From positions 1,798,001 through 1,862,000 of the forward strand of contig NZ_JPNB01000001.1 in NCBI RefSeq assembly GCF_000732725.1: 64,000 nucleotides of DNA, in the 5' to 3' direction. Source of the stretch: Kineothrix alysoides. GTDB taxonomy: Bacteria > Bacillota > Clostridia > Lachnospirales > Lachnospiraceae. Positions within the stretch are counted from its first letter, which is position 1; the number at the start of each line of letters is the position of its first letter. Made by a program: the position numbers and the translations under genes. Under the pieces are notes generated by a model. The model had not been told where the DNA came from. It was given only the letters and a program-made list of their open reading frames with translations, and searched no databases. Positions 1 to 64,000 of this stretch are shown piece after piece.

Positions 1-821
1 GAAAGCGGTGAGGACTTTCTCTCAACCGTACCCCTATCATAATATTTACCTGTCTTTTCTCCATAAATCTGCTCTGTTACCAACTCTGCCAGTCCCTTAG
101 CAGACACTTCAAGAGAGCCTGCTCTGTCCGCAAAAATCTTTTTTGCCACAAAGGTCAGGAAGCCGGGATACTTGGGCATGAAATTAGTTTCCATCATCAA
201 ACCCGGGTTAAAAGCATTAACTACTATTTTTGAATTATTATTGATAAGTCTTCTGCTCAACTCATAAGTAAAGTACAAATTACATAACTTAGAAAACGAG
301 TAGCGCCGCATATGATTTTTTTCCAGCTTATTATCAGGATGTGCCAATGCCAATGTACCCGGCCAGACAAGCTGTCTACCCGGCGGACAGTGCATATCGC
401 TGCTCACCATAACAATTCGGCCGGCGGGTTGCATCGAAGGAAGTAAAAGATGAACTAGTAAAAAATGTCCCAGATGGTTGGTTGCGAACACTGAATCATA
501 GCCATCCGCCGTTATTTCCATATTCCTTCCGGATATTCCCGCATTACAAATAAGAGCATATAGTGAAGGAAATTGCTGCTCCTTATATTTCTTTACAAAG
601 TCCCGGACAGAGGCAAGTGAAGATACATCGAGTTCCAGAATGTGAATATCTGAATTTCCGCTGTTTTCAATAACCTCCTGCTTTGCCCGTTCTGCCTTTG
701 CTTTATTCCGGCAGGCAAGTATCACCTGATATTCCATGGAGGCACTCGCAATCATTTTAGCGCTTGCCAGCCCCAAGCCTGAATTGGCTCCGGTAATGAT
801 GATTGTTTTTTTATTATTCAT
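1..821 (-). CDS. Short-chain dehydrogenase/reductase, 3' end outside window
   Basis: NAD(P)-dependent oxidoreductase of the classical SDR fold, closest in style to the protochlorophyllide reductase/retinol dehydrogenase-like group. The start codon at 819-821 follows a weak ribosome site, and the protein opens with the cofactor-binding TGANSGLG at about residues 10-17. CNAG (residues near 92-95) and the catalytic YSFSK (Y-x3-K) are present, followed by NPG after the active site. About 273 codons are visible with no stop, so the C-terminal end lies upstream of coordinate 1. Substrate cannot be read from sequence. The frameshifted flavin-binding gene lies just upstream on the same strand, so the two may have been co-transcribed. 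Confidence 0.9.
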   Translation of the reverse strand, partial: MNNKKTIIITGANSGLGLASAKMIASASMEYQVILACRNKAKAERAKQEVIENSGNSDIHILELDVSSLASVRDFVKKYKEQQFPSLYALICNAGISGRNMEITADGYDSVFATNHLGHFLLVHLLLPSMQPAGRIVMVSSDMHCPPGRQLVWPGTLALAHPDNKLEKNHMRRYSFSKLCNLYFTYELSRRLINNNSKIVVNAFNPGLMMETNFMPKYPGFLTFVAKKIFADRAGSLEVSAKGLAELVTEQIYGEKTGKYYDRGTVERKSSPL

Positions 822-865
822 TACAGTATACAATCCTCCCTTTTCATTCAATATGCATAAGTAAT

Positions 866-1260
866 TTACAAATCTTCCAATTCAACAGGCTCACCTGAAA
901 AATCGGATACAACAGCCTTCATTCTATCTATATAGAATACCGCAAGCTTTCCATCATTAACACTATATGTATTTTTCAAAAAAGAATTAGCTTCCAACAT
1001 TGCTTCTTTAACTTCAATCGCCTCATCTACAACGGCATTTCCCGTAATCCTTATCCATTTTCCTTTTACTATACCGGCTATCTCTATTTTAGGATTTCTG
1101 ATAAACTGTGCGTAAACCTTTTTGTCATTACTTGTTGCCAAATATATCTTTCCATTGTATTCTACCGTTGCACCAAAGGGCCGTACCCTTGGCTGGTCAT
1201 CTTCTACAGTAGCAAGATAATATGTCTTTGCCTCTTTTAAAAATCAACTACTTTACTCAT
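866..1260 (-). pseudogene. Pyridoxamine 5'-phosphate oxidase-like (PPOX) protein, frameshifted
   Basis: A small FMN-binding split-barrel protein of the PPOX family. An ATG at 1258-1260 preceded by AGGAGATTAATTAA starts MSKVVDF, then a stop appears at once. Adding one base to the T run beside 1239-1247 restores KEAKTYYLATVEDDQPRVRP, which reads on into the downstream frame (starting MATSNDKKVYAQF) to the stop at 866. The restored protein is about 131 residues, a normal length for this group. The lesion sits in a T5A4 homopolymer, so it could be a real -1 frameshift, a slippage-prone phase-variable site or a base-calling error. The enzyme would act in flavin- or F420-type redox chemistry. Confidence 0.8.
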
Positions 1261-1282
1261 TTTAATTAATCTCCTTCTGTAT

Positions 1283-1505
1283 TTAGCTGCATGCATGGGG
1301 ACCGGATATGGTCACGTTTTCACCTTTTCTCGCCTTGTACTGCTCGTCTTCCGGTATGGAAACCATATGTTTTCCTTTAGTATCGAAAACGGATAAGGTT
1401 CTTTGTCTTGTTCCTTAAGCTTTTCTATGAGACTATATCGAACAGTTCATAATTTCGATAGAGTTCGTCGGAGACAATTTCCATTTGGTGTGCATTCAGA
1501 CTCAT
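1283..1505 (-). pseudogene. Small decayed gene, family unknown
   Basis: An ATG at 1503-1505 opens MSLNAHQMEIVSDELYR and stops after about 26 codons. Two frame changes then link a lysine-rich middle (EKLKEQDKEPYPF) to a tail ending GENVTISGPHACS before the stop at 1283-1285. The pieces lie in order on one strand and look like one reading frame with two indels, giving a protein of about 70 residues. I do not recognise the family. It lies between the PPOX gene and the amidohydrolase, in a stretch where the PPOX neighbour is also broken. Confidence 0.4.
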
Positions 1506-1544
1506 ATTATCAAATCCTTTCTTATTTCTTTTACACTTTTCTAT

Positions 1545-2525
1545 TCACTTAATGTTTAACAACTTCTCCGCGTTCAGATGTGCAAATTTTTCTTTCTCTT
1601 CCTCAGATAAACTACTGTTTAAAATAAAGCTTTCTGCTTCTTTCGTTGAAACATATGGGTAATCTACAGAAAATAGAATCCGATCGATTCCTATGGTTTC
1701 TACACACATATCCAAAAGCGCCTGCGTAAACATACCACTTGGTGTAATGTACATATTTTCCTTCAGATAATCACTTGGTTTTTTCTTTAATCCGGTCATT
1801 TCCGCAGAAAAAGTGGAATCAAAACGATCAAAAAAATATGTTAAAGTTTCACCCCAGTGACCTAAAATCATTTGCAATTTCGGGAATCTGTCAAATGTTC
1901 CGGATAATACCATATGCAACATCTGTGTTCCAGCATCCACATGCCATCCATATCCACTTGTAGCCATACGGGTGCTTACCGCAGGGCTTAGGTTCCCCGC
2001 ATAACATTGCTCTTTTACTTGCGCAGGAGGAAATCCGGGGTGCAAATAAATTGGCACAACTAATTCTTCTGCCATTGCCAGGAAGGGGGCATAACATGAA
2101 TCATCCAAAAATTTTCCATCCGTACGACCACTAATTTGAGCTCCTGCAAAACCGAGTTGTGTTACGCATCGCTTCAATTCAGCCGCACATGCCTCAGGGA
2201 CTGCTGTTGGAATTGCTGCAAGGCCAACAAATCTATCAGGGTGCCTTTTGATGGCTTCTGCAAGATAATTATTTGCTTCTTCGCATACTTCTACGGCCTT
2301 ATCAGGTCCTACCATTTGTGCTGAAGTATTGGATAGTACCTGTACTGAAATGTGGTCCTCATCCATTGTTTTGATTCGCTCATTATCAAGATCAAATAAT
2401 AGTTCAAATGTTCTTCTATTACCAAATGCAGCAGCAAAGTCCGGTACCAATTTATTTAGATTGTCTTCACCTGCTTTACTTATTCCTGCATGGCCATAGT
2501 GTTCTTCCATTGTTATTATTCTCAT
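1545..2525 (-). CDS. Amidohydrolase family 2 metal-dependent hydrolase/decarboxylase
   Basis: TIM-barrel metalloenzyme of the ACMSD/gamma-resorcylate decarboxylase group (amidohydro_2). The 326-residue length is full for the family. E7-x-H9 at the N-terminus, H162 in LHPGF, H223 in GHWGE and D288 in SVDYP match the family's metal and catalytic positions. The group decarboxylates or hydrolyses aromatic or related acids in the cytoplasm; the substrate here is unknown. It is divergent from a TetR regulator, and the shared spacer holds paired palindromes over its promoter, so substrate-responsive repression is likely. Ribosome site AAAAGGAG precedes the ATG. Confidence 0.9.
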   Translation of the reverse strand: MRIITMEEHYGHAGISKAGEDNLNKLVPDFAAAFGNRRTFELLFDLDNERIKTMDEDHISVQVLSNTSAQMVGPDKAVEVCEEANNYLAEAIKRHPDRFVGLAAIPTAVPEACAAELKRCVTQLGFAGAQISGRTDGKFLDDSCYAPFLAMAEELVVPIYLHPGFPPAQVKEQCYAGNLSPAVSTRMATSGYGWHVDAGTQMLHMVLSGTFDRFPKLQMILGHWGETLTYFFDRFDSTFSAEMTGLKKKPSDYLKENMYITPSGMFTQALLDMCVETIGIDRILFSVDYPYVSTKEAESFILNSSLSEEEKEKFAHLNAEKLLNIK

Positions 2526-2555
2526 TTACTATGCTCCTTTTTATATATTCCTTTA

Positions 2556-2609
2556 ATTGACTCGGTGTCGATAATGTATATGATAGTATATAATCGACTC
2601 AGTGTCAAT
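2556..2609. promoter_or_regulatory. Paired TetR-type operators
   Basis: Two 17-bp imperfect palindromes, 2556-2572 and 2593-2609, share the form ATYGAC-N5-GTCRAT with centres 37 bp apart. The second overlaps the -35 box of the amidohydrolase promoter and the first lies just downstream of its -10 box. Size and symmetry fit a TetR-family dimer, and the gene for such a regulator starts 88 bp away. Confidence 0.75.
2580..2608 (-). promoter_or_regulatory. Sigma-A promoter of the amidohydrolase gene
   Basis: Reading on the minus strand, TTGACA (2603-2608) and TATCAT (2580-2585) are separated by 17 bp. The -35 box lies inside the distal operator palindrome, so a bound repressor would block polymerase. 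Confidence 0.7.
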
Positions 2610-2637
2610 ACATAATTCACCCCTTGTCACTTAAATA

Positions 2638-2681
2638 TTGAAAAATGATTTTTGTGTGATATAATAAGTACAATCACACAA
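2638..2681 (+). promoter_or_regulatory. Promoter of the TetR gene with overlapping 9-bp palindrome
   Basis: TTGAAA (2638-2643) and TATAAT (2660-2665) lie 16 bp apart. A perfect inverted repeat, TTGTGTGAT (2652-2660) and ATCACACAA (2673-2681), straddles the -10 box. It differs from the other two palindromes, so it may bind another protein or form a hairpin at the transcript start. Confidence 0.6.
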
Positions 2682-2696
2682 GAAAGGAAATGTCCA

Positions 2697-3329
2697 ATGG
2701 GAAATCAAAGAGCACGTTCGCAGGCCGAAATTAAAGACCGCCGCCAGGAAATTATTAATGCGTGTGATACTTTATATACTAACCTCGGATATGATGCCGT
2801 TAATTTAAAAGAAATATCAAAAATGACTTCAATTACTCGTACTGCTATTTACACATACTACAAAACAAAAGAGGAAATTTTTCTGGATATCCTAAAACAG
2901 GAATATTTAAACTGGCAGAATGAATTGGAACTCGGATTTGAAAAGATTAAAACCGGGAACAAAGAAGAGTATTGCCACTTTCTGACCGATTCTCTTGTGA
3001 AACAGGAAAAGCTATTAAAACTTTTATCTGAGCACTTTGACTCGATAGAAAATAATAGTTGTTCTGAAAAACTATGTGAATACAAAAAAAATATCCGGCC
3101 CTTATTCCTGACCCTGTCACAAGGAACAAAGAAAGTATTTCCAGATAGCAGTGATAGGGCAGCAGAACATTTCCGGTTATTCTTTTTTGCATCGATTGGA
3201 GCCCTATATGGTATGACTCATCCTACTGAAAAACAAATTGCAGCAATGCAAGCCACAAATTTCTACAAGAAACTAAATTTTCCGGAATTGTTTTATGAAC
3301 ACACGTTGTTAATCGCGAGAAATCTATAA
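2697..3329 (+). CDS. TetR/AcrR family transcriptional regulator
   Basis: DNA-binding repressor of 210 residues. An N-terminal TetR helix-turn-helix spans about residues 10-60, with the typical ending AIYTYYKTKEEIF, followed by a variable helical ligand-binding domain. I chose the ATG at 2697 because AAAGGAAA lies just upstream; an upstream in-frame ATG at 2652 falls inside the promoter region. It is divergently transcribed from the amidohydrolase gene and most likely controls it, and perhaps itself, through the palindromes between them. The effector is unknown but is plausibly the hydrolase substrate. Confidence 0.9.
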   Translation: MGNQRARSQAEIKDRRQEIINACDTLYTNLGYDAVNLKEISKMTSITRTAIYTYYKTKEEIFLDILKQEYLNWQNELELGFEKIKTGNKEEYCHFLTDSLVKQEKLLKLLSEHFDSIENNSCSEKLCEYKKNIRPLFLTLSQGTKKVFPDSSDRAAEHFRLFFFASIGALYGMTHPTEKQIAAMQATNFYKKLNFPELFYEHTLLIARNL

Positions 3330-3399
3330 ATGGAGTTAAATTGATGAAGATTGTAAACGTCTTGTGGCAGCAATAGAAATTGAATTATAGATTCATGGA

Positions 3400-3600
3400 A
3401 TGATTTTTCATATTTTATGCAAGCTGATACAGGATAATATTGATTTTAAATTTTTCAAGACACTATTTGATCCGATGCGCATGGAGCCTTTAGTTTATCT
3501 TGTCTCTAATGGGACTAAGAACATAAAAGAGATAGCAGAAAACGGCAATCCATCCCGCTATTTCGTGGAAAGAACCTGCAGAACTAAACAAAAAGGATAA
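3400..3600 (+). pseudogene. ArsR-type regulator fragment
   Basis: The 66-residue frame contains FKFFKTLFDPMRMEPLVYL and then SNGTKNIKEIAEN, which look like the first two helices of an ArsR winged-helix domain. The recognition helix and wing are missing and the frame runs into unrelated residues (NPSRYFVERTCRTK) before stopping. There is no ribosome site at the ATG. A separate tail, DEDCKRLVAAIEIEL, ends at about 3390 just upstream and may be another gene remnant. Both look like decayed coding debris rather than working genes. Confidence 0.55.
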
Positions 3601-3676
3601 ATCTTTACCTCTTACTCTTTGTAAGGGTAGAATAACGAGTGGCATGCTTTGCAAACCACTCTTATGTTTAAAACAA

Positions 3677-3702
3677 AGACTCCGTCTTGAACAGCGGAGT
3701 CT
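3677..3702 (-). terminator. Rho-independent terminator after the HD-GYP response-regulator gene
   Basis: AGACTCCG (3677-3684) pairs with CGGAGTCT (3695-3702). On the minus strand the stem is followed by TTTGTTTT, suitable for ending the two-component operon about 180 bp past its last stop codon. Apart from this hairpin and the ArsR debris, 3330-3885 holds nothing I can name. Confidence 0.6.
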
Positions 3703-3885
3703 ATTCTCAGAACAGAAAAATGCATATATGCACATGTATTAAGTAAAATTATTATTTAGGAATTATTTTTGATGAACGATATACAAATTAAACCGATACA
3801 TAGCTAGAAAATCCCCAGGGTTTTACTAAAATTGGGCATATCCGTCTCAACAAGCTGCTAACAGCCGGTCTGTTTTGCATCGTTC

Positions 3886-5439
3886 TTAAACGGTAATATC
3901 CTCATAATTATTAAAGAAGATATCCGCGAGCCTTCTGTCAAAATGCTGATCCTTATGCGATTCTATATATTCCAGAGCTTCTTTATGAGATGACGCTTCC
4001 TTATAAACTCTCTTATGGCACATAGCGTCATATACGTCGATAATCGCCAGCATTCTGCTTATTTCAGGTATCTCCTCTCCCTTAAGCCCTCTCGGATATC
4101 CCGTACCATCATATTTTTCATGGTGGCACAACGCTATTTCCGATGCCATATGCAGAATTTCCAGATTGGACTTCGATAACATTTCATATCCCATCTTTGT
4201 ATGTTCCTTAATAATATTGAATTCTTCCTCCGTAAGTTTGCCGGGCTTTTTTAAAATGGAATCCGGCAGCCCTATCTTTCCTATATCATGAAGGATACTG
4301 GCCAGCTTGACCTTTTCACATTCTGCGGACGGATAATCCAGAATTCTCGCGAAATTATACATCATTTCGGATACCCGGTCCACGTGCTCTCCGGTTTCAT
4401 CGAAATGCTTTTCGGCTATCCCTCCCAAAGTAACTATGATTTCCTTCTGTGCATTAAATATCATATTGTTCAGAAGGTAGTTATCCAGCGCCACAGAATA
4501 GTTAGAAAGAAAAAGCTTGATCAAATCAAAATTATAAAGTTCCTTGTCACCTTCAATAAAGATATAGTTGTTCGGTGCCTCATTTGAGTTATTCCTAATG
4601 ATAAACCCTTTTCCTACAAAAGTAATCTGAGAATTCTCATCTTCGGCCGTCAGCATCCACTGGTATATGGAAGAAAGCTCATCAATTTCCTTGATATTCC
4701 TGCCGATGTATCGAACATAGTTACCCGTAGCCGCCACAACGATGGGCGCATTGCTTTGCTCCATAGTCACAAATCCATTATGATTATATTCCTCGGTCTC
4801 CTCCCTGATATACATGATTCCTTCCGTCTCATAGTAAAACCCGGATAAATGGTTCAAAATACTGGTCAGAAAGTCTGAAAGCGTATTATGGGTAAAAAGG
4901 TTGGCACTTGTTTCAATAATCTTTTCCAGCCCTCTGCGGTATCTGTCCAGCCGGATAATATCGCGATAACCGCGCAGTGCCGTAAGCATGATCGTTTTAA
5001 GTCTGGCAACCGTAAGATCCGTCTTCAGACAATAATCGTTGATATCATAGTCCTTGATGACCGTTTCCTCCGGCGCTTCTCCCGGCTGCCCCGTGCGCAG
5101 GATAATACGTGTCATCTGGTTTCTCATTTCGTGTCTCAAATAGTTTATAATATGCAGTCCGGTACTATTCTTCTCCATGACCACATCCTGAAATAATACA
5201 GCAATATCCTTGTGCTGTTCGAAGGCTTTTATAGTCTCCGCCTCGCTGTATGCATCCAGGAATTCCAAAGTATGATTCTCGAACACAAAGTCTTTTAAGA
5301 TCATTTTGGTTACATTATGTACCTCCGGCTCATCGTCCGATATCAAAACCTTATAGCTGCCGTAAGTTTTTACATAATTTTCTTCCTTCTCATTCAAGAA
5401 ATCATAATCCAGCTCAATATTGTCCCATTCCTTTATCAT
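3886..5439 (-). CDS. Response regulator with REC, DUF3369 and HD-GYP domains
   Basis: Cytoplasmic regulator that probably degrades cyclic di-GMP when phosphorylated. A REC domain occupies about residues 28-150 (acidic DDE near residue 36; phospho-acceptor Asp in LFQDVVM). A central sensor segment of DUF3369 type covers about 160-320. An HD-GYP phosphodiesterase domain covers about 330-510, with HDIGKIGLPD, the HHEKYDGTGYP signature and DVYDAM all intact. The start overlaps the end of the kinase gene by 26 bp, indicating translational coupling and a cognate pair. The length of 517 residues is normal for this architecture. Confidence 0.92.
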   Translation of the reverse strand: MIKEWDNIELDYDFLNEKEENYVKTYGSYKVLISDDEPEVHNVTKMILKDFVFENHTLEFLDAYSEAETIKAFEQHKDIAVLFQDVVMEKNSTGLHIINYLRHEMRNQMTRIILRTGQPGEAPEETVIKDYDINDYCLKTDLTVARLKTIMLTALRGYRDIIRLDRYRRGLEKIIETSANLFTHNTLSDFLTSILNHLSGFYYETEGIMYIREETEEYNHNGFVTMEQSNAPIVVAATGNYVRYIGRNIKEIDELSSIYQWMLTAEDENSQITFVGKGFIIRNNSNEAPNNYIFIEGDKELYNFDLIKLFLSNYSVALDNYLLNNMIFNAQKEIIVTLGGIAEKHFDETGEHVDRVSEMMYNFARILDYPSAECEKVKLASILHDIGKIGLPDSILKKPGKLTEEEFNIIKEHTKMGYEMLSKSNLEILHMASEIALCHHEKYDGTGYPRGLKGEEIPEISRMLAIIDVYDAMCHKRVYKEASSHKEALEYIESHKDQHFDRRLADIFFNNYEDITV

Positions 5440-7909
5440 ATGTCTTTTCCTCCAAAACGACCGGCACTTTTATACAGAACAAAGTCCCCTTATTCAGCAT
5501 GCTTTCACACGTAATCTTTCCTCCTAATTGTGCGGTTACAATATTGTATACAATACTCAGGCCAAGTCCGCTGCCCCCTCCGCTCCTGTTTGTAGTAAAA
5601 AAGGGATTAAAAATCTTATCCAAATTTTCCTTTTTGATTCCTTTCCCGTTATCCGAATACTGCATCGTAATATCATGTTCATCAGCCCAAACGGCAATTT
5701 TAATTATGCCCTCCTTATCAGAAAATGCATGAATAATGGAATTCATAATCAGATTTGTAAATATTTGGGAATATGCACCGGGGTAACTATTTACCCAAAG
5801 TGCTTCATCGCATTCAATATCAATCTGTATTCCGGTATTTTTATACTCATGCTTGAGGTTGATTAAAAGGTTGTTCAAAAATTCGTTAAAATTAAAGTTT
5901 ACCTTTTGCTCGTTGCTTTGATTTACCGCCATCTGTTTAAAGCTTTTCACTAATTCGGCGGCTCTTTTCAAATTATTATTCAGTATGAACGAGGTCTCGC
6001 TCATACTGTCAATATATTTAATAAACTCACCTTTTGTCATTTGCCCTTCCAGAAGCAGCTTCTGTCCGTGCTTATTCGTCTCTTCCATATAGGAGGCTGC
6101 GGATACCGCCACTCCGAGAGGCGTATTTATTTCATGGGCTACACCCGAAACAAGGCTTCCGAGAGAGGCAAACTTCTCCATCTCAATGATTTCCTTCATT
6201 GCTCTGTTTAACTCTGATGTTTTTTCCTCTACAAGCTCCTGCAGCCTTTCCGTTTCTTTTTCATGAAGATATTTGATTTCCTTTTGTGCCTTGTCCAGCT
6301 CAGTTATGTCCGTTGTACTGCCCAGAATTCTAAGTAAGTCGCCGTCTTCACTCAATAACGGAATGAAATCTATGATGTAAACCCTCTGGTTTCTGTCTTT
6401 ATCGAAAAAACGATGTCGGAAGGAAACATGCTCCTTACTTTCTTTTATCTGTTCAAATATTTTTTCAAAATAATCTATCTCTTGCTGTTCTCTAAACAAT
6501 GCTCTAAAATGCTTGCCTATAATGTTCTCTCTATCCAATCCCAGTACCGATTCAAAAACATTATTTACCGACAATATACTTCCGTCGGACGCTATACTGA
6601 AAATAGCGTTGCCTACATTTTCAATCAGCGTCCTGTATTCTTCTTCATTTCGTTTTATTTTATCAATATATTCCCTCAGCTTGTCCGACATCTTGTTAAA
6701 TGCCGCCAGCAATTCGGAGCTTTCCTTTATCACTGTTCTTTTGTTTTGGATATATATTCCGTATTTGCCCTCCGCTATTTCGGAAGCCCCCTTAATACTT
6801 TTGGTAATAGGGACGATGACCGAATTGATAAGCAGAATCCCTGCAATACTTCCTATGATGGTTATTAACAATCCGAGTATGACAAGAGAAGTCTGGTTTG
6901 ACTTCATGTTTCCCATCAGTTCCGTTTCCGGAAGGAGTATTACAACTTTCCAATCGAGGCTTCCCAACTCCTTTACTTGGGATACATGCATAAAGTTAAC
7001 CTCGCCGTTTATTTCTTTCCGGACAACTTCATCCGGCAATGTATGAAGTGCTCCAAAATATTCAGCACTTTCTCTGATAGCCGCCAGATTGCTCTCCGTC
7101 GCATTTATGAGGTCCACAGATTCAGCACCCGCCTCAGTCTCGCGGATATCTTCCACCGACTGCGCGATAAGCTTCCAATCCTTGTCGACAATATAAACAA
7201 TGCCTTCACTATCGGAAAATTGGCTTTCCAAATAATCATTCAAACTATCTAAGGAGACATCGTAGCACATAGCCCCGGTAAAATCTCCGGCTTCGTCATA
7301 AACACGAACCAGTGCAGAAATGGTTGCCCTTTTTTTCTCATCGTAGTTCGTATAAACATCGGACCATTTCTCTTGTGTTGAGGCCTTGGTTTGCGTATAC
7401 CAAGGGCGTTGCTTGAGGTCATATTCGTCAAATATGGAAATCTCATCGGAATATGTATCCGTTCCCTCATATATGACAAGCCTATCATCTGTACGCTTAT
7501 CCTTCAGCATAAGATTATAGCTTTGGTCGCTGTTTAACCTGATACCCACATAATTTCCGTTCTCATCCCCATAAGATATTGCCGATATCTGAGGCAAGGA
7601 AAAATCCAGAGTATTGTAAATGCCCATTTCGTACTCTTGAATTTCTTCTAAATCCTCCTGCCCGAAAAGCTTTTCCCGGGATATATATGAGGCTGATAAT
7701 TCCGCCAGCATATAGGGGTTCTGGAGCAAGGTCTTTATCTTATTTTCTATCATCATACTCATGATCTGGGTAAAACTCTCCCCTTGCTTTTCCGCTAACC
7801 TATCATAATCGTAATTCCAAAGAATTGCGAAAGTGCACACTACAACCAGTACTATTACAGTGAAAGGAACTAATATTGCCTGTCGTAAGCTGAGCTTCTT
7901 TTTTCCCAT
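5414..7909 (-). CDS. Membrane sensor histidine kinase (Cache-HAMP-PAS-HisKA-HATPase)
   Basis: Membrane receptor kinase of 831 residues. TM1 is at about 11-32, then an extracellular Cache-type sensor to about 340, TM2 at about 345-372, HAMP, a PAS domain near 440-560, and a coiled coil before the HisKA box. The phospho-acceptor His lies in GVAHEINTPLG, near residue 593. The ATPase has an N box (NLIMNSIIHAF), DNGKGI and GSGLGLSIV. I start it at 7909, where AGGAGG precedes the ATG; a frame extending to 7969 would begin almost at the predicted transcription start. It phosphorylates the HD-GYP regulator encoded next, linking an external ligand to cyclic di-GMP turnover. Confidence 0.93.
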   Translation of the reverse strand: MGKKKLSLRQAILVPFTVIVLVVVCTFAILWNYDYDRLAEKQGESFTQIMSMMIENKIKTLLQNPYMLAELSASYISREKLFGQEDLEEIQEYEMGIYNTLDFSLPQISAISYGDENGNYVGIRLNSDQSYNLMLKDKRTDDRLVIYEGTDTYSDEISIFDEYDLKQRPWYTQTKASTQEKWSDVYTNYDEKKRATISALVRVYDEAGDFTGAMCYDVSLDSLNDYLESQFSDSEGIVYIVDKDWKLIAQSVEDIRETEAGAESVDLINATESNLAAIRESAEYFGALHTLPDEVVRKEINGEVNFMHVSQVKELGSLDWKVVILLPETELMGNMKSNQTSLVILGLLITIIGSIAGILLINSVIVPITKSIKGASEIAEGKYGIYIQNKRTVIKESSELLAAFNKMSDKLREYIDKIKRNEEEYRTLIENVGNAIFSIASDGSILSVNNVFESVLGLDRENIIGKHFRALFREQQEIDYFEKIFEQIKESKEHVSFRHRFFDKDRNQRVYIIDFIPLLSEDGDLLRILGSTTDITELDKAQKEIKYLHEKETERLQELVEEKTSELNRAMKEIIEMEKFASLGSLVSGVAHEINTPLGVAVSAASYMEETNKHGQKLLLEGQMTKGEFIKYIDSMSETSFILNNNLKRAAELVKSFKQMAVNQSNEQKVNFNFNEFLNNLLINLKHEYKNTGIQIDIECDEALWVNSYPGAYSQIFTNLIMNSIIHAFSDKEGIIKIAVWADEHDITMQYSDNGKGIKKENLDKIFNPFFTTNRSGGGSGLGLSIVYNIVTAQLGGKITCESMLNKGTLFCIKVPVVLEEKTYDKGMGQY

Positions 7910-7979
7910 ATATCCTCCTGACACGCGTAAAAGTGCAAATAGAGAGGTTTCTCTGACGGTAGTTGCCATAATTTATATC

Positions 7980-8009
7980 ATTATACCAGAAATAATACAC
8001 TTTTCACAA
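7980..8009 (-). promoter_or_regulatory. Promoter of the kinase/HD-GYP operon
   Basis: Minus-strand TTGTGA (8004-8009) and TATAAT (7980-7985) are separated by 18 bp. Transcription would begin near 7972, leaving a 5' leader of about 60 nt before the ATG at 7909. The rest of 8010-8238 shows no gene. Confidence 0.6.
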
Positions 8010-8238
8010 GAAGTTGTTCAATAATTCTTGCTATTATGGCAAATAAGATAGAAAAAAGATACACAAAAACAAAAGTGTGTGCCAAAAAGAACAAATGAAT
8101 CACCAATGGTCTGCAGAACACGATATTGACCCGGAACTTTTTATAACCAGGCCGCTACACTGAGAAAAAACGCCTGCTGTGAAATTTCGTTTTCTATCGG
8201 AAAGCATAAATTCTCGCTGGCTCCCGTATATGAACAAC

Positions 8239-8264
8239 AAAACCCCCAGCGTACTGAGGGTTTT
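8239..8264 (-). terminator. Terminator downstream of nitroreductase gene
   Basis: AAAACCC (8239-8245) pairs with GGGTTTT (8258-8264), with an inner CAG/CTG helix and a CGTA loop. On the minus strand a TTTTGTTGTT tract follows. It sits 60 bp past the nitroreductase stop and could also act weakly on the other strand. Confidence 0.75.
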
Positions 8265-8326
8265 AGTCAAGTTTTGTATCTGAATATCAAAATCTCAGAG
8301 AACATCCTTCTCCTATCTGTTATTAT

Positions 8327-9034
8327 TTATTCTAAATGAAAGATACCTCCATTTCCAAATTCAAACTTCCCTTTTGCTTCTATCTCGAAATGTTTCTTTG
8401 CGATTCCTAAATCAACCATATCCATTGAATAGTCATCCGCAATTTGAGCGCATAAAACATTGTTCTCATACTCAAACATTACTTTTTGTGTGTTTTTAGC
8501 ACTTGGAGCAAATAGCACAGCTTTCATTCCGTTTTGTACCCATTGAGGCAAAGGTTGATCGCTTATGATTCGTTCTTCCATCCTCTTTACTTTTCTATGT
8601 GTGGCTGACCGCACTATTTTTTCTTTTTGTGAAGGGGCTTCCACTTTACCTACTACTATAACACAAACCAATTCTTCCCCATTATCAACAGGTAATTCAT
8701 CCTTATCAAAGGAGCCTCCGACCCAGCATGTTCCTAGACCTAAATCAGTTATAGCAAGAACTAAATCTTCTCCATAATATCCAATCTTTTCCTTCAAGTC
8801 TTTGTCGCCTTTCTTGCCTTTCATCAATATAAGGGAACGTACATTGGTAAATAGCCCATAGCTTTTTCTTAGCTTCTCAAAAGCACCGCTTCCATCCTCC
8901 ATGAATGCCATTGTTAAACCGGATGCTTCATTTAACTGATGAACAAAACAAATAATATTTTCTTTTTCCTGGCTTGTAATCGGCTCCTTTTCAAACTTTC
9001 TCCGTGAAACTCTGTTTTCTATTGAACTGCGCAT
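8327..9034 (-). CDS. Putative nitroreductase family protein
   Basis: FMN-dependent oxidoreductase of about 235 residues. The N-terminal SRRKFEKEPI matches the FMN phosphate-contact segment of nitroreductases (usually RRSxRxF). GLGTCWVGGSF near residues 118-128 is a typical nitroreductase core motif. The overall arrangement suggests the TM1586-like group, in which two half-domains form one chain. The likely role is NAD(P)H-dependent reduction of nitro compounds, quinones or flavins in the cytoplasm. A terminator follows at 8239-8264. An ArsR-type regulator is encoded upstream on the same strand and may control it. Confidence 0.85.
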   Translation of the reverse strand: MRSSIENRVSRRKFEKEPITSQEKENIICFVHQLNEASGLTMAFMEDGSGAFEKLRKSYGLFTNVRSLILMKGKKGDKDLKEKIGYYGEDLVLAITDLGLGTCWVGGSFDKDELPVDNGEELVCVIVVGKVEAPSQKEKIVRSATHRKVKRMEERIISDQPLPQWVQNGMKAVLFAPSAKNTQKVMFEYENNVLCAQIADDYSMDMVDLGIAKKHFEIEAKGKFEFGNGGIFHLE

Positions 9035-9220
9035 GAAATTACCTCCCGTTATTCCTATATATTTTTCTTAATATTGGCCTTTATCTCCATTCAATCTCAG
9101 CTTTTTCCGTGGACCGTCCGCATATATTTATCATCACTATGTGAATTTTTTCTTTCTCTATCTATAGACGGACATAGTAAATTGCAATTAATACTGTCTG
9201 TTAATAAATATGTTTTAATT

Positions 9221-9559
9221 TTACTGGCAAAACTCTTTCAACAAATTTTCAATATCAATAACTAATTTTTTCAGTATATTTAATTTTGCAGAAACATTGA
9301 TATGATAAAAGTTTTTAGTCCCCTCCTCTCTCATTTTTACAATTCCTATATCCTTCAATATTTTCAATTGATGTGATACGGCAGGGCGGGAGAGATGTGT
9401 TTTTGCCGTGATTTCACCAACACGCATTCCGCTCTCGCAATCGGATTCCATTAAAACCAAAAGTATTATCTGACGTGTTTCATCACCAATCGCTGTTAAA
9501 ATTGATTGTGCATTTTTAAAATCTTCTTGTATCGTTTCTATTTGTTCTCTTTTATTCAT
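9221..9559 (-). CDS. ArsR family winged-helix transcriptional regulator
   Basis: Small dimeric repressor of 112 residues. The winged helix covers about 20-95, with recognition helix HLSRPAVSHQLKILKDIGIV and wing MREEGTKNFYHI. No ELCVCD-type metal-binding cysteine motif is present in helix 3 (the only nearby Cys are in SDCESG), so a metal-sensing role is doubtful. Redox or another small-molecule signal is more likely. It lies 186 bp upstream of the nitroreductase gene on the same strand. A tandem 8-bp repeat in its own promoter region is a plausible operator. Confidence 0.85.
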   Translation of the reverse strand: MNKREQIETIQEDFKNAQSILTAIGDETRQIILLVLMESDCESGMRVGEITAKTHLSRPAVSHQLKILKDIGIVKMREEGTKNFYHINVSAKLNILKKLVIDIENLLKEFCQ

Positions 9560-9591
9560 AATTAATACCTTGCCCTTCGTTCCTCGTCACA

Positions 9592-9607
9592 TTAGTTCGT
9601 TAGTTCG
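9592..9607. promoter_or_regulatory. Tandem 8-bp repeat upstream of arsR-type gene
   Basis: TTAGTTCG occurs twice head to tail with no spacer, 33 bp upstream of the ATG at 9559. The position suits an operator for autoregulation, although a palindrome would be more usual for this family. This is inference from position only. Confidence 0.35.
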
Positions 9608-9853
9608 CACCAATAAACAACTGAATTTATAATACCCTTGCAAAAGAAAAAACACAACATTGAGAAAGCAAAACGAGACGAACTATTTTTCTTCTGCTCA
9701 AATATAGAAAAGCAACTCACGAATCCTGATACTTTATCAGGCTCTATCTACTTTTCTATTATGATTTATTTCTTGATGTTTTTACTGAAAAATAATTTTA
9801 GCAACATTTTGAGGCTTTATCTAAAGAACAGCTTCCGCATCATTACTTTTCAC

Positions 9854-9895
9854 AAAAAAAGGCTGAAATCGTGGATTTTTCATCCCGCTTTCAGC
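9854..9895 (-). terminator. Probable terminator of the small hypothetical gene
   Basis: GCTGAAA and TTTCAGC (9862-9868, 9889-9895) pair around a 20-nt loop. On the minus strand the stem is followed by CTTTTTTT. It lies 165 bp past the stop of the 73-residue gene. The rest of 9608-10058 is AT-rich with no convincing gene. Confidence 0.5.
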
Positions 9896-10058
9896 TTTTT
9901 CACTCTCAAACCACAATATCTTACAATCAAATATACTTTTGTTTTTCGAACCACAACGCTGCATCTGAATCACTCATTCAACGTATCTTAAATAATCAAT
10001 AAAGATACCATTAAAGTCTAGTTTACTTGAAAAAACTTTCCATAATTTGAATAATTAT

Positions 10059-10280
10059 TTATTCTATGAATTTTTTATAGAAGCCTTCTTCGACGTATGT
10101 TTCAGCAAAGCTTTGCATAACCTTGTTAGAATAATCTCCACCTTTTGAATAAGAAATGTTCATAACATCTAAAGTAATCTTATTAAGAATATCATTACCG
10201 ACATTAACATTATTCTTCAATAATTCTTTTTTAACTATTTCCGTGCAATTTCTAATATCCTTAGCGTCCATAAAGACCAT
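10059..10280 (-). CDS. Small hypothetical protein, 73 residues
   Basis: I do not recognise the family. The frame starts MVFMDAKDIRNCTEIVKK and is helical and charged, with no membrane segment or signal peptide. AAAGGAGTGAATTT gives a good ribosome site for the ATG at 10278-10280, which is the main reason to accept it. It ends EGFYKKFIE. It stands alone between a GNAT remnant and the ArsR/nitroreductase group, in an accessory region. Confidence 0.6.
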   Translation of the reverse strand: MVFMDAKDIRNCTEIVKKELLKNNVNVGNDILNKITLDVMNISYSKGGDYSNKVMQSFAETYVEEGFYKKFIE

Positions 10281-10448
10281 AAATTCACTCCTTTATTTTA
10301 ACAGATTGCTAAACTGTAACTGCATTTGATGCTTCGCATGATTTATATAATTGTCTCCGCACACCTTGAGGAGATAAAAACGATACCTTGAGAATATGGT
10401 TATTCCTTGATGGTATAAAATATTTCCGAAACATAAGCCTTCATCCTA

Positions 10449-10736
10449 CTAAAATCCTTTAATTAATAAATTCATAACTATCACTGTATGCTCTTTATTG
10501 CCATAAATACCTTTCACTCTATCCACTTCAGCATATCCCATTTCGCACCAAAACTTATAACCGCTATGATTCCCTTCTACTCTGTTCCCTGCATATTTTT
10601 TAGGCAGTCTACCCTCAGTCAACTCAAAAAAGTCCGAACATCTTTCACAGAGGGTTTGAACATCAGTATCATCGTCGCCTGACAATCGCCTGATATTGTA
10701 CTTATATTGCCCTATTATCTTACTTCCTGTCAACAT
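10449..10736 (-). pseudogene. GNAT acetyltransferase with internal deletion
   Basis: The first 45 residues (IRRLSGDDDTDVQTLCERC) resemble the N-terminal strand and helix of a GNAT N-acetyltransferase. The last 45 (VEGNHSGYKFWCEMGYAEV, then KEHTVIVMN) match the C-terminal part. The acetyl-CoA-binding core with the Q/RxxGxG/A loop is missing. The two ends join in frame at about PKKYAGN, leaving 95 residues where about 165-175 are expected. The reading frame is intact, so a deletion removed the catalytic centre and the product should be inactive. Confidence 0.75.
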
Positions 10737-10845
10737 TAATCCCCCACTTATTTTCTAATAAACAACACGTCCCTACGTGCCTTGCATGTCCTACTTAGAT
10801 GCACGCTTCCGACTATACGTCATAAATCGGAAATAAAAAAAGATG

Positions 10846-11155
10846 CAAACTGCCCCAAAGTACAGCCTGTATATGGCTATATTACTGCCATAGAAAAAAG
10901 ATTTGCTTGAAAGACGGAACTTTGGCTGTTCCTACAGATTTGCTCTCTGCTCATTTCTCTATGGTAGAAACTTATCTTGAGTATTTTACCATAGACCTAT
11001 AAATTATGATATAAATTTCCTGTAAAAATAGGCAGAATAATACCCCCAATCTTTTGACTTGGAGGTGTTATTTTACTCACTTAATTTCTTTCGGTTTTTA
11101 CTCTACTGAAGCCATATTGTACTTTTACTTTTCCACTACAAATTGGAATTTGTTG
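10846..11155. repeat. Dispersed structured repeat, copy A
   Basis: About 310 bp that resembles 18427-18735 and 51705-52055 along its whole length. Recognisable blocks in order: a stem CTATGGTAGAA with TTTTACCATAG, CATAGACCTATAAATTATG, a GGCAGAAT block, CCAATCTTTTGACTTGG with flanking CC/GG forming a hairpin, a TTACTCACTTAATTTCTTT block, and the palindrome ACAAATTGGAATTTGT (11138-11153). It fills the gap between the GNAT remnant and the 3' end of the FMN reductase gene. Confidence 0.7.
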
Positions 11156-11170
11156 AACTCCGTATTATGC

Positions 11171-11758
11171 TTATTTTGTGCAACAACTGATTACCTTTTC
11201 AGCAAATCCAGCAGCTATTTTCTTTGAATCTTCCGTTTCAAATTTATCTACATCATCTCCTTCCTTTTTCTGTACAGCAGCCTTCCCAATATACTTAATT
11301 TTAAAGTGCTCGCAAAATCGTTTAATTCCATCTTCAAAAGGACTTATACCATATTCGAGGTCATAACCACATGTAGCAATTATTCCGCACATTTTTCCTT
11401 CCAGCAAACTCGGCCCACGTTGTTTTCCATAATATTTGTGAAGTCCATAAAAACGGTCAAGCATTGCCTTCATTGGAGCAGTACAATACCAGATAAATAT
11501 CGGACTAGCTAAAATAAAGCAATCCGCCTTCAAGATTTCGTCTGATATATCGTACATGTCATCTTGTATTGAACAACCATATTCACCTAATTTGTCTTGG
11601 CATTGAAAGCATTCTAAACATGGTGCAATCTTTTTATCATAAAGAAAAATTGTCTTAACTTCTGCTCCTTTAATCTCTAATTCAGTTAAAAATGATTTCA
11701 GTAGGGTTGCCGTATCACCGTTTTTTCTTGGACTGCCCATAAAAACTAATATTTTCAT
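11171..11758 (-). CDS. NADPH-dependent FMN reductase / flavodoxin-fold oxidoreductase
   Basis: Cytoplasmic flavoprotein of 195 residues. The N-terminal ILVFMGSPRKNGDTATLL is the FMN phosphate-binding loop of the iron-sulfur flavoprotein/FMN reductase group. CLECFQCQ near residues 48-55 resembles the cysteine cluster of iron-sulfur flavoproteins (CxxCxxC), and ASPIFIWYCTAPMKAMLDR is the second flavin-contact segment. The start at 11758 has AGGAGG upstream; an 18-residue longer frame lacks one. It reduces FMN or passes electrons to an unknown acceptor. Repeat copy A abuts its 3' end. Confidence 0.88.
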   Translation of the reverse strand: MKILVFMGSPRKNGDTATLLKSFLTELEIKGAEVKTIFLYDKKIAPCLECFQCQDKLGEYGCSIQDDMYDISDEILKADCFILASPIFIWYCTAPMKAMLDRFYGLHKYYGKQRGPSLLEGKMCGIIATCGYDLEYGISPFEDGIKRFCEHFKIKYIGKAAVQKKEGDDVDKFETEDSKKIAAGFAEKVISCCTK

Positions 11759-11833
11759 TGTTTTCCTCCTGTCGATTATATAAATAATCTTCACTTCGCT
11801 TTTGTGAAACAATTATGAGCTACACAACTCAAT

Positions 11834-11851
11834 GACAAATTCAAATTTGTC
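11834..11851. repeat. Perfect palindrome of a recurrent family
   Basis: GACAAATTCAAATTTGTC, two 8-bp arms around CA, lies 76 bp upstream of the FMN reductase ATG. Similar ACAAATTnnAATTTGT units occur at 11138, 13481, 52028, 55885 and 57926. Confidence 0.5.
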
Positions 11852-11899
11852 TATCCCCTCCAAGGATTTTTTAAGTCATCATTTGTCCATTTTCCTGCT

Positions 11900-12289
11900 C
11901 TAAAAAAAATATTCTATCATTTTTTTATAAGTATCTTGCGCCGAATGGCAAGTTTCCAGTAAATACCCTTTCTGTGTCTTATATTCCTTCAATCCCCCTG
12001 TAATAATACCACATGGTGTAATATTATATTTCAGACATTCTTTAAACATGATGATACGCCCCACACGGCAATCGCCATCCTGAAAGGAATGGATGGGTTC
12101 AAATCGCTGGTGAGAGTCTATGATATCCTCAAATCTAATCTCTTGTTTACTTAAATACTCAGAAAGCCCTGTATCACCGCATATAATGAGGCAATCCTCC
12201 TTTGTCATCCTACGTTGTTCAGGGAGCCGCTTTGTATTTAACTTTGCCATATCAATCGGGTTGTGTGTATCACCTTCCACATAAATCAT
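11900..12289 (-). pseudogene. Chimera of a phosphoesterase N-terminus and a Fic C-terminus
   Basis: Residues 1-41 (MIYVEGDTHNPIDMAKLNTK onward to CLIICGDTG) look like the start of a calcineurin-type metallophosphoesterase with GDTH and CGD motifs. From about residue 42 the chain switches to the C-terminal half of a Fic AMP-transferase: HQRFEPIHSFQDGDCRVGRI, then GLKEY and KGYLLETC. In Fic proteins the motif is HPFxDGNGRxxR; here N and G are replaced by D and C. Neither half has a full active site. AAGGAGGG gives a good ribosome site. It looks like a deletion fusion of two neighbours, and a working product is unlikely. Confidence 0.75.
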
Positions 12290-12332
12290 CCGGTTCCCTC
12301 CTTTTCGTGTGTAGAATATATTTCTGATATCT

Positions 12333-12450
12333 TCTTAATTATTCTATCATAAATGCATAAATTATGGTATGAATATCCGTTATGAAAGGAACAGAAGAAA
12401 GCCCCTAAATCTTATTGGACTTAGAGGCATGATCTTAATATTTATTTTTA
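12333..12450. repeat. Dispersed repeat, partial copy D
   Basis: Contains the middle blocks of the same family: ATTATTCTATCATAAATGC, ATAAATTATGGTATGAAT, AGAAGAAAGCCC and the hairpin CCTAAATCttattGGACTTAGAGG. It lacks the 5' stem and 3' palindrome. It lies between the phosphoesterase/Fic chimera and the 3' end of the XRE gene. Confidence 0.55.
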
Positions 12451-12492
12451 TAGACTTGTTTACTATAATCAGTAAAATGATAAACTTTTGCT

Positions 12493-12954
12493 TTATTGCG
12501 TCCGAGCACTCTTCTTTTTCCAAATGACAGCTAAAATGTCTTTTAGTACAAGAAAAGAATCAATATCATTATAGTTATATTTCTTCTGTAAATTATCTAA
12601 CAGCGCGGTTAATCCAACTGTATAAAAATCTATATCCACTTCTTTTTGATATGTTGTAAGAATTGGATACTTCTTTCCCCACATCTTCGTCCAATCCACT
12701 TTATTCTGCACTTCTTCACTTGTCTTATCAATTACTTCCTGTATCTCTTGGACATCCAGATCAAAGTCAATCAACTCATCTAAGGATAGATGATACAAAA
12801 GAGAAAGTTTCTTGGACTGGCGTATATCGGGGAGAGTTTCATCCAACTCCCATTTTGAGATTGTCTGCCTGCTAACGCCTAATTTTTCTGCCACCTCCTC
12901 TTGTGATAATCCGCTTTTCTTTCGGGCATTGAATAAATTATTGCCAAGCTCCAT
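12493..12954 (-). CDS. XRE family helix-turn-helix regulator
   Basis: DNA-binding protein of 153 residues. An HTH_3 domain covers about residues 5-60, with KKSGLSQEEVAEKLGVSRQ and TISKWELDETLPD. The C-terminal 90 residues are charged and unlike a known effector domain. The ATG at 12952-12954 has a GGAGG-like site (AAAGGAGGATTC). Such regulators commonly control adjacent ABC exporters, but none is present here. The gene sits alone between remnants, so its target is unknown. Confidence 0.85.
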   Translation of the reverse strand: MELGNNLFNARKKSGLSQEEVAEKLGVSRQTISKWELDETLPDIRQSKKLSLLYHLSLDELIDFDLDVQEIQEVIDKTSEEVQNKVDWTKMWGKKYPILTTYQKEVDIDFYTVGLTALLDNLQKKYNYNDIDSFLVLKDILAVIWKKKSARTQ

Positions 12955-13014
12955 TTCTGAATCCTCCTTTACTTCGATTTATAGAAAAAGTATAGTCTTT
13001 TTCCGGCCGAAAGA

Positions 13015-13179
13015 CTACCAATTGAAATTAGCAATCATGCTACTTTTGCAAACATTTTTGAGTATAAAAGCTACTTTCTTCTCCACACCCTCACGAGGCC
13101 CGATATAATGGATATAGTTTTCGAACTGAACAGAAGGAGCATCTCGTATATACCGCGAGGAAAAAATAATCTTAGACAT
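13015..13179 (-). pseudogene. MobP-type relaxase N-terminal fragment
   Basis: A 54-codon frame starts MSKIIFSSRYIRDAPSVQFE and continues YIHYIGPREGVEK. The segment SRYIRDAP...ENYxxYIxxREGVEK is characteristic of the beginning of MobP2/MobP3 relaxases of Clostridia conjugative elements. The frame then runs into unrelated residues and stops at 13015. Its start lies next to the end of an arginase fragment on the same strand, so the join is not native. It records a past integrative or mobilisable element. Confidence 0.6.
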
Positions 13180-13400
13180 GACAGAACTTTACCCATGAGC
13201 GAACCAATTACCATAGCATGAGCATTTGGGTATCCGTCCCTCACAGTTGATACATCTGGATGAGCATCAATCCGGATAATGCCAACATTGTCATAGATTC
13301 CATGCAAATAATCAAATGGAGCTTGGGAAACGATACAATTACCACCAATTGTGATAATCCTATCAGGTTTGGCAGCTGCAATGAGCTGCAATGACCTCAT
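13180..13400 (-). pseudogene. Arginase/agmatinase family fragment
   Basis: The frame carries PDRIITIGGNCIVSQAPFDY and GIIRIDAHPDVST, the metal-site region of ureohydrolases (usually GGDH/GGDCS and DAHxD). The middle GYPNAHAMVIGSLMG segment follows. The arginase-like part stops at about GSLMG, near 13197. The upstream N-terminal region and the second metal motif (usually DxDxxDP) are absent. Here the first motif reads GGN where D is normal. The frame continues out of register through the relaxase fragment to 13071. Non-functional. Confidence 0.65.
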
Positions 13401-13492
13401 CCTTGGCAGAAAGCTATGTTTTTTGTGATAGCCGTGAAAAAGGTTTTTGTAGATGCCATAATTATCTTACCAATTAAACGACAAATTGGAAT

Positions 13493-13945
13493 TTATCGCA
13501 TTATAAAATTGACTATTCCATATATCAAATGACAAACTGTAAAAATTGCTATTGGAACTATTGCTATTACATTCTTCCTATCAATGGAAAAAAACAAAAA
13601 TGTCAAACATGGTGGAATAGTTAGCCCTAATATGACAAATACATTTACTATTCCACTATAATAAATTACCCAGCTCACAAAATATAGAAAACAGCAAAAC
13701 AGCACCGCCACAATCATCGGTGTAATACTTATTTTTTTCCGTTCACGATTTATTAAGACACAAAGCACGATAATCATCAGTACTTGACATACAGAAGCAA
13801 TTGTATCAAGAACTTCCGTAACTGAGGTTACTCTTAATACATCGTTTGGTGCGGGAATAGCAAACCAGATAAAATTAGGTATCATAACGATTAAAAATAA
13901 CAGCATTCCCCAGACATCAAAACCTAACCTATACTTCTTAAACAT
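13493..13945 (-). CDS. Small multi-pass membrane protein
   Basis: Hypothetical protein of 150 residues with four or five hydrophobic segments (about 12-32, 45-65, 75-95, 100-120, 125-147), short charged loops and a basic N-terminus (MFKKYR). It has no recognisable catalytic motif. GAGGTGCTAAA precedes the ATG at 13943-13945. Proteins of this size and topology are common, unnamed Clostridia membrane proteins. No clear operon partner is present. Confidence 0.65.
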   Translation of the reverse strand: MFKKYRLGFDVWGMLLFLIVMIPNFIWFAIPAPNDVLRVTSVTEVLDTIASVCQVLMIIVLCVLINRERKKISITPMIVAVLFCCFLYFVSWVIYYSGIVNVFVILGLTIPPCLTFLFFSIDRKNVIAIVPIAIFTVCHLIYGIVNFIMR

Positions 13946-14140
13946 TTTAGCACCTCTGCAAATTCTTATTTTTATATTTGCTACTCATTCCGATAAATTA
14001 TCCATTCACATCCAAATGGTACATCTTTACTCACTATAATCCGCCCCTATATAATTACTCGATAATTTTTTAAATATATATTATTTTATCATATGACACA
14101 TCGTAATTCCATCAATACAAAATAATTTATTGAAATGAAA

Positions 14141-14172
14141 AAGCCTCCAAATCTTACTTGACTTGGAGGCTT
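14141..14172. repeat. Hairpin of the dispersed repeat family, partial copy E
   Basis: AAGCCTCCAA and TTGGAGGCTT (10-bp arms) match the hairpin block of copies A-C. It can act as a terminator in either direction. The rest of 13946-14192 is AT-rich and featureless. Confidence 0.5.
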
Positions 14173-14192
14173 GAAGCTAACTATTTATCTGC

Positions 14193-14302
14193 CTAAGGGA
14201 TAAAGGGGTGGATTCTCCGATTACAAAAGTGGCATTTCGTTTACAAATATTCAGTTGTCGATTACAAACCTTGCATCTCGATTTACAAAGTGGTTTCTCG
14301 TG
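14193..14302. repeat. Left phased repeat array beside IS30-type element
   Basis: TTACAAA starts at 14221, 14241, 14262 and 14283 (steps of 20, 21 and 21), each followed by a variable TGGCxTTTCG-like segment. The preceding 36 bases (14193-14228) recur at 15839-15874 with two differences. TTGCATCTCGATTTACAA (14271-14288) has a perfect inverted copy at 14334-14351. A further TTACAAA lies at 14421. See the matching right array. Confidence 0.75.
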
Positions 14303-14490
14303 TCACCTTTAGATTATTAAATTTTTTCCTCAATTGTAAATCGAGATGCAACCCATCTCAATTCAACTAAGAATTAATTAAGTAAAATATTATTTATACA
14401 CCAGGAGGTTGCATCCTGGCTTACAAAAGATTGGCTAATAACCAGTCTTTTTGTTTGCACTTTTATTTTGTTACATATATCCTATGATAG

Positions 14491-15826
14491 TTGGCGGCAG
14501 ATTGGAGGATATATGTCTAAATTTTTTACATATGAAGAAAGACTTGATCTGCAAAAGTTTCTAAAGGAAAGTCTTTCATTTAAAGAAATAAGCCGCAGAT
14601 TGGATAAGAATCCAACAACCATATCACGTGAGGTACGTAAGTATAGTTCTGAAATTGCCACTGGTTATCCCGGCTATCCATTCAACTTGTGTAAAAACAG
14701 ATTTAACTGTCGTAAGAAAGGCCTGTGTGGTAAGGACTGCACTCGTAAATCCGCACAGTATTGTAAACTATGTCAGTCCTGCAATCCGAATTGTGATGAG
14801 TATGTTGAGGAAGTCTGTACTGCCAGATTTAGAGTTCCGTATGTCTGCAATGGTTGTGACACCATAAGAAAATGTACATTGCTAAAAAATATATATGATG
14901 CAGAACACGCTCATATTAAATCCCATGAAACGATTACCCAGTCACGAAGCGGGCTATGCGTATCAGAGGAAGAAATCAGCAGGTTGAATAAAATCATCTC
15001 ACCATTAATTCAGAATGGACAGTCTGTAAATCAGGTTTACATCAATCATGAAGATGAGCTTATGTGTAGTGAAAAAACAATCTATAACTACATTGATGCA
15101 TGTATGTTTGATGTAAGAAATATTGATCTTCCAAGAAAAGTTAAGTTTCGTGAAAGATATAAAAAGCCTGAGTTCAAAGTTGATAAAGGATGCCGTATTG
15201 GTCGTAATTATGAAGCCTTTACTGCGTATATGGAGAAGAATCCAGATACACCTGTTGTACAAATGGATTCTGTTATTGGTAGCAAAGGTGGTAAATGCCT
15301 TCTTACGATTCATTTTGTTGAATGTAGTTTAATGCTTGCATTTGTTAGAGATGCTAATACTTCCAAATCTGTAACTGATATTTTTAATGGTTTGGATATA
15401 CTTTTAGGAAAAGAAGAATTCAGTCAACTTTTTCAAGTAATCCTAACAGACAATGGAAGTGAGTTCTCTAATCCAAAGGCAATTGAGTATCGTGAAACAA
15501 CACCATTATGGCGAACCAAAGTATATTATTGTGATGCTGGAAGTCCCTATCAAAAAGGTTCCTGCGAAGTAAACCATGAATTAATAAGAAGAGTCCTTTC
15601 AAAAGGAACAGGCTTTGATCAGCTTACACAGGAAGAAGTGAATTTAATGATGAATCACATTAATTCTTACAAAAGAAAAAAGCTGAATAATCGTAGCCCA
15701 TACGAAACATTCAGCTTTTATCATGGAGAAGAGGTTTTGGAAAAACTTGGATGCAAACCGGTAGCAGCCGGAGACATCATGTTAAAACCTGCACTTCTCA
15801 AAAAATAATTATTAACGTGCCGCCAA
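14491..15826 (+). mobile_element. IS30-type insertion sequence, ends tentative
   Basis: One transposase gene lies between the inverted repeats TTGGCGGCA (14491-14499) and TGCCGCCAA (15818-15826). A flanking ATGAT adds partial symmetry just outside each repeat. This gives an element of about 1.34 kb, reasonable for IS30. I could not identify a target duplication, and the longer flanking direct repeats at 14193 and 15839 leave open that the true element is larger and includes the left array. Confidence 0.6.
14513..15808 (+). CDS. IS30 family transposase
   Basis: DDE transposase of 431 residues. An N-terminal HTH_38 (about 5-45) has SFKEISRRLDKNPTTISREV. A cysteine-rich stretch (about 60-125: CGKDC, CKLCQSC, CNGCDTIRKC) may bind zinc, as in several IS30 relatives. 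The rve-type catalytic core has D in VVQMDSVIG, D in LTDNGSEF and E in GSCEVNHE. GGAGG immediately precedes the ATG at 14513; the 15-residue longer frame lacks a ribosome site. The gene is intact, so the element may still be active. Confidence 0.9.
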   Translation: MSKFFTYEERLDLQKFLKESLSFKEISRRLDKNPTTISREVRKYSSEIATGYPGYPFNLCKNRFNCRKKGLCGKDCTRKSAQYCKLCQSCNPNCDEYVEEVCTARFRVPYVCNGCDTIRKCTLLKNIYDAEHAHIKSHETITQSRSGLCVSEEEISRLNKIISPLIQNGQSVNQVYINHEDELMCSEKTIYNYIDACMFDVRNIDLPRKVKFRERYKKPEFKVDKGCRIGRNYEAFTAYMEKNPDTPVVQMDSVIGSKGGKCLLTIHFVECSLMLAFVRDANTSKSVTDIFNGLDILLGKEEFSQLFQVILTDNGSEFSNPKAIEYRETTPLWRTKVYYCDAGSPYQKGSCEVNHELIRRVLSKGTGFDQLTQEEVNLMMNHINSYKRKKLNNRSPYETFSFYHGEEVLEKLGCKPVAAGDIMLKPALLKK

Positions 15827-15838
15827 CCAATCATCTGA

Positions 15839-16090
15839 CTAAGGAATGAAGGGGTGGATTCTCCGATTACAAAAAAATCGAGAGGGAGTCGACCTCCCTT
15901 TGGCATGCCTGTAATTATCATAATACAGCAGAAAAAGCTGAAAATCAAACTGCATTTGGATTACAAATATGGCTTCTCAATTACAAAACTCTATATTTCA
16001 CTTACAAAAGTGGCTTTTCGTTTACAAAACTTTACTTCTCAAATACAAAAACTGCGTTTTGAATTACAAAGTGGCATCTCGCCTTACAAT
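15839..16090. repeat. Right phased repeat array
   Basis: After the 36-bp direct repeat (15839-15874), TTACAAA or ATACAAA units start at 15961, 15981, 16002, 16022, 16043, 16064 and 16084, with steps of 20, 21, 20, 21, 21 and 20. Each is followed by TGGCTTCTCA- or TGGCATCTCG-like bases. All point the same way as the left array. The gap 15875-15960 holds a short hairpin (AGGGAG/CTCCCT). The average period of 20.5 bp equals two DNA turns. Confidence 0.8.
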
Positions 16091-16172
16091 TCACTTTATT
16101 AAATTTTTTATCTAATTATTGCATTAACAATTTAATGTTTATCATTAAAAATCAATTGACATACGTTAAATT

Positions 16173-16631
16173 TCAGATTATATTATATTTATAATAAGAG
16201 GTATTGGCAGCAATGGGAGTAGAATCAAGACCAATGAAGGAAGTATCGATAACCCCTTCAGAGGCGAGCTTTAAAACGAGGGATTGCATGAGTGTGGATA
16301 AAGGCCCGTGTTGGAAATTTTTCAAGAAACGGTCGAAGGTCCAGTAAGAGGGCAAAGGGGAAGTGATATCAAAGCCGCAGTAGTGTGCAATGAGAAGGTT
16401 GTTGCCCAGATAATCGACCAGATCAGAAAGCATGGAGAAGCCTTCACATTTCATGACAATAAAAGAACAAATGAGTGCATGATTGGAAAAGCCTCTGCGT
16501 CCGGTGTCTGGATATTGCGGAACAGAAGAAAGGTCTAAGTTGAGGAAAAGGGAATCATAAAACTTAGCCGCAGGCTGCGAAGTGAAAAGACGGATATCTT
16601 TTAAAATTTCTTGACGGTAGATAGCAATCAG
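16173..16631 (-). pseudogene. IS4-like transposase, 3'-truncated
   Basis: An open frame begins near 16631 (non-ATG, possibly ATT at 16626-16628, after AAAGGAG) with IYRQEILKDIRLFTSQP, and reaches SYWTFDRFLKNF and SFIGLDSTPIAANT. The DSTPxxANT block carries the first catalytic Asp of this IS4/IS1182-like group. The chain stops at 16173 after about 150 residues, where about 400 or more are expected, so the rest of the DDE domain is gone. An upstream stretch to 16700 may hold the IS end. Confidence 0.7.
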
Positions 16632-16802
16632 CTCCTTTCAGGTGAATTGATTTTGACAACTTAATTATACCATTAGGAGCTGGTTGTTACTATAAATTTA
16701 ATAGTGATAAAAAGGGTTGTCATACCTTGCAAACCTGCATAAATACTACATGTGCGGAGTTTTGCTCATGGCTATTATAATAAATAAATGGAGGTTATAT
16801 AT

Positions 16803-17339
16803 ATGGATGCTATCCAGAAAAAAATCATAGTTACAAGCAAAGTCGTCGCTGTATTGACCAAAATATTGTATATCACTATGATTATCACGGTATGCTTTGA
16901 GGCAGCTGGAATTATATGGCTTATAATATCGCCAGAAGTTAACAGTATTACACTGGGAGGCATAAGAATAATTTGGCCGTTTTCACTGGCGAATGATGTG
17001 GGCATCGGTACTGATTTGCTGCCGGGTGTTGCCAGTCAGTGTTTTTTTATTGCCATATTGATTTCGGCAAATCGTATTTTTAGGAATGTAAGCTGCGAGT
17101 ATTCTCCTTTCACACCCAAAATAGCCAAAGGCATGAAAAGAATCGCACTTCTTCTTTTGATAGACAGCGGCGTGGCTCCGCGAGTTGATTTTGAAATCAA
17201 GAAGGCTATCTCGTTGACAACTGATAATTTGTACGATTTTAGCAGCGAATTGATGATATTGGCTATTGTAATATATTGCTTCTCGCTTATCTTCCAGTAT
17301 GGCATGGAACTTCAGCAACAGTCGGATGAAACTTTATAG
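16803..17339 (+). CDS. DUF2975 membrane protein
   Basis: Integral membrane protein of 178 residues with four hydrophobic segments (about 20-40, 70-90, 110-125 and 148-168). The pattern matches DUF2975 proteins. GGAGG lies 7 bp before the ATG at 16803. The family is nearly always encoded beside a small YozG-like XRE regulator, as here (11-bp gap). The role is unknown; a link to envelope stress or peptide immunity is suspected from the CPBP gene that follows. Confidence 0.8.
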   Translation: MDAIQKKIIVTSKVVAVLTKILYITMIITVCFEAAGIIWLIISPEVNSITLGGIRIIWPFSLANDVGIGTDLLPGVASQCFFIAILISANRIFRNVSCEYSPFTPKIAKGMKRIALLLLIDSGVAPRVDFEIKKAISLTTDNLYDFSSELMILAIVIYCFSLIFQYGMELQQQSDETL

Positions 17340-17350
17340 GAGGATGGCGA

Positions 17351-17572
17351 ATGACTATAATACTGAGACTTGACCGCATGATGGCGGATCGCAAAATATC
17401 ACTCAATGAACAGGCCGATGAGGTAGGTATCGCTAATGTAAATCTTTCAAATATAAAAACCGGCAAGGTAAGCGCCATAAGACTTTCGACGCTTGATGCG
17501 ATTTGTGACGTGCTTGACTGTCAGGCGGAGATATTCTCGAATTTTATTAAAAAAGGTGTGAAAGGATTGTGA
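17351..17572 (+). CDS. Small XRE/YozG-like helix-turn-helix protein
   Basis: Cro/CI-type DNA-binding protein of 73 residues, almost entirely an HTH: MMADRKISLNEQADEVGI, then NLSNIKTGKVSAIRLSTL and LDAICDVLDCQ. It is the usual partner of DUF2975 membrane proteins and probably regulates its own operon. GGAGGATGGCGA precedes the ATG. Its stop overlaps the possible GTG start of the next gene (GTGA), so the three genes form one transcription unit. Confidence 0.87.
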   Translation: MTIILRLDRMMADRKISLNEQADEVGIANVNLSNIKTGKVSAIRLSTLDAICDVLDCQAEIFSNFIKKGVKGL

Positions 17573-17577
17573 ATTCT

Positions 17578-18450
17578 ATGAAACTTCAAAACTTTATGCG
17601 TCAGCATCCTCTGTTCTCTTTCTTTTTCATGGCATATGCTTTTTCATGGATTATACTTATTCCGTATATCTTATCTCAATGGAATATACTGCCTAATACA
17701 AATGTTTTTATGATTTTTTTTGGACTCACTGCATTCGTTGGACCGGCCCTTTCAGCCTATATCATGGGGCGCATAACTGAGGGAAAAGGCGGTTGGCTTA
17801 ATATGAAAAAACGTTTTCGCAGGTTTAAAGTCGGCTGGATTTGGTACGTCTTCATATTATTTGGAATTCCACTGGTGATGACGCTTGGAATTAGTATTCT
17901 TCCCGGGGCCATAGCCAGCTTTCAGGGGGTTCCGTCCGGATTTTATGCTAAATATATCATTTACTTTACAATTATTTTCTTTGGCGGTGGGCCGCTGGGG
18001 GAAGAAATTGGCTGGCGCGGTTTCGCACTTCCACGAATGCAAGCTCAATATGGCGCTCTCCGGGCAACTCTTCTGCTTGGGGTTCTGTGGACTTTTTGGC
18101 ATCTGCCTCATTTTCTTACAACAGCCCAAAGGGGTGGTCCGGATTCCAGCCTGTCTATTCTTTACATTAATTTGCCTATTTTCCTGCTGCTTGTCATGTC
18201 CGTCGCTGTTATTATGACATGGGTTTTCAACCATACAAAGGGGAGTCTATTTATTGCTATATTGGTACATACCAGTATAAATACTTTTAGCTTGATTCTG
18301 CCACTTTTTTCTGCTCCGATTGTGACAAGCACTGATTTACCGGTAGCGATAGGATTGGGTATTATGGCAATCGTAATTCTCATTTTTACACGAGGAAAAC
18401 TTGGCTACCAGACGGACAGGAAACAAACTGGCTCAAAGTGCAGCTTGTAG
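17578..18450 (+). CDS. CPBP family intramembrane glutamic endopeptidase
   Basis: Membrane protease of the CAAX/ABI (CPBP) family, 290 residues with about eight transmembrane segments. The motifs are intact: EEIGWRGFALPRMQ (motif 1, double Glu and Arg), FWHLPHF (motif 2) and HTSINTF (motif 3). Members process prenylated proteins or confer self-immunity to bacteriocins. The start may be ATG 17578 or GTG 17569; the GTG would overlap the upstream stop by four bases. It is third in the DUF2975/XRE operon, suggesting an immunity or signalling role. Confidence 0.88.
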   Translation: MKLQNFMRQHPLFSFFFMAYAFSWIILIPYILSQWNILPNTNVFMIFFGLTAFVGPALSAYIMGRITEGKGGWLNMKKRFRRFKVGWIWYVFILFGIPLVMTLGISILPGAIASFQGVPSGFYAKYIIYFTIIFFGGGPLGEEIGWRGFALPRMQAQYGALRATLLLGVLWTFWHLPHFLTTAQRGGPDSSLSILYINLPIFLLLVMSVAVIMTWVFNHTKGSLFIAILVHTSINTFSLILPLFSAPIVTSTDLPVAIGLGIMAIVILIFTRGKLGYQTDRKQTGSKCSL

Positions 18451-18735
18451 AACGGCATATTACTGCCATACAAAAAATAAGATTTGTTTGAAAGATGTAA
18501 TCTTGACTGCTCTTATAGATTTGCTTTCTGCGCTCTTTTCTATAGTAGAATCTCATCTTGATTATTCTACCATAAACTTATAAATTATGATATAAGCTTC
18601 CTTTATTAAATGGGCAGAATGAAACCTCCAAATCCTTTGACTTGGAGGTTTTTTTACTCACTCTATTTCTTTCAATTTTTACTATTATAAAATTATATTA
18701 TACATTGATACGTTCACTACAAATTGAATTTATTC
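18427..18735. repeat. Dispersed structured repeat, copy B
   Basis: Shares the full block order with copy A: GCATATTACTGCCATA, the TAGTAGAAT/ATTCTACCA stem, CATAAACTTATAAATTATG, GGGCAGAAT, the hairpin CCTCCAAAT...GACTTGGAGG followed by T7, TTACTCACTCTATTTCTTT, and an end in ACTACAAATTGAATTTAT. It lies between two convergent operons and may end transcription from the CPBP gene. Confidence 0.7.
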
Positions 18736-18769
18736 AGTTTACTGCATGAATATAAAAACTGATCAATTG

Positions 18770-18949
18770 CTATATTAACGCTCGATAAGCTACAGCACCG
18801 ATTGTCGATACAACTCCAATTATAGATACCACGCGGTAAATTTTTACCGATTCCGTGTCGTCCTTTTCCTTTCTCATATAGACAATTCCGGAAACGAGCA
18901 TTCCAATCCCGACAAACAGAAACAATCCAAACAAAGCCCATTCTTTCAT
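18770..18949 (-). CDS. Small membrane protein, 59 residues, downstream of P1B ATPase
   Basis: Starts MKEWALFGLFLFVGIGMLV, continues VYMRKEKDD and ends AVAYRALI. It has two predicted membrane spans around a charged loop. GGAGGAAATAAA precedes the ATG, and this ribosome site is formed by the last codons of the ATPase gene (stop at 18951-18953). The ATG lies one base past that stop, so the two are translationally coupled. No family is recognised. It may be an accessory subunit or chaperone of the metal pump, or an unrelated small protein. Confidence 0.7.
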   Translation of the reverse strand: MKEWALFGLFLFVGIGMLVSGIVYMRKEKDDTESVKIYRVVSIIGVVSTIGAVAYRALI

Positions 18950-18950
18950 T

Positions 18951-20804
18951 TTATTTCCTCCATTTTAATAATAAAGATGAATTGATGATAACAGCCACAG
19001 AACCTACATTATGTACCAATGCACCCACCACTGGATTTAAAATACCTGTAATGGCAAGCACAATTGCAGCAAAATCGAGAAGCATTGAAGCTGCAAGATT
19101 GATATGAATGGTTTTCATCACTTGGCGAGAAAGCAAGATCAGATGGGAGATTTCACTTATATCATCTCCAACAAGGGCAATGTCAGCCGCTTCAATAGCA
19201 ATATCGCTGCCTATTCCTCCCATGGCAATCCCCACTTGAGCAGCCTTGAGAGCAGGTGCATCATTAATACCATCACCCACCATACAAACAAACTCGCCTT
19301 TCTCTTGGTACTGCCGAATGGCCTTCAACTTATCCTCTGGTAAGCAGTTTGCTTTGACATTAGTAATACCAGCAATCTTTGCAACATGATTGGCTGCCTG
19401 TGGTTCATCACCAGTAAGCAAGATAACATTTGTTCCTGTATCACATACTTCCCGGATAGTCTGCGCTGTGTTAAGTCGCATCGTGTCCGAAAGAGCTACC
19501 AGACCAAGAATCTGCTCCTTGTCCATCCCATAGATGACTGTACTGCCATTGGCTTTGACTATGTTCGCACTTTCCGAAAGCTGCTCAGGTAAGACGAGGC
19601 TGTGATCTGCTATCATCGCCTCATTTCCAGCAAAGACTTCATATCCCTGTATGGTAGCTGAAACGCCACGTCCCGGAAGAATCTGAAACACTTCTGGCTC
19701 GATGGGGGGCTTTCCCTTTATCTGGCGATACTCCGCAACAATGGCTTTGCCCAGTGGATGTTCAGAACGCAGTTCGGCACTGGCCACAAGTGCAAGCAAC
19801 CTATCATTATCAAAACTTTGAGAACAGCTCTCCACCCGTGATACAGACAGCTCTCCATATGTTAGAGTTCCTGTCTTATCAAAAGCGACGCACTTTACCT
19901 TCGCCAACCGCTCCAACGCATCACCCTGACTGATGAGAATGCCATGTTTTGTGGCATTTCCGATGCCAGCCATAATTGCAGTGGGCGTTGCCAGTACCAG
20001 CGCGCAAGGGCAGAACACAACGAGGATGGTCACAGCACGAATAACTTCACCAGTGACAGCCCATGTAAGCCCCGATGAAACAAGGGCAATGACCACGATC
20101 CATGTCGCCCACCGGTCAGCCAGACCTACAATTTTTGCCTTACCTGCATCTGCCGACTCCACGAGGCGTATCATTCGTTGCAAAGAACTGTCCTCTCCAA
20201 CCTTCTGTGCAATCATATCGAAAGTTCCATATTGATTGATGGTACCGCTTTGTACTTCGTCCCCCTCACCCTTATCCACTGGTAAAGATTCACCTGTCAT
20301 AACAGATTGATCAACGGCGGTCTGACCTTTGGTAATAATACCATCCACCGCGATAGTTTCCCCTGCCAATACTCGAAGCGTGTCACCCACTTGTACATGT
20401 TCAGCAGGGATAATCTGCTCCTCTCCATCACACACAACCCTTGCTGTTGCAGGAGAGAGATATACCAGTTTTTCAATCCCAGCACGAGCCTTCACCACAG
20501 TTCTTTCTTCTAAAAATGCACCAACAGCCATGATAAGTGCAATCTCACCTGCAGCAAAAGTCTCACCAATGATAACCGAAGCAACTAATGCGAGGGATAC
20601 CAACACATCTGCTTTGATGTCGAATTTGGCAGCAAGACCGAAAACAGCTCCTTTAATGATGGGGATTCCGCAAAGCAGAATGGCCAGCCATGCCACATTG
20701 ATAGGCAGATGACCGATATTAAAGAAACTAACCACCAAAGATATTAGCGATAAGCAGAGAAACAGAGTGGTTCCCTTCTCATCGTTTTTTAATAATTCAA
20801 TCAA
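18951..20804 (-). CDS. P1B-type heavy-metal-transporting ATPase
   Basis: Membrane ATPase of 617 residues that exports metal ions. The TGES actuator loop, the CPCALVLATPTA metal-binding membrane helix, DKTGTLTYGE with the phosphorylated Asp, SEHPLGKAI and VGDGINDAPALKAA are all intact. The N-terminal metal-binding domain common in CopA and CadA is absent, and the chain begins close to the first membrane helices. The last helix reads HNVGSVAVIINSS, neither the usual Cu nor Zn/Cd signature, so the ion is uncertain. The start is TTG (20802-20804) after AAAGGAGTGA. A CsoR-type repressor upstream suggests copper or a related soft metal. Confidence 0.92.
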   Translation of the reverse strand: MIELLKNDEKGTTLFLCLSLISLVVSFFNIGHLPINVAWLAILLCGIPIIKGAVFGLAAKFDIKADVLVSLALVASVIIGETFAAGEIALIMAVGAFLEERTVVKARAGIEKLVYLSPATARVVCDGEEQIIPAEHVQVGDTLRVLAGETIAVDGIITKGQTAVDQSVMTGESLPVDKGEGDEVQSGTINQYGTFDMIAQKVGEDSSLQRMIRLVESADAGKAKIVGLADRWATWIVVIALVSSGLTWAVTGEVIRAVTILVVFCPCALVLATPTAIMAGIGNATKHGILISQGDALERLAKVKCVAFDKTGTLTYGELSVSRVESCSQSFDNDRLLALVASAELRSEHPLGKAIVAEYRQIKGKPPIEPEVFQILPGRGVSATIQGYEVFAGNEAMIADHSLVLPEQLSESANIVKANGSTVIYGMDKEQILGLVALSDTMRLNTAQTIREVCDTGTNVILLTGDEPQAANHVAKIAGITNVKANCLPEDKLKAIRQYQEKGEFVCMVGDGINDAPALKAAQVGIAMGGIGSDIAIEAADIALVGDDISEISHLILLSRQVMKTIHINLAASMLLDFAAIVLAITGILNPVVGALVHNVGSVAVIINSSLLLKWRK

Positions 20805-20823
20805 AAAATCACTCCTTTATACT

Positions 20824-20873
20824 TATGGGGGTATATGTATATGCAACAAAAGAAGTATACCCCCATGGGTATA
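20824..20873. promoter_or_regulatory. CsoR-type operator(s) upstream of the ATPase gene
   Basis: TATACCCCCATGGGTATA (20856-20873) is a GC-centred palindrome with the T-A-C-C-C/G-G-G-T-A form typical of CsoR sites. A half-related TATGGGGGTATA lies at 20824-20835. Both sit within 70 bp upstream of the TTG start. Confidence 0.75.
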
Positions 20874-20884
20874 TTTTTGTCAAC

Positions 20885-20909
20885 AAAAAAGCAGCCGTAT
20901 TTCGGCTGC
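20885..20909 (-). terminator. Rho-independent terminator of the csoR-type gene
   Basis: On the minus strand GCAGCCG and CGGCTGC form a perfect 7-bp stem with an AAATA loop, followed by TTTTTTG. It lies 17 bp after the csoR-type stop, so the ATPase has its own promoter between here and 20805. Confidence 0.9.
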
Positions 20910-20925
20910 CCTAGTCTGGACAAAG

Positions 20926-21201
20926 TTATGTCATTCTTGAAAAATGCTCAACTGCTTTGGTAAATTCAGAAATAGTCTTATCGGCGTCACCATGCTCAAT
21001 TCCCTCGCGAACACAGTGATTCAAGTGTCCTTCTAATACCAATTGACCGACTTTATGAAGTGCACCTTTAGCAGCATTAATCTGGATTAGAATATCTTCA
21101 CAAGGAATATCTTCATCCACCATTTTATCGATAGCCTTGATTTGTCCCATTATTTTATTCAATCTTCTATGAAGATTATCTGCATCCATACACTGGCGCA
21201 T
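20926..21201 (-). CDS. csoR: CsoR/RcnR family metal-sensing repressor
   Basis: All-helical DNA-binding protein of 91 residues (DUF156). C34, H59 and C63 have the spacing of the Cys-His-Cys copper site of CsoR, so Cu(I) sensing is favoured over Ni/Co (RcnR) or formaldehyde (FrmR). Apo-protein would bind the GC-centred palindromes at 21217 and 20856, and metal would release it. GAGGTGAGTAG precedes the ATG. It lies directly upstream of the P1B ATPase gene with a terminator between, giving two separately started but co-regulated units. Confidence 0.88.
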   Translation of the reverse strand: MRQCMDADNLHRRLNKIMGQIKAIDKMVDEDIPCEDILIQINAAKGALHKVGQLVLEGHLNHCVREGIEHGDADKTISEFTKAVEHFSRMT

Positions 21202-21216
21202 CTACTCACCTCCCTA

Positions 21217-21232
21217 ATACCCATAGGGGTAT
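21217..21232. promoter_or_regulatory. CsoR-type operator upstream of csoR
   Basis: ATACCCATAGGGGTAT is a near-perfect palindrome 15 bp before the csoR-type ATG, similar to the site at 20856-20873. Autoregulation is expected. Confidence 0.75.
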
Positions 21233-22141
21233 AGAAAAAGAATAGCATCTTCATTAAGATTCGTCAATCTAGTATGTAAAAAGCTAATTTCAAATTCAAA
21301 TTTATTATATGGATTTATTACATTTTTTTAATTTGTAAAAACCGGTTAAAATAGGTACCACAATTAGCACTATCAAAATATTCCATTGTACAGGAGCAAG
21401 AAAACAGGTATTGAAAATCATATGTAAAAATGCAAGTATAAGTACACTGTGATATCTGTAATAAAACATTCCAAGAATAAATGATAAAAGGATAGTCCAC
21501 ACAAAATAAAGAATTATTTCCTGTACCGTCAATAAATTTCTAATACTCCACATTGGAATGTGCCATAATCCCCAAATTACGCCTACATAGAAAATAAAAC
21601 GCATTTTCTCTTGTTTCATGGATAATCTTTTCAGAAAAAATCCTCTCCATGCCATTTCTTCAAGCAATGCTATGGCAAAAAGATAAATACTATTTAGAAA
21701 CACTGAAAAAATTGTAGAATATGTGTTGATAAACAAATCCGGTTCTCCTGCAACCATGGCGTACCCATAAGAACTACCTAATCCAATACTGATAAATAAT
21801 GCACACTGCAAAATTGATCTTGCAGGAAGTCTTCTGGTAAACAGGAACAAAACCCATTGCTTTAGGGTATGTTCCCTTATTTCAAAAACAAGAGATATCA
21901 CCACAGGAATAAGCACAAACAAATATTTGGTACTCAATAACACATTTGGGACTGGTATTTCAAACCTTTTCAGCAACATCGGCAAATAACAGGAAAAAGA
22001 CAATAACAGTACTGTGATAATCCAACAGTTCGTTTTTTTATTGCAAGAGGTAGTGTAAAATAAGTTGTGTCTTTGGAAATAAATGGCTTCTCTCTGGAAA
22101 GAATTAGATAAATAATTCTTTTTCAGGAAGGAGCTTTTTAT

Positions 22142-23356
22142 ATGGCTATTGCAAAGGACCAATTACAACAAATTATTGCTGATAACGACATTAATAGTCC
22201 CAGTGATATCTATGCCCTATTTAAGGACAGTTTTAAAGATATGCTGCAGGAGCTATTAGAATCGGAAATGAATGCTTCAATTGGCTATGAAAAAAATAAT
22301 AAGGAGCATATGGACTCGGACAACAAGCGCAATGGATATTCTCCCAAAACCGTAAAGAGTCAGTATGGAGAAGTACAACTGGATATTCCCCGAGATAGAA
22401 ATGGGGAATTCGAACCCCAGATTGTTCCTAAGTACCAACGGGATATTTCGGGGATTGAGGAAAAAGTCATTTCCCTCTATGCCAGAGGCATGACCACCCG
22501 CGATATCCATGATCAGATTGAAGACTTGTATGGAATTCAAGTGTCAGCCGAAATGGTCAGCAAGATTACGGATAAGCTTCTGCCCGAAGTAAAAGAATGG
22601 CAGTCCCGTCCCTTGGAGCCAATCTATCCCTTTGTCTTCATGGATGCGATCCATTACAAAATCCGTGAGGATGGACGAATTTTGAATCGAGCAGCTTATG
22701 TGGTATTAGGCGTAAGTTTAGATGGGAATAAAGACATCCTGAGCATCAACATCGGGGCAAATGAATCCTCTAAGTTCTGGCTGGGTATGTTAAATGATTT
22801 AAAGAATCGTGGTGTCCAAGAAGTGCTCTTCTTTTGTGTAGATGGACTTAACGGATTCAAGGAAGCAATCGCCGCGGCCTATCCGCAGGCACAAGTACAA
22901 CGGTGTATCATCCACATGCTGCGCAATTCCTTCAAATATGTATCCTATAAAGACATCAAGAAGTTTGCGTCTGACTTTAAAGCAGTATACAAGGCACCCA
23001 CCGAAGAAGCAGCCCTTTCTGAATTAGAAGGAGCGAAAGAAATCTGGGGTAAAAAATATCCGTATGCAATCGCAAGTTGGGAACAGAATTGGGATGTTGT
23101 AAGCCCTTTCTTTCAGTTCAGCGAAGATATCCGCAGGATTATGTATACGACAAATATCATAGAAGGAGTAAATCGACAGTTTCGTAAGGTAACCAAGACA
23201 AAAAGTGTTTTTCCAAATGATACTTCCTTGGAAAAAATGTTGTACCTGGCGACTCAGAATGTAAAGAAGAAGTGGACGCAACGTTATCGTAACTGGGACT
23301 TAGTCTTAAGTCAGCTTCTTATCTTGTATGGTGATCGGATTAGCGAATATCTGTAA
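22142..23356 (+). CDS. IS256 family (Mutator-type) transposase
   Basis: DDE transposase of 404 residues, full length for IS256. Catalytic segments: D in FMDAIHYKIREDG, D in FFCVDGLNGFKEAI, and E in TTNIIEGVNRQFRKVTKTK. The family signature CIIHMLRNSFKYV lies between them. AAGGAGC precedes the ATG at 22142. The protein is identical to that of the inverted copy at 53196-54410, which implies recent transposition. It catalyses cut-and-paste or copy-out movement of its IS. Confidence 0.95.
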   Translation: MAIAKDQLQQIIADNDINSPSDIYALFKDSFKDMLQELLESEMNASIGYEKNNKEHMDSDNKRNGYSPKTVKSQYGEVQLDIPRDRNGEFEPQIVPKYQRDISGIEEKVISLYARGMTTRDIHDQIEDLYGIQVSAEMVSKITDKLLPEVKEWQSRPLEPIYPFVFMDAIHYKIREDGRILNRAAYVVLGVSLDGNKDILSINIGANESSKFWLGMLNDLKNRGVQEVLFFCVDGLNGFKEAIAAAYPQAQVQRCIIHMLRNSFKYVSYKDIKKFASDFKAVYKAPTEEAALSELEGAKEIWGKKYPYAIASWEQNWDVVSPFFQFSEDIRRIMYTTNIIEGVNRQFRKVTKTKSVFPNDTSLEKMLYLATQNVKKKWTQRYRNWDLVLSQLLILYGDRISEYL

Positions 23357-23365
23357 ATAGAAAAA

Positions 23366-23398
23366 ATCGGCAGGCTGCCCGCAAAGCTACCTGCCGAT
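23366..23398 (-). terminator. Hairpin terminator facing inward at the IS256 transposase 3' end
   Basis: ATCGGCAGG and CCTGCCGAT form a 9-bp stem. The U-rich tract (A-run on plus) follows only when read on the minus strand. It would therefore stop transcripts entering from the right flank before they run antisense through the transposase. The same structure is in copy 2. Confidence 0.65.
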
Positions 23399-23906
23399 CC
23401 ACATATATCTTATTTCACCGATAATTATAGTTTAACCAGAATATTCCAAGATAAACAGATTTTTCATTTTTATTTCGGAGGTCGGGTGTGGGCAGCGTCC
23501 ACGAAAAGTTGCTTTTCAATTATCGATTACTTTTCATGTAGAAATGTATAAAATTTCTTTATCTGCACAGACTAAAATAAGAAAATAAATTCGACACAAA
23601 AGTTCACCTATAACTAACAAGAATTTTACATATCTAATTCAATTCCAGATACTTGATGTCATTTGAGACACAGGAAAATTTACGCCCTCTTGCAAGAAAA
23701 TACTTTTGCTTTATATTGCTTTTTAACTTTCTTTGTCATCACCATCCAATAAACTCCAATTTAGCACTTTGATAATCAATCATTAATTTTGCTTATTATT
23801 TTCAATATATAGGTGAATATGTTCCGATTTTAAATGTTTTATAAAGGGCGAAAAAATAACGTCCCTAACACTTTCTTCTACATCATCTCCATACATTCCC
23901 ATAAAA

Positions 23907-24249
23907 CTAGTCTTCCATTTTATTTATAACATCCTCTATATCATAGGTCTTGGCAGGTAAAATCATTGAATATCCTCCCATTATTCCTTTAATTATTTTT
24001 AATTCAAGGTCCATACGTATTTTAAAATGCGCGACCATATCTGATATATCCACAAACTCAAATTTCTTTCCATTAGGTGAGTCATTTAAATATCGCATCA
24101 CAAGAGGATACCACAGCTCTACACTATGCCAGTTCAACCAGAGAAATATCCCTCAAGATACATATGTATCCATCAAGCTTTTCATATAGTGATTTCATCA
24201 ATGTTGTTTTACCAGTCCCTTGTATTCCTCCTATAAATATGTTTTTCAT
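23907..24249 (-). pseudogene. P-loop nucleotide kinase/ATPase, frameshifted
   Basis: ATG at 24247-24249 begins MKNIFIGGIQGTGKTTLMKS, a clear Walker A loop (GGIQGTGKTT), and continues to DISLVELA before a stop. One base shift leads into the frame NWHSVELWYPLVMRYLNDSP, ending at 23907 with DIEDVINKMED. Joined, it gives about 113 residues, in the size range of small AAA/kinase-like proteins. The lesion is near 24122. I cannot name the substrate. Confidence 0.65.
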
Positions 24250-24408
24250 CTAATCCCCATTTCCTGATGACTTCCTGCTTTATTTCTCGTCTCAGCTACC
24301 TGTTAAGCCAAAATCTAACTTTTTACCAAAACGTTCATTTTCCCTGCCCTACTATGGTAATCAGAAATATACTTCACTCGAATTAACCTTAAAAACACAC
24401 CTGCATAT

Positions 24409-24555
24409 CTATCTTAAAGCTCTGAACTTCTTTGATTTCCTAAGCTTTTCGATCAGCAGGACAATGGTTTCAACGTGCCCTGTTGCTGTGATTCTTATGA
24501 CCATAGGGTGGGTAGCCCCTTGGCGGAAGGGTATATTTTCAATAATTATACCTCT
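24409..24555 (-). pseudogene. C-terminal coding remnant, family unknown
   Basis: An open stretch without a start codon reads FRQGATHPMVIRITATGHVE, then TIVLLIEKLRKSKKFRALR and a stop at 24409-24411. The sense of the residues suggests real protein, but no upstream start or ribosome site exists. The rest of 24250-24606 has no gene I can support. Confidence 0.3.
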
Positions 24556-24606
24556 CAAACCTTACTTTTGTAAAATAACTTTATAGATTGCATAATAAGA
24601 GACGGT

Positions 24607-25029
24607 TTAATTATCTTTCTTATTAAGATTCCGTTTAACTTGATTTTCTTGTTCCATTAGGTATTGTATGAATAAATCAAAACTCCCAACAAACTTATTT
24701 ACACTTTCTATATGATAAAAAGTGCTTGTTTTATCATATTCGTAGATTTCATTTGTCAGCGAATATATATATATTCGCTTTCTAAGCCCAAGGGCTATTC
24801 CTAACTCAATATGACTTCCTTTACCTGCTGGCAATAGAATAACAAGGAAATCCGAATTCATCACTGCTTCTTTTTCTTTTACACCGATAGTAGCTAATTC
24901 TTCAAGGGAACTAGCTTTTTCGTTTTGAGTCCAATCATATGTGTGGATATAACCTTTTAACTTTAGCTCATTAGAAATCTCTCGTACCTGCTCAATATTC
25001 TTGAAACTCGATGCTATATAAAAATTCAC
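24607..25029 (-). CDS. Nucleoside 2-deoxyribosyltransferase-like protein
   Basis: Rossmann-like protein of 140 residues. The N-terminal FYIASSFKN and HTYDWTQNEKASSLEELA segments, then VMNSDFLVILLPAGKGSHIELGIA, match the nucleoside 2-deoxyribosyltransferase superfamily (substrate loop, D in SD, and the GSHxELG block with catalytic Glu). Family members hydrolyse or swap nucleoside bases; this short form could also be a signalling nucleotide hydrolase. GGAGGGTATTC lies upstream of the ATG. No operon partner. Confidence 0.75.
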   Translation of the reverse strand: MNFYIASSFKNIEQVREISNELKLKGYIHTYDWTQNEKASSLEELATIGVKEKEAVMNSDFLVILLPAGKGSHIELGIALGLRKRIYIYSLTNEIYEYDKTSTFYHIESVNKFVGSFDLFIQYLMEQENQVKRNLNKKDN

Positions 25030-25083
25030 AGAATACCCTCCCTCTATTTAAAATAATCTACTTCCCATTATTATAACATAAAA

Positions 25084-25420
25084 TTATTTTTCATTTTCCT
25101 TACCTAACAGCTTGATTTCCATATTTTCTAAAGCTTTTATATAATCTTTCTCTACTTTAGAAACATCATCTAAATACGAATTCTTATATTTCTTGTATTC
25201 TTCCTTTGAGTTAAGCTCAGCTGTCTTAGTATTGACATGCCGTTTTCTACTCGTAGATATATTTTTCCAAACGTAAAAATAAACTTTAGGTTGTGTAGAT
25301 AAGATTGATGTAATCCTATAAACCCAATAAAATCAATGTCTAAATGCCTACAGCCTATAATATAAGTATCCCTCATAAAATGAATAGAGGCCTCACTTTC
25401 AGATGGTCCTGCCGGTGGCT
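25084..25420 (-). pseudogene. Decayed gene, possibly an oxidoreductase C-terminus
   Basis: The frame SESEASIHFMRDTYIIGCRH, then DIDFIGFIGLHQSYL, lacks a start codon upstream. Near 25255 it shifts to a second frame, KTAELNSKEEYKKYKNSYLD, which ends KALENMEIKLLGKENEK at 25084. The first part faintly resembles the C-terminal region of flavodoxin-fold NAD(P)H oxidoreductases, but I am not sure. Two lesions make it non-functional. Confidence 0.4.
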
Positions 25421-25452
25421 ATCACTCCTTTTTAATGGCTTATTTAAGAAAG

Positions 25453-26511
25453 CTATTTAAATGTAAAGGTTAACTTTACCGGTTGATGATCTGAATATTG
25501 AAATTCTGTAGATATAACATTTACATTTTGTACTTGTATATTATTAGATACAATAAATCCATCAATGATATACATTTGTGAATTTTCATAGGAGCCCGTA
25601 TATGGTTCATTTAACAGACGGCATGTAGGGATACTATCATCTACTGCAATAGAAAATGTATCCGGTATATCCTCATTTCTAATAATTCCAGGCATCCAAT
25701 TTCCTTGTTCTACTATTGGATATTGCTTATATCCTTCAAACATTTGATTAAAATCTCCGCCTGCAATAACATAATTACCTTTTTCATATTCTTTTTCAAG
25801 GATATCCGCCAGCATTTTACTTTGCGCAAGCTTGCCCGCTCCACTGTCATAAGCTTCCAGATGTAAATTAAATAATACAAGCTCTTTCTCTGTACCCTCT
25901 ATTGGAATTCTGGCCTCAAGAAGAGCACGTTTTAGATTACATATCTTAAGCGGCCATTGAAAAGATTCAGGAAGTGAAATTCGTGAAGCAGAATTCACTT
26001 CTAAATCTGTTAAAGTAACTAATCCAGCCTCTACATGTCCCATTGTCGGAATGGGATACGGTATATAATCACACTTAAAGTTATAGGAAAACATGCCCGG
26101 CATTTGTAAGGCTTCCTCTAAATATTGCATTTCATCTATATGATAAGAACGTTTGGAATCTATATCGACTTCCTGAAGGAAATAAATATCCGCAGGATTA
26201 CTCTTCATGACATTTGCATTTCCTAATAAATTTTCTTCCACAACCGCCTTATTGTCCGGCCTAACTTTTGTTCCTCCATCCATAAAAAAGTCCTCTGTGC
26301 TGCCTAAAGCGGAGTAACCTATATTATATGTAATAACCGTTAATTCCGTATCTTGATTTACTTTTTTATCTCCATTTGATGCGGAAATCACCTCTACGGC
26401 AGAAGGACGATATTCACGTATAGTAAGAAACGCAATGCCCCCTGCAGATAGCCCTAAAAGTATGAGGATGATTACAGCACAGCATTTTACAATTTGGTTG
26501 ATTCTTTTCAT
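25453..26511 (-). CDS. Endonuclease/exonuclease/phosphatase family protein, membrane-anchored
   Basis: Protein of 352 residues with an N-terminal membrane segment (VIILILLGLSAGGIAFLTI, about 13-31), so the catalytic domain is probably outside the cell. EEP-fold motifs are present: TYNIGY, FLQEVD with the metal-binding Glu, LFNLHLEAYDSG, GGDFNQ, and DHQPV at the C-terminus with the catalytic His. The family includes DNases, sphingomyelinases and inositol-phosphate phosphatases; the long insert before GHVEAG does not decide the substrate. A clear promoter was not identified. Confidence 0.85.
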   Translation of the reverse strand: MKRINQIVKCCAVIILILLGLSAGGIAFLTIREYRPSAVEVISASNGDKKVNQDTELTVITYNIGYSALGSTEDFFMDGGTKVRPDNKAVVEENLLGNANVMKSNPADIYFLQEVDIDSKRSYHIDEMQYLEEALQMPGMFSYNFKCDYIPYPIPTMGHVEAGLVTLTDLEVNSASRISLPESFQWPLKICNLKRALLEARIPIEGTEKELVLFNLHLEAYDSGAGKLAQSKMLADILEKEYEKGNYVIAGGDFNQMFEGYKQYPIVEQGNWMPGIIRNEDIPDTFSIAVDDSIPTCRLLNEPYTGSYENSQMYIIDGFIVSNNIQVQNVNVISTEFQYSDHQPVKLTFTFK

Positions 26512-26676
26512 ATTCTTTTTCTCCTTCTTAATATCCGTATATTTTTCTTTCCGATATATTTATTTTCAGTTCATTCACCAGAACCTATTTTAATTAATCC
26601 TGTTTCTTATTTGCCAATAACATACAAATATCATAGAATATTCATTTCCTTATGGTTCCGGACAATAAATAAAAAT

Positions 26677-26740
26677 AATATGCCTCCCTGTAACAGACCG
26701 TTTAAATCTAAAAACAGTTTATTACAAGGAGAAGCATATT
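26677..26740 (-). terminator. Terminator after the lysophospholipase gene
   Basis: An extended imperfect stem (AATATGCxTCC with GGAxxxGCATATT at the base and TGTAA/TTACA inside) lies 34 bp past the stop at 26774. On the minus strand it is followed by ATTTTTATTTATTG. Confidence 0.6.
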
Positions 26741-26773
26741 TTTATGGAAAGAAAAAGTACACTAATGCCGCCT

Positions 26774-27700
26774 TTATTTCAAATCAAGCCACTCTATTAC
26801 ATCCTTCATAACTTCATCTTTATTAATTTCATTCAGCATCTCATGTCTGCCGTCAGGATATAACTTCATAGTCACGTCCTGTATACCTGCTTTCTTATAG
26901 GTATTATAAAGCTTCCTGACACCTTTTCCGGCACTGCCGACAGGATCTTTGTCTCCCGAAAAGATATAGATAGGCAGCTTTTTAGGTATCAAGACAATGT
27001 TTTTTGCTTTATCGATTTCTTTCAGACCTTTCATAAAATCATAGAAAAATCCCGCCGAAAAAATTCCTCCACAATATGGATCATTTACATATTTATCAAC
27101 TTCGTCCTTGTCTCTGCTCAACCAGTCAAATTCAGTACGGTTCGGCTTAAAGGCATTATTAAAGCTTCCGAAGGAAAGCTTGTTCATCCTTACGCTTTTG
27201 GCTTTTCTGCCGTTCTTTTTCACCTCTTGGCCGGCAGCAAGAAATCCAAAGTTATGTAAAAGTGCTGCTCTTCCACTGGAACCGGAGAGGATTACCCCCT
27301 TTAATTCCCTGCCAAATAGCATAATATACCTCTGAGCAGCAAAGGAACCCATACTGTGACCAAATAGAAATACCGGTAAGTCAGAATGCTCCTCTTTTAT
27401 TATGGTTGTTAACTGGTGCATATCTTTCACTAACCAGTCAAAACCATCTGCTTCAGCCAGATATCCAATATTTTCAAGGCTTCCTGCTGTTTTTCCATGT
27501 CCCCGGTGATCGTTCGCATAGACAATATACCCCTTCTGCGTTAGAAGATCAGCAAACCGTTTATATCTAAGTGCAGTCTCAGCCATTCCATGGGCGATTT
27601 GAACAGCACCCTTGACTTCTGTACCGGAATCAGGGCTCCACTTATAGACAAAAACATTTGCTCTGTCACCTGATTGAAAACTAAAATTTTCTGATAGCAT
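26774..27700 (-). CDS. Alpha/beta hydrolase, lysophospholipase/monoacylglycerol lipase type
   Basis: Serine hydrolase of 308 residues in the hydrolase_4 family. HGMAETALRYKRFADLLTQK and NDHRGHGKTA near the N-terminus are typical of PldB-like enzymes. The nucleophile is Ser in GHSMGS, the acid is Asp in FSGDKDPVG, and the His is in DGRHEMLNE. No signal peptide, so it is cytoplasmic. It probably releases fatty acid from lysophospholipid or monoacylglycerol, and could feed glycerol to the neighbouring glycerol pathway, although it is separately transcribed. Confidence 0.9.
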   Translation of the reverse strand: MLSENFSFQSGDRANVFVYKWSPDSGTEVKGAVQIAHGMAETALRYKRFADLLTQKGYIVYANDHRGHGKTAGSLENIGYLAEADGFDWLVKDMHQLTTIIKEEHSDLPVFLFGHSMGSFAAQRYIMLFGRELKGVILSGSSGRAALLHNFGFLAAGQEVKKNGRKAKSVRMNKLSFGSFNNAFKPNRTEFDWLSRDKDEVDKYVNDPYCGGIFSAGFFYDFMKGLKEIDKAKNIVLIPKKLPIYIFSGDKDPVGSAGKGVRKLYNTYKKAGIQDVTMKLYPDGRHEMLNEINKDEVMKDVIEWLDLK

Positions 27701-27775
27701 ATGATACCCTCTCCTTATCTTTACTGTAATAAATCCTACGAACAGGACAAACTATTATGCCGATTATATAACATT

Positions 27776-27875
27776 ATATCATATTTGCAAGCTCATATGA
27801 TATCGGCACGTCATTCCGGTGATGCGCACCCCCACTATGTTCGATGCTGATATAATGTCTGTCCACATTATATCA
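27776..27875. repeat. Two strong hairpins in the lipase/DhaKL gap
   Basis: ATATCATAT (27776-27784) pairs with ATATGATAT (27795-27803), and TGATATAATGT (27848-27858) with ACATTATATCA (27865-27875). ATTATATCAT recurs between the two. No U-tract follows either stem, so termination is uncertain; they could be a terminator pair for dhaKL or a small palindromic repeat unit. Confidence 0.5.
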
Positions 27876-27896
27876 TGCATATTTGGTTTAACCCTA

Positions 27897-29663
27897 TTAT
27901 GCTATGCTCACACCTTCTGCTATTTCCGTAAATATTACGCCAAGAGCATAGGCGCCGGCATCAGGATGCCCTAAGCTTCTTTCTCCAACAGTTCCCGCAC
28001 GTCCCATCCTCGCCACAATATTCTCTGTTGCTTTTGCACCCGCCGCGGCAGCCTGGGCAGACTTTTCAAAGGCTGCTTTAAAATCGAGACTCTGCATGGC
28101 ACTTTCTGTCCAAGAATCGGCACAGGGAACAAGCGCATCAATTAATGTTTTGTCACCGATAACCGCACCTCTGCCAAAAGAACGCTCTCCCGTACTTTGA
28201 ATTCCCTTCACGGCTGCCTGCATTATTTCTGCAAAATCAGTGATTGACAGAGCAGTCTTCTCTCCTGCACTTTTTCCGGCCGCCCGGAAAGCAGAACCCC
28301 AAATCGGTCCTGAAGCACCGCCGCAATGTTCCATAATAACCATAGAACAAGCGTCTAAGAAATTTCCGATGGTATCCGCTTTTGTATGGAGAATTTCCTT
28401 CCATTCTTTTTTTAACTGCTTGAAGCCCTTTGCCACACTCATGCCAAAATCGCCATCTCCGGCATAGGAATCCAGTTCACAAAAAGGTACTTCATTTTTT
28501 ATAATACATTCGCTCATTTTATCAAGGATATAGACGAGATTTTGTGCGGATAGTATGCCATCCCTTATAACGGAATAAGAAGCATCCGTTTCACATTGAT
28601 AAGAAACATCCTTTGCCTCGTCACTGGCCGCAACCCTGTCTGAATATACTGCTTTTTCAACGGGACCGTCTACTTTAAAACCGGGAGCATCACATTTTTG
28701 CGAAAGTAACTCCGCAAGTTCCTCATCCAGCTTCATAATAGAAACCGAAGCTCCCATCATATCAATACTGGTCATGTAATTTCCAACGAAGGTTCTGTTA
28801 ATCTTTATATTTTTTTTCGCCAGCTCCCGGGTTACCGCATTGTTAAGTAAATATAATTCCTGCAATGGGGTGCTTCCGAATCCGTTCACCAATAATGCGA
28901 CCTCTTCCTCAGAGGAACCATCTACCTTCAAATCTTCCAGTAAAGCAGATACCATTCGTAAAGCCAATTCATCAGCAGTTGCAATCTGTTCTCGTTTGAT
29001 ACCGGGTTCTCCGTGGATTCCTACTCCGTATTCCATCTCCATTTCGCCCATATCAAAGGTTGGGGTTCCTTTTGCCGGAACCGTACAGGAGCTGAAAGCA
29101 AAACCAATACTCCTTACATTCTGTGCTGCTTTTAAAGCAACCTTTTTTACTTCATCAAGGCTCTTTCCCTGCTCCGCACAGGCACCTGCTATTTTATGCA
29201 CCAGTACCGTACCTGCAACGCCCCGGCGGCCTACCGTATATAAGCTGTCCTGAACGGCAATATCATCATCAACCTTGATATAATCCACCAAAATACCGTC
29301 TTCACCGGCCAGATATGCTGCATTTTTAAAATTCATCATATCTCCGCTGTAATTTTTAATAATTAATAAGGTCCCCTTATCACTTGCCGTTTCCTTTATC
29401 GCCTGATATACCTGAATTTGTGAGGGAGAAGCAAATACATCCCCGCATACAGCCGCATCCAGCATACCTCTGCCGACGAAACCCGCATGAGCAGGCTCAT
29501 GTCCGCTGCCGCCTCCGCTGATGAGACTAACTTTATTTTTATCTATATTTTTCTTTTTGATAATTTTATATTTTTCAATAAACTCAAATTCCGGATGCGC
29601 AGATACAATACCATTACACATTTCTTTCACAAAGGTTTCCGGTCTGTTAATAATCTTCTTCAT
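27897..29663 (-). CDS. Dihydroxyacetone kinase, fused DhaK-DhaL (ATP-dependent)
   Basis: Phosphorylates dihydroxyacetone to DHAP in the cytoplasm. A DhaK domain covers about residues 1-330, with GGGSGHEPAHAGFVG and the GIHGEPG segment that carries the substrate-binding His. A linker follows, then DhaL at about 385-585 with DGDFGMSVAKGF and GGASGPIWGSAFRAAG, which bind ADP-Mg. The single-chain form of 588 residues uses ATP rather than the PTS. I start at 29663 (GGGGTGATTAT before ATG) rather than 14 codons upstream, inside the previous gene. It begins 10 bp after the glycerol dehydrogenase stop, forming one operon. Confidence 0.94.
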   Translation of the reverse strand: MKKIINRPETFVKEMCNGIVSAHPEFEFIEKYKIIKKKNIDKNKVSLISGGGSGHEPAHAGFVGRGMLDAAVCGDVFASPSQIQVYQAIKETASDKGTLLIIKNYSGDMMNFKNAAYLAGEDGILVDYIKVDDDIAVQDSLYTVGRRGVAGTVLVHKIAGACAEQGKSLDEVKKVALKAAQNVRSIGFAFSSCTVPAKGTPTFDMGEMEMEYGVGIHGEPGIKREQIATADELALRMVSALLEDLKVDGSSEEEVALLVNGFGSTPLQELYLLNNAVTRELAKKNIKINRTFVGNYMTSIDMMGASVSIMKLDEELAELLSQKCDAPGFKVDGPVEKAVYSDRVAASDEAKDVSYQCETDASYSVIRDGILSAQNLVYILDKMSECIIKNEVPFCELDSYAGDGDFGMSVAKGFKQLKKEWKEILHTKADTIGNFLDACSMVIMEHCGGASGPIWGSAFRAAGKSAGEKTALSITDFAEIMQAAVKGIQSTGERSFGRGAVIGDKTLIDALVPCADSWTESAMQSLDFKAAFEKSAQAAAAGAKATENIVARMGRAGTVGERSLGHPDAGAYALGVIFTEIAEGVSIA

Positions 29664-29673
29664 ATAATCACCC

Positions 29674-30801
29674 CTATCGTCTTTTATAAGCTTTACCCAA
29701 AGCATCAGCCGTAATAATAGCCGCAGCTACTGCTTCTTCCGTAACAGGGAAAGGCATGGAATAGATGGACTCACCCTCCGCACAGGTTTTTTTTGCCACC
29801 AGCAGCAGTTCTTCCCGGGAAATGGAATCAACACCGATATCAGGCAGGCAGATTGGCAATCCTATCTTCTCGCAGAAATCCATTACTTCATTCAATTCTT
29901 CTTCCGGTGCATTTTCCAAGACCAACTGTGCAATGGTACCAAACGCAACTTTTTCTCCATGGAAATACTTATGGGTGCCTTCCAGAATCGTTAGTCCATT
30001 GTGAATTGCATGGGCTGCAGCAAGACCTCCGCTTTCAAATCCCAAGCCGGACAAAAGTATATTAGTTTCAATAATATTTTCCAACGCTTCCGTTACTATG
30101 TTATTGTCACAGGCAATCTTTGCTTTATAACCATCCGCCAACAAGCTTTGATAGCATAAGGTTGCCAAAGCCAATGCCGTGTTCGTTCCCTTGGCCTCTT
30201 TACAAGCGCCTTCCCGGAAGCCGCAGGGTAAGCCGGCATTCACATTTGCATAGGCTTTTGCAGTTGCTCTTGCCTCAAAATAAGTTGAAAGTGCATCTCC
30301 CATGCCGGAGACCAGAAAGCGGACCGGTGCTTTTGCAATCACTGTCGTATCAATGAGTACTACATTGGGATTCTGCTTAAAATAAGCATAATCATCAAAG
30401 GAACCGTCCGGGGTGTATAGTACCGCAGAATGGCTGGTCGGTGCATCCGTTGCCGCAATGGTTGGGACGATAATAAGGCTATCTCCTTTTGCCACACATT
30501 TTGCCGTATCAATGGCCTTACCGCCGCCTAAACCAATCGTACATGCACAGCCATTGTCTTTTGTCAACTTTTGCAAGCGCTCTACTTCAACTCTGGAGCA
30601 TTCCCCGCAGAATCCACTCTCCACAAAGGTAATCTGAAATTTTTCTGCCGTAGCGTCCAATTTACTCTTTACTCTTAAAACATCCTCCGGATGCGCAATC
30701 AGAAGCGCTGACTTTCCGAATTCCTTAACAAAGTAACCAAGATTTAATAGCTCATCTTCTCCCTGTACATATTTTGACGGACAAATAAATGCTTTTCTCA
30801 T
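29674..30801 (-). CDS. gldA: Glycerol dehydrogenase (iron/zinc-type alcohol dehydrogenase fold)
   Basis: NAD-dependent enzyme of 375 residues oxidising glycerol to dihydroxyacetone. GLGGGKAIDTAK (90-101) is the NAD pyrophosphate-binding turn, and TIAATDAPTS follows. The metal ligands D169, H264 and H281 (in GMGDALST, AAHAIHNG and YFHGEKVAFG) match GldA. AAAGGAGATATTT precedes the ATG. With the DhaKL kinase 10 bp downstream it makes a complete glycerol-to-DHAP route, and the divergent PocR/AraC regulator is its likely activator. Confidence 0.94.
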   Translation of the reverse strand: MRKAFICPSKYVQGEDELLNLGYFVKEFGKSALLIAHPEDVLRVKSKLDATAEKFQITFVESGFCGECSRVEVERLQKLTKDNGCACTIGLGGGKAIDTAKCVAKGDSLIIVPTIAATDAPTSHSAVLYTPDGSFDDYAYFKQNPNVVLIDTTVIAKAPVRFLVSGMGDALSTYFEARATAKAYANVNAGLPCGFREGACKEAKGTNTALALATLCYQSLLADGYKAKIACDNNIVTEALENIIETNILLSGLGFESGGLAAAHAIHNGLTILEGTHKYFHGEKVAFGTIAQLVLENAPEEELNEVMDFCEKIGLPICLPDIGVDSISREELLLVAKKTCAEGESIYSMPFPVTEEAVAAAIITADALGKAYKRR

Positions 30802-31098
30802 AAATATCTCCTTTCATACCTTGACTATTGATTGCAGCTTTCAAGCTCTCATACATACCCCAGACTTACCTGTGATACTGTTCAATAAAAATGAAAAATG
30901 TTTTTTCACTTTTACATGTAAATTAACTTTGTTTTCATCAATTATTATAATAAGTTCCACTTGAAATAGCATTAAACTATACAATACAACTATAAGAATA
31001 AAAGATAGAAATATCCGGTTTTTCATATGATTTTTCAAAGCTGTTATTAATTTAACTATTACTGTTCACTCCATTACCAGCAACGCATGATTTTTGAA

Positions 31099-31210
31099 AT
31101 GCAGAATTAATTTCTGCATGTAAGTTCGCTCTGCAAAGCAGAAATTATCTCTTGAATCACGTTCTTACGCAGCCTAACAGCAAGTGTTAATCTACTGTAT
31201 AAACAGTAGA
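31099..31210. promoter_or_regulatory. Palindromes in the gldA-pocR intergenic region
   Basis: A 21-bp palindrome (31099-31119, ATGCAGAA...TTCTGCAT) and CTACTGT-ATAA-ACAGTAG (31193-31210) lie between the divergent glycerol genes. CTGCAAAGCAG (31131-31141) echoes the first. They are candidate sites for the PocR/AraC regulator or a catabolite control protein. 30802-31098 shows no gene. Confidence 0.5.
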
Positions 31211-31244
31211 AAAAAATCTTCTATTTTAGGATTTTTAATGCTGT

Positions 31245-31273
31245 TGACTGTTATCTAAAGACAATATATAATG
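31245..31273 (+). promoter_or_regulatory. Promoter of the PocR/AraC regulator gene
   Basis: TTGACT (31245-31250) and TATAAT (31268-31273) are 17 bp apart, 73 bp before the ATG. The CTACTGT/ACAGTAG palindrome lies 35 bp upstream of the -35 box. Confidence 0.75.
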
Positions 31274-31345
31274 GTGTTATGTAGCACTTAGTGCAATATT
31301 TTTCCATTCTGTCCATTCACAAAAAATCCAAATTGGAGGGCTAAT

Positions 31346-32314
31346 ATGCGGCCAAGTTTTAGTAAAATTGATCAAATTATCAACCCCATTAAATTTCAAA
31401 AAATTCAGGATGACATAGCCTCTGCTACAGACCTTGCTTTGATTACGGTTGATTATAAAGGAAAACCCCTGACAAAGCACAGCAATTGCAGTGACTTTTG
31501 CCAAAAGGTCCGTTCTTCAAACTATGGGATTTACTGTGAAAAATGCGATTCACACGGTGGTCTGGAAGCTGCAAGGCTTAGAAAACCCTATATCTATATC
31601 TGCCATTTCGGTTTGATTGATTTTGCCATTCCCATTATAGTTAAGGATCTGTACATAGGCGCTTTCATGGCCGGTCAGGTATTATTATCTCCGCAAGATC
31701 TGGCGGAGACCCCTGAACCTATTCTCCCGGGCGTCCAAAGTAAGTGGGAATCTATTGATAAAAACCTGAAAGAAGCTTTTGATACCTTACCTGTTATGTC
31801 TCTTGATAAAATCACCGCTTTGGCTAATATGCTGCTGCATATTGTTAATTATTGTGTTGAAGAGGCTGAATTAAAAGCTTTACTAGCTCACCGCTCGGGA
31901 AAAGCTTCGAACAACACCTACGCCGAAACCGGAGAAGATGACTACTTCATCAGTACAATTAAAAGGCATCCCAGAAAAGGAGCCGATCAGTTGATTCAGC
32001 CTGCTTTGGCTTATATTAAAAAGCATCCGGAAGAAAAAATCACCCTTGAAAAAATGGCTGCCTTATGTAATATTTCTCCAAGCTATTTCAGCAAACTGTT
32101 TGCAAAAGAAAACAGGGGAAATCTATCTGATTATGTGAATAAAACAAGAATAGAACTCGCAAAGGAGCTGCTTCTTAATTCCGACTGGAACATACGGACC
32201 ATTGCGGCGCATATAGGCTACGATGACAGCGGATATTTTATTAAAATATTCAAGAAACTTACAAATAAAACACCGCTTGAATACCGCAACAGCAAAGAAA
32301 ACCCTATCGGATAG
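31346..32314 (+). CDS. PocR-domain AraC family transcriptional activator
   Basis: Regulator of 322 residues. An N-terminal PocR ligand-binding domain (about 10-175) carries SDFCQKVRSS, YCEKCDSHGG and AFMAGQVLL, the cysteine-bearing PocR pattern. An AraC double helix-turn-helix (about 215-315) has SPSYFSKLFAKENRGN and TIAAHIGYDDSGYFIKIFKK. PocR domains bind small polyols such as glycerol or 1,2-propanediol, and the divergent gldA-dhaKL operon is the clear target. TTGGAGGGCTAAT precedes the ATG. Activation by glycerol or dihydroxyacetone is inferred. Confidence 0.9.
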   Translation: MRPSFSKIDQIINPIKFQKIQDDIASATDLALITVDYKGKPLTKHSNCSDFCQKVRSSNYGIYCEKCDSHGGLEAARLRKPYIYICHFGLIDFAIPIIVKDLYIGAFMAGQVLLSPQDLAETPEPILPGVQSKWESIDKNLKEAFDTLPVMSLDKITALANMLLHIVNYCVEEAELKALLAHRSGKASNNTYAETGEDDYFISTIKRHPRKGADQLIQPALAYIKKHPEEKITLEKMAALCNISPSYFSKLFAKENRGNLSDYVNKTRIELAKELLLNSDWNIRTIAAHIGYDDSGYFIKIFKKLTNKTPLEYRNSKENPIG

Positions 32315-32330
32315 CTTAGATATTAAAATA

Positions 32331-32381
32331 AAAATCCCAAGTAAGAACCGGTAATTTACCTTAATTCTTGCTGGGGATTTT
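32331..32381 (+). terminator. Long hairpin terminator after the PocR/AraC gene
   Basis: AAAATCCC (32331-32338) pairs with GGGATTTT (32374-32381), with inner GTAAGAA/TTCTTGC and GGTAA/TTACC helices. It begins 17 bp after the stop codon and can function in both directions. Confidence 0.8.
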
Positions 32382-32545
32382 CAATATTAATTACTGTCTG
32401 ATTCAGTCGTGTCCTCTGATTGGTAATATCATCCATTCTGTTCCTGCAGCTTACGACCAATCAGCAATGATTTCCTTTTATCGTGCTGCAATGCCCTACC
32501 TTTTTATCTGAAATTTATCAGAACGGGTTGGCGGTTATAAAATTC

Positions 32546-32935
32546 TTATACCATAACCCTTACTAATTCTTTTACTTTTGCATCAATTGTCTTTATGACC
32601 TGAATGAATTCCTCGTCACTCTTACCTGTTGGATCATCAAGCCCCCAATCCTCACGGTGTTTGCAGGGAAGGTATGGACACTGTACATTACAGCCCATTG
32701 TAATAACAATATCCACAGGCGGAATATCGGATAATAGCTTGGAATACTGCGTCTTTTCCATATCAATCCCATAAAGTTCTTTCATAAGCCTCACAGCATC
32801 TTGATTGATTTGCGGCTTTTTTTCCGTTCCGGCTGAATAGCTCTCCAACGCATCCCCTGCCAAATGCTTGCAAAGGGCTTCCGCAATTTGTGAGCGGCAG
32901 GAATTATGCACACAAATAAACGCGACCTTTTTCAT
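32546..32935 (-). CDS. arsC: Arsenate reductase, thioredoxin-coupled (low-molecular-weight PTP fold)
   Basis: Reduces arsenate to arsenite for export. C8-x5-R14 followed by S15 (CVHNSCRS) is the phosphatase-like anion loop, C82 and nearby C86/C91 (GCNVQCPYLPC) supply the disulfide relay, and D100-D101-P is the conserved acid loop. The length of 129 residues is normal. It is the last gene of the arsR-acr3 operon, 66 bp after the preceding gene. Electrons would come from thioredoxin. Confidence 0.93.
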   Translation of the reverse strand: MKKVAFICVHNSCRSQIAEALCKHLAGDALESYSAGTEKKPQINQDAVRLMKELYGIDMEKTQYSKLLSDIPPVDIVITMGCNVQCPYLPCKHREDWGLDDPTGKSDEEFIQVIKTIDAKVKELVRVMV

Positions 32936-33001
32936 ATCTGTTTCCCTCTCTTCCCTTCCTCCGATAGTCCCAATGCTGCAGAAAGTTTATCACTATTATT
33001 T

Positions 33002-33463
33002 TCATCTACAGCCCATACTTTCATTCTCCGTTAACCCTAGAATGGATTCAATGATTTCTGCCGCAATCTTCACGGCGTTCGGACATACTTGGCGAATAAC
33101 AGGCAAAGCCTTTTCTTTATCACAGTTTTTCAAATCAAATCCCAAAAGCTCACGGCAGTTTGTAGATTGATTACGCTCAACAAATCGGCGTTCAAACTCC
33201 TGCACCAATTCAAATACTTTTTCTTTGGACTGATTGTCATGCGGCAGATACTTCCCGTATTTCAAACCGATTAGCATGTATGCACCTGTAACTGCACCAC
33301 ATGTTTCACCCAGTCTGCCCATTCCCGCCGCAAAACCACAAGATAGTTTCAATGCCGTTTCTTTCTCCAATCCAAATTCCTCACAATAAGCAGACAGAAT
33401 TGCTTGTGAGCAGTCAAATCCACTATTAAAACATGCTAACGCTTCATTTACTTTGCTTTTCAT
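33002..33463 (-). CDS. C_GCAxxG_C_C family protein
   Basis: Cysteine-rich redox protein of 153 residues. CSQAILSAYCEEFG, SCGFAAGMGRLGETCGAVTG and later NCRELLG, NCDKEKA and QVCPNAV follow the C_GCAxxG_C_C pattern. Members may bind metal or use a dithiol relay; the function is not established, but they occur in arsenic and selenium operons. The ATG at 33463 overlaps the stop of the arsenite exporter gene (ATGA) and follows AAAGGGTGG. It lies between acr3 and arsC, suggesting a redox or metalloid-handling role. Confidence 0.87.
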   Translation of the reverse strand: MKSKVNEALACFNSGFDCSQAILSAYCEEFGLEKETALKLSCGFAAGMGRLGETCGAVTGAYMLIGLKYGKYLPHDNQSKEKVFELVQEFERRFVERNQSTNCRELLGFDLKNCDKEKALPVIRQVCPNAVKIAAEIIESILGLTENESMGCR

Positions 33464-34509
33464 TTTCCAAACCACCCTTTTGTACGATTTACAACATTGA
33501 CAAGAATAAGCATAACAGGTACTTCGGTTAGTACACCGACGGTGCAGACAAGCACAACGGGCGAGGTTGGGCCATATAGGGCAATCGCTACCGCTACCGC
33601 CAGTTCAAAAAAGTCCGACGCACCGATCAGCGCTGCGGGAGCTGCTATGCCGTGCGGCTGTTTACACACCTTGCACATGATATAGGCAAATGCGGCCGTG
33701 ATAACATTTTGCAGAATTAATGGCACTGCTATAAGCAATACATGAATCGGATTGCTTAAAATGGCATCGCCTTGAAAGGTAAAGATGATAATTAGGGTGA
33801 GAAGTAACCCGGCAGTGGTAATCCCGTCAAACTTAGAAACAAAATTTTCATTGAAATATTGAACGCCATTCTTCTTTATAACAATACTTCTTGTCAAAGC
33901 TCCGCCTATGAGAGGTATTACAACAAACAATACAATGGATACAAACAGCGTATCCCAAGGCACAAACATATCATTTACGTCAAGTAAGAAAGATACAATA
34001 GGTACAAATGCTACAAGGATAATGAGATCGTTAACCGCCACTTGTACAAGCGTATGTGCCGGGTCACCCTTTGTAAGATTGCTCCAAACAAATACCATTG
34101 CCGTACAAGGGGCTGCTCCCAGTAACACAGCTCCAGCAACATAGTTCTTCGCGATATCCGCAGGGATTAAATTCTTGAATACCACATAAAAAAAGAACGT
34201 AGCCAACCCAAACATCAAAAATGGCTTAATCAGCCAACTTGTTCCACTTGAGATAAGTAGGCCCTGAGGATTTTTCCGTACATTTTTAATGGATTGAAAA
34301 TCCACCTTCATCATCATGGGGTAGATCATAATCCATATCAACAAGGCAATAGGTATGGATATTTGAGCATACTCAAAACGTCCCAAGAAATCGGGAACAG
34401 CAGGAAGGATTTTACCGATTAATATACCTGCCGCCATGCAGAGCAATACCCATACGGTCAAATACTTTTCAAAGAAACCAATCCCTTGCTTTTTCTTATT
34501 TTTTTCCAC
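33460..34509 (-). CDS. acr3: Arsenite efflux transporter, ACR3 family
   Basis: Ten-helix membrane transporter of 349 residues that expels arsenite. The ACR3 hallmarks are clear: LGAAPCTAMVFVWS with the essential Cys in helix 4, and later GASDFFELAVAVAIALYG with the conserved Glu. I choose the GTG start at 34507-34509 because AGGGAG lies upstream and it overlaps arsR by only 14 bp; a longer frame to 34596 would run far into arsR. Operon order: arsR, acr3, C_GCAxxG_C_C protein, arsC. Confidence 0.93.
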   Translation of the reverse strand: MEKNKKKQGIGFFEKYLTVWVLLCMAAGILIGKILPAVPDFLGRFEYAQISIPIALLIWIMIYPMMMKVDFQSIKNVRKNPQGLLISSGTSWLIKPFLMFGLATFFFYVVFKNLIPADIAKNYVAGAVLLGAAPCTAMVFVWSNLTKGDPAHTLVQVAVNDLIILVAFVPIVSFLLDVNDMFVPWDTLFVSIVLFVVIPLIGGALTRSIVIKKNGVQYFNENFVSKFDGITTAGLLLTLIIIFTFQGDAILSNPIHVLLIAVPLILQNVITAAFAYIMCKVCKQPHGIAAPAALIGASDFFELAVAVAIALYGPTSPVVLVCTVGVLTEVPVMLILVNVVNRTKGWFGK

Positions 34510-34822
34510 AGTTACACTCTCCCTCTTTGCAAATGCAATCATCTTTGTCAATCGTGATGGCATATAAGAAGTTTTTGAATTCCTGCACCTTTTCACCGTT
34601 CAGCGAATAATACATCCACTTGCCCTCTTTACGCCCATTCACCAGACCGCAATCACAGAGGATTTTCATATGGTGGGATAATGTCGGCTGTGTGATATTG
34701 AACTTTTCTAAAATTTTGCAGGCACAAAGCTCACCGCAAGACAGCATATCCACAATCATCAACCGGTGCGTGTCCGCAAGGGCTTTGAACAATCCTACTG
34801 TTTCAGTATACTTGTCATTCAT
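34496..34822 (-). CDS. arsR: ArsR family arsenic-responsive repressor
   Basis: Winged-helix repressor of 108 residues. ELCACKILE is the ELCVCD-type alpha-3 site with two Cys for As(III). The recognition helix is TQPTLSHHMKILCDCGLV, and extra Cys at the C-terminus (DDCICKEGECNCGKK) could add metalloid ligands. It binds the perfect palindrome 15 bp upstream of its ATG and releases on arsenite. It overlaps the transporter gene by 14 bp. Confidence 0.93.
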   Translation of the reverse strand: MNDKYTETVGLFKALADTHRLMIVDMLSCGELCACKILEKFNITQPTLSHHMKILCDCGLVNGRKEGKWMYYSLNGEKVQEFKNFLYAITIDKDDCICKEGECNCGKK

Positions 34823-34836
34823 CTTAAAATCACCTC

Positions 34837-34889
34837 ACATAGATATTTATCTATGTATCATTATATGCAGTCATATAGATAATTGTCAA
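34837..34889 (-). promoter_or_regulatory. ars promoter and ArsR operator
   Basis: Minus-strand TTGACA (34884-34889) and TATAAT (34860-34865) are 18 bp apart. ACATAGATATTTATCTATGT (34837-34856), a perfect 20-bp palindrome, covers the transcription start. ATAGAT half-sites are typical ArsR targets. Confidence 0.85.
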
Positions 34890-34919
34890 TGTATTTTGAA
34901 TCTATTTTAGAAAGAACAA

Positions 34920-34944
34920 GCCCCCAAACGATTCGCTTGGAGGC
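34920..34944. repeat. Hairpin block of the dispersed repeat, partial copy F
   Basis: GCCCCCAA and TTGGAGGC pair with one mismatch around ACGATTCGC. The neighbouring bases (AGAAAGAAC before, ATTTCGCTTACTTATTCTTTC after) match the repeat family but the rest is absent. It may simply be a terminator. Confidence 0.45.
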
Positions 34945-35116
34945 ATTTCGCTTACTTATTCTTTCAGTATTACAGCATTAGCCCTAATAAGATTTGTTCC
35001 ACCGGAATATACTCTAAAACCTTATCCTGCCACGAGAATACAGAGGTATGCTGCATTTTTGTTTTTATTTTTTCTTCTCACCCCCTGGGTTTTAAAGCAA
35101 ATCGGATCGAAAGAAA

Positions 35117-35584
35117 TTATACTTCTTGTTTTGTACTATGTTGTAATAGCGTAATCCACCTCTTTTGCCTGTGCTCATAAAAATATTCAGCCCAAAGATA
35201 TACGAAAGGCGTTTTCCATCCTGCGTAGATTTCTACTTGATCCGTATATTGTGTTCTTCCACCCTCCGTTGATTTCAATATAATGCGATGGTTCCATACC
35301 TTTACATGTGTATTTGTTTCATTCGTATAAATTTCATAGGTTGTTTCATCAAATTCAACCACATGTATTTTATGTACTCCAAAAGGCAAAAAACCAAATA
35401 GTTTGAAGCGAAATACAAAGTCGTGATTCTTCTGCCAAACTATATTTTCAGCACCTGTCAATGGAGAAAAGGTTGCCATCGGTGCCGCAACATACTGCAG
35501 CGTTTTTAATTCTTTTAAGTGGCTGAAAATAATCTCTTTTGATGCCGGAAAAAAAGAAGTTTTTATAACAGTTTTTCTTTTCAT
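35117..35584 (-). CDS. SRPBCC-fold protein
   Basis: Single-domain protein of 155 residues with the helix-grip fold pattern: an N-terminal strand (TVIKTSFFPASKEIIFSHL), a mixed beta core with GVHKIHVVEFDETTYEIYTNE, and a long C-terminal helix. Such proteins bind or move hydrophobic ligands or stabilise complexes; the role here is unknown. GAGGAG precedes the ATG at 35584. It is a single gene next to the ars operon and the IS110 element. Confidence 0.7.
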   Translation of the reverse strand: MKRKTVIKTSFFPASKEIIFSHLKELKTLQYVAAPMATFSPLTGAENIVWQKNHDFVFRFKLFGFLPFGVHKIHVVEFDETTYEIYTNETNTHVKVWNHRIILKSTEGGRTQYTDQVEIYAGWKTPFVYLWAEYFYEHRQKRWITLLQHSTKQEV

Positions 35585-35685
35585 CACAATTCTCCTCGTA
35601 TAATATGTTTATCACCAAGATTTCTATTTGGTATAAGCATATTTTTTTTAATATCTATTACTTAGTTACTTAAGATTATCCCAAT

Positions 35686-35946
35686 GGTAAAATATCAAAA
35701 GAGATATTTACCGGAAGGTGCTGCTTATTCTCCTTGCGACACTTTAATAGTGATTGCTAAGTTAGCTTTCAGCCTGACTTAAATTGCTTTGCTGCTAACA
35801 CAGATGTTGCGTCCTGACTAGATAGTCCGGCAAGATGGTTCTAATCAGTGAATGCTAATTACGCGAGGTTGCTGTCAGCATTTAAGATTGGGATAACCTT
35901 TTGTTTTATATCTTCACAAATACTTAGTCGGAAAGGCGGTGATCAC
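35686..35946 (+). ncRNA. Candidate bridge-RNA region of the IS110 element
   Basis: IS110 elements carry a non-coding RNA in the left end that guides recombination. The 260 bp before the transposase lack a good reading frame and start with the hairpin GGTAAAATATC...GATATTTACC (35686-35712). A GC-richer stretch, TTGCGTCCTGACTAGATAGT, lies near 35814-35833. I cannot identify the target- or donor-binding loops by eye, so this rests on family knowledge and position. Confidence 0.4.
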
Positions 35947-37230
35947 ATGTTGAAGATTAATTACATGTCTACCTTATTTGTTGGTATCGATGTTAGTTCC
36001 AAATCCAACGTCGTATGTGCTATTGATTTTTATAAGAACCCCTTGATTAAATCAACTGTTACTAATAATCAGCCTGGTGCTTATTCTTTGATATGTCAGC
36101 TCTTAGATGTATTTCACAAACATACTGATTTGAATACCGTTGTTATTGCTTTAGAGTCCACATCTATTTATAGCCTACATATCGCTAATTACCTTTCTTC
36201 CTGCGAAGAATTAATGCCGTACCATCCTTATGTGTTCTGCCTTAATCCTAAAATGACTGCCAACTACAGAAAATCATTTATTGGTATGAATAAGACCGAT
36301 TTACTTGATGCCTTTGTTATTGCTGATTTTGCTCGTGTTGGTCGTATTGAAACTGATCCATGGCGTGGCTCTCAGTTCCTTGCTCTACAACGCCTTACAA
36401 GACACAGACTGCATCTTGTGGAAGCTCTCACTCGTGAGAAAACCTACATGGTTTCCAATATGTTTCTAAAATTTAGTGAACTTCCCATTCTTCCAAAGGA
36501 AGAACAGCCTTTTTGCGATAACTATGGCTCTACGGCAGCTTCTGTACTAACTGAATTCTTCTCAATGGAAGATATCATTAATGCTTCTCCCGAAGAACTT
36601 ATTTCATTTCTAGGAGAAAAGAGCAGAAACCGAATTGAAAATCTTGAAGGTACAGCTTCACTTTTGCAGAAAGCAGCCAGAGATTCTTATCGTTTGGATA
36701 AATGTCTCTATGAACCCTTAAATATCTCTCTTGCCTGCTCATTCAACTGTATTGATGCATTTAAACAGGAGATAAAGATAATTGATAAAGCTATTGAAAA
36801 ATCCATTGCTGGGCTTAATCCAAACGCTTACACCATTCTGATGTCTATTGATGGCATAGGTCCTGTATTTGCTTCCGGCATACTTGCTGAAATAGGTGAT
36901 ATCTCAGGCTTTCATTCACAGGATGCTCTTGCAAAATATGCTGGGCTTACATGGACACGTGCTCAATCAGGTGAATTTGAGGCTGATGAAAGCCGGATGA
37001 CCAAAGCCGGTAACCGCTACCTTCGCTATTACTTAGGCGAAGCTGCTAACAGTATGAAAAACCACTCTTCTGAGTACAGAAACTTTTACTATAAAAAGTA
37101 TAATGAAGTCCCAAAACATAAACACAAAAGAGCACTCACGTTGACGTCTCGTAAACTAGTACGGTTAATCTTTGGGTTGCTGACCAAAGAGAAACTGTAT
37201 TCCACCGATAAGGCAGATGCTTTGTCGTAA
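35947..37230 (+). CDS. IS110 family transposase (DEDD recombinase)
   Basis: Protein of 427 residues. The RuvC-like DEDD domain has D in FVGIDVSSKSN, E in VIALESTSIY, and D residues in MNKTDLLDAFVIADFAR. The C-terminal Tnp domain has SIDGIGPVFASGILAEIG (helix-hairpin-helix) and the serine-bearing TWTRAQSGEFEADE and TKAGNRYLRYYL blocks. AAAGGCGGTGATCAC precedes the ATG at 35947. Both catalytic domains are whole, so the element may be active. It is orientated opposite to the flanking genes. Confidence 0.92.
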   Translation: MLKINYMSTLFVGIDVSSKSNVVCAIDFYKNPLIKSTVTNNQPGAYSLICQLLDVFHKHTDLNTVVIALESTSIYSLHIANYLSSCEELMPYHPYVFCLNPKMTANYRKSFIGMNKTDLLDAFVIADFARVGRIETDPWRGSQFLALQRLTRHRLHLVEALTREKTYMVSNMFLKFSELPILPKEEQPFCDNYGSTAASVLTEFFSMEDIINASPEELISFLGEKSRNRIENLEGTASLLQKAARDSYRLDKCLYEPLNISLACSFNCIDAFKQEIKIIDKAIEKSIAGLNPNAYTILMSIDGIGPVFASGILAEIGDISGFHSQDALAKYAGLTWTRAQSGEFEADESRMTKAGNRYLRYYLGEAANSMKNHSSEYRNFYYKKYNEVPKHKHKRALTLTSRKLVRLIFGLLTKEKLYSTDKADALS

Positions 37231-37423
37231 ATACGACTAAATCAGCTTACGTTTTTGTAAGAAAAAACGTAGGTTTATTAAGGTACTTTTTCTTTAAACA
37301 ATACATTCAAAAATCTTTTAAATCGAATCTTGACATATCACCAGATTGCTATATTTGATAAGCTAAATCTGCCCTTAACTATCCTCAGTCAAAAACTCAC
37401 CGATGTTTATTCATAATTTTATA

Positions 37424-38041
37424 TCAGAAACCAGTGGCCGTCATATGTTCAAGTAAAATTTGTAATCCCATTGAAACAAGAATAATCCCACCCGCAAACT
37501 CCGCTTTCGATTTAAATTTTACACCGAAAATATTTCCGGCTTTTACACCTATGACAGAGAAAGTAAGAGTGATAAGCCCGATAGATATAATTGCCGAAAA
37601 AATATTAACATTTAGAAAGGCAAATGAGATTCCCACTGCCAATGCATCAATACTTGTAGCAAGAGCCAAGGGTAACATTTCCAAAGGTTTTAAGGATGCT
37701 TCTTGCTTTTTCGGGCATTCTCTGTCTGAGCATTTTTCGGTCGGACACTCCCTATCTGCACAACCTTCCTTTTTAAAACTTTCTACCACCATTTTGCCAC
37801 CAATAAAACCGAGCAATACAAAGGCGATCCAATGGTCAAAAGCAATTATCTTATTAGCAAACTGTGTACCTAATAAATACCCTGCAAGTGGCATAATTGC
37901 TTGAAAAAAGCCAAAGTACAAACCAATAATCAATGCTTTTTTTATCGTTACTTTAGACATAGTCAACCCTAAACAAAGTGATACAGCAAAAGCATCCATA
38001 GAAAGTCCGACAGCAATAAATACTAATTCAAATAGGTTCAT
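37424..38041 (-). CDS. mntP: Manganese efflux pump MntP
   Basis: Six-helix exporter of 205 residues. The paired family motifs GLSMDAFAVSL (helix 1) and ATSIDALAVGISFA (helix 4) carry the conserved Asp residues. A hydrophilic central loop is unusually Cys-rich (CADRECPTEKCSDRECPKK, about 94-112) and could hold metal. AAGGAG precedes the ATG. A yybP-ykoY riboswitch with its own promoter lies directly upstream, so it should be induced by high Mn(II). Confidence 0.95.
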   Translation of the reverse strand: MNLFELVFIAVGLSMDAFAVSLCLGLTMSKVTIKKALIIGLYFGFFQAIMPLAGYLLGTQFANKIIAFDHWIAFVLLGFIGGKMVVESFKKEGCADRECPTEKCSDRECPKKQEASLKPLEMLPLALATSIDALAVGISFAFLNVNIFSAIISIGLITLTFSVIGVKAGNIFGVKFKSKAEFAGGIILVSMGLQILLEHMTATGF

Positions 38042-38117
38042 GATAATCTCCTTCTAAAAAGACTTTCACAAAAAGAAAAATCCAAGTATTACTCATACGA
38101 GCATATACTTAGATTAT

Positions 38118-38158
38118 AAAAAAGACTATGTATAGCTGTATAAGTTATACATGAGTCT
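38118..38158 (-). terminator. Terminator arm of the Mn riboswitch expression platform
   Basis: On the minus strand GACTCATGTATA pairs with TATACATAGTC and is followed by TTTTTTAT. The 5' strand of the stem contains CTCAT, the same bases needed for the 3' side of the aptamer P1, so the two structures exclude each other. Confidence 0.85.
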
Positions 38159-38236
38159 CGCTTTTTAAGACAAGCCAGACCAATATCAGTCAGCATGTTG
38201 ACTTGTCACACATTTTTGTGCAAACTACTCCCTCAC
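38151..38236 (-). ncRNA. yybP-ykoY manganese riboswitch aptamer
   Basis: On the minus strand the conserved pieces occur in order: GGGAGTAG, a GTCAACATGCTGAC hairpin, TCTGGCTTGTC, and GCGAGACTC. P1 is GTGAG (38232-38236) with CTCAT (38151-38155). The RNA is an established Mn(II) sensor and the gene below is the Mn exporter mntP. Mn binding would hold P1 closed and prevent the terminator at 38118-38158. Confidence 0.85.
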
Positions 38237-38257
38237 GGGTTTCTTTAATTTATAAAA

Positions 38258-38286
38258 AGGATATCATAAGATACTTCTATCGTCAA
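38258..38286 (-). promoter_or_regulatory. Promoter of the riboswitch-mntP unit
   Basis: Minus-strand TTGACG (38281-38286) and TATCCT (38258-38263) are 17 bp apart. Transcription would start near 38250, just ahead of the aptamer. Confidence 0.6.
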
Positions 38287-38341
38287 TACAAATGCAGAAA
38301 GAAGAAAACTATACCCTACCCGTTTTTACCTCAAAAACACA

Positions 38342-38375
38342 CCCTCAATATGTTCTTACAGACGCACATTGAGGG
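38342..38375 (-). terminator. Terminator after the chemoreceptor gene
   Basis: CCCTCAAT and ATTGAGGG pair; on the minus strand the stem is followed by TGTGTTTTTG. It lies 77 bp past the chemoreceptor stop. Confidence 0.6.
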
Positions 38376-38451
38376 CCGGAAATAAATCAAATCATTAATC
38401 TATTTATTATCGCGTCCTTGAATCCCATTATTCTCAGCGATTCCAGAGGCT

Positions 38452-40287
38452 CTAAAGCTGAAAGGAAAACATATTTTCCTCCAGCACAGCTGCAATTTCT
38501 TTCAACTGTTTTGCATTGTCGCTGATTTCAGTCATAATATTGCTGACCTCGATGACCGAAGCAGAGGTTTCCTCTGTACTTGCCGCATTCTGCTGCGCAA
38601 TGGCGGTAAGATTCTGAACAATATCGACAACACTGGTACGCGCTTCATCCAAATGTGCTGTTTTATCAGCAATTTCACCGACACCTCTGATAGACTTGTG
38701 TATGCCTTCTCTGACCTGTGTGAAAACGGAGCCTGTTTTGGTAACTTTTTCACTTTGGCTCTTCATAATCTCTTTCACCTGGTTCATAGTCGTAACTGCT
38801 TTTTGGGAATCTTCAATCAGCGTATGGATAATCTTGTCAATTTCACGGGCTGAATTATTGGATTGTTCCGCCAACTTTTGTATTTGCGCAGCAACAACTG
38901 CAAATCCCCTTCCTGCATCACCTGCTCTTGCAGCTTCTATGGACGCATTTAAAGACAATAGATTAGTCTCATCGGCAATGGAAGAAATCAAGGTAGTCGC
39001 TTCTTTAATTTTCATGGCAGAAGCGTTGGTTGTATTCGTCTGTTCATAAATAATGTCAATAGAAGTAATTGCACGCTTATTAATCTCATCAAGCTGCTGT
39101 AATGTATCCGAGGCCTCATCACTGGAGGACTTCATGGCAGCCGCCGTTGTATTGAGGCTATCCACCTCATAATTGGTATGTTCAATCATGTTACCCATAT
39201 CAATAATATTTTCAGTCGCTTTCTGAGTTTCCGACGCCTGATTATTTGCTCCGCTCGCTATCTCGCCTACTGCGGCTTCTACATTTTTTACCGTTGATGA
39301 TGTAAGCATTGCATTATTATCAAGCCGGTTCGCAGACTCGTAGAGATTAGCGCTTTGCTTTTTAATCTGTGATACGATGTCAACCAACTTTACACGAAGT
39401 TCTGCAATAGCACGCGCAATCTGCCCGGTTTCATCGTTTTGCAGACTAAGACGCTTGGAAGTTGGATTCTCCGTAAAGTCTAAGGTGCTAAACCGATTAA
39501 TTTCAGTCGTGATTTGTAACAGAGGATTCATTAATCGTGCTGTTATCCGGTAGGATATAATACCCCCTAAGATAAGAACTGCAATTCCAATCAAAGCTGC
39601 AATTCCCCCCATCAAATAAGCAGAACTAAGTATCTCAGAAGCATCTGCCGTAAGAACAAGGATTGCAGATCGATCAGCAGTAATATAATACGCTGCATAC
39701 TTGGTAAGACCATTATAATCGTAGCTTACAACATCATTTTGGATAATATCTTCTACTGATGCCTTCGAAGCCTCAGCTTCTGACTTCTCAGCTTCCGGGA
39801 TTTCCTCTTCCAATCCCAAAACCTCGCCTCCTGATTTATAAGCCTCTTCTACCGATTTAGAAGATTGCAATTTATTAACAACCTCTAAAATGAAAGAATT
39901 CTCCACCGGCAGTCCCACTTTTTCTTCCTCCGGATGATAAGCCATATTACCATCTGCAAGTACTACATAGACATAACTGGAATCTATCCCTTCCATACCC
40001 ACTTTACCAAATAGGGTTCCCAAAGTATTCTTATTCAGCACAAATACCCCATTGCGATTGAGAGCGGCATCCAGATTTTCCCCGGTGGTATTACAGACGT
40101 CTGACATATAGCGCATATTCATATCAATTAGCGTATTTGCCACAAATGGAATGACAAAAGCAAGTGTCAGAGATACAGCAATTGCAATAGAACTTACACT
40201 GAGAGCAAGCATCTTACTTTTTAGCGAACCAAAAAAACCTTTTTTCCTCTGTTTCCCCGTTTCTTTTTTCTCGTGTTTCTTCATCAT
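38452..40287 (-). CDS. Methyl-accepting chemotaxis protein
   Basis: Membrane chemoreceptor of 611 residues. TM1 lies at about 22-44; a single Cache-like sensor follows, with an alanine/glutamate-rich insert ([20 protein letters not shown]). TM2 is near 238-262 and a HAMP domain follows. The cytoplasmic coiled coil has the hairpin tip [20 protein letters not shown] and [13 protein letters not shown], which contact CheA/CheW. I start at 40287 (GGAAGAGGTATT before ATG); the longer frame enters the upstream gene. The ligand is unknown. No che genes are in view. Confidence 0.92.
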
Positions 40288-40316
40288 AATACCTCTTCCT
40301 TTATTACATAAAACAT

Positions 40317-41279
40317 CTAAGATCGGGCTGTATGGTGGAGGTATCGTCCGATTCCAAGAATTGCAATACACAGTCCGATGCTGAATCCACTGCCGATTTT
40401 ATAGAAGCTGCTACTTTTCAACGCAAAAATAATAAAATTACTAAGCAGCAGATAGAATAAACTGCTCTTCCCAATTACGCTGACCACGGATAACCACTTT
40501 ATCTTACTCAAATAACCTGCGGCCAGATAATAGCAGTACAAAATAAACGCAGCGCCAACGAGCCATGCAAGCGACAGCGGAAAGCGGGAAGGATAGCCCC
40601 TTGACAGAAATAGGCTGTCGATTACCATATACACAGTTCCTGCAATAGAAATTAGCAAGACCTTTTTATCAAAATTCAATTTCTTCCTCGCAACGTAAAC
40701 TCCTGCTACAAAGTATACGTAGAAAGGAAGTACCGGAAAGTAAGCTCCTCCTGTCCCTCCAATCAGAGTTCCAAGAATTGGCTTCACTTCTCTGTGAGGC
40801 AGGAGGCATACGAGCAGCGCAAGCCCTCCGATACCTAACAGTACTTTGGAATTCTTATGGGTCAGCGGTTTCCATAGGATAAAAGTTACCAATGTCAGCA
40901 TTGCAAAAGAGAACAGGAACTCTGACCATCCCGCTAATCTCTGAAACAGCAGCAATTCCAAAATGCGATCTTGCCTAAGGGGAATTCTTTCTATGAATAT
41001 CACATAGGAAAATGCAGAAACGTAATATGCTCCTAATAAAACAAGAATATTTTTTCCACCTTTTTTAACGGCATATTTAAAATCCTTTTGCAGATACGCC
41101 AGATAATAAGCAAATCCAAAGGCAAATACAAATCCCGAAAAAGTAGTAAGGTTTACCCATTCACTAACATTTTTCCATATCGATTCCCGCCCAAGGTCAC
41201 AGAAAAACTGTAAGCAATGGGCGAAAATCATCTGTATTACCAAAATTCCTTTGAAGAAATCCAGTCTGTTATCTCTCAT
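40317..41279 (-). CDS. Acyltransferase family membrane protein
   Basis: Multi-pass membrane protein of 320 residues with about ten hydrophobic helices. The N-terminal [20 protein letters not shown], followed by HCLQF, matches acyltransferase_3 enzymes (R-D/H pattern near the start), which add acetyl or other acyl groups to sugars outside the membrane. The ATG at 41279 overlaps the GH2 gene end by 11 bp, so they are coupled. The position suggests a role with the sugar cluster, but the substrate is not known. Confidence 0.75.
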
Positions 41280-43005
41280 CTTCCGGTTCCCATCTGCCTT
41301 CGTTAATAGCACGAATAGTCTCTACAGGAATTTTGGGTTTTCTATCATAAGTACATAGTCCGTTAATCTCCTGCTCTACATCCGTAATTTCCGTATAACA
41401 GAAACCTTGTACATGGGGCGATGCAAGCAACGGGCTTATTACATCATTATATCTTCGCGCAAAATCTTCATCGGTAGTGGCACTGGAATATCCCCATCCT
41501 TCCTGACTGCCTTTTTTATAAGAGATTCCGCCAAATTCCGTGACCAGTATCGGCTGTCCCTTATACTCCCATCCATGGGCGAGTAAAGGTCTGCCTCCCG
41601 GTGCAAAGCGGAGCGTATTCTCCAATGTACGATATCTTTCTTTTAATATCTCCCCATTCCATTCATAATCATGGATGGTAAGCAAATCGCTGCAGGTATG
41701 TTCCCAGCCGTCATTGGAGATTACCGGCCTGGTCTGATCCAATGATTTGGTAATATGGACCATTGCCACACTGTGACTTTGTTCTTCCTTCTTATCCTTT
41801 ATATAGAACACACCCCATGATTCATTAAGAGGCGTCCATGCTACGATACAAGGGTGATTATAATCCCTGAAGATTTCCTCCATCCACTCATCCGTAATTC
41901 GCTTCACATATTTCCTGGAATATACATAAGCCGCAGGAAGTTCTCCCCACACGAGGAAGCCCATCTTATCCGCATGGTATAAAAACCTCGGGTCTTCAAT
42001 TTTCTGATGCTTTCTAACACCGTTAAATCCCATGGATTTTGCCAGCTCAATATCTTTGACAAAAGCCTCATCCGTTGGCGCCGTGAGCAGGGAATCTTCC
42101 CAATACCCCTGATCCAATAAAAGTTTCTGATAATATGGACGGTTATTTAAAAGGAATTTTCCATTTTCTATCGATACTTTTCTCATTCCAAAGTATGAGG
42201 ACACAGTATCTGTTTCCCTCTCACCTTCGTATACCACAAATTTCACATCAAACAATCTTGGATTTTCCGGTGTCCATACCAAATCCTCCTGCACATTCCA
42301 GCTCTTAAGCAGCTGCTGGTCAAGAAATACCTTACAGCTTCCTTCCTTACGCAGTAAATCTGTGGTATTTACTGCCATTAACTTTTCTTCATAATAAATT
42401 TCTGTCCGCAGAACGGTAGCCTTGTCACTGCTCAGCTCGTATTGCACTCCCAACTGCATACTGTCCAAATCAGGAGTAAGGAACACTTTGGAAAGATGGA
42501 TTTTATCTACCGCCTCTATCCATACACTCTGCCAAATTCCTGTAGAACGGGTATAAAAGATACCTTCCGAATTATCCTTCCAGTACTGCTTTCCTCTGGG
42601 AACTTCAAGATCCGCAGGTTCATCCGTCACTTGCAGAACAATTATGTTTTCTTTTTCCTGCAGGACACTGGTAATATTTACTTCAAAGCTGATATGTCCT
42701 CCAATATGTTCCGTGATAAATACACCGTTTACCCATAGCTTGCAGCTATAATCCACCGCCCCGAAATGGAGGATGATCTCCTTATCCGACATTTCCTCCG
42801 GTAAATCTATTTTTTTACGGTACCAAACAACTTCGTGAGGTTCATTACCTCCGATTCCTGACAACTTCGACTGATATACATAAGGAACGGTAATCTTCTT
42901 GTCAAAGCTGTCCACATCAAAAGAAAACTCCCATTCTCCGTTTAATCCTAGCCATTCCTTCCTGACAAACTGGGGTCTGGGATATTCATTTCTTGGGATA
43001 CTCAT
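41269..43005 (-). CDS. Glycoside hydrolase family 2 enzyme
   Basis: Beta-glycosidase of 578 residues (beta-glucuronidase/galactosidase type). A sugar-binding domain lies at about 10-165, an immunoglobulin-like domain at about 170-275, and a TIM barrel from about 280. The acid/base is E395 in WTPLNESWG and the nucleophile E490 in LVTEFGG. No signal peptide, so it acts on sugar already imported. It sits downstream of the sugar ABC transporter genes on the same strand, so the transporter probably brings in its oligosaccharide or glycoside substrate. Confidence 0.92.
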   Translation of the reverse strand: MSIPRNEYPRPQFVRKEWLGLNGEWEFSFDVDSFDKKITVPYVYQSKLSGIGGNEPHEVVWYRKKIDLPEEMSDKEIILHFGAVDYSCKLWVNGVFITEHIGGHISFEVNITSVLQEKENIIVLQVTDEPADLEVPRGKQYWKDNSEGIFYTRSTGIWQSVWIEAVDKIHLSKVFLTPDLDSMQLGVQYELSSDKATVLRTEIYYEEKLMAVNTTDLLRKEGSCKVFLDQQLLKSWNVQEDLVWTPENPRLFDVKFVVYEGERETDTVSSYFGMRKVSIENGKFLLNNRPYYQKLLLDQGYWEDSLLTAPTDEAFVKDIELAKSMGFNGVRKHQKIEDPRFLYHADKMGFLVWGELPAAYVYSRKYVKRITDEWMEEIFRDYNHPCIVAWTPLNESWGVFYIKDKKEEQSHSVAMVHITKSLDQTRPVISNDGWEHTCSDLLTIHDYEWNGEILKERYRTLENTLRFAPGGRPLLAHGWEYKGQPILVTEFGGISYKKGSQEGWGYSSATTDEDFARRYNDVISPLLASPHVQGFCYTEITDVEQEINGLCTYDRKPKIPVETIRAINEGRWEPEDER

Positions 43006-43076
43006 ATTTTTATATTTTCCTTTCTTCCGTAATCTTTCTTAATTTATGTTCATTTATATTCGATTCCGGTTCTTCG

Positions 43077-43961
43077 CTATCCCTTAACACCCGCGGATAA
43101 TGATATTCCCTTCACAAAATATTTCTGTGTAAACAGATATAATATAACCATAGGTATAATTGCGATAGTTGCAACAGTACACAGTCTGGCCACCTGAATC
43201 GTGCCGAACACGCCTTTTACAAGCTGCAATCCTGCAGTCAAGGTAAGATTGTCAATGGCATTGATGGCAATAGAAGGCCACAAGAAATCATTCCAGCTTC
43301 CTGTAAAAGTAAACAAGCCTACTGCTATGAGAATCGGCTTGCAGGTCGGAATTACTATCTTTGTAAATATCCTCCACTCTCCCGCCCCGTCAATTCTGGC
43401 GGATTCCAGAATTACGTCGGGAATCGCATACATGAACTGGCGGATAAGAAAGATGTTCATTATTCCTGCCAGACCGGGCGCGATAAGAGCCAAAGGACCG
43501 TTTAACCATCCGAATACATGCATAATCTTATACAATGGAATAATATTGGTAATTGCCGGGAACGATGACAGGAACATGATTCCCAGAAAAATCACATCTC
43601 TTCCTTTAAAATGTAACTTTGCATAGGCATACGCAGACATCGCATAAATAATGACCGCAATAATCGTCTGGCTGCCCGATACGATCAAGGAGTTAACGAA
43701 CCATTTATAAATCGGTAACTGCTTATTACTAAAGGAAAGAAGCTCTTTGAAATTGTTAAGTGTCCATGTCTTTGGAAGGAGCAGGAATCCTCCTGCCTGT
43801 TGAATCTCGACATCCAGCTTAAAGGAAGAAATCAGAATCCATCCCAAAGGTATCAAAGTAATTACTGCGAATAGCATCAATATACCAAAGGCAATCCAAC
43901 CATCCTTCTTTGTATTTGGATATGCAAAAGAATCTTCCTGTTTTTTCTTAATTCTCTTCAT
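43077..43961 (-). CDS. Carbohydrate ABC transporter permease (MalG type)
   Basis: Inner-membrane permease of 294 residues with six helices. The EAA loop ESARIDGAGEWRIFTKIVIP contacts the ATPase. The N-terminal KRIKKKQEDSF is a typical cytoplasmic tail. It begins 9 bp after the partner permease gene, in one operon with the binding protein and GH2 gene. No ATPase gene is present, so a shared MsmX-like ATPase elsewhere must power it. Confidence 0.92.
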   Translation of the reverse strand: MKRIKKKQEDSFAYPNTKKDGWIAFGILMLFAVITLIPLGWILISSFKLDVEIQQAGGFLLLPKTWTLNNFKELLSFSNKQLPIYKWFVNSLIVSGSQTIIAVIIYAMSAYAYAKLHFKGRDVIFLGIMFLSSFPAITNIIPLYKIMHVFGWLNGPLALIAPGLAGIMNIFLIRQFMYAIPDVILESARIDGAGEWRIFTKIVIPTCKPILIAVGLFTFTGSWNDFLWPSIAINAIDNLTLTAGLQLVKGVFGTIQVARLCTVATIAIIPMVILYLFTQKYFVKGISLSAGVKG

Positions 43962-43970
43962 GTTGTCCTC

Positions 43971-44861
43971 CTAATCCGAATTTTTTCGCAGCAATATAAG
44001 CTGACCGACAGCCACGCTACCTATAATAAGTCCCAGACAAGTTGACATGGCACTCGCCATACCTGCCGCTGACTTACCTGTTCCAAATGCCAGGTTACGG
44101 ATATACATAAGCAGAACAAAGGTCGATTCGCTAGGTCCTCCCGCTGTCAACATCAATGGCTGACCATAGATATTAAACTGTGCGATCACTGATACGATAA
44201 GGGTATACACAAGAGGAAATTGAATAGAAGGTACCGTAATATACCGGAAACGCTTCCATCCGCTTGCACCATCTAAATCTGCCGCCTCAAGAATTGATTT
44301 GTCAATTCCTGACAGCGCTGCCACATATATAATCAAATTTCCGCCGATTCCCCACCATATTGTAGTTACTACAATAGTAATCCACGCCCAGGGCTGTTCG
44401 GCATACCAGTTAATATCCGTTCCGAACATTTTATTAAACAAGCCAAGAGAGCGGTTAAATATAAATAACCATGTCAGCGTTACCGAGGTAATGGAAAACA
44501 GTGTCGGCATATAGAATATTCCCTGAAATATATTACGTCCCTTTGGTCTTTTATTTAACAGCATCGCCAGCACCAGAGGAATTGCAAGCTGAAACGGAAC
44601 GGAAATCAATACGAAAATCACCGTATTCTTAAGACCGTTCCAGAACTGCCTGTAAAAGACAGATTCCGTGTTTGTCAAAAATACGCTATAGTTTTTCAAT
44701 CCTACAAAAGTCGGCGATGTAAACAAATCCCATTTTGTAAAGGATGCATAAATACCATAAATCATCGGTACCAAAAAGAATATAATAAATATGATCACAT
44801 GAGGAGCAATAAATAGATATGGAGTAATATTTAGCTTTTTCTTCTTTTTCACTTTTTGCAT
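43971..44861 (-). CDS. Carbohydrate ABC transporter permease (MalF/UgpA type)
   Basis: Inner-membrane permease of 296 residues with six helices. EAADLDGASGWKRFRYITVP is the EAA loop, and FTKWDLFTSPTFVGLKNY is the usual N-terminal periplasmic segment. A lysine-rich start (MQKVKKKKKLN) precedes the first helix. It forms the heterodimer with the next permease. A strong intergenic hairpin separates it from the binding-protein gene. Confidence 0.92.
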   Translation of the reverse strand: MQKVKKKKKLNITPYLFIAPHVIIFIIFFLVPMIYGIYASFTKWDLFTSPTFVGLKNYSVFLTNTESVFYRQFWNGLKNTVIFVLISVPFQLAIPLVLAMLLNKRPKGRNIFQGIFYMPTLFSITSVTLTWLFIFNRSLGLFNKMFGTDINWYAEQPWAWITIVVTTIWWGIGGNLIIYVAALSGIDKSILEAADLDGASGWKRFRYITVPSIQFPLVYTLIVSVIAQFNIYGQPLMLTAGGPSESTFVLLMYIRNLAFGTGKSAAGMASAMSTCLGLIIGSVAVGQLILLRKNSD

Positions 44862-44888
44862 TCTGCATCATCTCCTATTACTTTTTTA

Positions 44889-44934
44889 AAGGGGATACTG
44901 CTTTGAATATCCCATCCATTTGCGGTATCCCCTT
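44889..44934 (-). terminator. Intercistronic hairpin between binding protein and permeases
   Basis: AAGGGGATAC (44889-44898) and GTATCCCCTT (44925-44934) form a 10-bp stem. On the minus strand TTTAAAAAAG follows, a weak U-tract. Partial termination or 3'-end protection here would keep the binding protein in excess over the permeases. Confidence 0.7.
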
Positions 44935-44983
44935 CTTTTATTGACATAAGAGCAATTCGCGAAGCGTGCTGCCCATTGTCATA

Positions 44984-46312
44984 TTACTCGCCCATCTCGA
45001 TTCGACCTTCAGTCTCCTGAACCGCCTGATTCAAACCGTCTTCTGCTGTCATACGTCCAAATAATACTTCTCCGGTAATCTTATCTAATGCTTCTACTGC
45101 GTAACCATAATATTTGTAATCGTAAATCTTTAATTCCTCATTCTCATCTGCAAAGAACGCCTGAGGCATATCCTGGAACTCAGCAACCTCTTTAATCGCT
45201 ACGTGTGCCGGTACCTGGCCTGCTTTTGCCCATTCCAAACTGTTATTTCCAAGGAAATCAATGAAATCAAGAACTGCCTGTGTTTTTTCTGCATCTCTGT
45301 TCGGATTCTTAGGAAGCACAAACTGGTGAGAAGACGTCCAGTTTCCCTTTGTGCCTGCATCAAATACAGGGAAGTCAAACATTTTTGCGTTAAGTCCCGT
45401 CTCTTTTATGTTGTTGTACATCCAGATACCTTCCGGACAAAACATGATGTTGCCGCCAAGGAACATTTGCCAAGGGTCGTCGCCATCTTTCTGTATGTAG
45501 CCTAACTCATTTAAATCTGTCCATGTATCAAAGACTTTCTTAGCTGTGTCATTGTTGAAATCCGGTACGTTCCCATCAGTACTTAAGGTTCCGCCAAGCT
45601 GTGCGTAAGAAGACAGGAAGTATACTCTCTGCCAAGTGATACCAAGAGGAGTAATTCCATCCGTTTTACACGCTTCACCTACTGATTTCACTTCATCCCA
45701 TGTCAACACACCGTCATCCATAACTCCATTGCCGTATTTTTCATATAAATCCATGTTAACATAGAGGCAGAAGGAGTGAACATCAAGAGGAATACCATAA
45801 TGCCCTCCGGCAATATCCGACATCTTCCACGCTTTAGGATTGTAATTCTCAGCCTTAATATTAGAATCGCCAAGTACCGTGTTGTAATCTTCAAGAAGTC
45901 CCATTTCCTGGAACAAAGGAACTCTTTCAATATGGTTAATTGCTACGTCGGGTACATCTTCACCGGTCTGAATCGCAAGAGGCATCTTTAAATATAAATC
46001 GTTCGCTTCTATTGCACGGTGATTTACTGTATAATCAGGATTCGTTGCATTATATGCGTCAACGATAGCCTGCATGGAGGAACCGTCTGCCCCGGTGAAC
46101 ACTGTCCAGAACTCAATTGTTCCTTTCGCCCCCGGTGCCACGGATGCCGTTTCCTCTGCCGGCGCTTCTGCGGATTCTTCCACCTGCGTATTTGCTGCTC
46201 CACTGTCTGTAGTGGTTCCCTCTGTCGTTCCAGCACTGGAATTAGACCCACATGCAATCATAGAAAAGCTTGTTGCCATTGCCAGAAGTAATGCTACTGC
46301 TCTTTTTGCCAT
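44984..46312 (-). CDS. Sugar ABC transporter substrate-binding lipoprotein
   Basis: Extracellular solute-binding protein of family 1, 442 residues. The signal peptide ends in a lipobox (SMIACG, Cys near 21), then a Ser/Thr/Glu-rich linker (about 25-62), then the mature domain starting TIEFWTVFTGADG. GNIMFCPEGIWMYNN and a DYKYYGYAVE tail fit sugar-binding proteins. It delivers its ligand to the two permeases encoded downstream. AAGGAGAGAAAAAG precedes the ATG. Confidence 0.93.
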   Translation of the reverse strand: MAKRAVALLLAMATSFSMIACGSNSSAGTTEGTTTDSGAANTQVEESAEAPAEETASVAPGAKGTIEFWTVFTGADGSSMQAIVDAYNATNPDYTVNHRAIEANDLYLKMPLAIQTGEDVPDVAINHIERVPLFQEMGLLEDYNTVLGDSNIKAENYNPKAWKMSDIAGGHYGIPLDVHSFCLYVNMDLYEKYGNGVMDDGVLTWDEVKSVGEACKTDGITPLGITWQRVYFLSSYAQLGGTLSTDGNVPDFNNDTAKKVFDTWTDLNELGYIQKDGDDPWQMFLGGNIMFCPEGIWMYNNIKETGLNAKMFDFPVFDAGTKGNWTSSHQFVLPKNPNRDAEKTQAVLDFIDFLGNNSLEWAKAGQVPAHVAIKEVAEFQDMPQAFFADENEELKIYDYKYYGYAVEALDKITGEVLFGRMTAEDGLNQAVQETEGRIEMGE

Positions 46313-46365
46313 AACTTTTTCTCTCCTTTTTATTGTTTTGTGTAAAATGCTCTGCCAGGCATTTT

Positions 46366-46467
46366 AAAACAAAAATATTGTTTTATATTTTCTCCCCTTA
46401 TTATTTTAAATAACAATATTTATGTTTTAATATATTATACTATAATACATTTTGTATATAATATCAA
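46366..46467 (-). promoter_or_regulatory. Promoter and palindromes upstream of the sugar operon
   Basis: Minus-strand TTGATA (46462-46467) and TATAGT (46439-46444) are 17 bp apart. Downstream, AAAACAAAAATATTGTTTT (46366-46384) is a palindrome with 7-bp arms, and a related AT-rich unit, AACAATATTTATGTTTT, lies near 46412-46428. The adjacent ArsR-like regulator is the natural candidate to bind them. 46468-46869 otherwise holds no gene. Confidence 0.65.
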
Positions 46468-46869
46468 CACTTTTTTTAATTATTTTATATATTATTATTG
46501 CAATAAGTTGTTTTTATTGTTTGCTTTTATGTTTAAATTTATTTTAACCTCTCCCTCTTTTCCTTTATTTAAACAGTTTTTATGCTATATTCGACAATCA
46601 AAGCATTTTGTGGTCATTTTCAATCGGTATGTCATATGCATCCTGCCGGAGGTTTTCTTATCCTATAGGACATAATGTACTATGAAATAATAAAAGTATG
46701 TGTTGCCCGCTTTTTACTGCCAAGTACTTCGGCGACACAGCTCTTATTATGCGCACGTAGCTGCGCATTTATTTTTATGTAACAGGAGTTCTTTTTTCCT
46801 TACGCAAAAAATAGCCAGCCCCAAACCTCAGGACTAGCTATTATAAACGACTGACATACCATTTTCCTA

Positions 46870-47790
46870 TTAATATTCTATACTAAGCACAATATTCTGC
46901 GGATAGTCACCGAATTTCTCGCCGAAGATATTAAATCCTCCCACGTATTTTGCATCCTTTTTATTTCCAATTCGAACCACGATGGAAGCTCCATTTTTTA
47001 TGTCTAACATTTCAGTCGTGATATTCCCTACCTTATTTTCATTGACATAACAACCATCCTTCCTTACTTCCCACGTAGTAAGAAGCCCGTACTGGGTATT
47101 TCCCGACAGACAAGACGGAGGGGTAATCCTTCCCCTTCTGGCCCCAAAGTCTCCCGGGCTTCGCCATGTACCGCAGTCTATATGGTTAATCCACATAGTA
47201 ATATCTGATTTCCAGTCTTCTCTATAATTCGGTGCCTCGGAACAGATTTCAAGAGATACTCCCAAACGTTTTAAATCCGCCTGCTCCGGAAGCTGGTTCG
47301 GAAATTTGTATTCCACATATCCCGCAGAGCTCCATATGATCTGTGCATTCAGATGTTCCGGCAGATAAAAGCAATAGGTTAAGTCTTCGTTTCCAATAAC
47401 TCCAACTTCATCCGCGATTCCACAGGTGGAATACATCTCACAGTCGGTATATGCTCCGATTGGCATACTTACACTTGTTACCATATTTACATTCCTTGGA
47501 GCGCCATTTATGCCGATAGTCACCAAATCGTTCTTCCTGCTGCATAAACGCACCGCCCCCCTTGTCCCCGGTTGGACTTCCGCATTAATCAATTTTGCCT
47601 TCTCAAGAACTTTAACATGCAGAGCAGCACTGGATGCTGCTATTCCAAGCTTCTCAGCTATCTCCCCAATGTTCAGACTTTCTTCCTGCAAAAGCTTCAA
47701 TATATCCAGTCTTACCGGTGTGGACAGCGCCTTTCCTACGTCGCATACCTCTTCTGCATTGTCTAAATTTAATGTTAGTAACTTAGCCAT
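46870..47790 (-). CDS. ArsR-like regulator with a large C-terminal sensor domain
   Basis: Protein of 306 residues. The N-terminal winged helix (about 15-80: ALSTPVRLDILKLLQEE, IAEKLGIAASSAALHVKVLE) is followed by about 220 residues rich in beta structure, Trp, Tyr and Asn (for example YCFYLPEHLNAQIIWSSAGY, NHIDCGTWRSPGDFG). This size and layout recur in Lachnospiraceae beside glycosidase and sugar ABC clusters. The C-terminal part probably senses sugar. It lies upstream of the sugar operon on the same strand with its own promoter region. Confidence 0.8.
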   Translation of the reverse strand: MAKLLTLNLDNAEEVCDVGKALSTPVRLDILKLLQEESLNIGEIAEKLGIAASSAALHVKVLEKAKLINAEVQPGTRGAVRLCSRKNDLVTIGINGAPRNVNMVTSVSMPIGAYTDCEMYSTCGIADEVGVIGNEDLTYCFYLPEHLNAQIIWSSAGYVEYKFPNQLPEQADLKRLGVSLEICSEAPNYREDWKSDITMWINHIDCGTWRSPGDFGARRGRITPPSCLSGNTQYGLLTTWEVRKDGCYVNENKVGNITTEMLDIKNGASIVVRIGNKKDAKYVGGFNIFGEKFGDYPQNIVLSIEY

Positions 47791-48024
47791 AACTCACGTT
47801 CTCCGTCTTAATTTTAATTTGCAGACCTTTATATCCTGAATGATTCACTAATCTAATTTAGCATTTTATCACAAGCTATGGAAATCAACAATATCGGGAT
47901 ACTTTTCTTTTATCCGTCTTCCATTATTATACAAGAACGACACAATTTCCACAAGAATCCAGACGATAAATCTTCCCATTCCGGCTTTTAAGTCCAGTAT
48001 GAATAATGAGCATGAATTTTTCAC

Positions 48025-48064
48025 TCGCTATCCGTATATTCCAGTATGTCCGGTGAGATAGCGA
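48025..48064. other. Intergenic hairpin
   Basis: TCGCTATC (48025-48032) pairs with GATAGCGA (48057-48064) around a 24-base loop. No U-tract follows on either strand. It is the only structure seen in the 378-bp gap 47791-48168. Confidence 0.35.
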
Positions 48065-48168
48065 TGCAAAATAGTATTTTTTATCAGTTAAATAAATCAA
48101 TTAAAATCAAATTTATATTCCCATCTATGCACAGATATGTAAACAGAAAACTTATCAAGCTTTTTCCA

Positions 48169-49302
48169 TTATACCAAAACATTTTTCACCGCAGTTTTCC
48201 AGCCATATGAAATCATCAAGCCCATTGTTTTTGTCAAAGAGATATTATCTCTATGTTCCTTCATAAATCCCACAATTCCATTTTGTTGATTGCAATATTG
48301 TTCTGCTTCCAATCTGCTCATACCATGATTCATGAAATACTCAATATCTGCCTCCACTTCTCTTTCTGTTTTTTCATCTGTCCAGTGATCCGCACCGATA
48401 ATACTTTCCAACCTCTCTTGATACCCTTTATCATTCCTTTCCAGAATGTTTACCTTATCATTCATTCTACAGTCAACATCGTACAAACCAAGCCTTTTCA
48501 TATAGTGTGGAATTTTCATTGCAATTGAATAATCCCTATTTTGCTTTTCCAGCTCTGTTGTCCAAAGCTTTTTTAATCCGTCATGCATGCATAAATCAGA
48601 ATAATCCATACCGTCTATATGCAGTCCGCATGATTCAAATTCCCTGTTGCACTCTATGCTAACTACTATGCCATCACTCCTGGTAAACTCCACCATCTTT
48701 TTTAGATACGAGAACCCATCATTCACATGACGAAGAACAGCTTGACTGATGACGACATCATATCTTTTGTCTGTATGAAAATTCAATATATCTTCTTCAA
48801 TAAATGTTACATCAAATTCTGTTCCTGCAAATATTGATTTTGCCTCATCGATCATACTTCTTGCAAAATCTATACCTGTATACCTACTCCCCTTCGGAAG
48901 CATCGGCAGCAATAATAATCCTAATGCACCGTAACCACACCCACAATCCAGTATCTCTATTGGTTTTTCTATTTTCCACACATAGTTGATCAGAAACTCA
49001 AAATAATCCTCATTCCACATATTTCTTCTTGTATTTTTTAAATAGGAAAGACGTTTCGACCAATATTCTATCGTACCGGAATCAGACGGAATATACTCTT
49101 GCTCCAAAGGGACTATACCTAATAATGCATCCACTGATACACCAAAATATGCGCTAATTTGTGGAAGCATATTAATGTCCGGTGACACCTGTCCATTTTC
49201 CCATTTGCTGATAGTTTGATAAGAAACAGAAAGAATATCTCCCAACTCTTGCTGGGTAAGCCGATTTCTTCTTCTTAATTCTGCAAGCTTTAGATTTATC
49301 AT
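48169..49302 (-). CDS. XRE helix-turn-helix fused to SAM-dependent methyltransferase
   Basis: Protein of 377 residues. An HTH_3 domain covers about 3-58 (RRRNRLTQQELGDILSVSYQ, TISKWENGQVSPD). A class I methyltransferase core covers about 75-230, with the SAM loop ILDCGCGYGALG, acidic GIDFA, and EEDILNF. The remaining 140 residues are alpha-helical with no named domain. The chain may methylate a small molecule or protein and regulate its own gene. The fusion is unusual but known in Clostridia. No partner genes indicate the substrate. Confidence 0.87.
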   Translation of the reverse strand: MINLKLAELRRRNRLTQQELGDILSVSYQTISKWENGQVSPDINMLPQISAYFGVSVDALLGIVPLEQEYIPSDSGTIEYWSKRLSYLKNTRRNMWNEDYFEFLINYVWKIEKPIEILDCGCGYGALGLLLLPMLPKGSRYTGIDFARSMIDEAKSIFAGTEFDVTFIEEDILNFHTDKRYDVVISQAVLRHVNDGFSYLKKMVEFTRSDGIVVSIECNREFESCGLHIDGMDYSDLCMHDGLKKLWTTELEKQNRDYSIAMKIPHYMKRLGLYDVDCRMNDKVNILERNDKGYQERLESIIGADHWTDEKTEREVEADIEYFMNHGMSRLEAEQYCNQQNGIVGFMKEHRDNISLTKTMGLMISYGWKTAVKNVLV

Positions 49303-49439
49303 TTCTATAATCTCCTTTCTGCTAATATCATATCAATCTATGCCTCCCTTGTCTTTAGCGTATTCGGACAATTTATTATCTTAAAAAGCGAATCAGTCTA
49401 TAGTCGGAATATTCCCTTAAAAATTCCTTCTTCTACTGC

Positions 49440-49735
49440 AACCTGGTCCAGTTCATTCTCCGGTAAATCGTAATAATACTATGAACTCCCGGTTGAACTT
49501 CATCCGGAACATCATCAAAATATAATCCCGAATCGCATGAAAAAACCGGCATATGAAATGCTTCATAATACGCGTTTGCTTTCTTCCTTGCATTTTCCAA
49601 CGGCGTGAGTTTTCTCCTATCCGCATCTGTTCGGATATTTCTGCCACTGTTCCCTTTACTTCACCAAGCTTAGCTTCATCTGCAAATGTATGGCCACAAC
49701 AAAATAACATCATCTTGGCTTTTCCATTACATATT
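49440..49735 (-). pseudogene. Non-canonical purine NTP pyrophosphatase (HAM1/RdgB-like) remnant
   Basis: One frame holds EAKLGEVKGTVAEISEQMRI and a second, shifted frame holds TPLENARKKANAYYEAFHMP, then VFSCDSGLYFDDVPDEVQPG. The latter is the HAM1 signature region with the catalytic Asp in CDSGL. The N-terminal TNxxK motif is scrambled and the C-terminal half is absent (stop near 49440). It overlaps the end of the NUDIX gene. A house-cleaning nucleotide pyrophosphatase has been lost here. Confidence 0.65.
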
Positions 49736-50227
49736 CTCCATTTCCAGCAGCTTCTTCATTACCATTATCTCTCTTTTAATCCATGGAATATTTTCATAAT
49801 TTTCTACAGACTCATTATTTGCAATGGCTTCCTCAAGCGTCATCCAGCTTACTTTATAATCGTATTCTGCTTCGTAATCATCCAGATTTCTTTTCCCTAC
49901 AGCTTCTTCAACGTCACAGAAAAAATAATAAGAATCCATTTCCATTAAATCATCAATAGCACCTTTTCGCTTTTCGTGAACAAGTATTCCTTCTGAGATA
50001 GACTCTTTCTTTACAGAATAACCGGTTTCCTCCTGTACTTCCCTCAGCAGAGTCTGTTCTAAAGATTCTCCCTTTTCCATTCCGCCGCCGGGAAACTTAT
50101 GGTCCCCATACTTACTATGTATAAGCAAATATTTTCCCTTTTCTTGAATAACTCCTCTTACTGCTGTCCTCTTAAATACGCTGCCACCCTCCAGATAATC
50201 ATGTAAGTCTATAGTCAATTCTTTCAT
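49727..50227 (-). CDS. NUDIX hydrolase
   Basis: Pyrophosphohydrolase of 166 residues. The Nudix box G48-x5-E54-x7-REVQEETGY (48-70) is intact, preceded by the FPGG turn. The C-terminal part (SWMTLEEAIANNE) matches the common substrate-side strand and helix. It hydrolyses a nucleoside diphosphate linked to an unknown moiety. It borders a decayed HAM1-type gene, and both act on nucleotide pools. Confidence 0.9.
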   Translation of the reverse strand: MKELTIDLHDYLEGGSVFKRTAVRGVIQEKGKYLLIHSKYGDHKFPGGGMEKGESLEQTLLREVQEETGYSVKKESISEGILVHEKRKGAIDDLMEMDSYYFFCDVEEAVGKRNLDDYEAEYDYKVSWMTLEEAIANNESVENYENIPWIKREIMVMKKLLEMENM

Positions 50228-50395
50228 TGTACTATCCTTTCATCCGAAATAATATATCCTAAGTTTTCCGGCAATCTACCAAATACAATCCCAAGTACTT
50301 CCAGAATCTTTTCGCCTCTAGCCAATGACTTCCGGCAAGTGTTCCATCTGATTTATATGAATCCCACAATTATTAATTGGAAAGTCAGTTCTACC

Positions 50396-51607
50396 CTACG
50401 ATTTACCTATCTCAATCAGCGAACGCGCCCGGAGTAACGCAAGACCGCTGACGAATAATACTATACCGGATGCAATCAACAGCCACTCAATTCGCACCAC
50501 ATCGCCCAAGGGTCCGAATACAACCATTCCGAGCGGCATTGCCAACCCACCGAACATCATCATCACGCTGAATACTCGCCCCATTTTGTCCGGCTCGATT
50601 TTGCTCTGGAGCAGCGTCATGCTTGGCGTGTTGAACAACGGCATTGTAACGCCGCAGATGAGCATTACGCCTAAATATACCCAAAAATCAGGCACTACAC
50701 CGAGCAGAAAACCGGTCAAACCGAATAATGCACAAGCCATAATAATAGTGTGTGCCTTATTTTTGAAACCGCCCCATACAGAAATCAATATGCCGCCCAT
50801 AACTGCGCCGATTGAAAATACAATTTCAATCGCAGTCAGCCGCCAAACATCATCGCCGAATGTACGGGCAGTTTGAAGCGGCGTAAGCAAAGCGGCAGGC
50901 GATGCGAAAAAGCCGAAAAATGTACTATAAATGATAATAAGTTTCAGCCATGCTTTGGAGTTAATATACCGCAGCCCCTCACGAAGTTCGTGAAAATATG
51001 CCTTTACACCACGTTTTACTTCCTCTGTGCGCAAAACGCCGGACACCTTAACAAATATCAAAACTATGCTTATGCCTATCGCCGCAGTCACCACATCAAT
51101 GAAGAAAATGTACTCAATCGGCAAAAGCGACAGCAATGCACCCGCCGCCATCGGTGCTGCAAACATATTCAATGACTGAATCGAGCTTTGTATGCCGTTG
51201 AATCGCTGCAAACTCTCCGTCGGCACGATTTGCGGTATCATTGCCGAGACGGCGGGCTGCTGAATGCCTTGTCCGAACGACCGTGCAACTACAACTATGA
51301 ACATAAGCCAGATATTTTTGTAACCGGAGATGTACGCAGCCGCCAAGCCGAGCGTTATCAGAGCGATACATGCATCGGATATCACGATAAGGTATTTGCG
51401 ATTATGCCTATCCGCCCATACGCCTGCGAACGGTGAAATCAGTGTCATTGGCAATAACGCAGCACAAGTGAACAGCGTCATAATCACACCCGATTTAGTT
51501 TCGAGTGTGATTTGCCAAGTTATGGAGTGCTGCACGAGCATCGAGGCGAACATGGATACGAACTGCCCAATAATATACAATGTTGCATTACGTTTCCAGT
51601 TAGTCAT
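50396..51607 (-). CDS. MFS family exporter (MFS_3/macrolide-efflux type)
   Basis: Twelve-helix transporter of 403 residues. NWKRNATLYIIGQFVSMFAS at the start and GVWADRHNRKYLIVISDACI (the A-like motif between helices 2 and 3) place it with the EntS/Mef-like drug exporters. SFGQGIQQPAVSAMIPQIVP is helix 5 and its surroundings. By eye the gene is richer in G+C (many GCC, CGC, GGC codons) than the neighbours, hinting at transfer. Substrate unknown. AGGTGCTGAA lies upstream of the ATG. Confidence 0.88.
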   Translation of the reverse strand: MTNWKRNATLYIIGQFVSMFASMLVQHSITWQITLETKSGVIMTLFTCAALLPMTLISPFAGVWADRHNRKYLIVISDACIALITLGLAAAYISGYKNIWLMFIVVVARSFGQGIQQPAVSAMIPQIVPTESLQRFNGIQSSIQSLNMFAAPMAAGALLSLLPIEYIFFIDVVTAAIGISIVLIFVKVSGVLRTEEVKRGVKAYFHELREGLRYINSKAWLKLIIIYSTFFGFFASPAALLTPLQTARTFGDDVWRLTAIEIVFSIGAVMGGILISVWGGFKNKAHTIIMACALFGLTGFLLGVVPDFWVYLGVMLICGVTMPLFNTPSMTLLQSKIEPDKMGRVFSVMMMFGGLAMPLGMVVFGPLGDVVRIEWLLIASGIVLFVSGLALLRARSLIEIGKS

Positions 51608-51704
51608 TTCAGCACCTCACCTCTATTTACAGTTAAATAATTTATTTACTAGCCCCAAAACTTCTTAAATTTTTCTAAGATATCCTGCTCGCTATTACTA
51701 TTTG

Positions 51705-52055
51705 TTTGAAAAAGGGAACCATGACTGTTCCCATCAACTTGCTTTCTGTCCTCTTTTCTATGTGCAGAATCTCATTTTGATTATTCTATCATAAACTTAT
51801 AAATTATGATAGAAATATCCCTTATAAAATGGGCAGAAGAAAGCCCTCAAATCTTTTGACTTGGAGGCATTATTCTACTCACTTAATCTCTTTTCGTTCT
51901 AACAATCATCATATGAAAATGACTTTTTACACTCTTATATTCCCCGCTTGTTAATATATAAATACATATTACTTTCTTTAGAGCGAAAACAATATTCCAT
52001 TCTCCTTAAACTGCATTATACATTTAGTATTTCACTACATATTGGAATTTGCCAT
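51705..52055. repeat. Dispersed structured repeat, copy C
   Basis: Shares with copies A and B the stem GCAGAAT.../ATTCTATC, CATAAACTTATAAATTATG, ATGGGCAGAA, the hairpin CCTCAAATCttttGACTTGG, TTACTCACTTAATCTCTTT and, after an extra AT-rich stretch of about 110 bp, the terminal CTACATATTGGAATTTG. It fills most of the gap between the MFS and EFR1-type genes. Confidence 0.65.
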
Positions 52056-52084
52056 TTCAACTTTATATAAACCAGCTGTCATAT

Positions 52085-52205
52085 CTTAAATAAATCCATT
52101 TCTCTCAAGAAAATCGATCGAGTCCGTATTTTCGGGAACAGGATTAGTCAATTACAAAAGTGCCCTGCGGCTCATTGTCCCATTCAAATCAATCATTTCA
52201 TTCAT
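52085..52205 (-). pseudogene. Very short decayed frame after the EFR1-type gene
   Basis: CAGGAGGG precedes ATG 52203-52205, which reads MNEMIDLNGTMSRRALL and stops at 52152. Another frame continues NPVPENTDSIDFLERNGFI to 52085. The good ribosome site suggests a former small gene; no family recognised. Confidence 0.3.
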
Positions 52206-52862
52206 GTATTTAGCCCTCCTGCAGGTCTTACAATATATCACAGATACTTATCTATAGTACCTTGTTCAACCACACGCCTGCCCAGCAAAGTGATCGCTTG
52301 TTTCGGACAAGTATTCACACATCGATAACATAGTGTGCATCGTTTTCCGGATACAGCAATTCGATTTTTCAGCTCTATATTTTTCATAGGGCATAAAGCA
52401 ACACACTTATTACATCCAATACATTTTTCAGGATGTATTTTTAACTTATCTGAATATTGTTTTGTTTTATTAATACAGTACAACCTTTGTCCCAAAAGTC
52501 CTGCAACGTGATATAAGCTTCCAATTCCTTCTTGCGGCGGATTATCGTTTTTGAATTCTCTTACGGCTTTCTTTATTTTTTGTTCTGCCGCTATTATAAG
52601 CTTCTTATTATGTGCCAACGGTCTCTTTAATACTTTTTCATCAGCTATACTGTCCGGCATCTTTAGATGTAAACCGCCGATAACTATTGCACCATACCTT
52701 TTCAGTTCTCTCGCCAATATACCGGCTCCATCTCCGCTGAACAGTGCCATTGTTGCAATAACAAAAACTCGTTTATCCTTCCACACAGTTTTATGGCTGA
52801 CGATAAAATCCTTTAATATTTTAGGTATATTACTATATTGGACAGGATAACTGAAAACAATA

Positions 52863-54503
52863 GAGGGCGTAAATTTTCCTGTGTCTCAAATGACATCAAG
52901 TATCTGGAATTGAATTAGATATGTAAAATTCTTGTTAGTTATAGGTGAACTTTTGTGTCGAATTTATTTTCTTATTTTAGTCTGTGCAGATAAAGAAATT
53001 TTATACATTTCTACATGAAAAGTAATCGATAATTGAAAAGCAACTTTTCGTGGACGCTGCCCACACCCGACCTCCGAAATAAAAATGAAAAATCTGTTTA
53101 TCTTGGAATATTCTGGTTAAACTATAATTATCGGTGAAATAAGATATATGTGGATCGGCAGGTAGCTTTGCGGGCAGCCTGCCGATTTTTTCTATTTACA
53201 GATATTCGCTAATCCGATCACCATACAAGATAAGAAGCTGACTTAAGACTAAGTCCCAGTTACGATAACGTTGCGTCCACTTCTTCTTTACATTCTGAGT
53301 CGCCAGGTACAACATTTTTTCCAAGGAAGTATCATTTGGAAAAACACTTTTTGTCTTGGTTACCTTACGAAACTGTCGATTTACTCCTTCTATGATATTT
53401 GTCGTATACATAATCCTGCGGATATCTTCGCTGAACTGAAAGAAAGGGCTTACAACATCCCAATTCTGTTCCCAACTTGCGATTGCATACGGATATTTTT
53501 TACCCCAGATTTCTTTCGCTCCTTCTAATTCAGAAAGGGCTGCTTCTTCGGTGGGTGCCTTGTATACTGCTTTAAAGTCAGACGCAAACTTCTTGATGTC
53601 TTTATAGGATACATATTTGAAGGAATTGCGCAGCATGTGGATGATACACCGTTGTACTTGTGCCTGCGGATAGGCCGCGGCGATTGCTTCCTTGAATCCG
53701 TTAAGTCCATCTACACAAAAGAAGAGCACTTCTTGGACACCACGATTCTTTAAATCATTTAACATACCCAGCCAGAACTTAGAGGATTCATTTGCCCCGA
53801 TGTTGATGCTCAGGATGTCTTTATTCCCATCTAAACTTACGCCTAATACCACATAAGCTGCTCGATTCAAAATTCGTCCATCCTCACGGATTTTGTAATG
53901 GATCGCATCCATGAAGACAAAGGGATAGATTGGCTCCAAGGGACGGGACTGCCATTCTTTTACTTCGGGCAGAAGCTTATCCGTAATCTTGCTGACCATT
54001 TCGGCTGACACTTGAATTCCATACAAGTCTTCAATCTGATCATGGATATCGCGGGTGGTCATGCCTCTGGCATAGAGGGAAATGACTTTTTCCTCAATCC
54101 CCGAAATATCCCGTTGGTACTTAGGAACAATCTGGGGTTCGAATTCCCCATTTCTATCTCGGGGAATATCCAGTTGTACTTCTCCATACTGACTCTTTAC
54201 GGTTTTGGGAGAATATCCATTGCGCTTGTTGTCCGAGTCCATATGCTCCTTATTATTTTTTTCATAGCCAATTGAAGCATTCATTTCCGATTCTAATAGC
54301 TCCTGCAGCATATCTTTAAAACTGTCCTTAAATAGGGCATAGATATCACTGGGACTATTAATGTCGTTATCAGCAATAATTTGTTGTAATTGGTCCTTTG
54401 CAATAGCCATATAAAAAGCTCCTTCCTGAAAAAGAATTATTTATCTAATTCTTTCCAGAGAGAAGCCATTTATTTCCAAAGACACAACTTATTTTACACT
54501 ACC
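52863..54503 (-). mobile_element. IS256 family insertion sequence, copy 2 (1,641 bp)
   Basis: Same ends and length as copy 1 but in the opposite orientation. The target duplication is AAACAATA at 52855-52862 and 54504-54511, both perfect. The transposase protein is identical, as is the long tail with the inward-facing hairpin wherever I compared it. The differing duplications of the two copies show two separate insertion events. Confidence 0.94.
53196..54410 (-). CDS. IS256 family transposase, second copy
   Basis: Identical 404-residue protein to the one at 22142-23356, including catalytic Asp, Asp and Glu segments. No stop or frameshift. A new functional copy could mobilise either element in trans. 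It is orientated with the flanking minus-strand genes. Confidence 0.95.
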   Translation of the reverse strand: MAIAKDQLQQIIADNDINSPSDIYALFKDSFKDMLQELLESEMNASIGYEKNNKEHMDSDNKRNGYSPKTVKSQYGEVQLDIPRDRNGEFEPQIVPKYQRDISGIEEKVISLYARGMTTRDIHDQIEDLYGIQVSAEMVSKITDKLLPEVKEWQSRPLEPIYPFVFMDAIHYKIREDGRILNRAAYVVLGVSLDGNKDILSINIGANESSKFWLGMLNDLKNRGVQEVLFFCVDGLNGFKEAIAAAYPQAQVQRCIIHMLRNSFKYVSYKDIKKFASDFKAVYKAPTEEAALSELEGAKEIWGKKYPYAIASWEQNWDVVSPFFQFSEDIRRIMYTTNIIEGVNRQFRKVTKTKSVFPNDTSLEKMLYLATQNVKKKWTQRYRNWDLVLSQLLILYGDRISEYL

Positions 54504-54704
54504 AAACAATATCTCCATGTTTATCAATTTGATTCAACAGCTCGTTATCTTCAATGGAAAATGCCGATGCTTTCGTATCATATTCCTGCAAAATTTTTTC
54601 TATACAATATTTCGAATTGCCTGTTCCGCTAAAATATACCCCTATCATAACCATTCTCCAAATTCGTAATTTTTCATCTATTAATCATTCCGATAACTAA
54701 GCAC

Positions 54705-54926
54705 TTATTGAAATAATACGATAAAACCTGTGATAATCCAAACCATTCCAAATATGTATATGAAATATACCGGGCTATTATCTTCTATAACTTCATCATC
54801 TTCTATATGTATTGAAATCCCGGGGGCTCTGCCAAATATTCTTATAAATGTTTGGGCTAAATTCCCTTCATGCAATTCATTATATTTAAAATTTACACGC
54901 TCTCCACGTACATACTTTTCGTTCAC
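54705..54926 (-). CDS. Small membrane protein with one C-terminal helix
   Basis: Hypothetical protein of 73 residues with a hydrophilic N-terminal part (VRGERVNFKYNELHEGN) and a final hydrophobic stretch (YFIYIFGMVWIITGFIVLF). The start is GTG (54924-54926) just 20 bp after the lipoprotein stop, so it is likely co-transcribed with it. The ribosome site is weak. No family known; it is a tail-anchored type by topology. Confidence 0.55.
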   Translation of the reverse strand: MNEKYVRGERVNFKYNELHEGNLAQTFIRIFGRAPGISIHIEDDEVIEDNSPVYFIYIFGMVWIITGFIVLFQ

Positions 54927-54946
54927 ACCAAAGCTTCTTTTTGTTC

Positions 54947-55837
54947 TTATTCCTCACCCAGCCATTGATCGGCATGGTGACCGCCGAGCCAATACCAATG
55001 TGGGTGGTCTAATTGCCACAGCTCGCTTTTTTTATAATATTCCCGCTCCCTTTCAAGCATTTGATCATCGTCTCGATAAGATACTTCACGGACAATCTCC
55101 ATTTTTCCGTTTATAAGCTCACTTTCCACTAATCCGTACGGACCGGTATCCAAGTCATTCGTAACCACATATTCACCATCTATAAATTTATAAATCCTGC
55201 CGCCCCAATATGCTGCACCTGAGCCTCCGGCTGAATAGATACACTCTTTCTCCGCATCAAATGCGGGATTACAAATTTCAGCAAATGATTTTGATGCTGC
55301 GAACGACAATGTTTTCGGGTTCCACAGCCAACAGTCATACCATGTATTGCTATGCGCACCCCCAAAAGAGTTCAGGATAATCACATCCTTATATCCATCG
55401 AAGTTCACATCTGTAACGTGAAGTCCCATTGTGTCCATCATTCCATTGTAGACGTAGTAACCGACTACCTCGCCATCCAAAATCTCCGAAAAATCTGCCG
55501 ATAGGATGGATTCGCCGTTTTCATCATAGACATTAAGGCCCATAACATAGCCGTACATCCATTCATCCTCTCCCTGCACCACCCCTGTCGCCACAAAACG
55601 ATATTCAGGAATACTCTCATGCAAGCGGGCCTGAATTTCGTATGTCTGTAGTCCCGGCAAGGGATCAAGCGTGTCCGTCGGCTCTAAGGTAAGGGAAGGT
55701 GTGGGCGATTCGGTACCCCTTTCCTCGACACCTGAAGCATCGGATACACTTTTCGTCTCGCCCGCCGGAGAAACATCACAGCCGCTTATCCCCAGAAAAA
55801 ATATAAGCAAAGTCAAAACATAGATACTTTTTTTCAT
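54947..55837 (-). CDS. Lipoprotein, VCBS/FG-GAP-like
   Basis: Secreted lipid-anchored protein of 296 residues. The lipobox is GISGC near residue 20, followed by a Thr/Pro/Glu-rich linker (ESPTPSLTLEPTDTLDPLPG). The globular part has VTDVNFDGYKDVIILNSFGG, a Ca-binding DxNxDGxxD loop, and NTWYDCWLWNPKTLSF. This resembles XAC2610-type extracellular domains. The ATG at 55837 has AAAGGG upstream; a GTG nine bases before is possible. Function unknown; probably binds a cell-surface or nutrient ligand. Confidence 0.75.
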   Translation of the reverse strand: MKKSIYVLTLLIFFLGISGCDVSPAGETKSVSDASGVEERGTESPTPSLTLEPTDTLDPLPGLQTYEIQARLHESIPEYRFVATGVVQGEDEWMYGYVMGLNVYDENGESILSADFSEILDGEVVGYYVYNGMMDTMGLHVTDVNFDGYKDVIILNSFGGAHSNTWYDCWLWNPKTLSFAASKSFAEICNPAFDAEKECIYSAGGSGAAYWGGRIYKFIDGEYVVTNDLDTGPYGLVESELINGKMEIVREVSYRDDDQMLEREREYYKKSELWQLDHPHWYWLGGHHADQWLGEE

Positions 55838-55884
55838 ATTATTCACCCTTTATTATATAAATAATCCACAGTTCAACGCTACTC

Positions 55885-55954
55885 GACAAATTCCGGTTTG
55901 TCCATATTACGGAATAACTCAATCAAATCCTGATCTTTCTTTTAAAATCATCAG
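55885..55954. repeat. Palindrome and copy of an aconitase 3' end
   Basis: GACAAA-TTCCGG-TTTGTC (55885-55902) is a member of the CAAATT palindrome family. Directly beside it, 55912-55954 repeats the last codons and 3' flank of the aconitase gene (60494-60538): on the minus strand it reads MILKERSGFD then stop, versus MILKQRAGFD then stop in aconitase. Both lie on the same strand. Confidence 0.6.
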
Positions 55955-55993
55955 GATTATCTATGATCTGTCAGGGGCTGGACTGCTACTTTA

Positions 55994-56617
55994 TTATGCC
56001 TTTCGTTTAGATAGTTCAAATACGCAACTATAGTCACAATGATATTCATTCAAAATATCATATCCATTTGAACGAAAGTAACGTGCTTTATCTATTTTAA
56101 AGAATTTCTTAAAAGGCTTAGGCTCCAATATTTTAATTGGGAGAAAAAGAAGCTGTTTTAATAAACTATTTGATTCTTCCCATTCAAGTACTATCAATTT
56201 TCCATTTTCCTTAAGCAAACGATAGCCTTCTTTTAATATCTTTGACGCAAGGGCTTCCTCTATTTCATGCAATACCAAACCCAAAATAATAAAATCAAAA
56301 CTATTATTATCAAAGCTGGTTCCCGTGGCATCCCCGTTGATAATAGATACACTATAAATATTATTTTTTTCGATTTTTTCTTTTGCAATCTCCAGCATCT
56401 CAGCGGATATATCTAACCCAATAATTTTAACATTCCTGTGCCTTTCCGCTATTTCAATACTATTCCCCATAGTTCCGCAACACATATCTAAAACAGTTGA
56501 CTTTGTATCCGGTATTAGTTCCAGTATAGCTTTGCGAGGGTTAATCCCTCCTTTCGTAAAATATATGACATCTATTAAATCATAAATTTTAGAAAGTAAT
56601 TTATATGTTATTTTCAT
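55994..56617 (-). CDS. Class I SAM-dependent methyltransferase
   Basis: Methyltransferase of 207 residues (Methyltransf_11/UbiE-like). The SAM loop VLDMCCGTMGNS is at about 42-53 (usual glycine-rich motif with Cys-Cys), then IIGLDISAEMLEIAK and INGDATGTSFDNNSFDFI. The C-terminal GYRLLKENGKLIVLEWEE closes the fold. GGGAG lies six bases before ATG 56617. It may methylate a quinone, arsenite or a metabolite; no CxxC arsenite-binding site is evident, so small organic substrates are favoured. Confidence 0.85.
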   Translation of the reverse strand: MKITYKLLSKIYDLIDVIYFTKGGINPRKAILELIPDTKSTVLDMCCGTMGNSIEIAERHRNVKIIGLDISAEMLEIAKEKIEKNNIYSVSIINGDATGTSFDNNSFDFIILGLVLHEIEEALASKILKEGYRLLKENGKLIVLEWEESNSLLKQLLFLPIKILEPKPFKKFFKIDKARYFRSNGYDILNEYHCDYSCVFELSKRKA

Positions 56618-56734
56618 TAGCAACTCCCACAATTTCCTATTTTCTCGTTTATCTCAGTTTGAAAAATCTATATTTTTTTATTGGTACTCCTCAGCAGCTT
56701 CATCGGACCACTTGAAAAGTGCCCTCAAGATTTA

Positions 56735-57358
56735 TCATTCCAAGCTCAGCCACAGAGCGGGACGAACTCCGCCGCTGTTATCGCCGGTTAAAGGATGAAT
56801 CGTGTTGCTGCTGTAACGGAAGGTGCCGTTTCCCTGAATGCCTACATTGCCGTCACCGTGGATATATACGGCTCTTCTATTGTCACGCCCGGGTGAACGG
56901 AGCCACCACCACCATATATACCCATCGAATGAGGATCTTCGCTTGTCGTTGTTTTCATCTTTCTTTTGAAACCAGTATCGTTGCTTGGCGCTGCGGTTAT
57001 CAAGGTTTTTACTGCTGTCACCGAAATATTTGCACACTACTTCTTCAATATCTAAAAGAAATATGTAATCTAGAGTATCTTCTCCTCCTTTTGAACCGTA
57101 CCACTGATTGTCGTGGTTTTTGTTCAATACCGAAAGGATTCTTGACTGTTCAGCCTCGGTGAATTTGTTATAAAACTCACCGTTAAGATATTTTCTTAGC
57201 GAGCAGTCAGCCCATGTCACATCACCAGCGCAATTATTATAGGGTTGTTGTCCGATCATGTATTCAGTTATCATCAAGGCCGCTTTGCCTTGTATATCGA
57301 GAATACGCCACTGATAACCGCCAAATGGCACACTTGAGCCGATATTAAACTCTCTCAT
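56735..57358 (-). CDS. DUF6273 domain protein
   Basis: Protein of 207 residues. The N-terminal VPFGGYQWRILDIQG opens the domain and WWWLRSPGRDNRRAVYIHGD followed by GVRPALWL closes it, the DUF6273 pattern. The Trp/Gly-rich end resembles lectin-like or formylglycine-enzyme-like ligand surfaces. No signal peptide. GGGGAGAAAGAG precedes the ATG at 57358. It sits 37 bp after msrA on the same strand. Role unknown; related proteins are often found near phage or surface genes. Confidence 0.75.
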   Translation of the reverse strand: MREFNIGSSVPFGGYQWRILDIQGKAALMITEYMIGQQPYNNCAGDVTWADCSLRKYLNGEFYNKFTEAEQSRILSVLNKNHDNQWYGSKGGEDTLDYIFLLDIEEVVCKYFGDSSKNLDNRSAKQRYWFQKKDENNDKRRSSFDGYIWWWWLRSPGRDNRRAVYIHGDGNVGIQGNGTFRYSSNTIHPLTGDNSGGVRPALWLSLE

Positions 57359-57395
57359 TCTCTTTCTCCCCGTACTAATATAAATTTTCTGTGGA

Positions 57396-57869
57396 TTATG
57401 AATATTTGTGTAACAAATCTTTAGGGATGTGGCAATAGTCATTAGGGCACCTATCTAATCTATCTTGATGCTCCTCTGCACTTTTAACGTAATTTACCAG
57501 CGGAAGAACCTCCACTACAATTTTATCCCTATCCGCTCTTTTTGCTATATAATTCTTCGCTTCTTCCAAATGTTGAGGCATTTTACTATATACGCCTGTG
57601 CGATATTTTTTTCCCTCATCATTACCCTGTTTATTTACACTGTAAGGATCTATAATCTCAAAAAAATAGTCCATGAGTTGAGAAATAGTTACAATTTCAG
57701 AGTCAAATTCTGTTTTTACGCATTCAGCATAACCATCATACTCGCCTTCAAGAGTATTTGAATAACCATTTACTCTTCCTGCTTGAGTATGAATGACACC
57801 CTTTAATGTTTTGATAAATGCCTGTACCCCCCATAGGCAGCCACCTGCAAAATATATTGTTTCTATCAT
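57396..57869 (-). CDS. msrA: Peptide methionine sulfoxide reductase MsrA
   Basis: Repairs methionine-S-sulfoxide in proteins. The catalytic Cys is C11 in FAGGCLWG (usually GGCFWG). GRVNGYSN and EYDGYAECVKTEFD follow, with the expected Glu and Asp. The 157-residue length is slightly short for the MsrA core. The start is ATG 57869, with AGGTGAATGCT before it; a longer frame to 57917 has no ribosome site. Two C-terminal Cys are absent except DRCPNDYC, which could act as the recycling Cys. Confidence 0.9.
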   Translation of the reverse strand: MIETIYFAGGCLWGVQAFIKTLKGVIHTQAGRVNGYSNTLEGEYDGYAECVKTEFDSEIVTISQLMDYFFEIIDPYSVNKQGNDEGKKYRTGVYSKMPQHLEEAKNYIAKRADRDKIVVEVLPLVNYVKSAEEHQDRLDRCPNDYCHIPKDLLHKYS

Positions 57870-58060
57870 AGCATTCACCTGTTTTCTTTTGTCAAATATA
57901 AATAATGTGCAGTTCAATCTTCCCCATAAATTAGAATTTGTATATTAGTAAGGCTCACTATGTTGATGAGCCTAATGCAATATACTATTATAGCATTTGC
58001 CGCACTAGCAGCAATGCCTCTTTTGTGACAAGACCTTATCTTGGTCTGACTTGGTCGTAA

Positions 58061-58579
58061 TTAATAAGTCTCTGTATGAATCTTTGTCAGGTCTACTTCG
58101 TCTAATTTATGTACAGGTCTTATCCCGCTCGGATATCCCACTGCAATAATAGAAAGCACTGCCATATGCTCCGGAATCCCAAGGAGCTTACGCACATATT
58201 CTTCACTGCTCATTCCCTGATTGGATTCTCTTAAACGAATCTGCACCCAGCAGGAGCCAAGCCCTAAGCTCTCTGCTTCCAACTGCATAACGATAGAGGC
58301 TATAGAGGCATCCTCTATCCATGTATCGGTTTTCTGTGTATTGCCCAATATCACAATAGCAAGAGGTGTTTCCGGTAAAAACGGCTGATTTGGATTCCGG
58401 CAGTTACCAAGTTTTTGAAGTGTTTCTTTATTTTCGATAACTATAAATTCCCATGGGCGGGTACTCTTCCCTGTAGGTGCGAGCTGTGCTGCCTGAAGAA
58501 GCTTTTCCTTTTTCTCCTCTTCTACAGCCTTATCTTCAAATTTCCGGCAGCTTCTCCTTGCAAGCAGCATTTCTAACAT
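58061..58579 (-). CDS. Nitroreductase family protein
   Basis: FMN enzyme of 172 residues. MLLARRSCRKFEDKAVEEE is the FMN phosphate-binding start, AAQLAPTGKSTRPWEFIVIE the second flavin contact, and LGLGSCWVQIRLRE the typical end-of-core motif. It reduces nitroaromatics, quinones or flavins with NAD(P)H. It is unlike the larger paralogue at 8327-9034. GAGGAGAATTT lies before the ATG. Single gene. Confidence 0.92.
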   Translation of the reverse strand: MLEMLLARRSCRKFEDKAVEEEKKEKLLQAAQLAPTGKSTRPWEFIVIENKETLQKLGNCRNPNQPFLPETPLAIVILGNTQKTDTWIEDASIASIVMQLEAESLGLGSCWVQIRLRESNQGMSSEEYVRKLLGIPEHMAVLSIIAVGYPSGIRPVHKLDEVDLTKIHTETY

Positions 58580-58708
58580 AAAATTCTCCTCACTTTCTAA
58601 TATGTTGTTACCATCAAATTCTGATTTGCCCGTTTCGCTTTATGCTAATTACAGGAAGTTAAAAATAGTTCTACTCGTAGTATCTGTCAAGGGTGAATAC
58701 CTGCTATT

Positions 58709-59431
58709 TCAAAACAATTTCTTTCCGTTTAAAATGCTTATGTCAAGTTCACGTGCAATGCTCCCTTGCTTAAACGGATTTATTTTTTCTACCGTACCAT
58801 CTCGCTTAAAAAATGTTCCTGTTCCTTTGAACCAAAATGTAACATTTGCTTTTACACATTGTTCCCGAATATCCAGCACCCAACCGTAATCACATTCACG
58901 GGCATCACGTCCGCTTTCGCCGCTGACCGTAACATGTTCAATCCCATGAAGATAGGCTGACAAATTAATCGATTCCAAAATTGGAGAACAAGCAATAAAA
59001 CGACGTTTTATTGGATAAGACAGAAACAAAGGAAGACGATAATCTGCTAAAGATTGATTCTCAACTGTGCAACCTATACTTACATTGTCATAGCCGTCAC
59101 CCCAATCGGAGGGCAATGAAACGGGGAATCGGTCAATTCGTTTGGTCAAAATCAGAAAATTAATATCGCTCCTTTGTTTTATCATGCTCCAAGCATCCTT
59201 GCGCCACTCATCAGCTTCGGGTAGAAAAAAGTCAGTAGCAAAACAAGTTGCAAGGATTTTATTCCCCTTAATATTGTATTCACCCTTAGTGTTTGTCCTT
59301 ACAGGCCAATCAAATTTATCTGTTTTCTGTATGGTGTTTTGACCGCAGCGTTTTGCATGTGGTCCATAAAAATAGCAATATGTGCATCCATCACTAATCT
59401 GATAACATCCTGTCCACGGTTCCCAATTCAT
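58709..59431 (-). CDS. DUF5131 (phage Gp37/Gp68-like) protein
   Basis: Protein of 240 residues. The N-terminal MNWEPWTGCYQISDGCTYCY matches the phage Gp37/Gp68 family, where three Cys resemble a radical-SAM-type iron-sulfur site. FLILTKRIDRF and VSIGCTVENQ follow, then SGESGRDARECDYGWVLDI. The family occurs in phages and bacterial chromosomes. The reaction is unproven. Upstream AAAGGAACGAGAAC gives the ribosome site. Confidence 0.85.
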   Translation of the reverse strand: MNWEPWTGCYQISDGCTYCYFYGPHAKRCGQNTIQKTDKFDWPVRTNTKGEYNIKGNKILATCFATDFFLPEADEWRKDAWSMIKQRSDINFLILTKRIDRFPVSLPSDWGDGYDNVSIGCTVENQSLADYRLPLFLSYPIKRRFIACSPILESINLSAYLHGIEHVTVSGESGRDARECDYGWVLDIREQCVKANVTFWFKGTGTFFKRDGTVEKINPFKQGSIARELDISILNGKKLF

Positions 59432-59509
59432 GTTCTCGTTCCTTTCACTAAACAGCTAAATTCTAATGTATCTGACTTATCAACGTTAACTTCCTATTTA
59501 TGTACTTGA

Positions 59510-59983
59510 TCACTCATATTTCGGTGCCATAACATAGTCGCAATATTTTAGTTCTTCAAACCATCCATCGCGCCACATGGAGTATGTATCATCATTATAC
59601 ATTCTTTGAATTTCCTTTTTCCATTTTTGGGGATTAGAATAATATTTTAGAAACACTTCATCGGAAGTATTACATATCTTTTTCATCTTGTTTTCATATA
59701 ACCCCTTAGAAAACTTACCTGTTTTGGTGAAATATGAAAAAATACAATTATAATGAGCATTTGTTAATACCCATACCACATTATTACCTGATATATAGGG
59801 AAAGTACTTATTCTTTTTGAGCAGATGGAATAAATCTTCATATGTTGCTTCATTATCTAAATAAAATATCTTTGTGCGGTCATCAATATCATCAACTGAA
59901 CAAACACTGTCCCGATCAACCTTTATTCTCAACTTAGTCACCTCTGCTGCTTGGAATTTGTTCACTATCTTGTAATCAGTCAT
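59510..59983 (-). CDS. Unknown protein, 157 residues, coupled to arr
   Basis: I do not recognise the family. The chain is charged and aromatic (for example EDLFHLLKKNKYFPYISGNN, TDYKIVNKF, DDTYSMWRDGWFEEL) with no membrane span or signal. Its ATG overlaps the end of the arr gene by eight bases, so it is translated from the arr transcript. This coupling suggests a linked function, but nothing in the sequence gives a role. Confidence 0.75.
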   Translation of the reverse strand: MTDYKIVNKFQAAEVTKLRIKVDRDSVCSVDDIDDRTKIFYLDNEATYEDLFHLLKKNKYFPYISGNNVVWVLTNAHYNCIFSYFTKTGKFSKGLYENKMKKICNTSDEVFLKYYSNPQKWKKEIQRMYNDDTYSMWRDGWFEELKYCDYVMAPKYE

Positions 59984-60455
59984 TTATCGCCTCAATGCCG
60001 AGACATCTGAGTTCCTCAAGATAATCCTGCATTTTCTGGAGCGTCTCCGGGGAGTGTCCTTCCCATTCCAAGACTTCACCTACTACACGCAAGGGATATT
60101 GGGTTCGATAGGATCTGGTCGGGTTCCCCGGAAACTTCTTGTCCGTCAGATTAGGATCATTCTCGAAAGTACCGGTGGGCTCCACACAATAAATATGACC
60201 AGAACCTTCGCCTGCTGCAAGTTCTGCTCCCCACACGGCCGCATCCAAGGTAGCAGTCAGATAGACATAGTTGGCCTTCTTTCGCTCACCATAGTTAGAG
60301 CTATAGCCGGTCTCCAGCAAGTCCCCTATCTTCAAATCAACTTTTGTACCGTGGTAGAAAGGTCCGGCATCCAAGACTGTGCCACCTTGTAGTTGAGTTG
60401 TCAATTCCGCCGCTTCCTCTTTGCTTGTTTCAATCAGCTCTCTTTTTTTATTCAT
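59976..60455 (-). CDS. arr: NAD(+)-rifamycin ADP-ribosyltransferase
   Basis: Inactivates rifampicin-type antibiotics by ADP-ribosylation. The 159 residues align in pattern with Arr: FYHGTK (33-38), YGERKKANYVYLTATLDAAV, WGAELAAGEGSGHIYCVEPTG, NDPNLTDKKFPGNPTRSYRT, and RVVGEVLEWEGHSP. The His, Tyr and Asp of the Arr fold are present. It overlaps the downstream unknown gene by eight bases. It could be a chromosomal resistance gene or an Arr-like enzyme with a native substrate. AAATAGGAATTTATATGG lies upstream. Confidence 0.92.
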   Translation of the reverse strand: MNKKRELIETSKEEAAELTTQLQGGTVLDAGPFYHGTKVDLKIGDLLETGYSSNYGERKKANYVYLTATLDAAVWGAELAAGEGSGHIYCVEPTGTFENDPNLTDKKFPGNPTRSYRTQYPLRVVGEVLEWEGHSPETLQKMQDYLEELRCLGIEAIND

Positions 60456-60501
60456 ACTAAATCCCCATATAAATTCCTATTTGTTCTCATCATGGAATAA
60501 C

Positions 60502-63189
60502 TCAATCAAATCCTGCTCTTTGTTTTAAAATCATCGGCAAAATACCATCATTTTGATAGTATCGTATATCCGCTTCCGAATCGAAACGAACTACCACTTC
60601 AAATTCAAGCAACCTTCCATCCGGCCGTTTGGCAGTAACCTGTACATGTTCTCTCACCCCGGGATTTGCAGGCAGGTGAACGGTAAAAGCTTCTTCACCA
60701 GTCAAGCCAAGCGTTGCAGCCGTCTGATGCGACAGGTACTCCAGTGGCAGTACCCCCATCATCACTAAATTAGAACGATGAATCCGCTCATACGACTCGG
60801 CAATAACAGCCCTGACACCCAAGAGCTTTATTCCCTTTGCCGCCCAATCTCTGGAGGAACCCATACCGTAATCCTTACCGGCCAAAATCAACAATCCGGT
60901 TCCATTTTGCCGGTAAAGACAGCTCGCATCGTAAATACTCATAATCTCACCGGTAGGAAGATAACGGGTAAAGCTGCCCTCTTTTCCGTCAGCCAACTCA
61001 TTATGCAGACGGGTATTAGCCAGTGTACCACGAAGCATTACATGGTGATTGCCTCTGCGGGATCCATAGGAATTAAAATCCTTTTGTTCCACACCATGCT
61101 CCTGCAGGTAAGCTCCGGCAGAAGAGTTTACCGCAATAGTACCTGCGGGTGAAATATGGTCGGTCGTAACAGAATCTCCCAGCTTGGCAAGCACCTTCAG
61201 GTTGTTCAGATGAACGGCGGTCTCCTTGCCGGCGGTTAAATCCTCGAAATAAGGGGGATTCGCAATATAGGTGGAATTCTCTTCCCAATTGTATGTGTGA
61301 GAACCTGTAATTACAATATCGTTCCAACGTTGATTTCCACTATAAACCTCATCATATGCCTTACGATAGCTTTCTGATGTAACGTACATTCTGACCTGCC
61401 TGTCGATTTCCTCCGTTGTGGGCCAAATATCATCTAAATAAACTTTTTCTCCGTCAGCATTCACTCCAATCGGATCAACCGCCAGATTTATGCGTAGATT
61501 ACCAGCCAGTGCATAAGCAATCACCAGCAGAGGAGAACCGAGATAGTTGGCCTTAATAAGGGGATGAATACGGCCCTCAAAGTTACGGTTGCCGCTTAGC
61601 ACCGCACCGGACACCAGATTGGATACTTTCAAGGCTGCCTCAATTTCAGGTTTTAACGGCCCTGAGTTACCAATGCAAGTGGTACAGCCGTAAGCCACAA
61701 TATGAAATCCAAGCTTTTCCAGATATGGAATCAGCCCGGAACTTTCCAAATAACGGGTTACTGCCTGTGAACCAGGTGCAAAAGAGGTTTTCACTTTTGG
61801 AGAAACTGTCAGTCCTTTTTCCACCGCCTTTTTAGCCATCAAAGCGGCGCCGAACAAGACTGTGGGATTCGAGGTATTGGTACAACTGGTGATGGCTGCA
61901 ATCAAAACATCGCCTGTTTTCAAAATATCTTTTCTTCCGTCCAGTTCAAACACATATTCCTTTTCCAGCTCGTCTTCCCCAAGCCCAAACCCATGATTCC
62001 CCATCGGACTGACAATGGCGTGTTCAAATGACTTCGCCAACTGATCCATCGGTACCAAATCCTGTGGACGCTTCGGACCGGAAAGGCTGGTCATCAGATG
62101 AGAAAGATCTACCTCAATCACCTTGCTGTACTCCACAGTATCATTTGAATCATAGAATAAGTGATTCACCTTCAGATAAGCGGATATCTTTTCAATTTCT
62201 TCCGGGTTTCGCCCTGTCAGTTCCAAATAACGGAGAGTTTCAGCATCCGGAGGGCAATAACCACAGGTGGAGCCATATTCGGGCGCCATGTTTGCAATGG
62301 TAGCACGATCAGCAAGCGAAAGGCTTTCATATCCTTCGCCAAAATACTCCACAAATTTTCCTACCACATGATTCTCACGCAGTACATGCGTAATCTCCAG
62401 CGCCAAATCGGTTGCCACAACACCGGCAGGCATGCGGTTTATCAGGCGCACGCCAATTACTTCGGGCATTGGGAACACGGAAGGCTCACCCAGCATACAA
62501 GCCTCCGCTTCTATTCCGCCAACGCCCCATCCAAGCACACCCAGACCGTTGATCATCGTGGTATGAGAATCGGTGCCGAAAACCGAATCCGGCTGAAGAA
62601 AGAGCGCATTCTCTATTTTCTTCTCAATGACTACCGGAGAAAGATATTCAATGTTGATTTGGTGAACAATGCCGGTATCCGGCGGAACAACCCGCAGATT
62701 CGAAAACTCCTTCTGAGCCCATTTCAGCATCTGGTAGCGTTCCATATTTCGTTCAAATTCCAGCCTTGTGTTGCCAATCGCTGCACGATCATTACCGGCC
62801 ATATCAATTTGTACGGAGTGGTCAATGATAAGGTCTACCGGGATTTCGGGATTAATCTTACTTTCCTTCAGCCCCAGCCTAACAGCGGCATCGCGCATAG
62901 AGGCCAAATCGACAATGCAAGGTATCCCGGTATAATCCTGCAGCAAAATTCTGGACGGATAAAACTCGATTTCAGAGTTGATATTTTCTTTCCAGTTTAA
63001 GACCTTTGAAACATTGATCCTTAATTCTTCCTCCGACTTAGAATTTCTTATGACATTCTCGAGTACAACACGAATCGAATACGGGATTTTCTTCAAGTCA
63101 GTACGAAACTCTTCCGCTGCCTTTTCTAAATCGCAATATTCATACTCCTGTTTTTTTACCCGAAGCTTTGAGTTAAAAAAATGACGCAA
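60502..63189 (-). CDS. acnA: Aconitate hydratase AcnA
   Basis: Interconverts citrate and isocitrate through a 4Fe-4S cluster. The length is 895 residues. Cluster-binding Cys lie in SCTNTSNP and GCTTCIGNSG; the C-terminal swivel domain starts near VLAKLGDSVTTDHISPAG, and GKDYGMGSSRDWAAKG has the substrate-binding Arg. I choose the TTG start at 63187-63189 with AAGGAGGG upstream, because the in-frame ATG at 63243 has no ribosome site. The aconitase lies apart from citrate synthase and isocitrate dehydrogenase, which are not in view. Confidence 0.95.
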   Translation of the reverse strand: MRHFFNSKLRVKKQEYEYCDLEKAAEEFRTDLKKIPYSIRVVLENVIRNSKSEEELRINVSKVLNWKENINSEIEFYPSRILLQDYTGIPCIVDLASMRDAAVRLGLKESKINPEIPVDLIIDHSVQIDMAGNDRAAIGNTRLEFERNMERYQMLKWAQKEFSNLRVVPPDTGIVHQINIEYLSPVVIEKKIENALFLQPDSVFGTDSHTTMINGLGVLGWGVGGIEAEACMLGEPSVFPMPEVIGVRLINRMPAGVVATDLALEITHVLRENHVVGKFVEYFGEGYESLSLADRATIANMAPEYGSTCGYCPPDAETLRYLELTGRNPEEIEKISAYLKVNHLFYDSNDTVEYSKVIEVDLSHLMTSLSGPKRPQDLVPMDQLAKSFEHAIVSPMGNHGFGLGEDELEKEYVFELDGRKDILKTGDVLIAAITSCTNTSNPTVLFGAALMAKKAVEKGLTVSPKVKTSFAPGSQAVTRYLESSGLIPYLEKLGFHIVAYGCTTCIGNSGPLKPEIEAALKVSNLVSGAVLSGNRNFEGRIHPLIKANYLGSPLLVIAYALAGNLRINLAVDPIGVNADGEKVYLDDIWPTTEEIDRQVRMYVTSESYRKAYDEVYSGNQRWNDIVITGSHTYNWEENSTYIANPPYFEDLTAGKETAVHLNNLKVLAKLGDSVTTDHISPAGTIAVNSSAGAYLQEHGVEQKDFNSYGSRRGNHHVMLRGTLANTRLHNELADGKEGSFTRYLPTGEIMSIYDASCLYRQNGTGLLILAGKDYGMGSSRDWAAKGIKLLGVRAVIAESYERIHRSNLVMMGVLPLEYLSHQTAATLGLTGEEAFTVHLPANPGVREHVQVTAKRPDGRLLEFEVVVRFDSEADIRYYQNDGILPMILKQRAGFD

Positions 63190-63797
63190 TTCATTTTCCC
63201 TCCTTCTCAAAATTATTGCCGCCTGATTTATCAATACTAGCACGCACCGTTAAATACAGCATAAGCAATAAGATCTTGTCCTTCCTTGTCATTTTACCAT
63301 AGTTTCTAAAATCATCCAACAATGTTTCCCCGGCACAAGGTACCGGGTTGTTTTGAAAATATGACTATCTATACGATACGCCAAAGCCTTACCATAAAAA
63401 CTATGCTTATTCCCACTCTTGTTTCTAAATATTTAATAAAAAGCTATTCCGGATGAATCTCACCTACTGTTGAGGATTCGTAACGAATTGTTCTGTCTTT
63501 ATAAGCAGTACCAATTTTTTGATATTTCCGATATATTAAAGAAGATAGTTTGACCCTGCGTAAATCCCTATGCGGGCTGCAAATTAAATATAATACTTTT
63601 TCTTCATAGCAATAAAAGTGTCCCCCAAAAGCAGAAAAGTAATTAAATTAATTAATCACTTTTCATGCGGTATAAGATGTAATTTATTTATGAGTCTGCA
63701 TGTATAGTATGAAATTTGCGTACACGAGTGCACCTTCAACAGAGGCTTTGTTTTGTAAAACTCAATATGTAAACATTAAAAACAGGGTATAAAAAAC
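63190..63797. other. Intergenic region with no gene found
   Basis: About 600 bp of AT-rich DNA between divergent acnA and the final lipoprotein gene. A GC-rich stretch near 63320-63350 can form a CCCGG/CCGGG hairpin. No convincing reading frame or RNA motif was found. Confidence 0.6.
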
Positions 63798-63825
63798 TTG
63801 ATATTCCTTATTAATAAATTATAAT
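63798..63825 (+). promoter_or_regulatory. Promoter of the final lipoprotein gene
   Basis: TTGATA (63798-63803) and TATAAT (63820-63825) are 16 bp apart, 53 bp before the ATG at 63879. Confidence 0.7.
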
Positions 63826-63878
63826 TTGATATATAAGCAATTCGCATACATGGAGGGGAAATTGAAAGAGGGATATCA

Positions 63879-64000
63879 ATGAAAAAAATGAAAATTATAT
63901 CAATATTAATGATTATCCTTGTTATTACAGGATGCGGTCAAAAAAATGCAGAAGGAGAAATCGAAGCCCCGAAAGTAACAGTTCTTGAAGAACGGGAAGC
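63879..64000 (+). CDS. Lipoprotein N-terminus, possibly an efflux periplasmic adaptor, cut by window end
   Basis: Starts MKKMKIISILMIILVITGCG with a lipobox at about residue 19, then a polar linker and VTVLEERE. A short strand right after the signal and the word VTVLEE resemble membrane-fusion (RND/MacA-type) adaptors, but only about 40 residues are visible. AGAGGGATATCA precedes the ATG. It is the only long gene here running to the right edge on the plus strand. Confidence 0.65.
   Translation, partial: MKKMKIISILMIILVITGCGQKNAEGEIEAPKVTVLEERE

What the first reader, a model, noticed from the sequence alone, without database searches (positions are those of the whole stretch)
14193..16090. 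Helically phased 20-21 bp repeat arrays on both sides of an IS30-type element
TTACAAA-led units recur at steps of 20, 21, 21 bp on the left (14221, 14241, 14262, 14283) and 20, 21, 20, 21, 21, 20 bp on the right (15961 to 16084). The mean of 20.5 bp is two DNA turns, so every unit faces the same side. All run in one direction, and a 36-bp lead sequence is duplicated at 14193 and 15839. Repeated sites of about this size are known at the ends of IS21 and Tn7, but an IS30 enzyme would not need them. This may be the remains of another element's multi-site ends, or a protein-binding array used as a target.
Basis: partly seen in the sequence, partly recalled or inferred. Interest (0 to 1): 0.75.

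Follow-up and report, generated by a model that had tools for sequence, protein, structure and literature searches.

The report
Jumping gene with multi-site right end
The repeat array is the right end of a small jumping gene that carries seven evenly spaced copies of what is probably its enzyme's docking site, while the array on the left is the leftover right end of an older relative beside which the new copy landed; it is an unusual branch of a known family, and its gene is also bracketed by a matching pair of sequences that change in step.

Summary
In detail: all unit positions and steps check out. The reading needs correcting. Four identical copies in the genome define one 1768-bp element (14328-16095) with exact 14-bp target duplications. 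The right array (seven units, 20-21 bp steps) is that element's own right end. The left array lies outside: it is the right-end relic of a related element, ending about one duplication from the new copy. So an IS30-type transposase does come with such arrays. Transposase relatives occur in 45 of 392 genomes of the order. In 27 elements scanned, the tip unit usually recurs inside the left end and after the gene, its letters differing by branch; one branch has expanded the right end to 5-8 units. Duplications are 13-14 bp, not IS30's 2 bp. Insertion beside related right ends recurs. Unexpectedly, the transposase gene is flanked by a short inverted repeat, one arm before the ribosome site and one after the stop, whose letters change while complementarity stays (102 of 134 loci). 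I read it as pairing between the ends of the mRNA; a DNA-level role is not excluded. Verdict: new variant of the IS30 kind, moderate interest.

The parts
14328..16095 (+). IS30-type element, 1768 bp, one of four identical copies in the genome
   Evidence: four copies align to exactly these ends, each with a 14-bp flanking direct repeat
14314..14327 (.). left copy of the 14-bp target duplication TTATTAAATTTTTT
   Evidence: identical to 16096-16109; different 14-mers at the other three copies
16096..16109 (.). right copy of the 14-bp target duplication
14334..14352 (-). L1: terminal unit at the left end, inverted
   Evidence: unit scan, used as its seed; inverted repeats I3/I4
14408..14426 (+). 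L2: second left-end unit, pointing inward
14425..14453 (+). hairpin with T run that could stop transcription entering from the left
   Evidence: read by eye; not flagged by the scan
14478..14483 (+). possible -10 hexamer TATCCT, which would place the transcript start at the 5' arm
   Evidence: 4 of 6 consensus letters
14490..14499 (+). 5' arm of the gene-flanking inverted repeat (GTTGGCGGCA), just before the ribosome site
14513..15808 (+). transposase gene, 431 aa, ATG start with GGAGG; HTH, twelve-cysteine region, DDE core
   Evidence: NCBIfam transpos_IS30 8.2e-30, Pfam HTH_38, alignments, model, letters
15818..15827 (+). 3' arm of the gene-flanking inverted repeat (TGCCGCCAAC)
15854..15872 (+).
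15880..15899 (-). terminator-like hairpin that could stop transcription entering from the right
   Evidence: consensus match only
15949..16089 (+). right-end array of seven units (starts 15949, 15969, 15990, 16010, 16031, 16051, 16071)
14176..14313 (+). relic of a related element's right end (region after the gene, R-inner, array), ending at or within about 2 nt of the start of the target duplication
   Evidence: 73% and 87% direct repeats; 84% over 89 nt to the right end of a Clostridium carboxidivorans relative, L082

Best explanation
This is an IS30-type insertion sequence whose ends carry several copies of one site, most likely the transposase's: one inverted at the left tip (L1), one just inside it (L2), one after the gene (R-inner), and a run of seven at the right end spaced two helical turns apart. 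The likely working, in order: the transposase (N-terminal HTH, cysteine-rich region, second helical region, integrase-like DDE core) loads cooperatively along one face of the right array; the loaded right end pairs with the left end and the element moves, probably through a joined-end intermediate as IS30 does; it inserts with a 14-bp stagger (13 bp in many deeper relatives), sometimes beside the right tip of a related element already present. Shown: boundaries, 13-14 bp duplications, the repeated units and their branch-wise change, one main branch with the expanded array, insertion beside right ends. Inferred: that the transposase binds the units, cooperativity, the joined-end intermediate. 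Separately, the transposase gene is bracketed by a covarying inverted repeat that most likely pairs the 5' and 3' ends of its mRNA and limits translation or alters decay (inferred).
For: Four identical copies with four different exact 14-bp duplications. Of 99 loci with enough flank, 49 have a 12-18 nt direct repeat bounding inverted tips, against 63 of 9702 swapped left/right pairings; lengths 13 (21 loci), 14 (14), 16 (6), 15 (5), 12 (3). In 27 elements scanned from the tip pair as seed, an inward unit lies within 90 nt of the left end in 25 and a unit after the gene in about 23. 25 of 53 end-defined elements have at least 5 right-end units in a chain with 19-22 bp steps; 18 of the 20 such rows on the tree lie in one branch (SH-aLRT 99), which also holds L104 (an array three units shorter than L102's in the same genome) and L087 (mis-chained). 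Three of 36 elements have a related right end within 25 nt of their left end; G095 has two copies in tandem one duplication apart; G019 has three or four right tips stacked in one direction. IS30 is reported to insert beside its own inverted repeats (PMC9333248, abstract and passages). Gene-flanking repeat: 53 clusters average 9.25 against a maximum of 6.63 in 10,000 re-pairings; 31 new clusters 9.60 against 6.90; 102 of 134 loci score 8 or more against 3 of 135 other genes.
Against: No binding or transposition was measured. Long duplications are not typical of IS30 (2 bp), so the mechanism may differ more than assumed. 50 of 99 loci gave no duplication by my criteria. Deeper relatives have only one to three right-end units in the chain count (28 of 53 elements score so, L087 and L104 of the array branch among them), so a long array is not needed by the wider group. 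For the mRNA pairing: G-U against A-C mismatches are 15 to 7 (p = 0.13), only a trend that strand-biased C to T mutation could mimic; in related pairs 125 changes on one side break a pair, against 99 one-sided changes that keep it and 160 double changes that keep it; 32 of 134 loci score below 8.
Confidence: 0.82

Rival explanations
1. The arrays are ends of another element (IS21- or Tn7-like) into which an ordinary IS30 inserted; the gene-flanking inverted repeat would be the true IS30 ends.
For: The inner inverted repeat closely brackets the gene, as IS ends do; IS21, Tn7 and Mu have multi-site ends (PMC10122671, passages).
Against: All four copies share the outer boundaries, with 14-bp duplications outside the array; the same kind of end recurs in relatives down to 38% transposase identity (L031) with unit letters that differ by branch; array size follows the transposase tree.
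Confidence: 0.04
2. The gene-flanking inverted repeat is a pair of DNA sites (operators or inner transposase sites), not an mRNA helix.
For: Transposases often bind subterminal sites (recalled); above 70% transposase identity the arms are about as well conserved as the end units or better; the G-U excess is not significant.
Against: Arm position is fixed to the gene edges (sd 4.0 and 4.6 nt) and not to the element ends (sd 21 and 23 nt; 27 elements); at 35-50% transposase identity arms are no more alike than shuffled ones (0.49 against 0.49) while end units still are (0.65 and 0.62 against 0.48); the best -10-like hexamer starts 8-14 nt before the arm in 30 of 64 distinct loci, where about 12 would be expected if evenly spread over the 36 positions searched, so the transcript should often start at the arm.
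Confidence: 0.25
3. The array is mainly a regulatory or titration device (a sponge for transposase) rather than part of the strand-transfer complex.
For: Relatives with clear duplications have only one or two right-end units; array size varies within one genome (L102 against L104).
Against: The array is contiguous with the terminal unit, in helical register with it, and only at the right end.
Confidence: 0.14
4. The adjacent left array arose by tandem duplication or recombination between copies, not by insertion beside a related right end.
For: The G095 copies in tandem have matching ends and are separated by the duplication sequence, which unequal recombination could also give.
Against: In the window and in L016 the neighbour is a diverged relic (84% and 69% to the nearest known right end), not a copy of the same element.
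Confidence: 0.15

Closest known systems
IS30 family (IS30, IS1655, ISApl1)
   Same: transposase matches the curated IS30 model above its cut-off; HTH_38; DDE core; insertion beside related ends (reported for IS30)
   Different: multi-site ends with a right-end array, 13-14 bp duplications, twelve-cysteine region, gene-flanking covarying repeat
IS1630 of Mycoplasma fermentans
   Same: IS30-type transposase with long target duplications (16, 23, 25, 26 bp in four of seven complete copies, PMC3317919 passages)
   Different: IS1630 duplications vary in length and its ends are given as 27-bp inverted repeats; here length is 13 or 14 and the ends are multi-site; the original IS1630 paper was not held
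IS21, Tn7 and Mu ends
   Same: several copies of a transposase site per end (PMC10122671 passages); integrase-like DDE core (IstA 8b4h among the listed Foldseek hits)
   Different: no AAA+ helper gene in the element; IS30-type transposase; array of up to eight units in register
icaR mRNA of Staphylococcus aureus; hok mRNA
   Same: pairing of the 3' UTR with the 5' region at the ribosome site controls translation and decay (icaR: PMC3868564 abstract; hok recalled)
   Different: here the arms sit at the gene edges of a mobile element and complementarity is kept over a whole group

Membership tests
IS30 family | transposase matches the curated family model | tested here: met
   NF033563 score 104.4, cut-off 80, E 8.2e-30
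IS30 family | DDE catalytic triad and N-terminal HTH | tested here: met
   D254, D315 and E354 columns invariant in 58 sequences; HTH_38 5.4e-10
IS30 family | 2-3 bp target duplication | tested here: not met
   14 bp at all four copies; mostly 13-14 bp in relatives. IS1630, classed as IS30-like, also has long ones
IS30 family | single short terminal inverted repeats close to the gene | tested here: not met
   L1, L2, R-inner and a right array
IS30 family | joined-end (dimer or circle) intermediate | not testable with these tools
   needs PCR across joined ends; tandem copies in G095 are suggestive only
IS21 family | istA plus istB (AAA+) genes | tested here: not met
   the element holds one long gene, an IS30-type transposase
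IS21 family | multiple repeats at each end | tested here: met
   (works like, not member of)
Tn7-like | tnsB, tnsC and partner genes | tested here: not met
   none within 14328-16095

The most novel reading that the evidence does not exclude
A whole branch of insertion sequences folds its transposase message into a panhandle: the first nucleotides of the mRNA pair with a stretch just after the stop codon, kept by covariation, so that a finished message shuts its own ribosome site and only nascent messages are translated, a built-in per-transcript dose limit; the same elements grew a helically phased transposase array on one end only, which both orders assembly and marks resident right ends as landing sites.
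Probability: 0.4. Interest if true: 0.72.

Novelty: new variant of a known kind. Interest (0 to 1): 0.55.

Why it matters
What the extra terminal repeats of Tn7 do is called an open question in PMC10122671 (passages). Here the number of right-end units varies naturally from one or two to eight within a single-gene group without an ATPase helper in the element, even between copies in one genome, so array length could be tested in a minimal system. Duplications of 13 and 14 bp that differ by branch offer a handle on what sets target spacing. The covarying gene-flanking repeat, if it is an mRNA helix, would be a self-contained transposase dose control found by comparison alone.

Tried and rejected
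Rejected: arrays as random AT-rich matches; the right array as part of a foreign element; the inner inverted repeat as the moving ends; a guide role of the gene-flanking repeat in choosing targets (four different targets for one identical element). Led nowhere: viral-contig scan with the protein (no match); PDB sequence search (one irrelevant hit at E 0.099). Plasmid and phage records hold few relatives: 2 plasmid records at 29-38% identity and 6 phage records at 38-58% (E limit 1e-30). Literature searches for an array-bearing or 13-14 bp IS30 group, or for a transposase-mRNA panhandle: none in the rows listed, which were only the top of some lists (15 of 728, 15 of 22, 10 of 14). ISfinder cannot be searched here, so elements of this branch may already be catalogued there.

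Limits of my own tests: the unit scan is seeded with the two tips, so those two are found by construction, its threshold (mean of the best shuffled score) is loose, and it takes the wrong register or strand in L087 and partly in L093, L102 and L104; it finds no inward left unit in L093 and L104 and no clear unit after the gene in L065b, L087, L118 and L146. The chain count fails for L087, and shuffles reach 3 or 4 in a few elements (L155: chain 5, best shuffle 4). The 36 elements were chosen by me as clear cases; the unchosen test is. The 30 mRNAs folded were chosen for good repeats, so 27 of 30 with mean stem probability above 0.5 shows that the pairing is feasible, not how frequent it is. 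Loci in the second set were picked by me from the places. Genome tallies score at most 4 candidates a genome and are lower bounds.

Full report
What is there. Searching the genome (4.68 Mb, 3 contigs) with the left array gave 14 places, which group into four full copies of one element, their neighbouring relics, and a decayed copy. Aligning the four copies with their flanks shows that they are identical over 1768 bp, window 14328-16095, and that each is bounded by a different exact 14-bp direct repeat: TTATTAAATTTTTT here, TGTTGCATTAAACA, GAGTTAAATATTAT and GAAGCGGAAGAAAT elsewhere. The tips are inverted repeats of each other. The right array is thus the right end of the element. The left array is outside: it aligns without gaps to the right end (73% over 107 nt; 84% over 89 nt to the right end of L082 from Clostridium carboxidivorans), and in that register the tip of the old element falls at the start of the 14-bp duplication.

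The protein. The gene at 14513-15808 encodes 431 aa: HTH_38, a region with twelve cysteines between residues 60 and 121 (of these columns eight are invariant and four nearly so among 58 aligned relatives), and a DDE core. NCBIfam calls it IS30 (104.4 bits, cut-off 80). An AlphaFold2 model has mean pLDDT 86 and pTM 0.65; Foldseek against the PDB matches its core to retroviral integrases and, at rank 30, IstA, with whole-query TM-scores below 0.3, so only the catalytic core is recognised. Eleven canonical IS30 proteins from the own and related genomes (13 loci tried, two without a usable gene, some near-copies) have 2 to 11 cysteines in 341-379 aa.

Relatives. In two draws, 45 of 392 genomes of the order and 38 of 391 of the class, own genome included and some genomes shared, have a match at 1e-60 or better.

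Target duplications. Without choosing loci, 49 of 99 with at least 400 nt left and 500 nt right of the gene have a 12-18 nt direct repeat that bounds inverted tips, against 63 of 9702 when left and right flanks are swapped between loci; lengths are 13 (21), 14 (14), 16 (6), 15 (5), 12 (3). Chance lengthening can explain 15-16: the four identical window copies give raw 14, 15, 16, 14. Elements nearest the window's never give less than 14 while many deeper ones give 13; several single deeper copies also read 14, which chance lengthening would allow.

End structure. A unit scan seeded with the two tips, in 27 elements, finds an inward unit within 90 nt of the left end in 25 and a unit after the stop codon in about 23, besides the units up to the right tip (its weaknesses are listed under what was tried). 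The unit reads roughly GTNGCATCTCG..TTACAA near the window, GGGANTCTCG..TTACAA in L093 and L102, GGTGGAATTTA..CTTACA in L138, GGTCTAATTTAGTCTTACA in L220: it changes between branches but agrees within an element, as binding sites of a diverging transposase should (binding itself is inferred). A chain of five or more right units with steps of 19-22 bp occurs in 25 of 53 end-defined elements; shuffles average 1.0-1.3 and reach at most 4. On a tree of 48 of these plus 3 canonical IS30 proteins (five elements without a usable intact frame left out), 18 of 20 such rows share one branch (SH-aLRT 99, quick method, no bootstrap); L155 and L224 are outside, and L155 is AT-rich and may be a false count. 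L102 and L104, in one genome, have chains of six and three.

Landing beside right ends. Of 36 end-defined elements, three have a related right end against their left end (window, L016, L065b); on the right side the only hit was an 18-nt inverted match at L085, about 60 nt away. In the window and in G095 the spacing is about one duplication; in L016 the duplicated 14 bp appear to be the tip of the relic itself, judged by eye. L080 carries a 27-nt fragment of its own right tip before its left end. In G019 three or four right tips, matching L084-, L135- and (47 nt, 77%) L093-type ends, are stacked in one direction with no transposase match in the 2.5 kb read; G062 has a lone right array, no transposase match in 3.1 kb. 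IS30 is reported to insert into hot spots or next to its own inverted repeats, with 2-bp duplications in the first case (PMC9333248, abstract and passages), so end targeting is probably shared. Array-based searching favours finding right ends, so I do not claim that right ends outlast left ends.

Gene-flanking inverted repeat. In the window GTTGGCGGCA lies just before the ribosome site and TGCCGCCAAC nine nt after the stop. In relatives the arms occupy the same places with other letters, for example TGTGCTGCTGGTAT with ATACCAGCAGCACA in L138. In the first set (87 loci, 53 clusters) own arms score 9.25 on average; 10,000 random re-pairings never exceed 6.63; 30 of 53 score 9 or more against 2.8% of swapped pairs. 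In a second set (52 loci; 5 without a usable start; 6 dropped as like the first set; 31 clusters) 9.60 against at most 6.90. In all, 102 of 134 loci, near-copies included, score 8 or more, against 3 of 135 other ribosome-site-led genes from the window and long loci. Of 11 canonical IS30 controls one, L169, scores above 8, and its arm is part of its terminal repeat. Pairwise comparison in one register, among related and therefore not independent pairs, counts 160 double changes that keep pairing and 39 that do not, 99 single changes that keep it and 125 that break it.

RNA or DNA? For RNA: arms keep their distance to the gene and not to the element ends (27 elements); at 35-50% transposase identity arms are no more similar than chance although the end units still are (35 elements, 595 pairs); the best -10-like hexamer starts 8-14 nt before the arm in 30 of 64 distinct loci, so the message would begin at the arm there, while in 19 of 64 it starts 20-26 nt before, which would put the start some ten nt upstream (consensus matching only); the stem is predicted in 27 of 30 chosen mRNAs. 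Undecided: mismatches that a G-U pair would tolerate outnumber the reverse 15 to 7, p = 0.13. Against: above 70% identity the arm letters are about as well conserved as the end units or better. I hold an mRNA role at about 0.6-0.65 and the specific dose-limiting mechanism, together with the array model, at about 0.4. Pairing of a 3' UTR with the ribosome-site region that blocks translation is known for icaR of S. aureus (PMC3868564, abstract).

Verdict. The feature is real and the element looks intact and recently active (four identical copies; activity inferred). It has an IS30-type transposase but departs from the family in duplication length and end structure, so I call it a new variant of a known kind. 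None of the rows listed in my literature searches describes this branch, but ISfinder could not be consulted.

Noticed in passing
14425-14453 and 15880-15899: Inward-facing terminator-like hairpins lie on both sides of the transposase gene (the left one seen by eye, the right one on the minus strand flagged); they could shield it from outside transcription.
   Followed up: partly
L240 about 550-1060 (G019:C10): Three or four right ends of different subfamilies stacked in one direction, with no transposase match nearby: a repeated landing site.
   Followed up: partly
L065 1797-5339 (G095): Two copies in tandem separated by one target duplication (15-16 nt); a third, inverted copy (L064) has no duplication by my search.
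   Followed up: partly
L031 and L032 (C2:1369k and C2:1609k of the own genome): A second, 38% identical element of the group; both copies sit in nearly the same 15-nt target (CCCTGGATAATTTTG and CCCGGATAATTTTGG), which suggests target preference.
   Followed up: no
16173-16454 minus: Fragment of an IS1182-type transposase directly right of the element.
   Followed up: no
22142-23356: IS256-family transposase, near full length.
   Followed up: no
L168 (G084): A canonical-size IS30 protein with 11 cysteines and a terminal repeat beginning AATTGTAAAATGAAATTG, much like this branch's tip: perhaps an intermediate.
   Followed up: no
L146, L147, L138 and others, left ends: In several deeper relatives the inward left-end unit lies directly upstream of the best -10-like hexamer, where it could act as an operator for the transposase promoter.
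   Followed up: no
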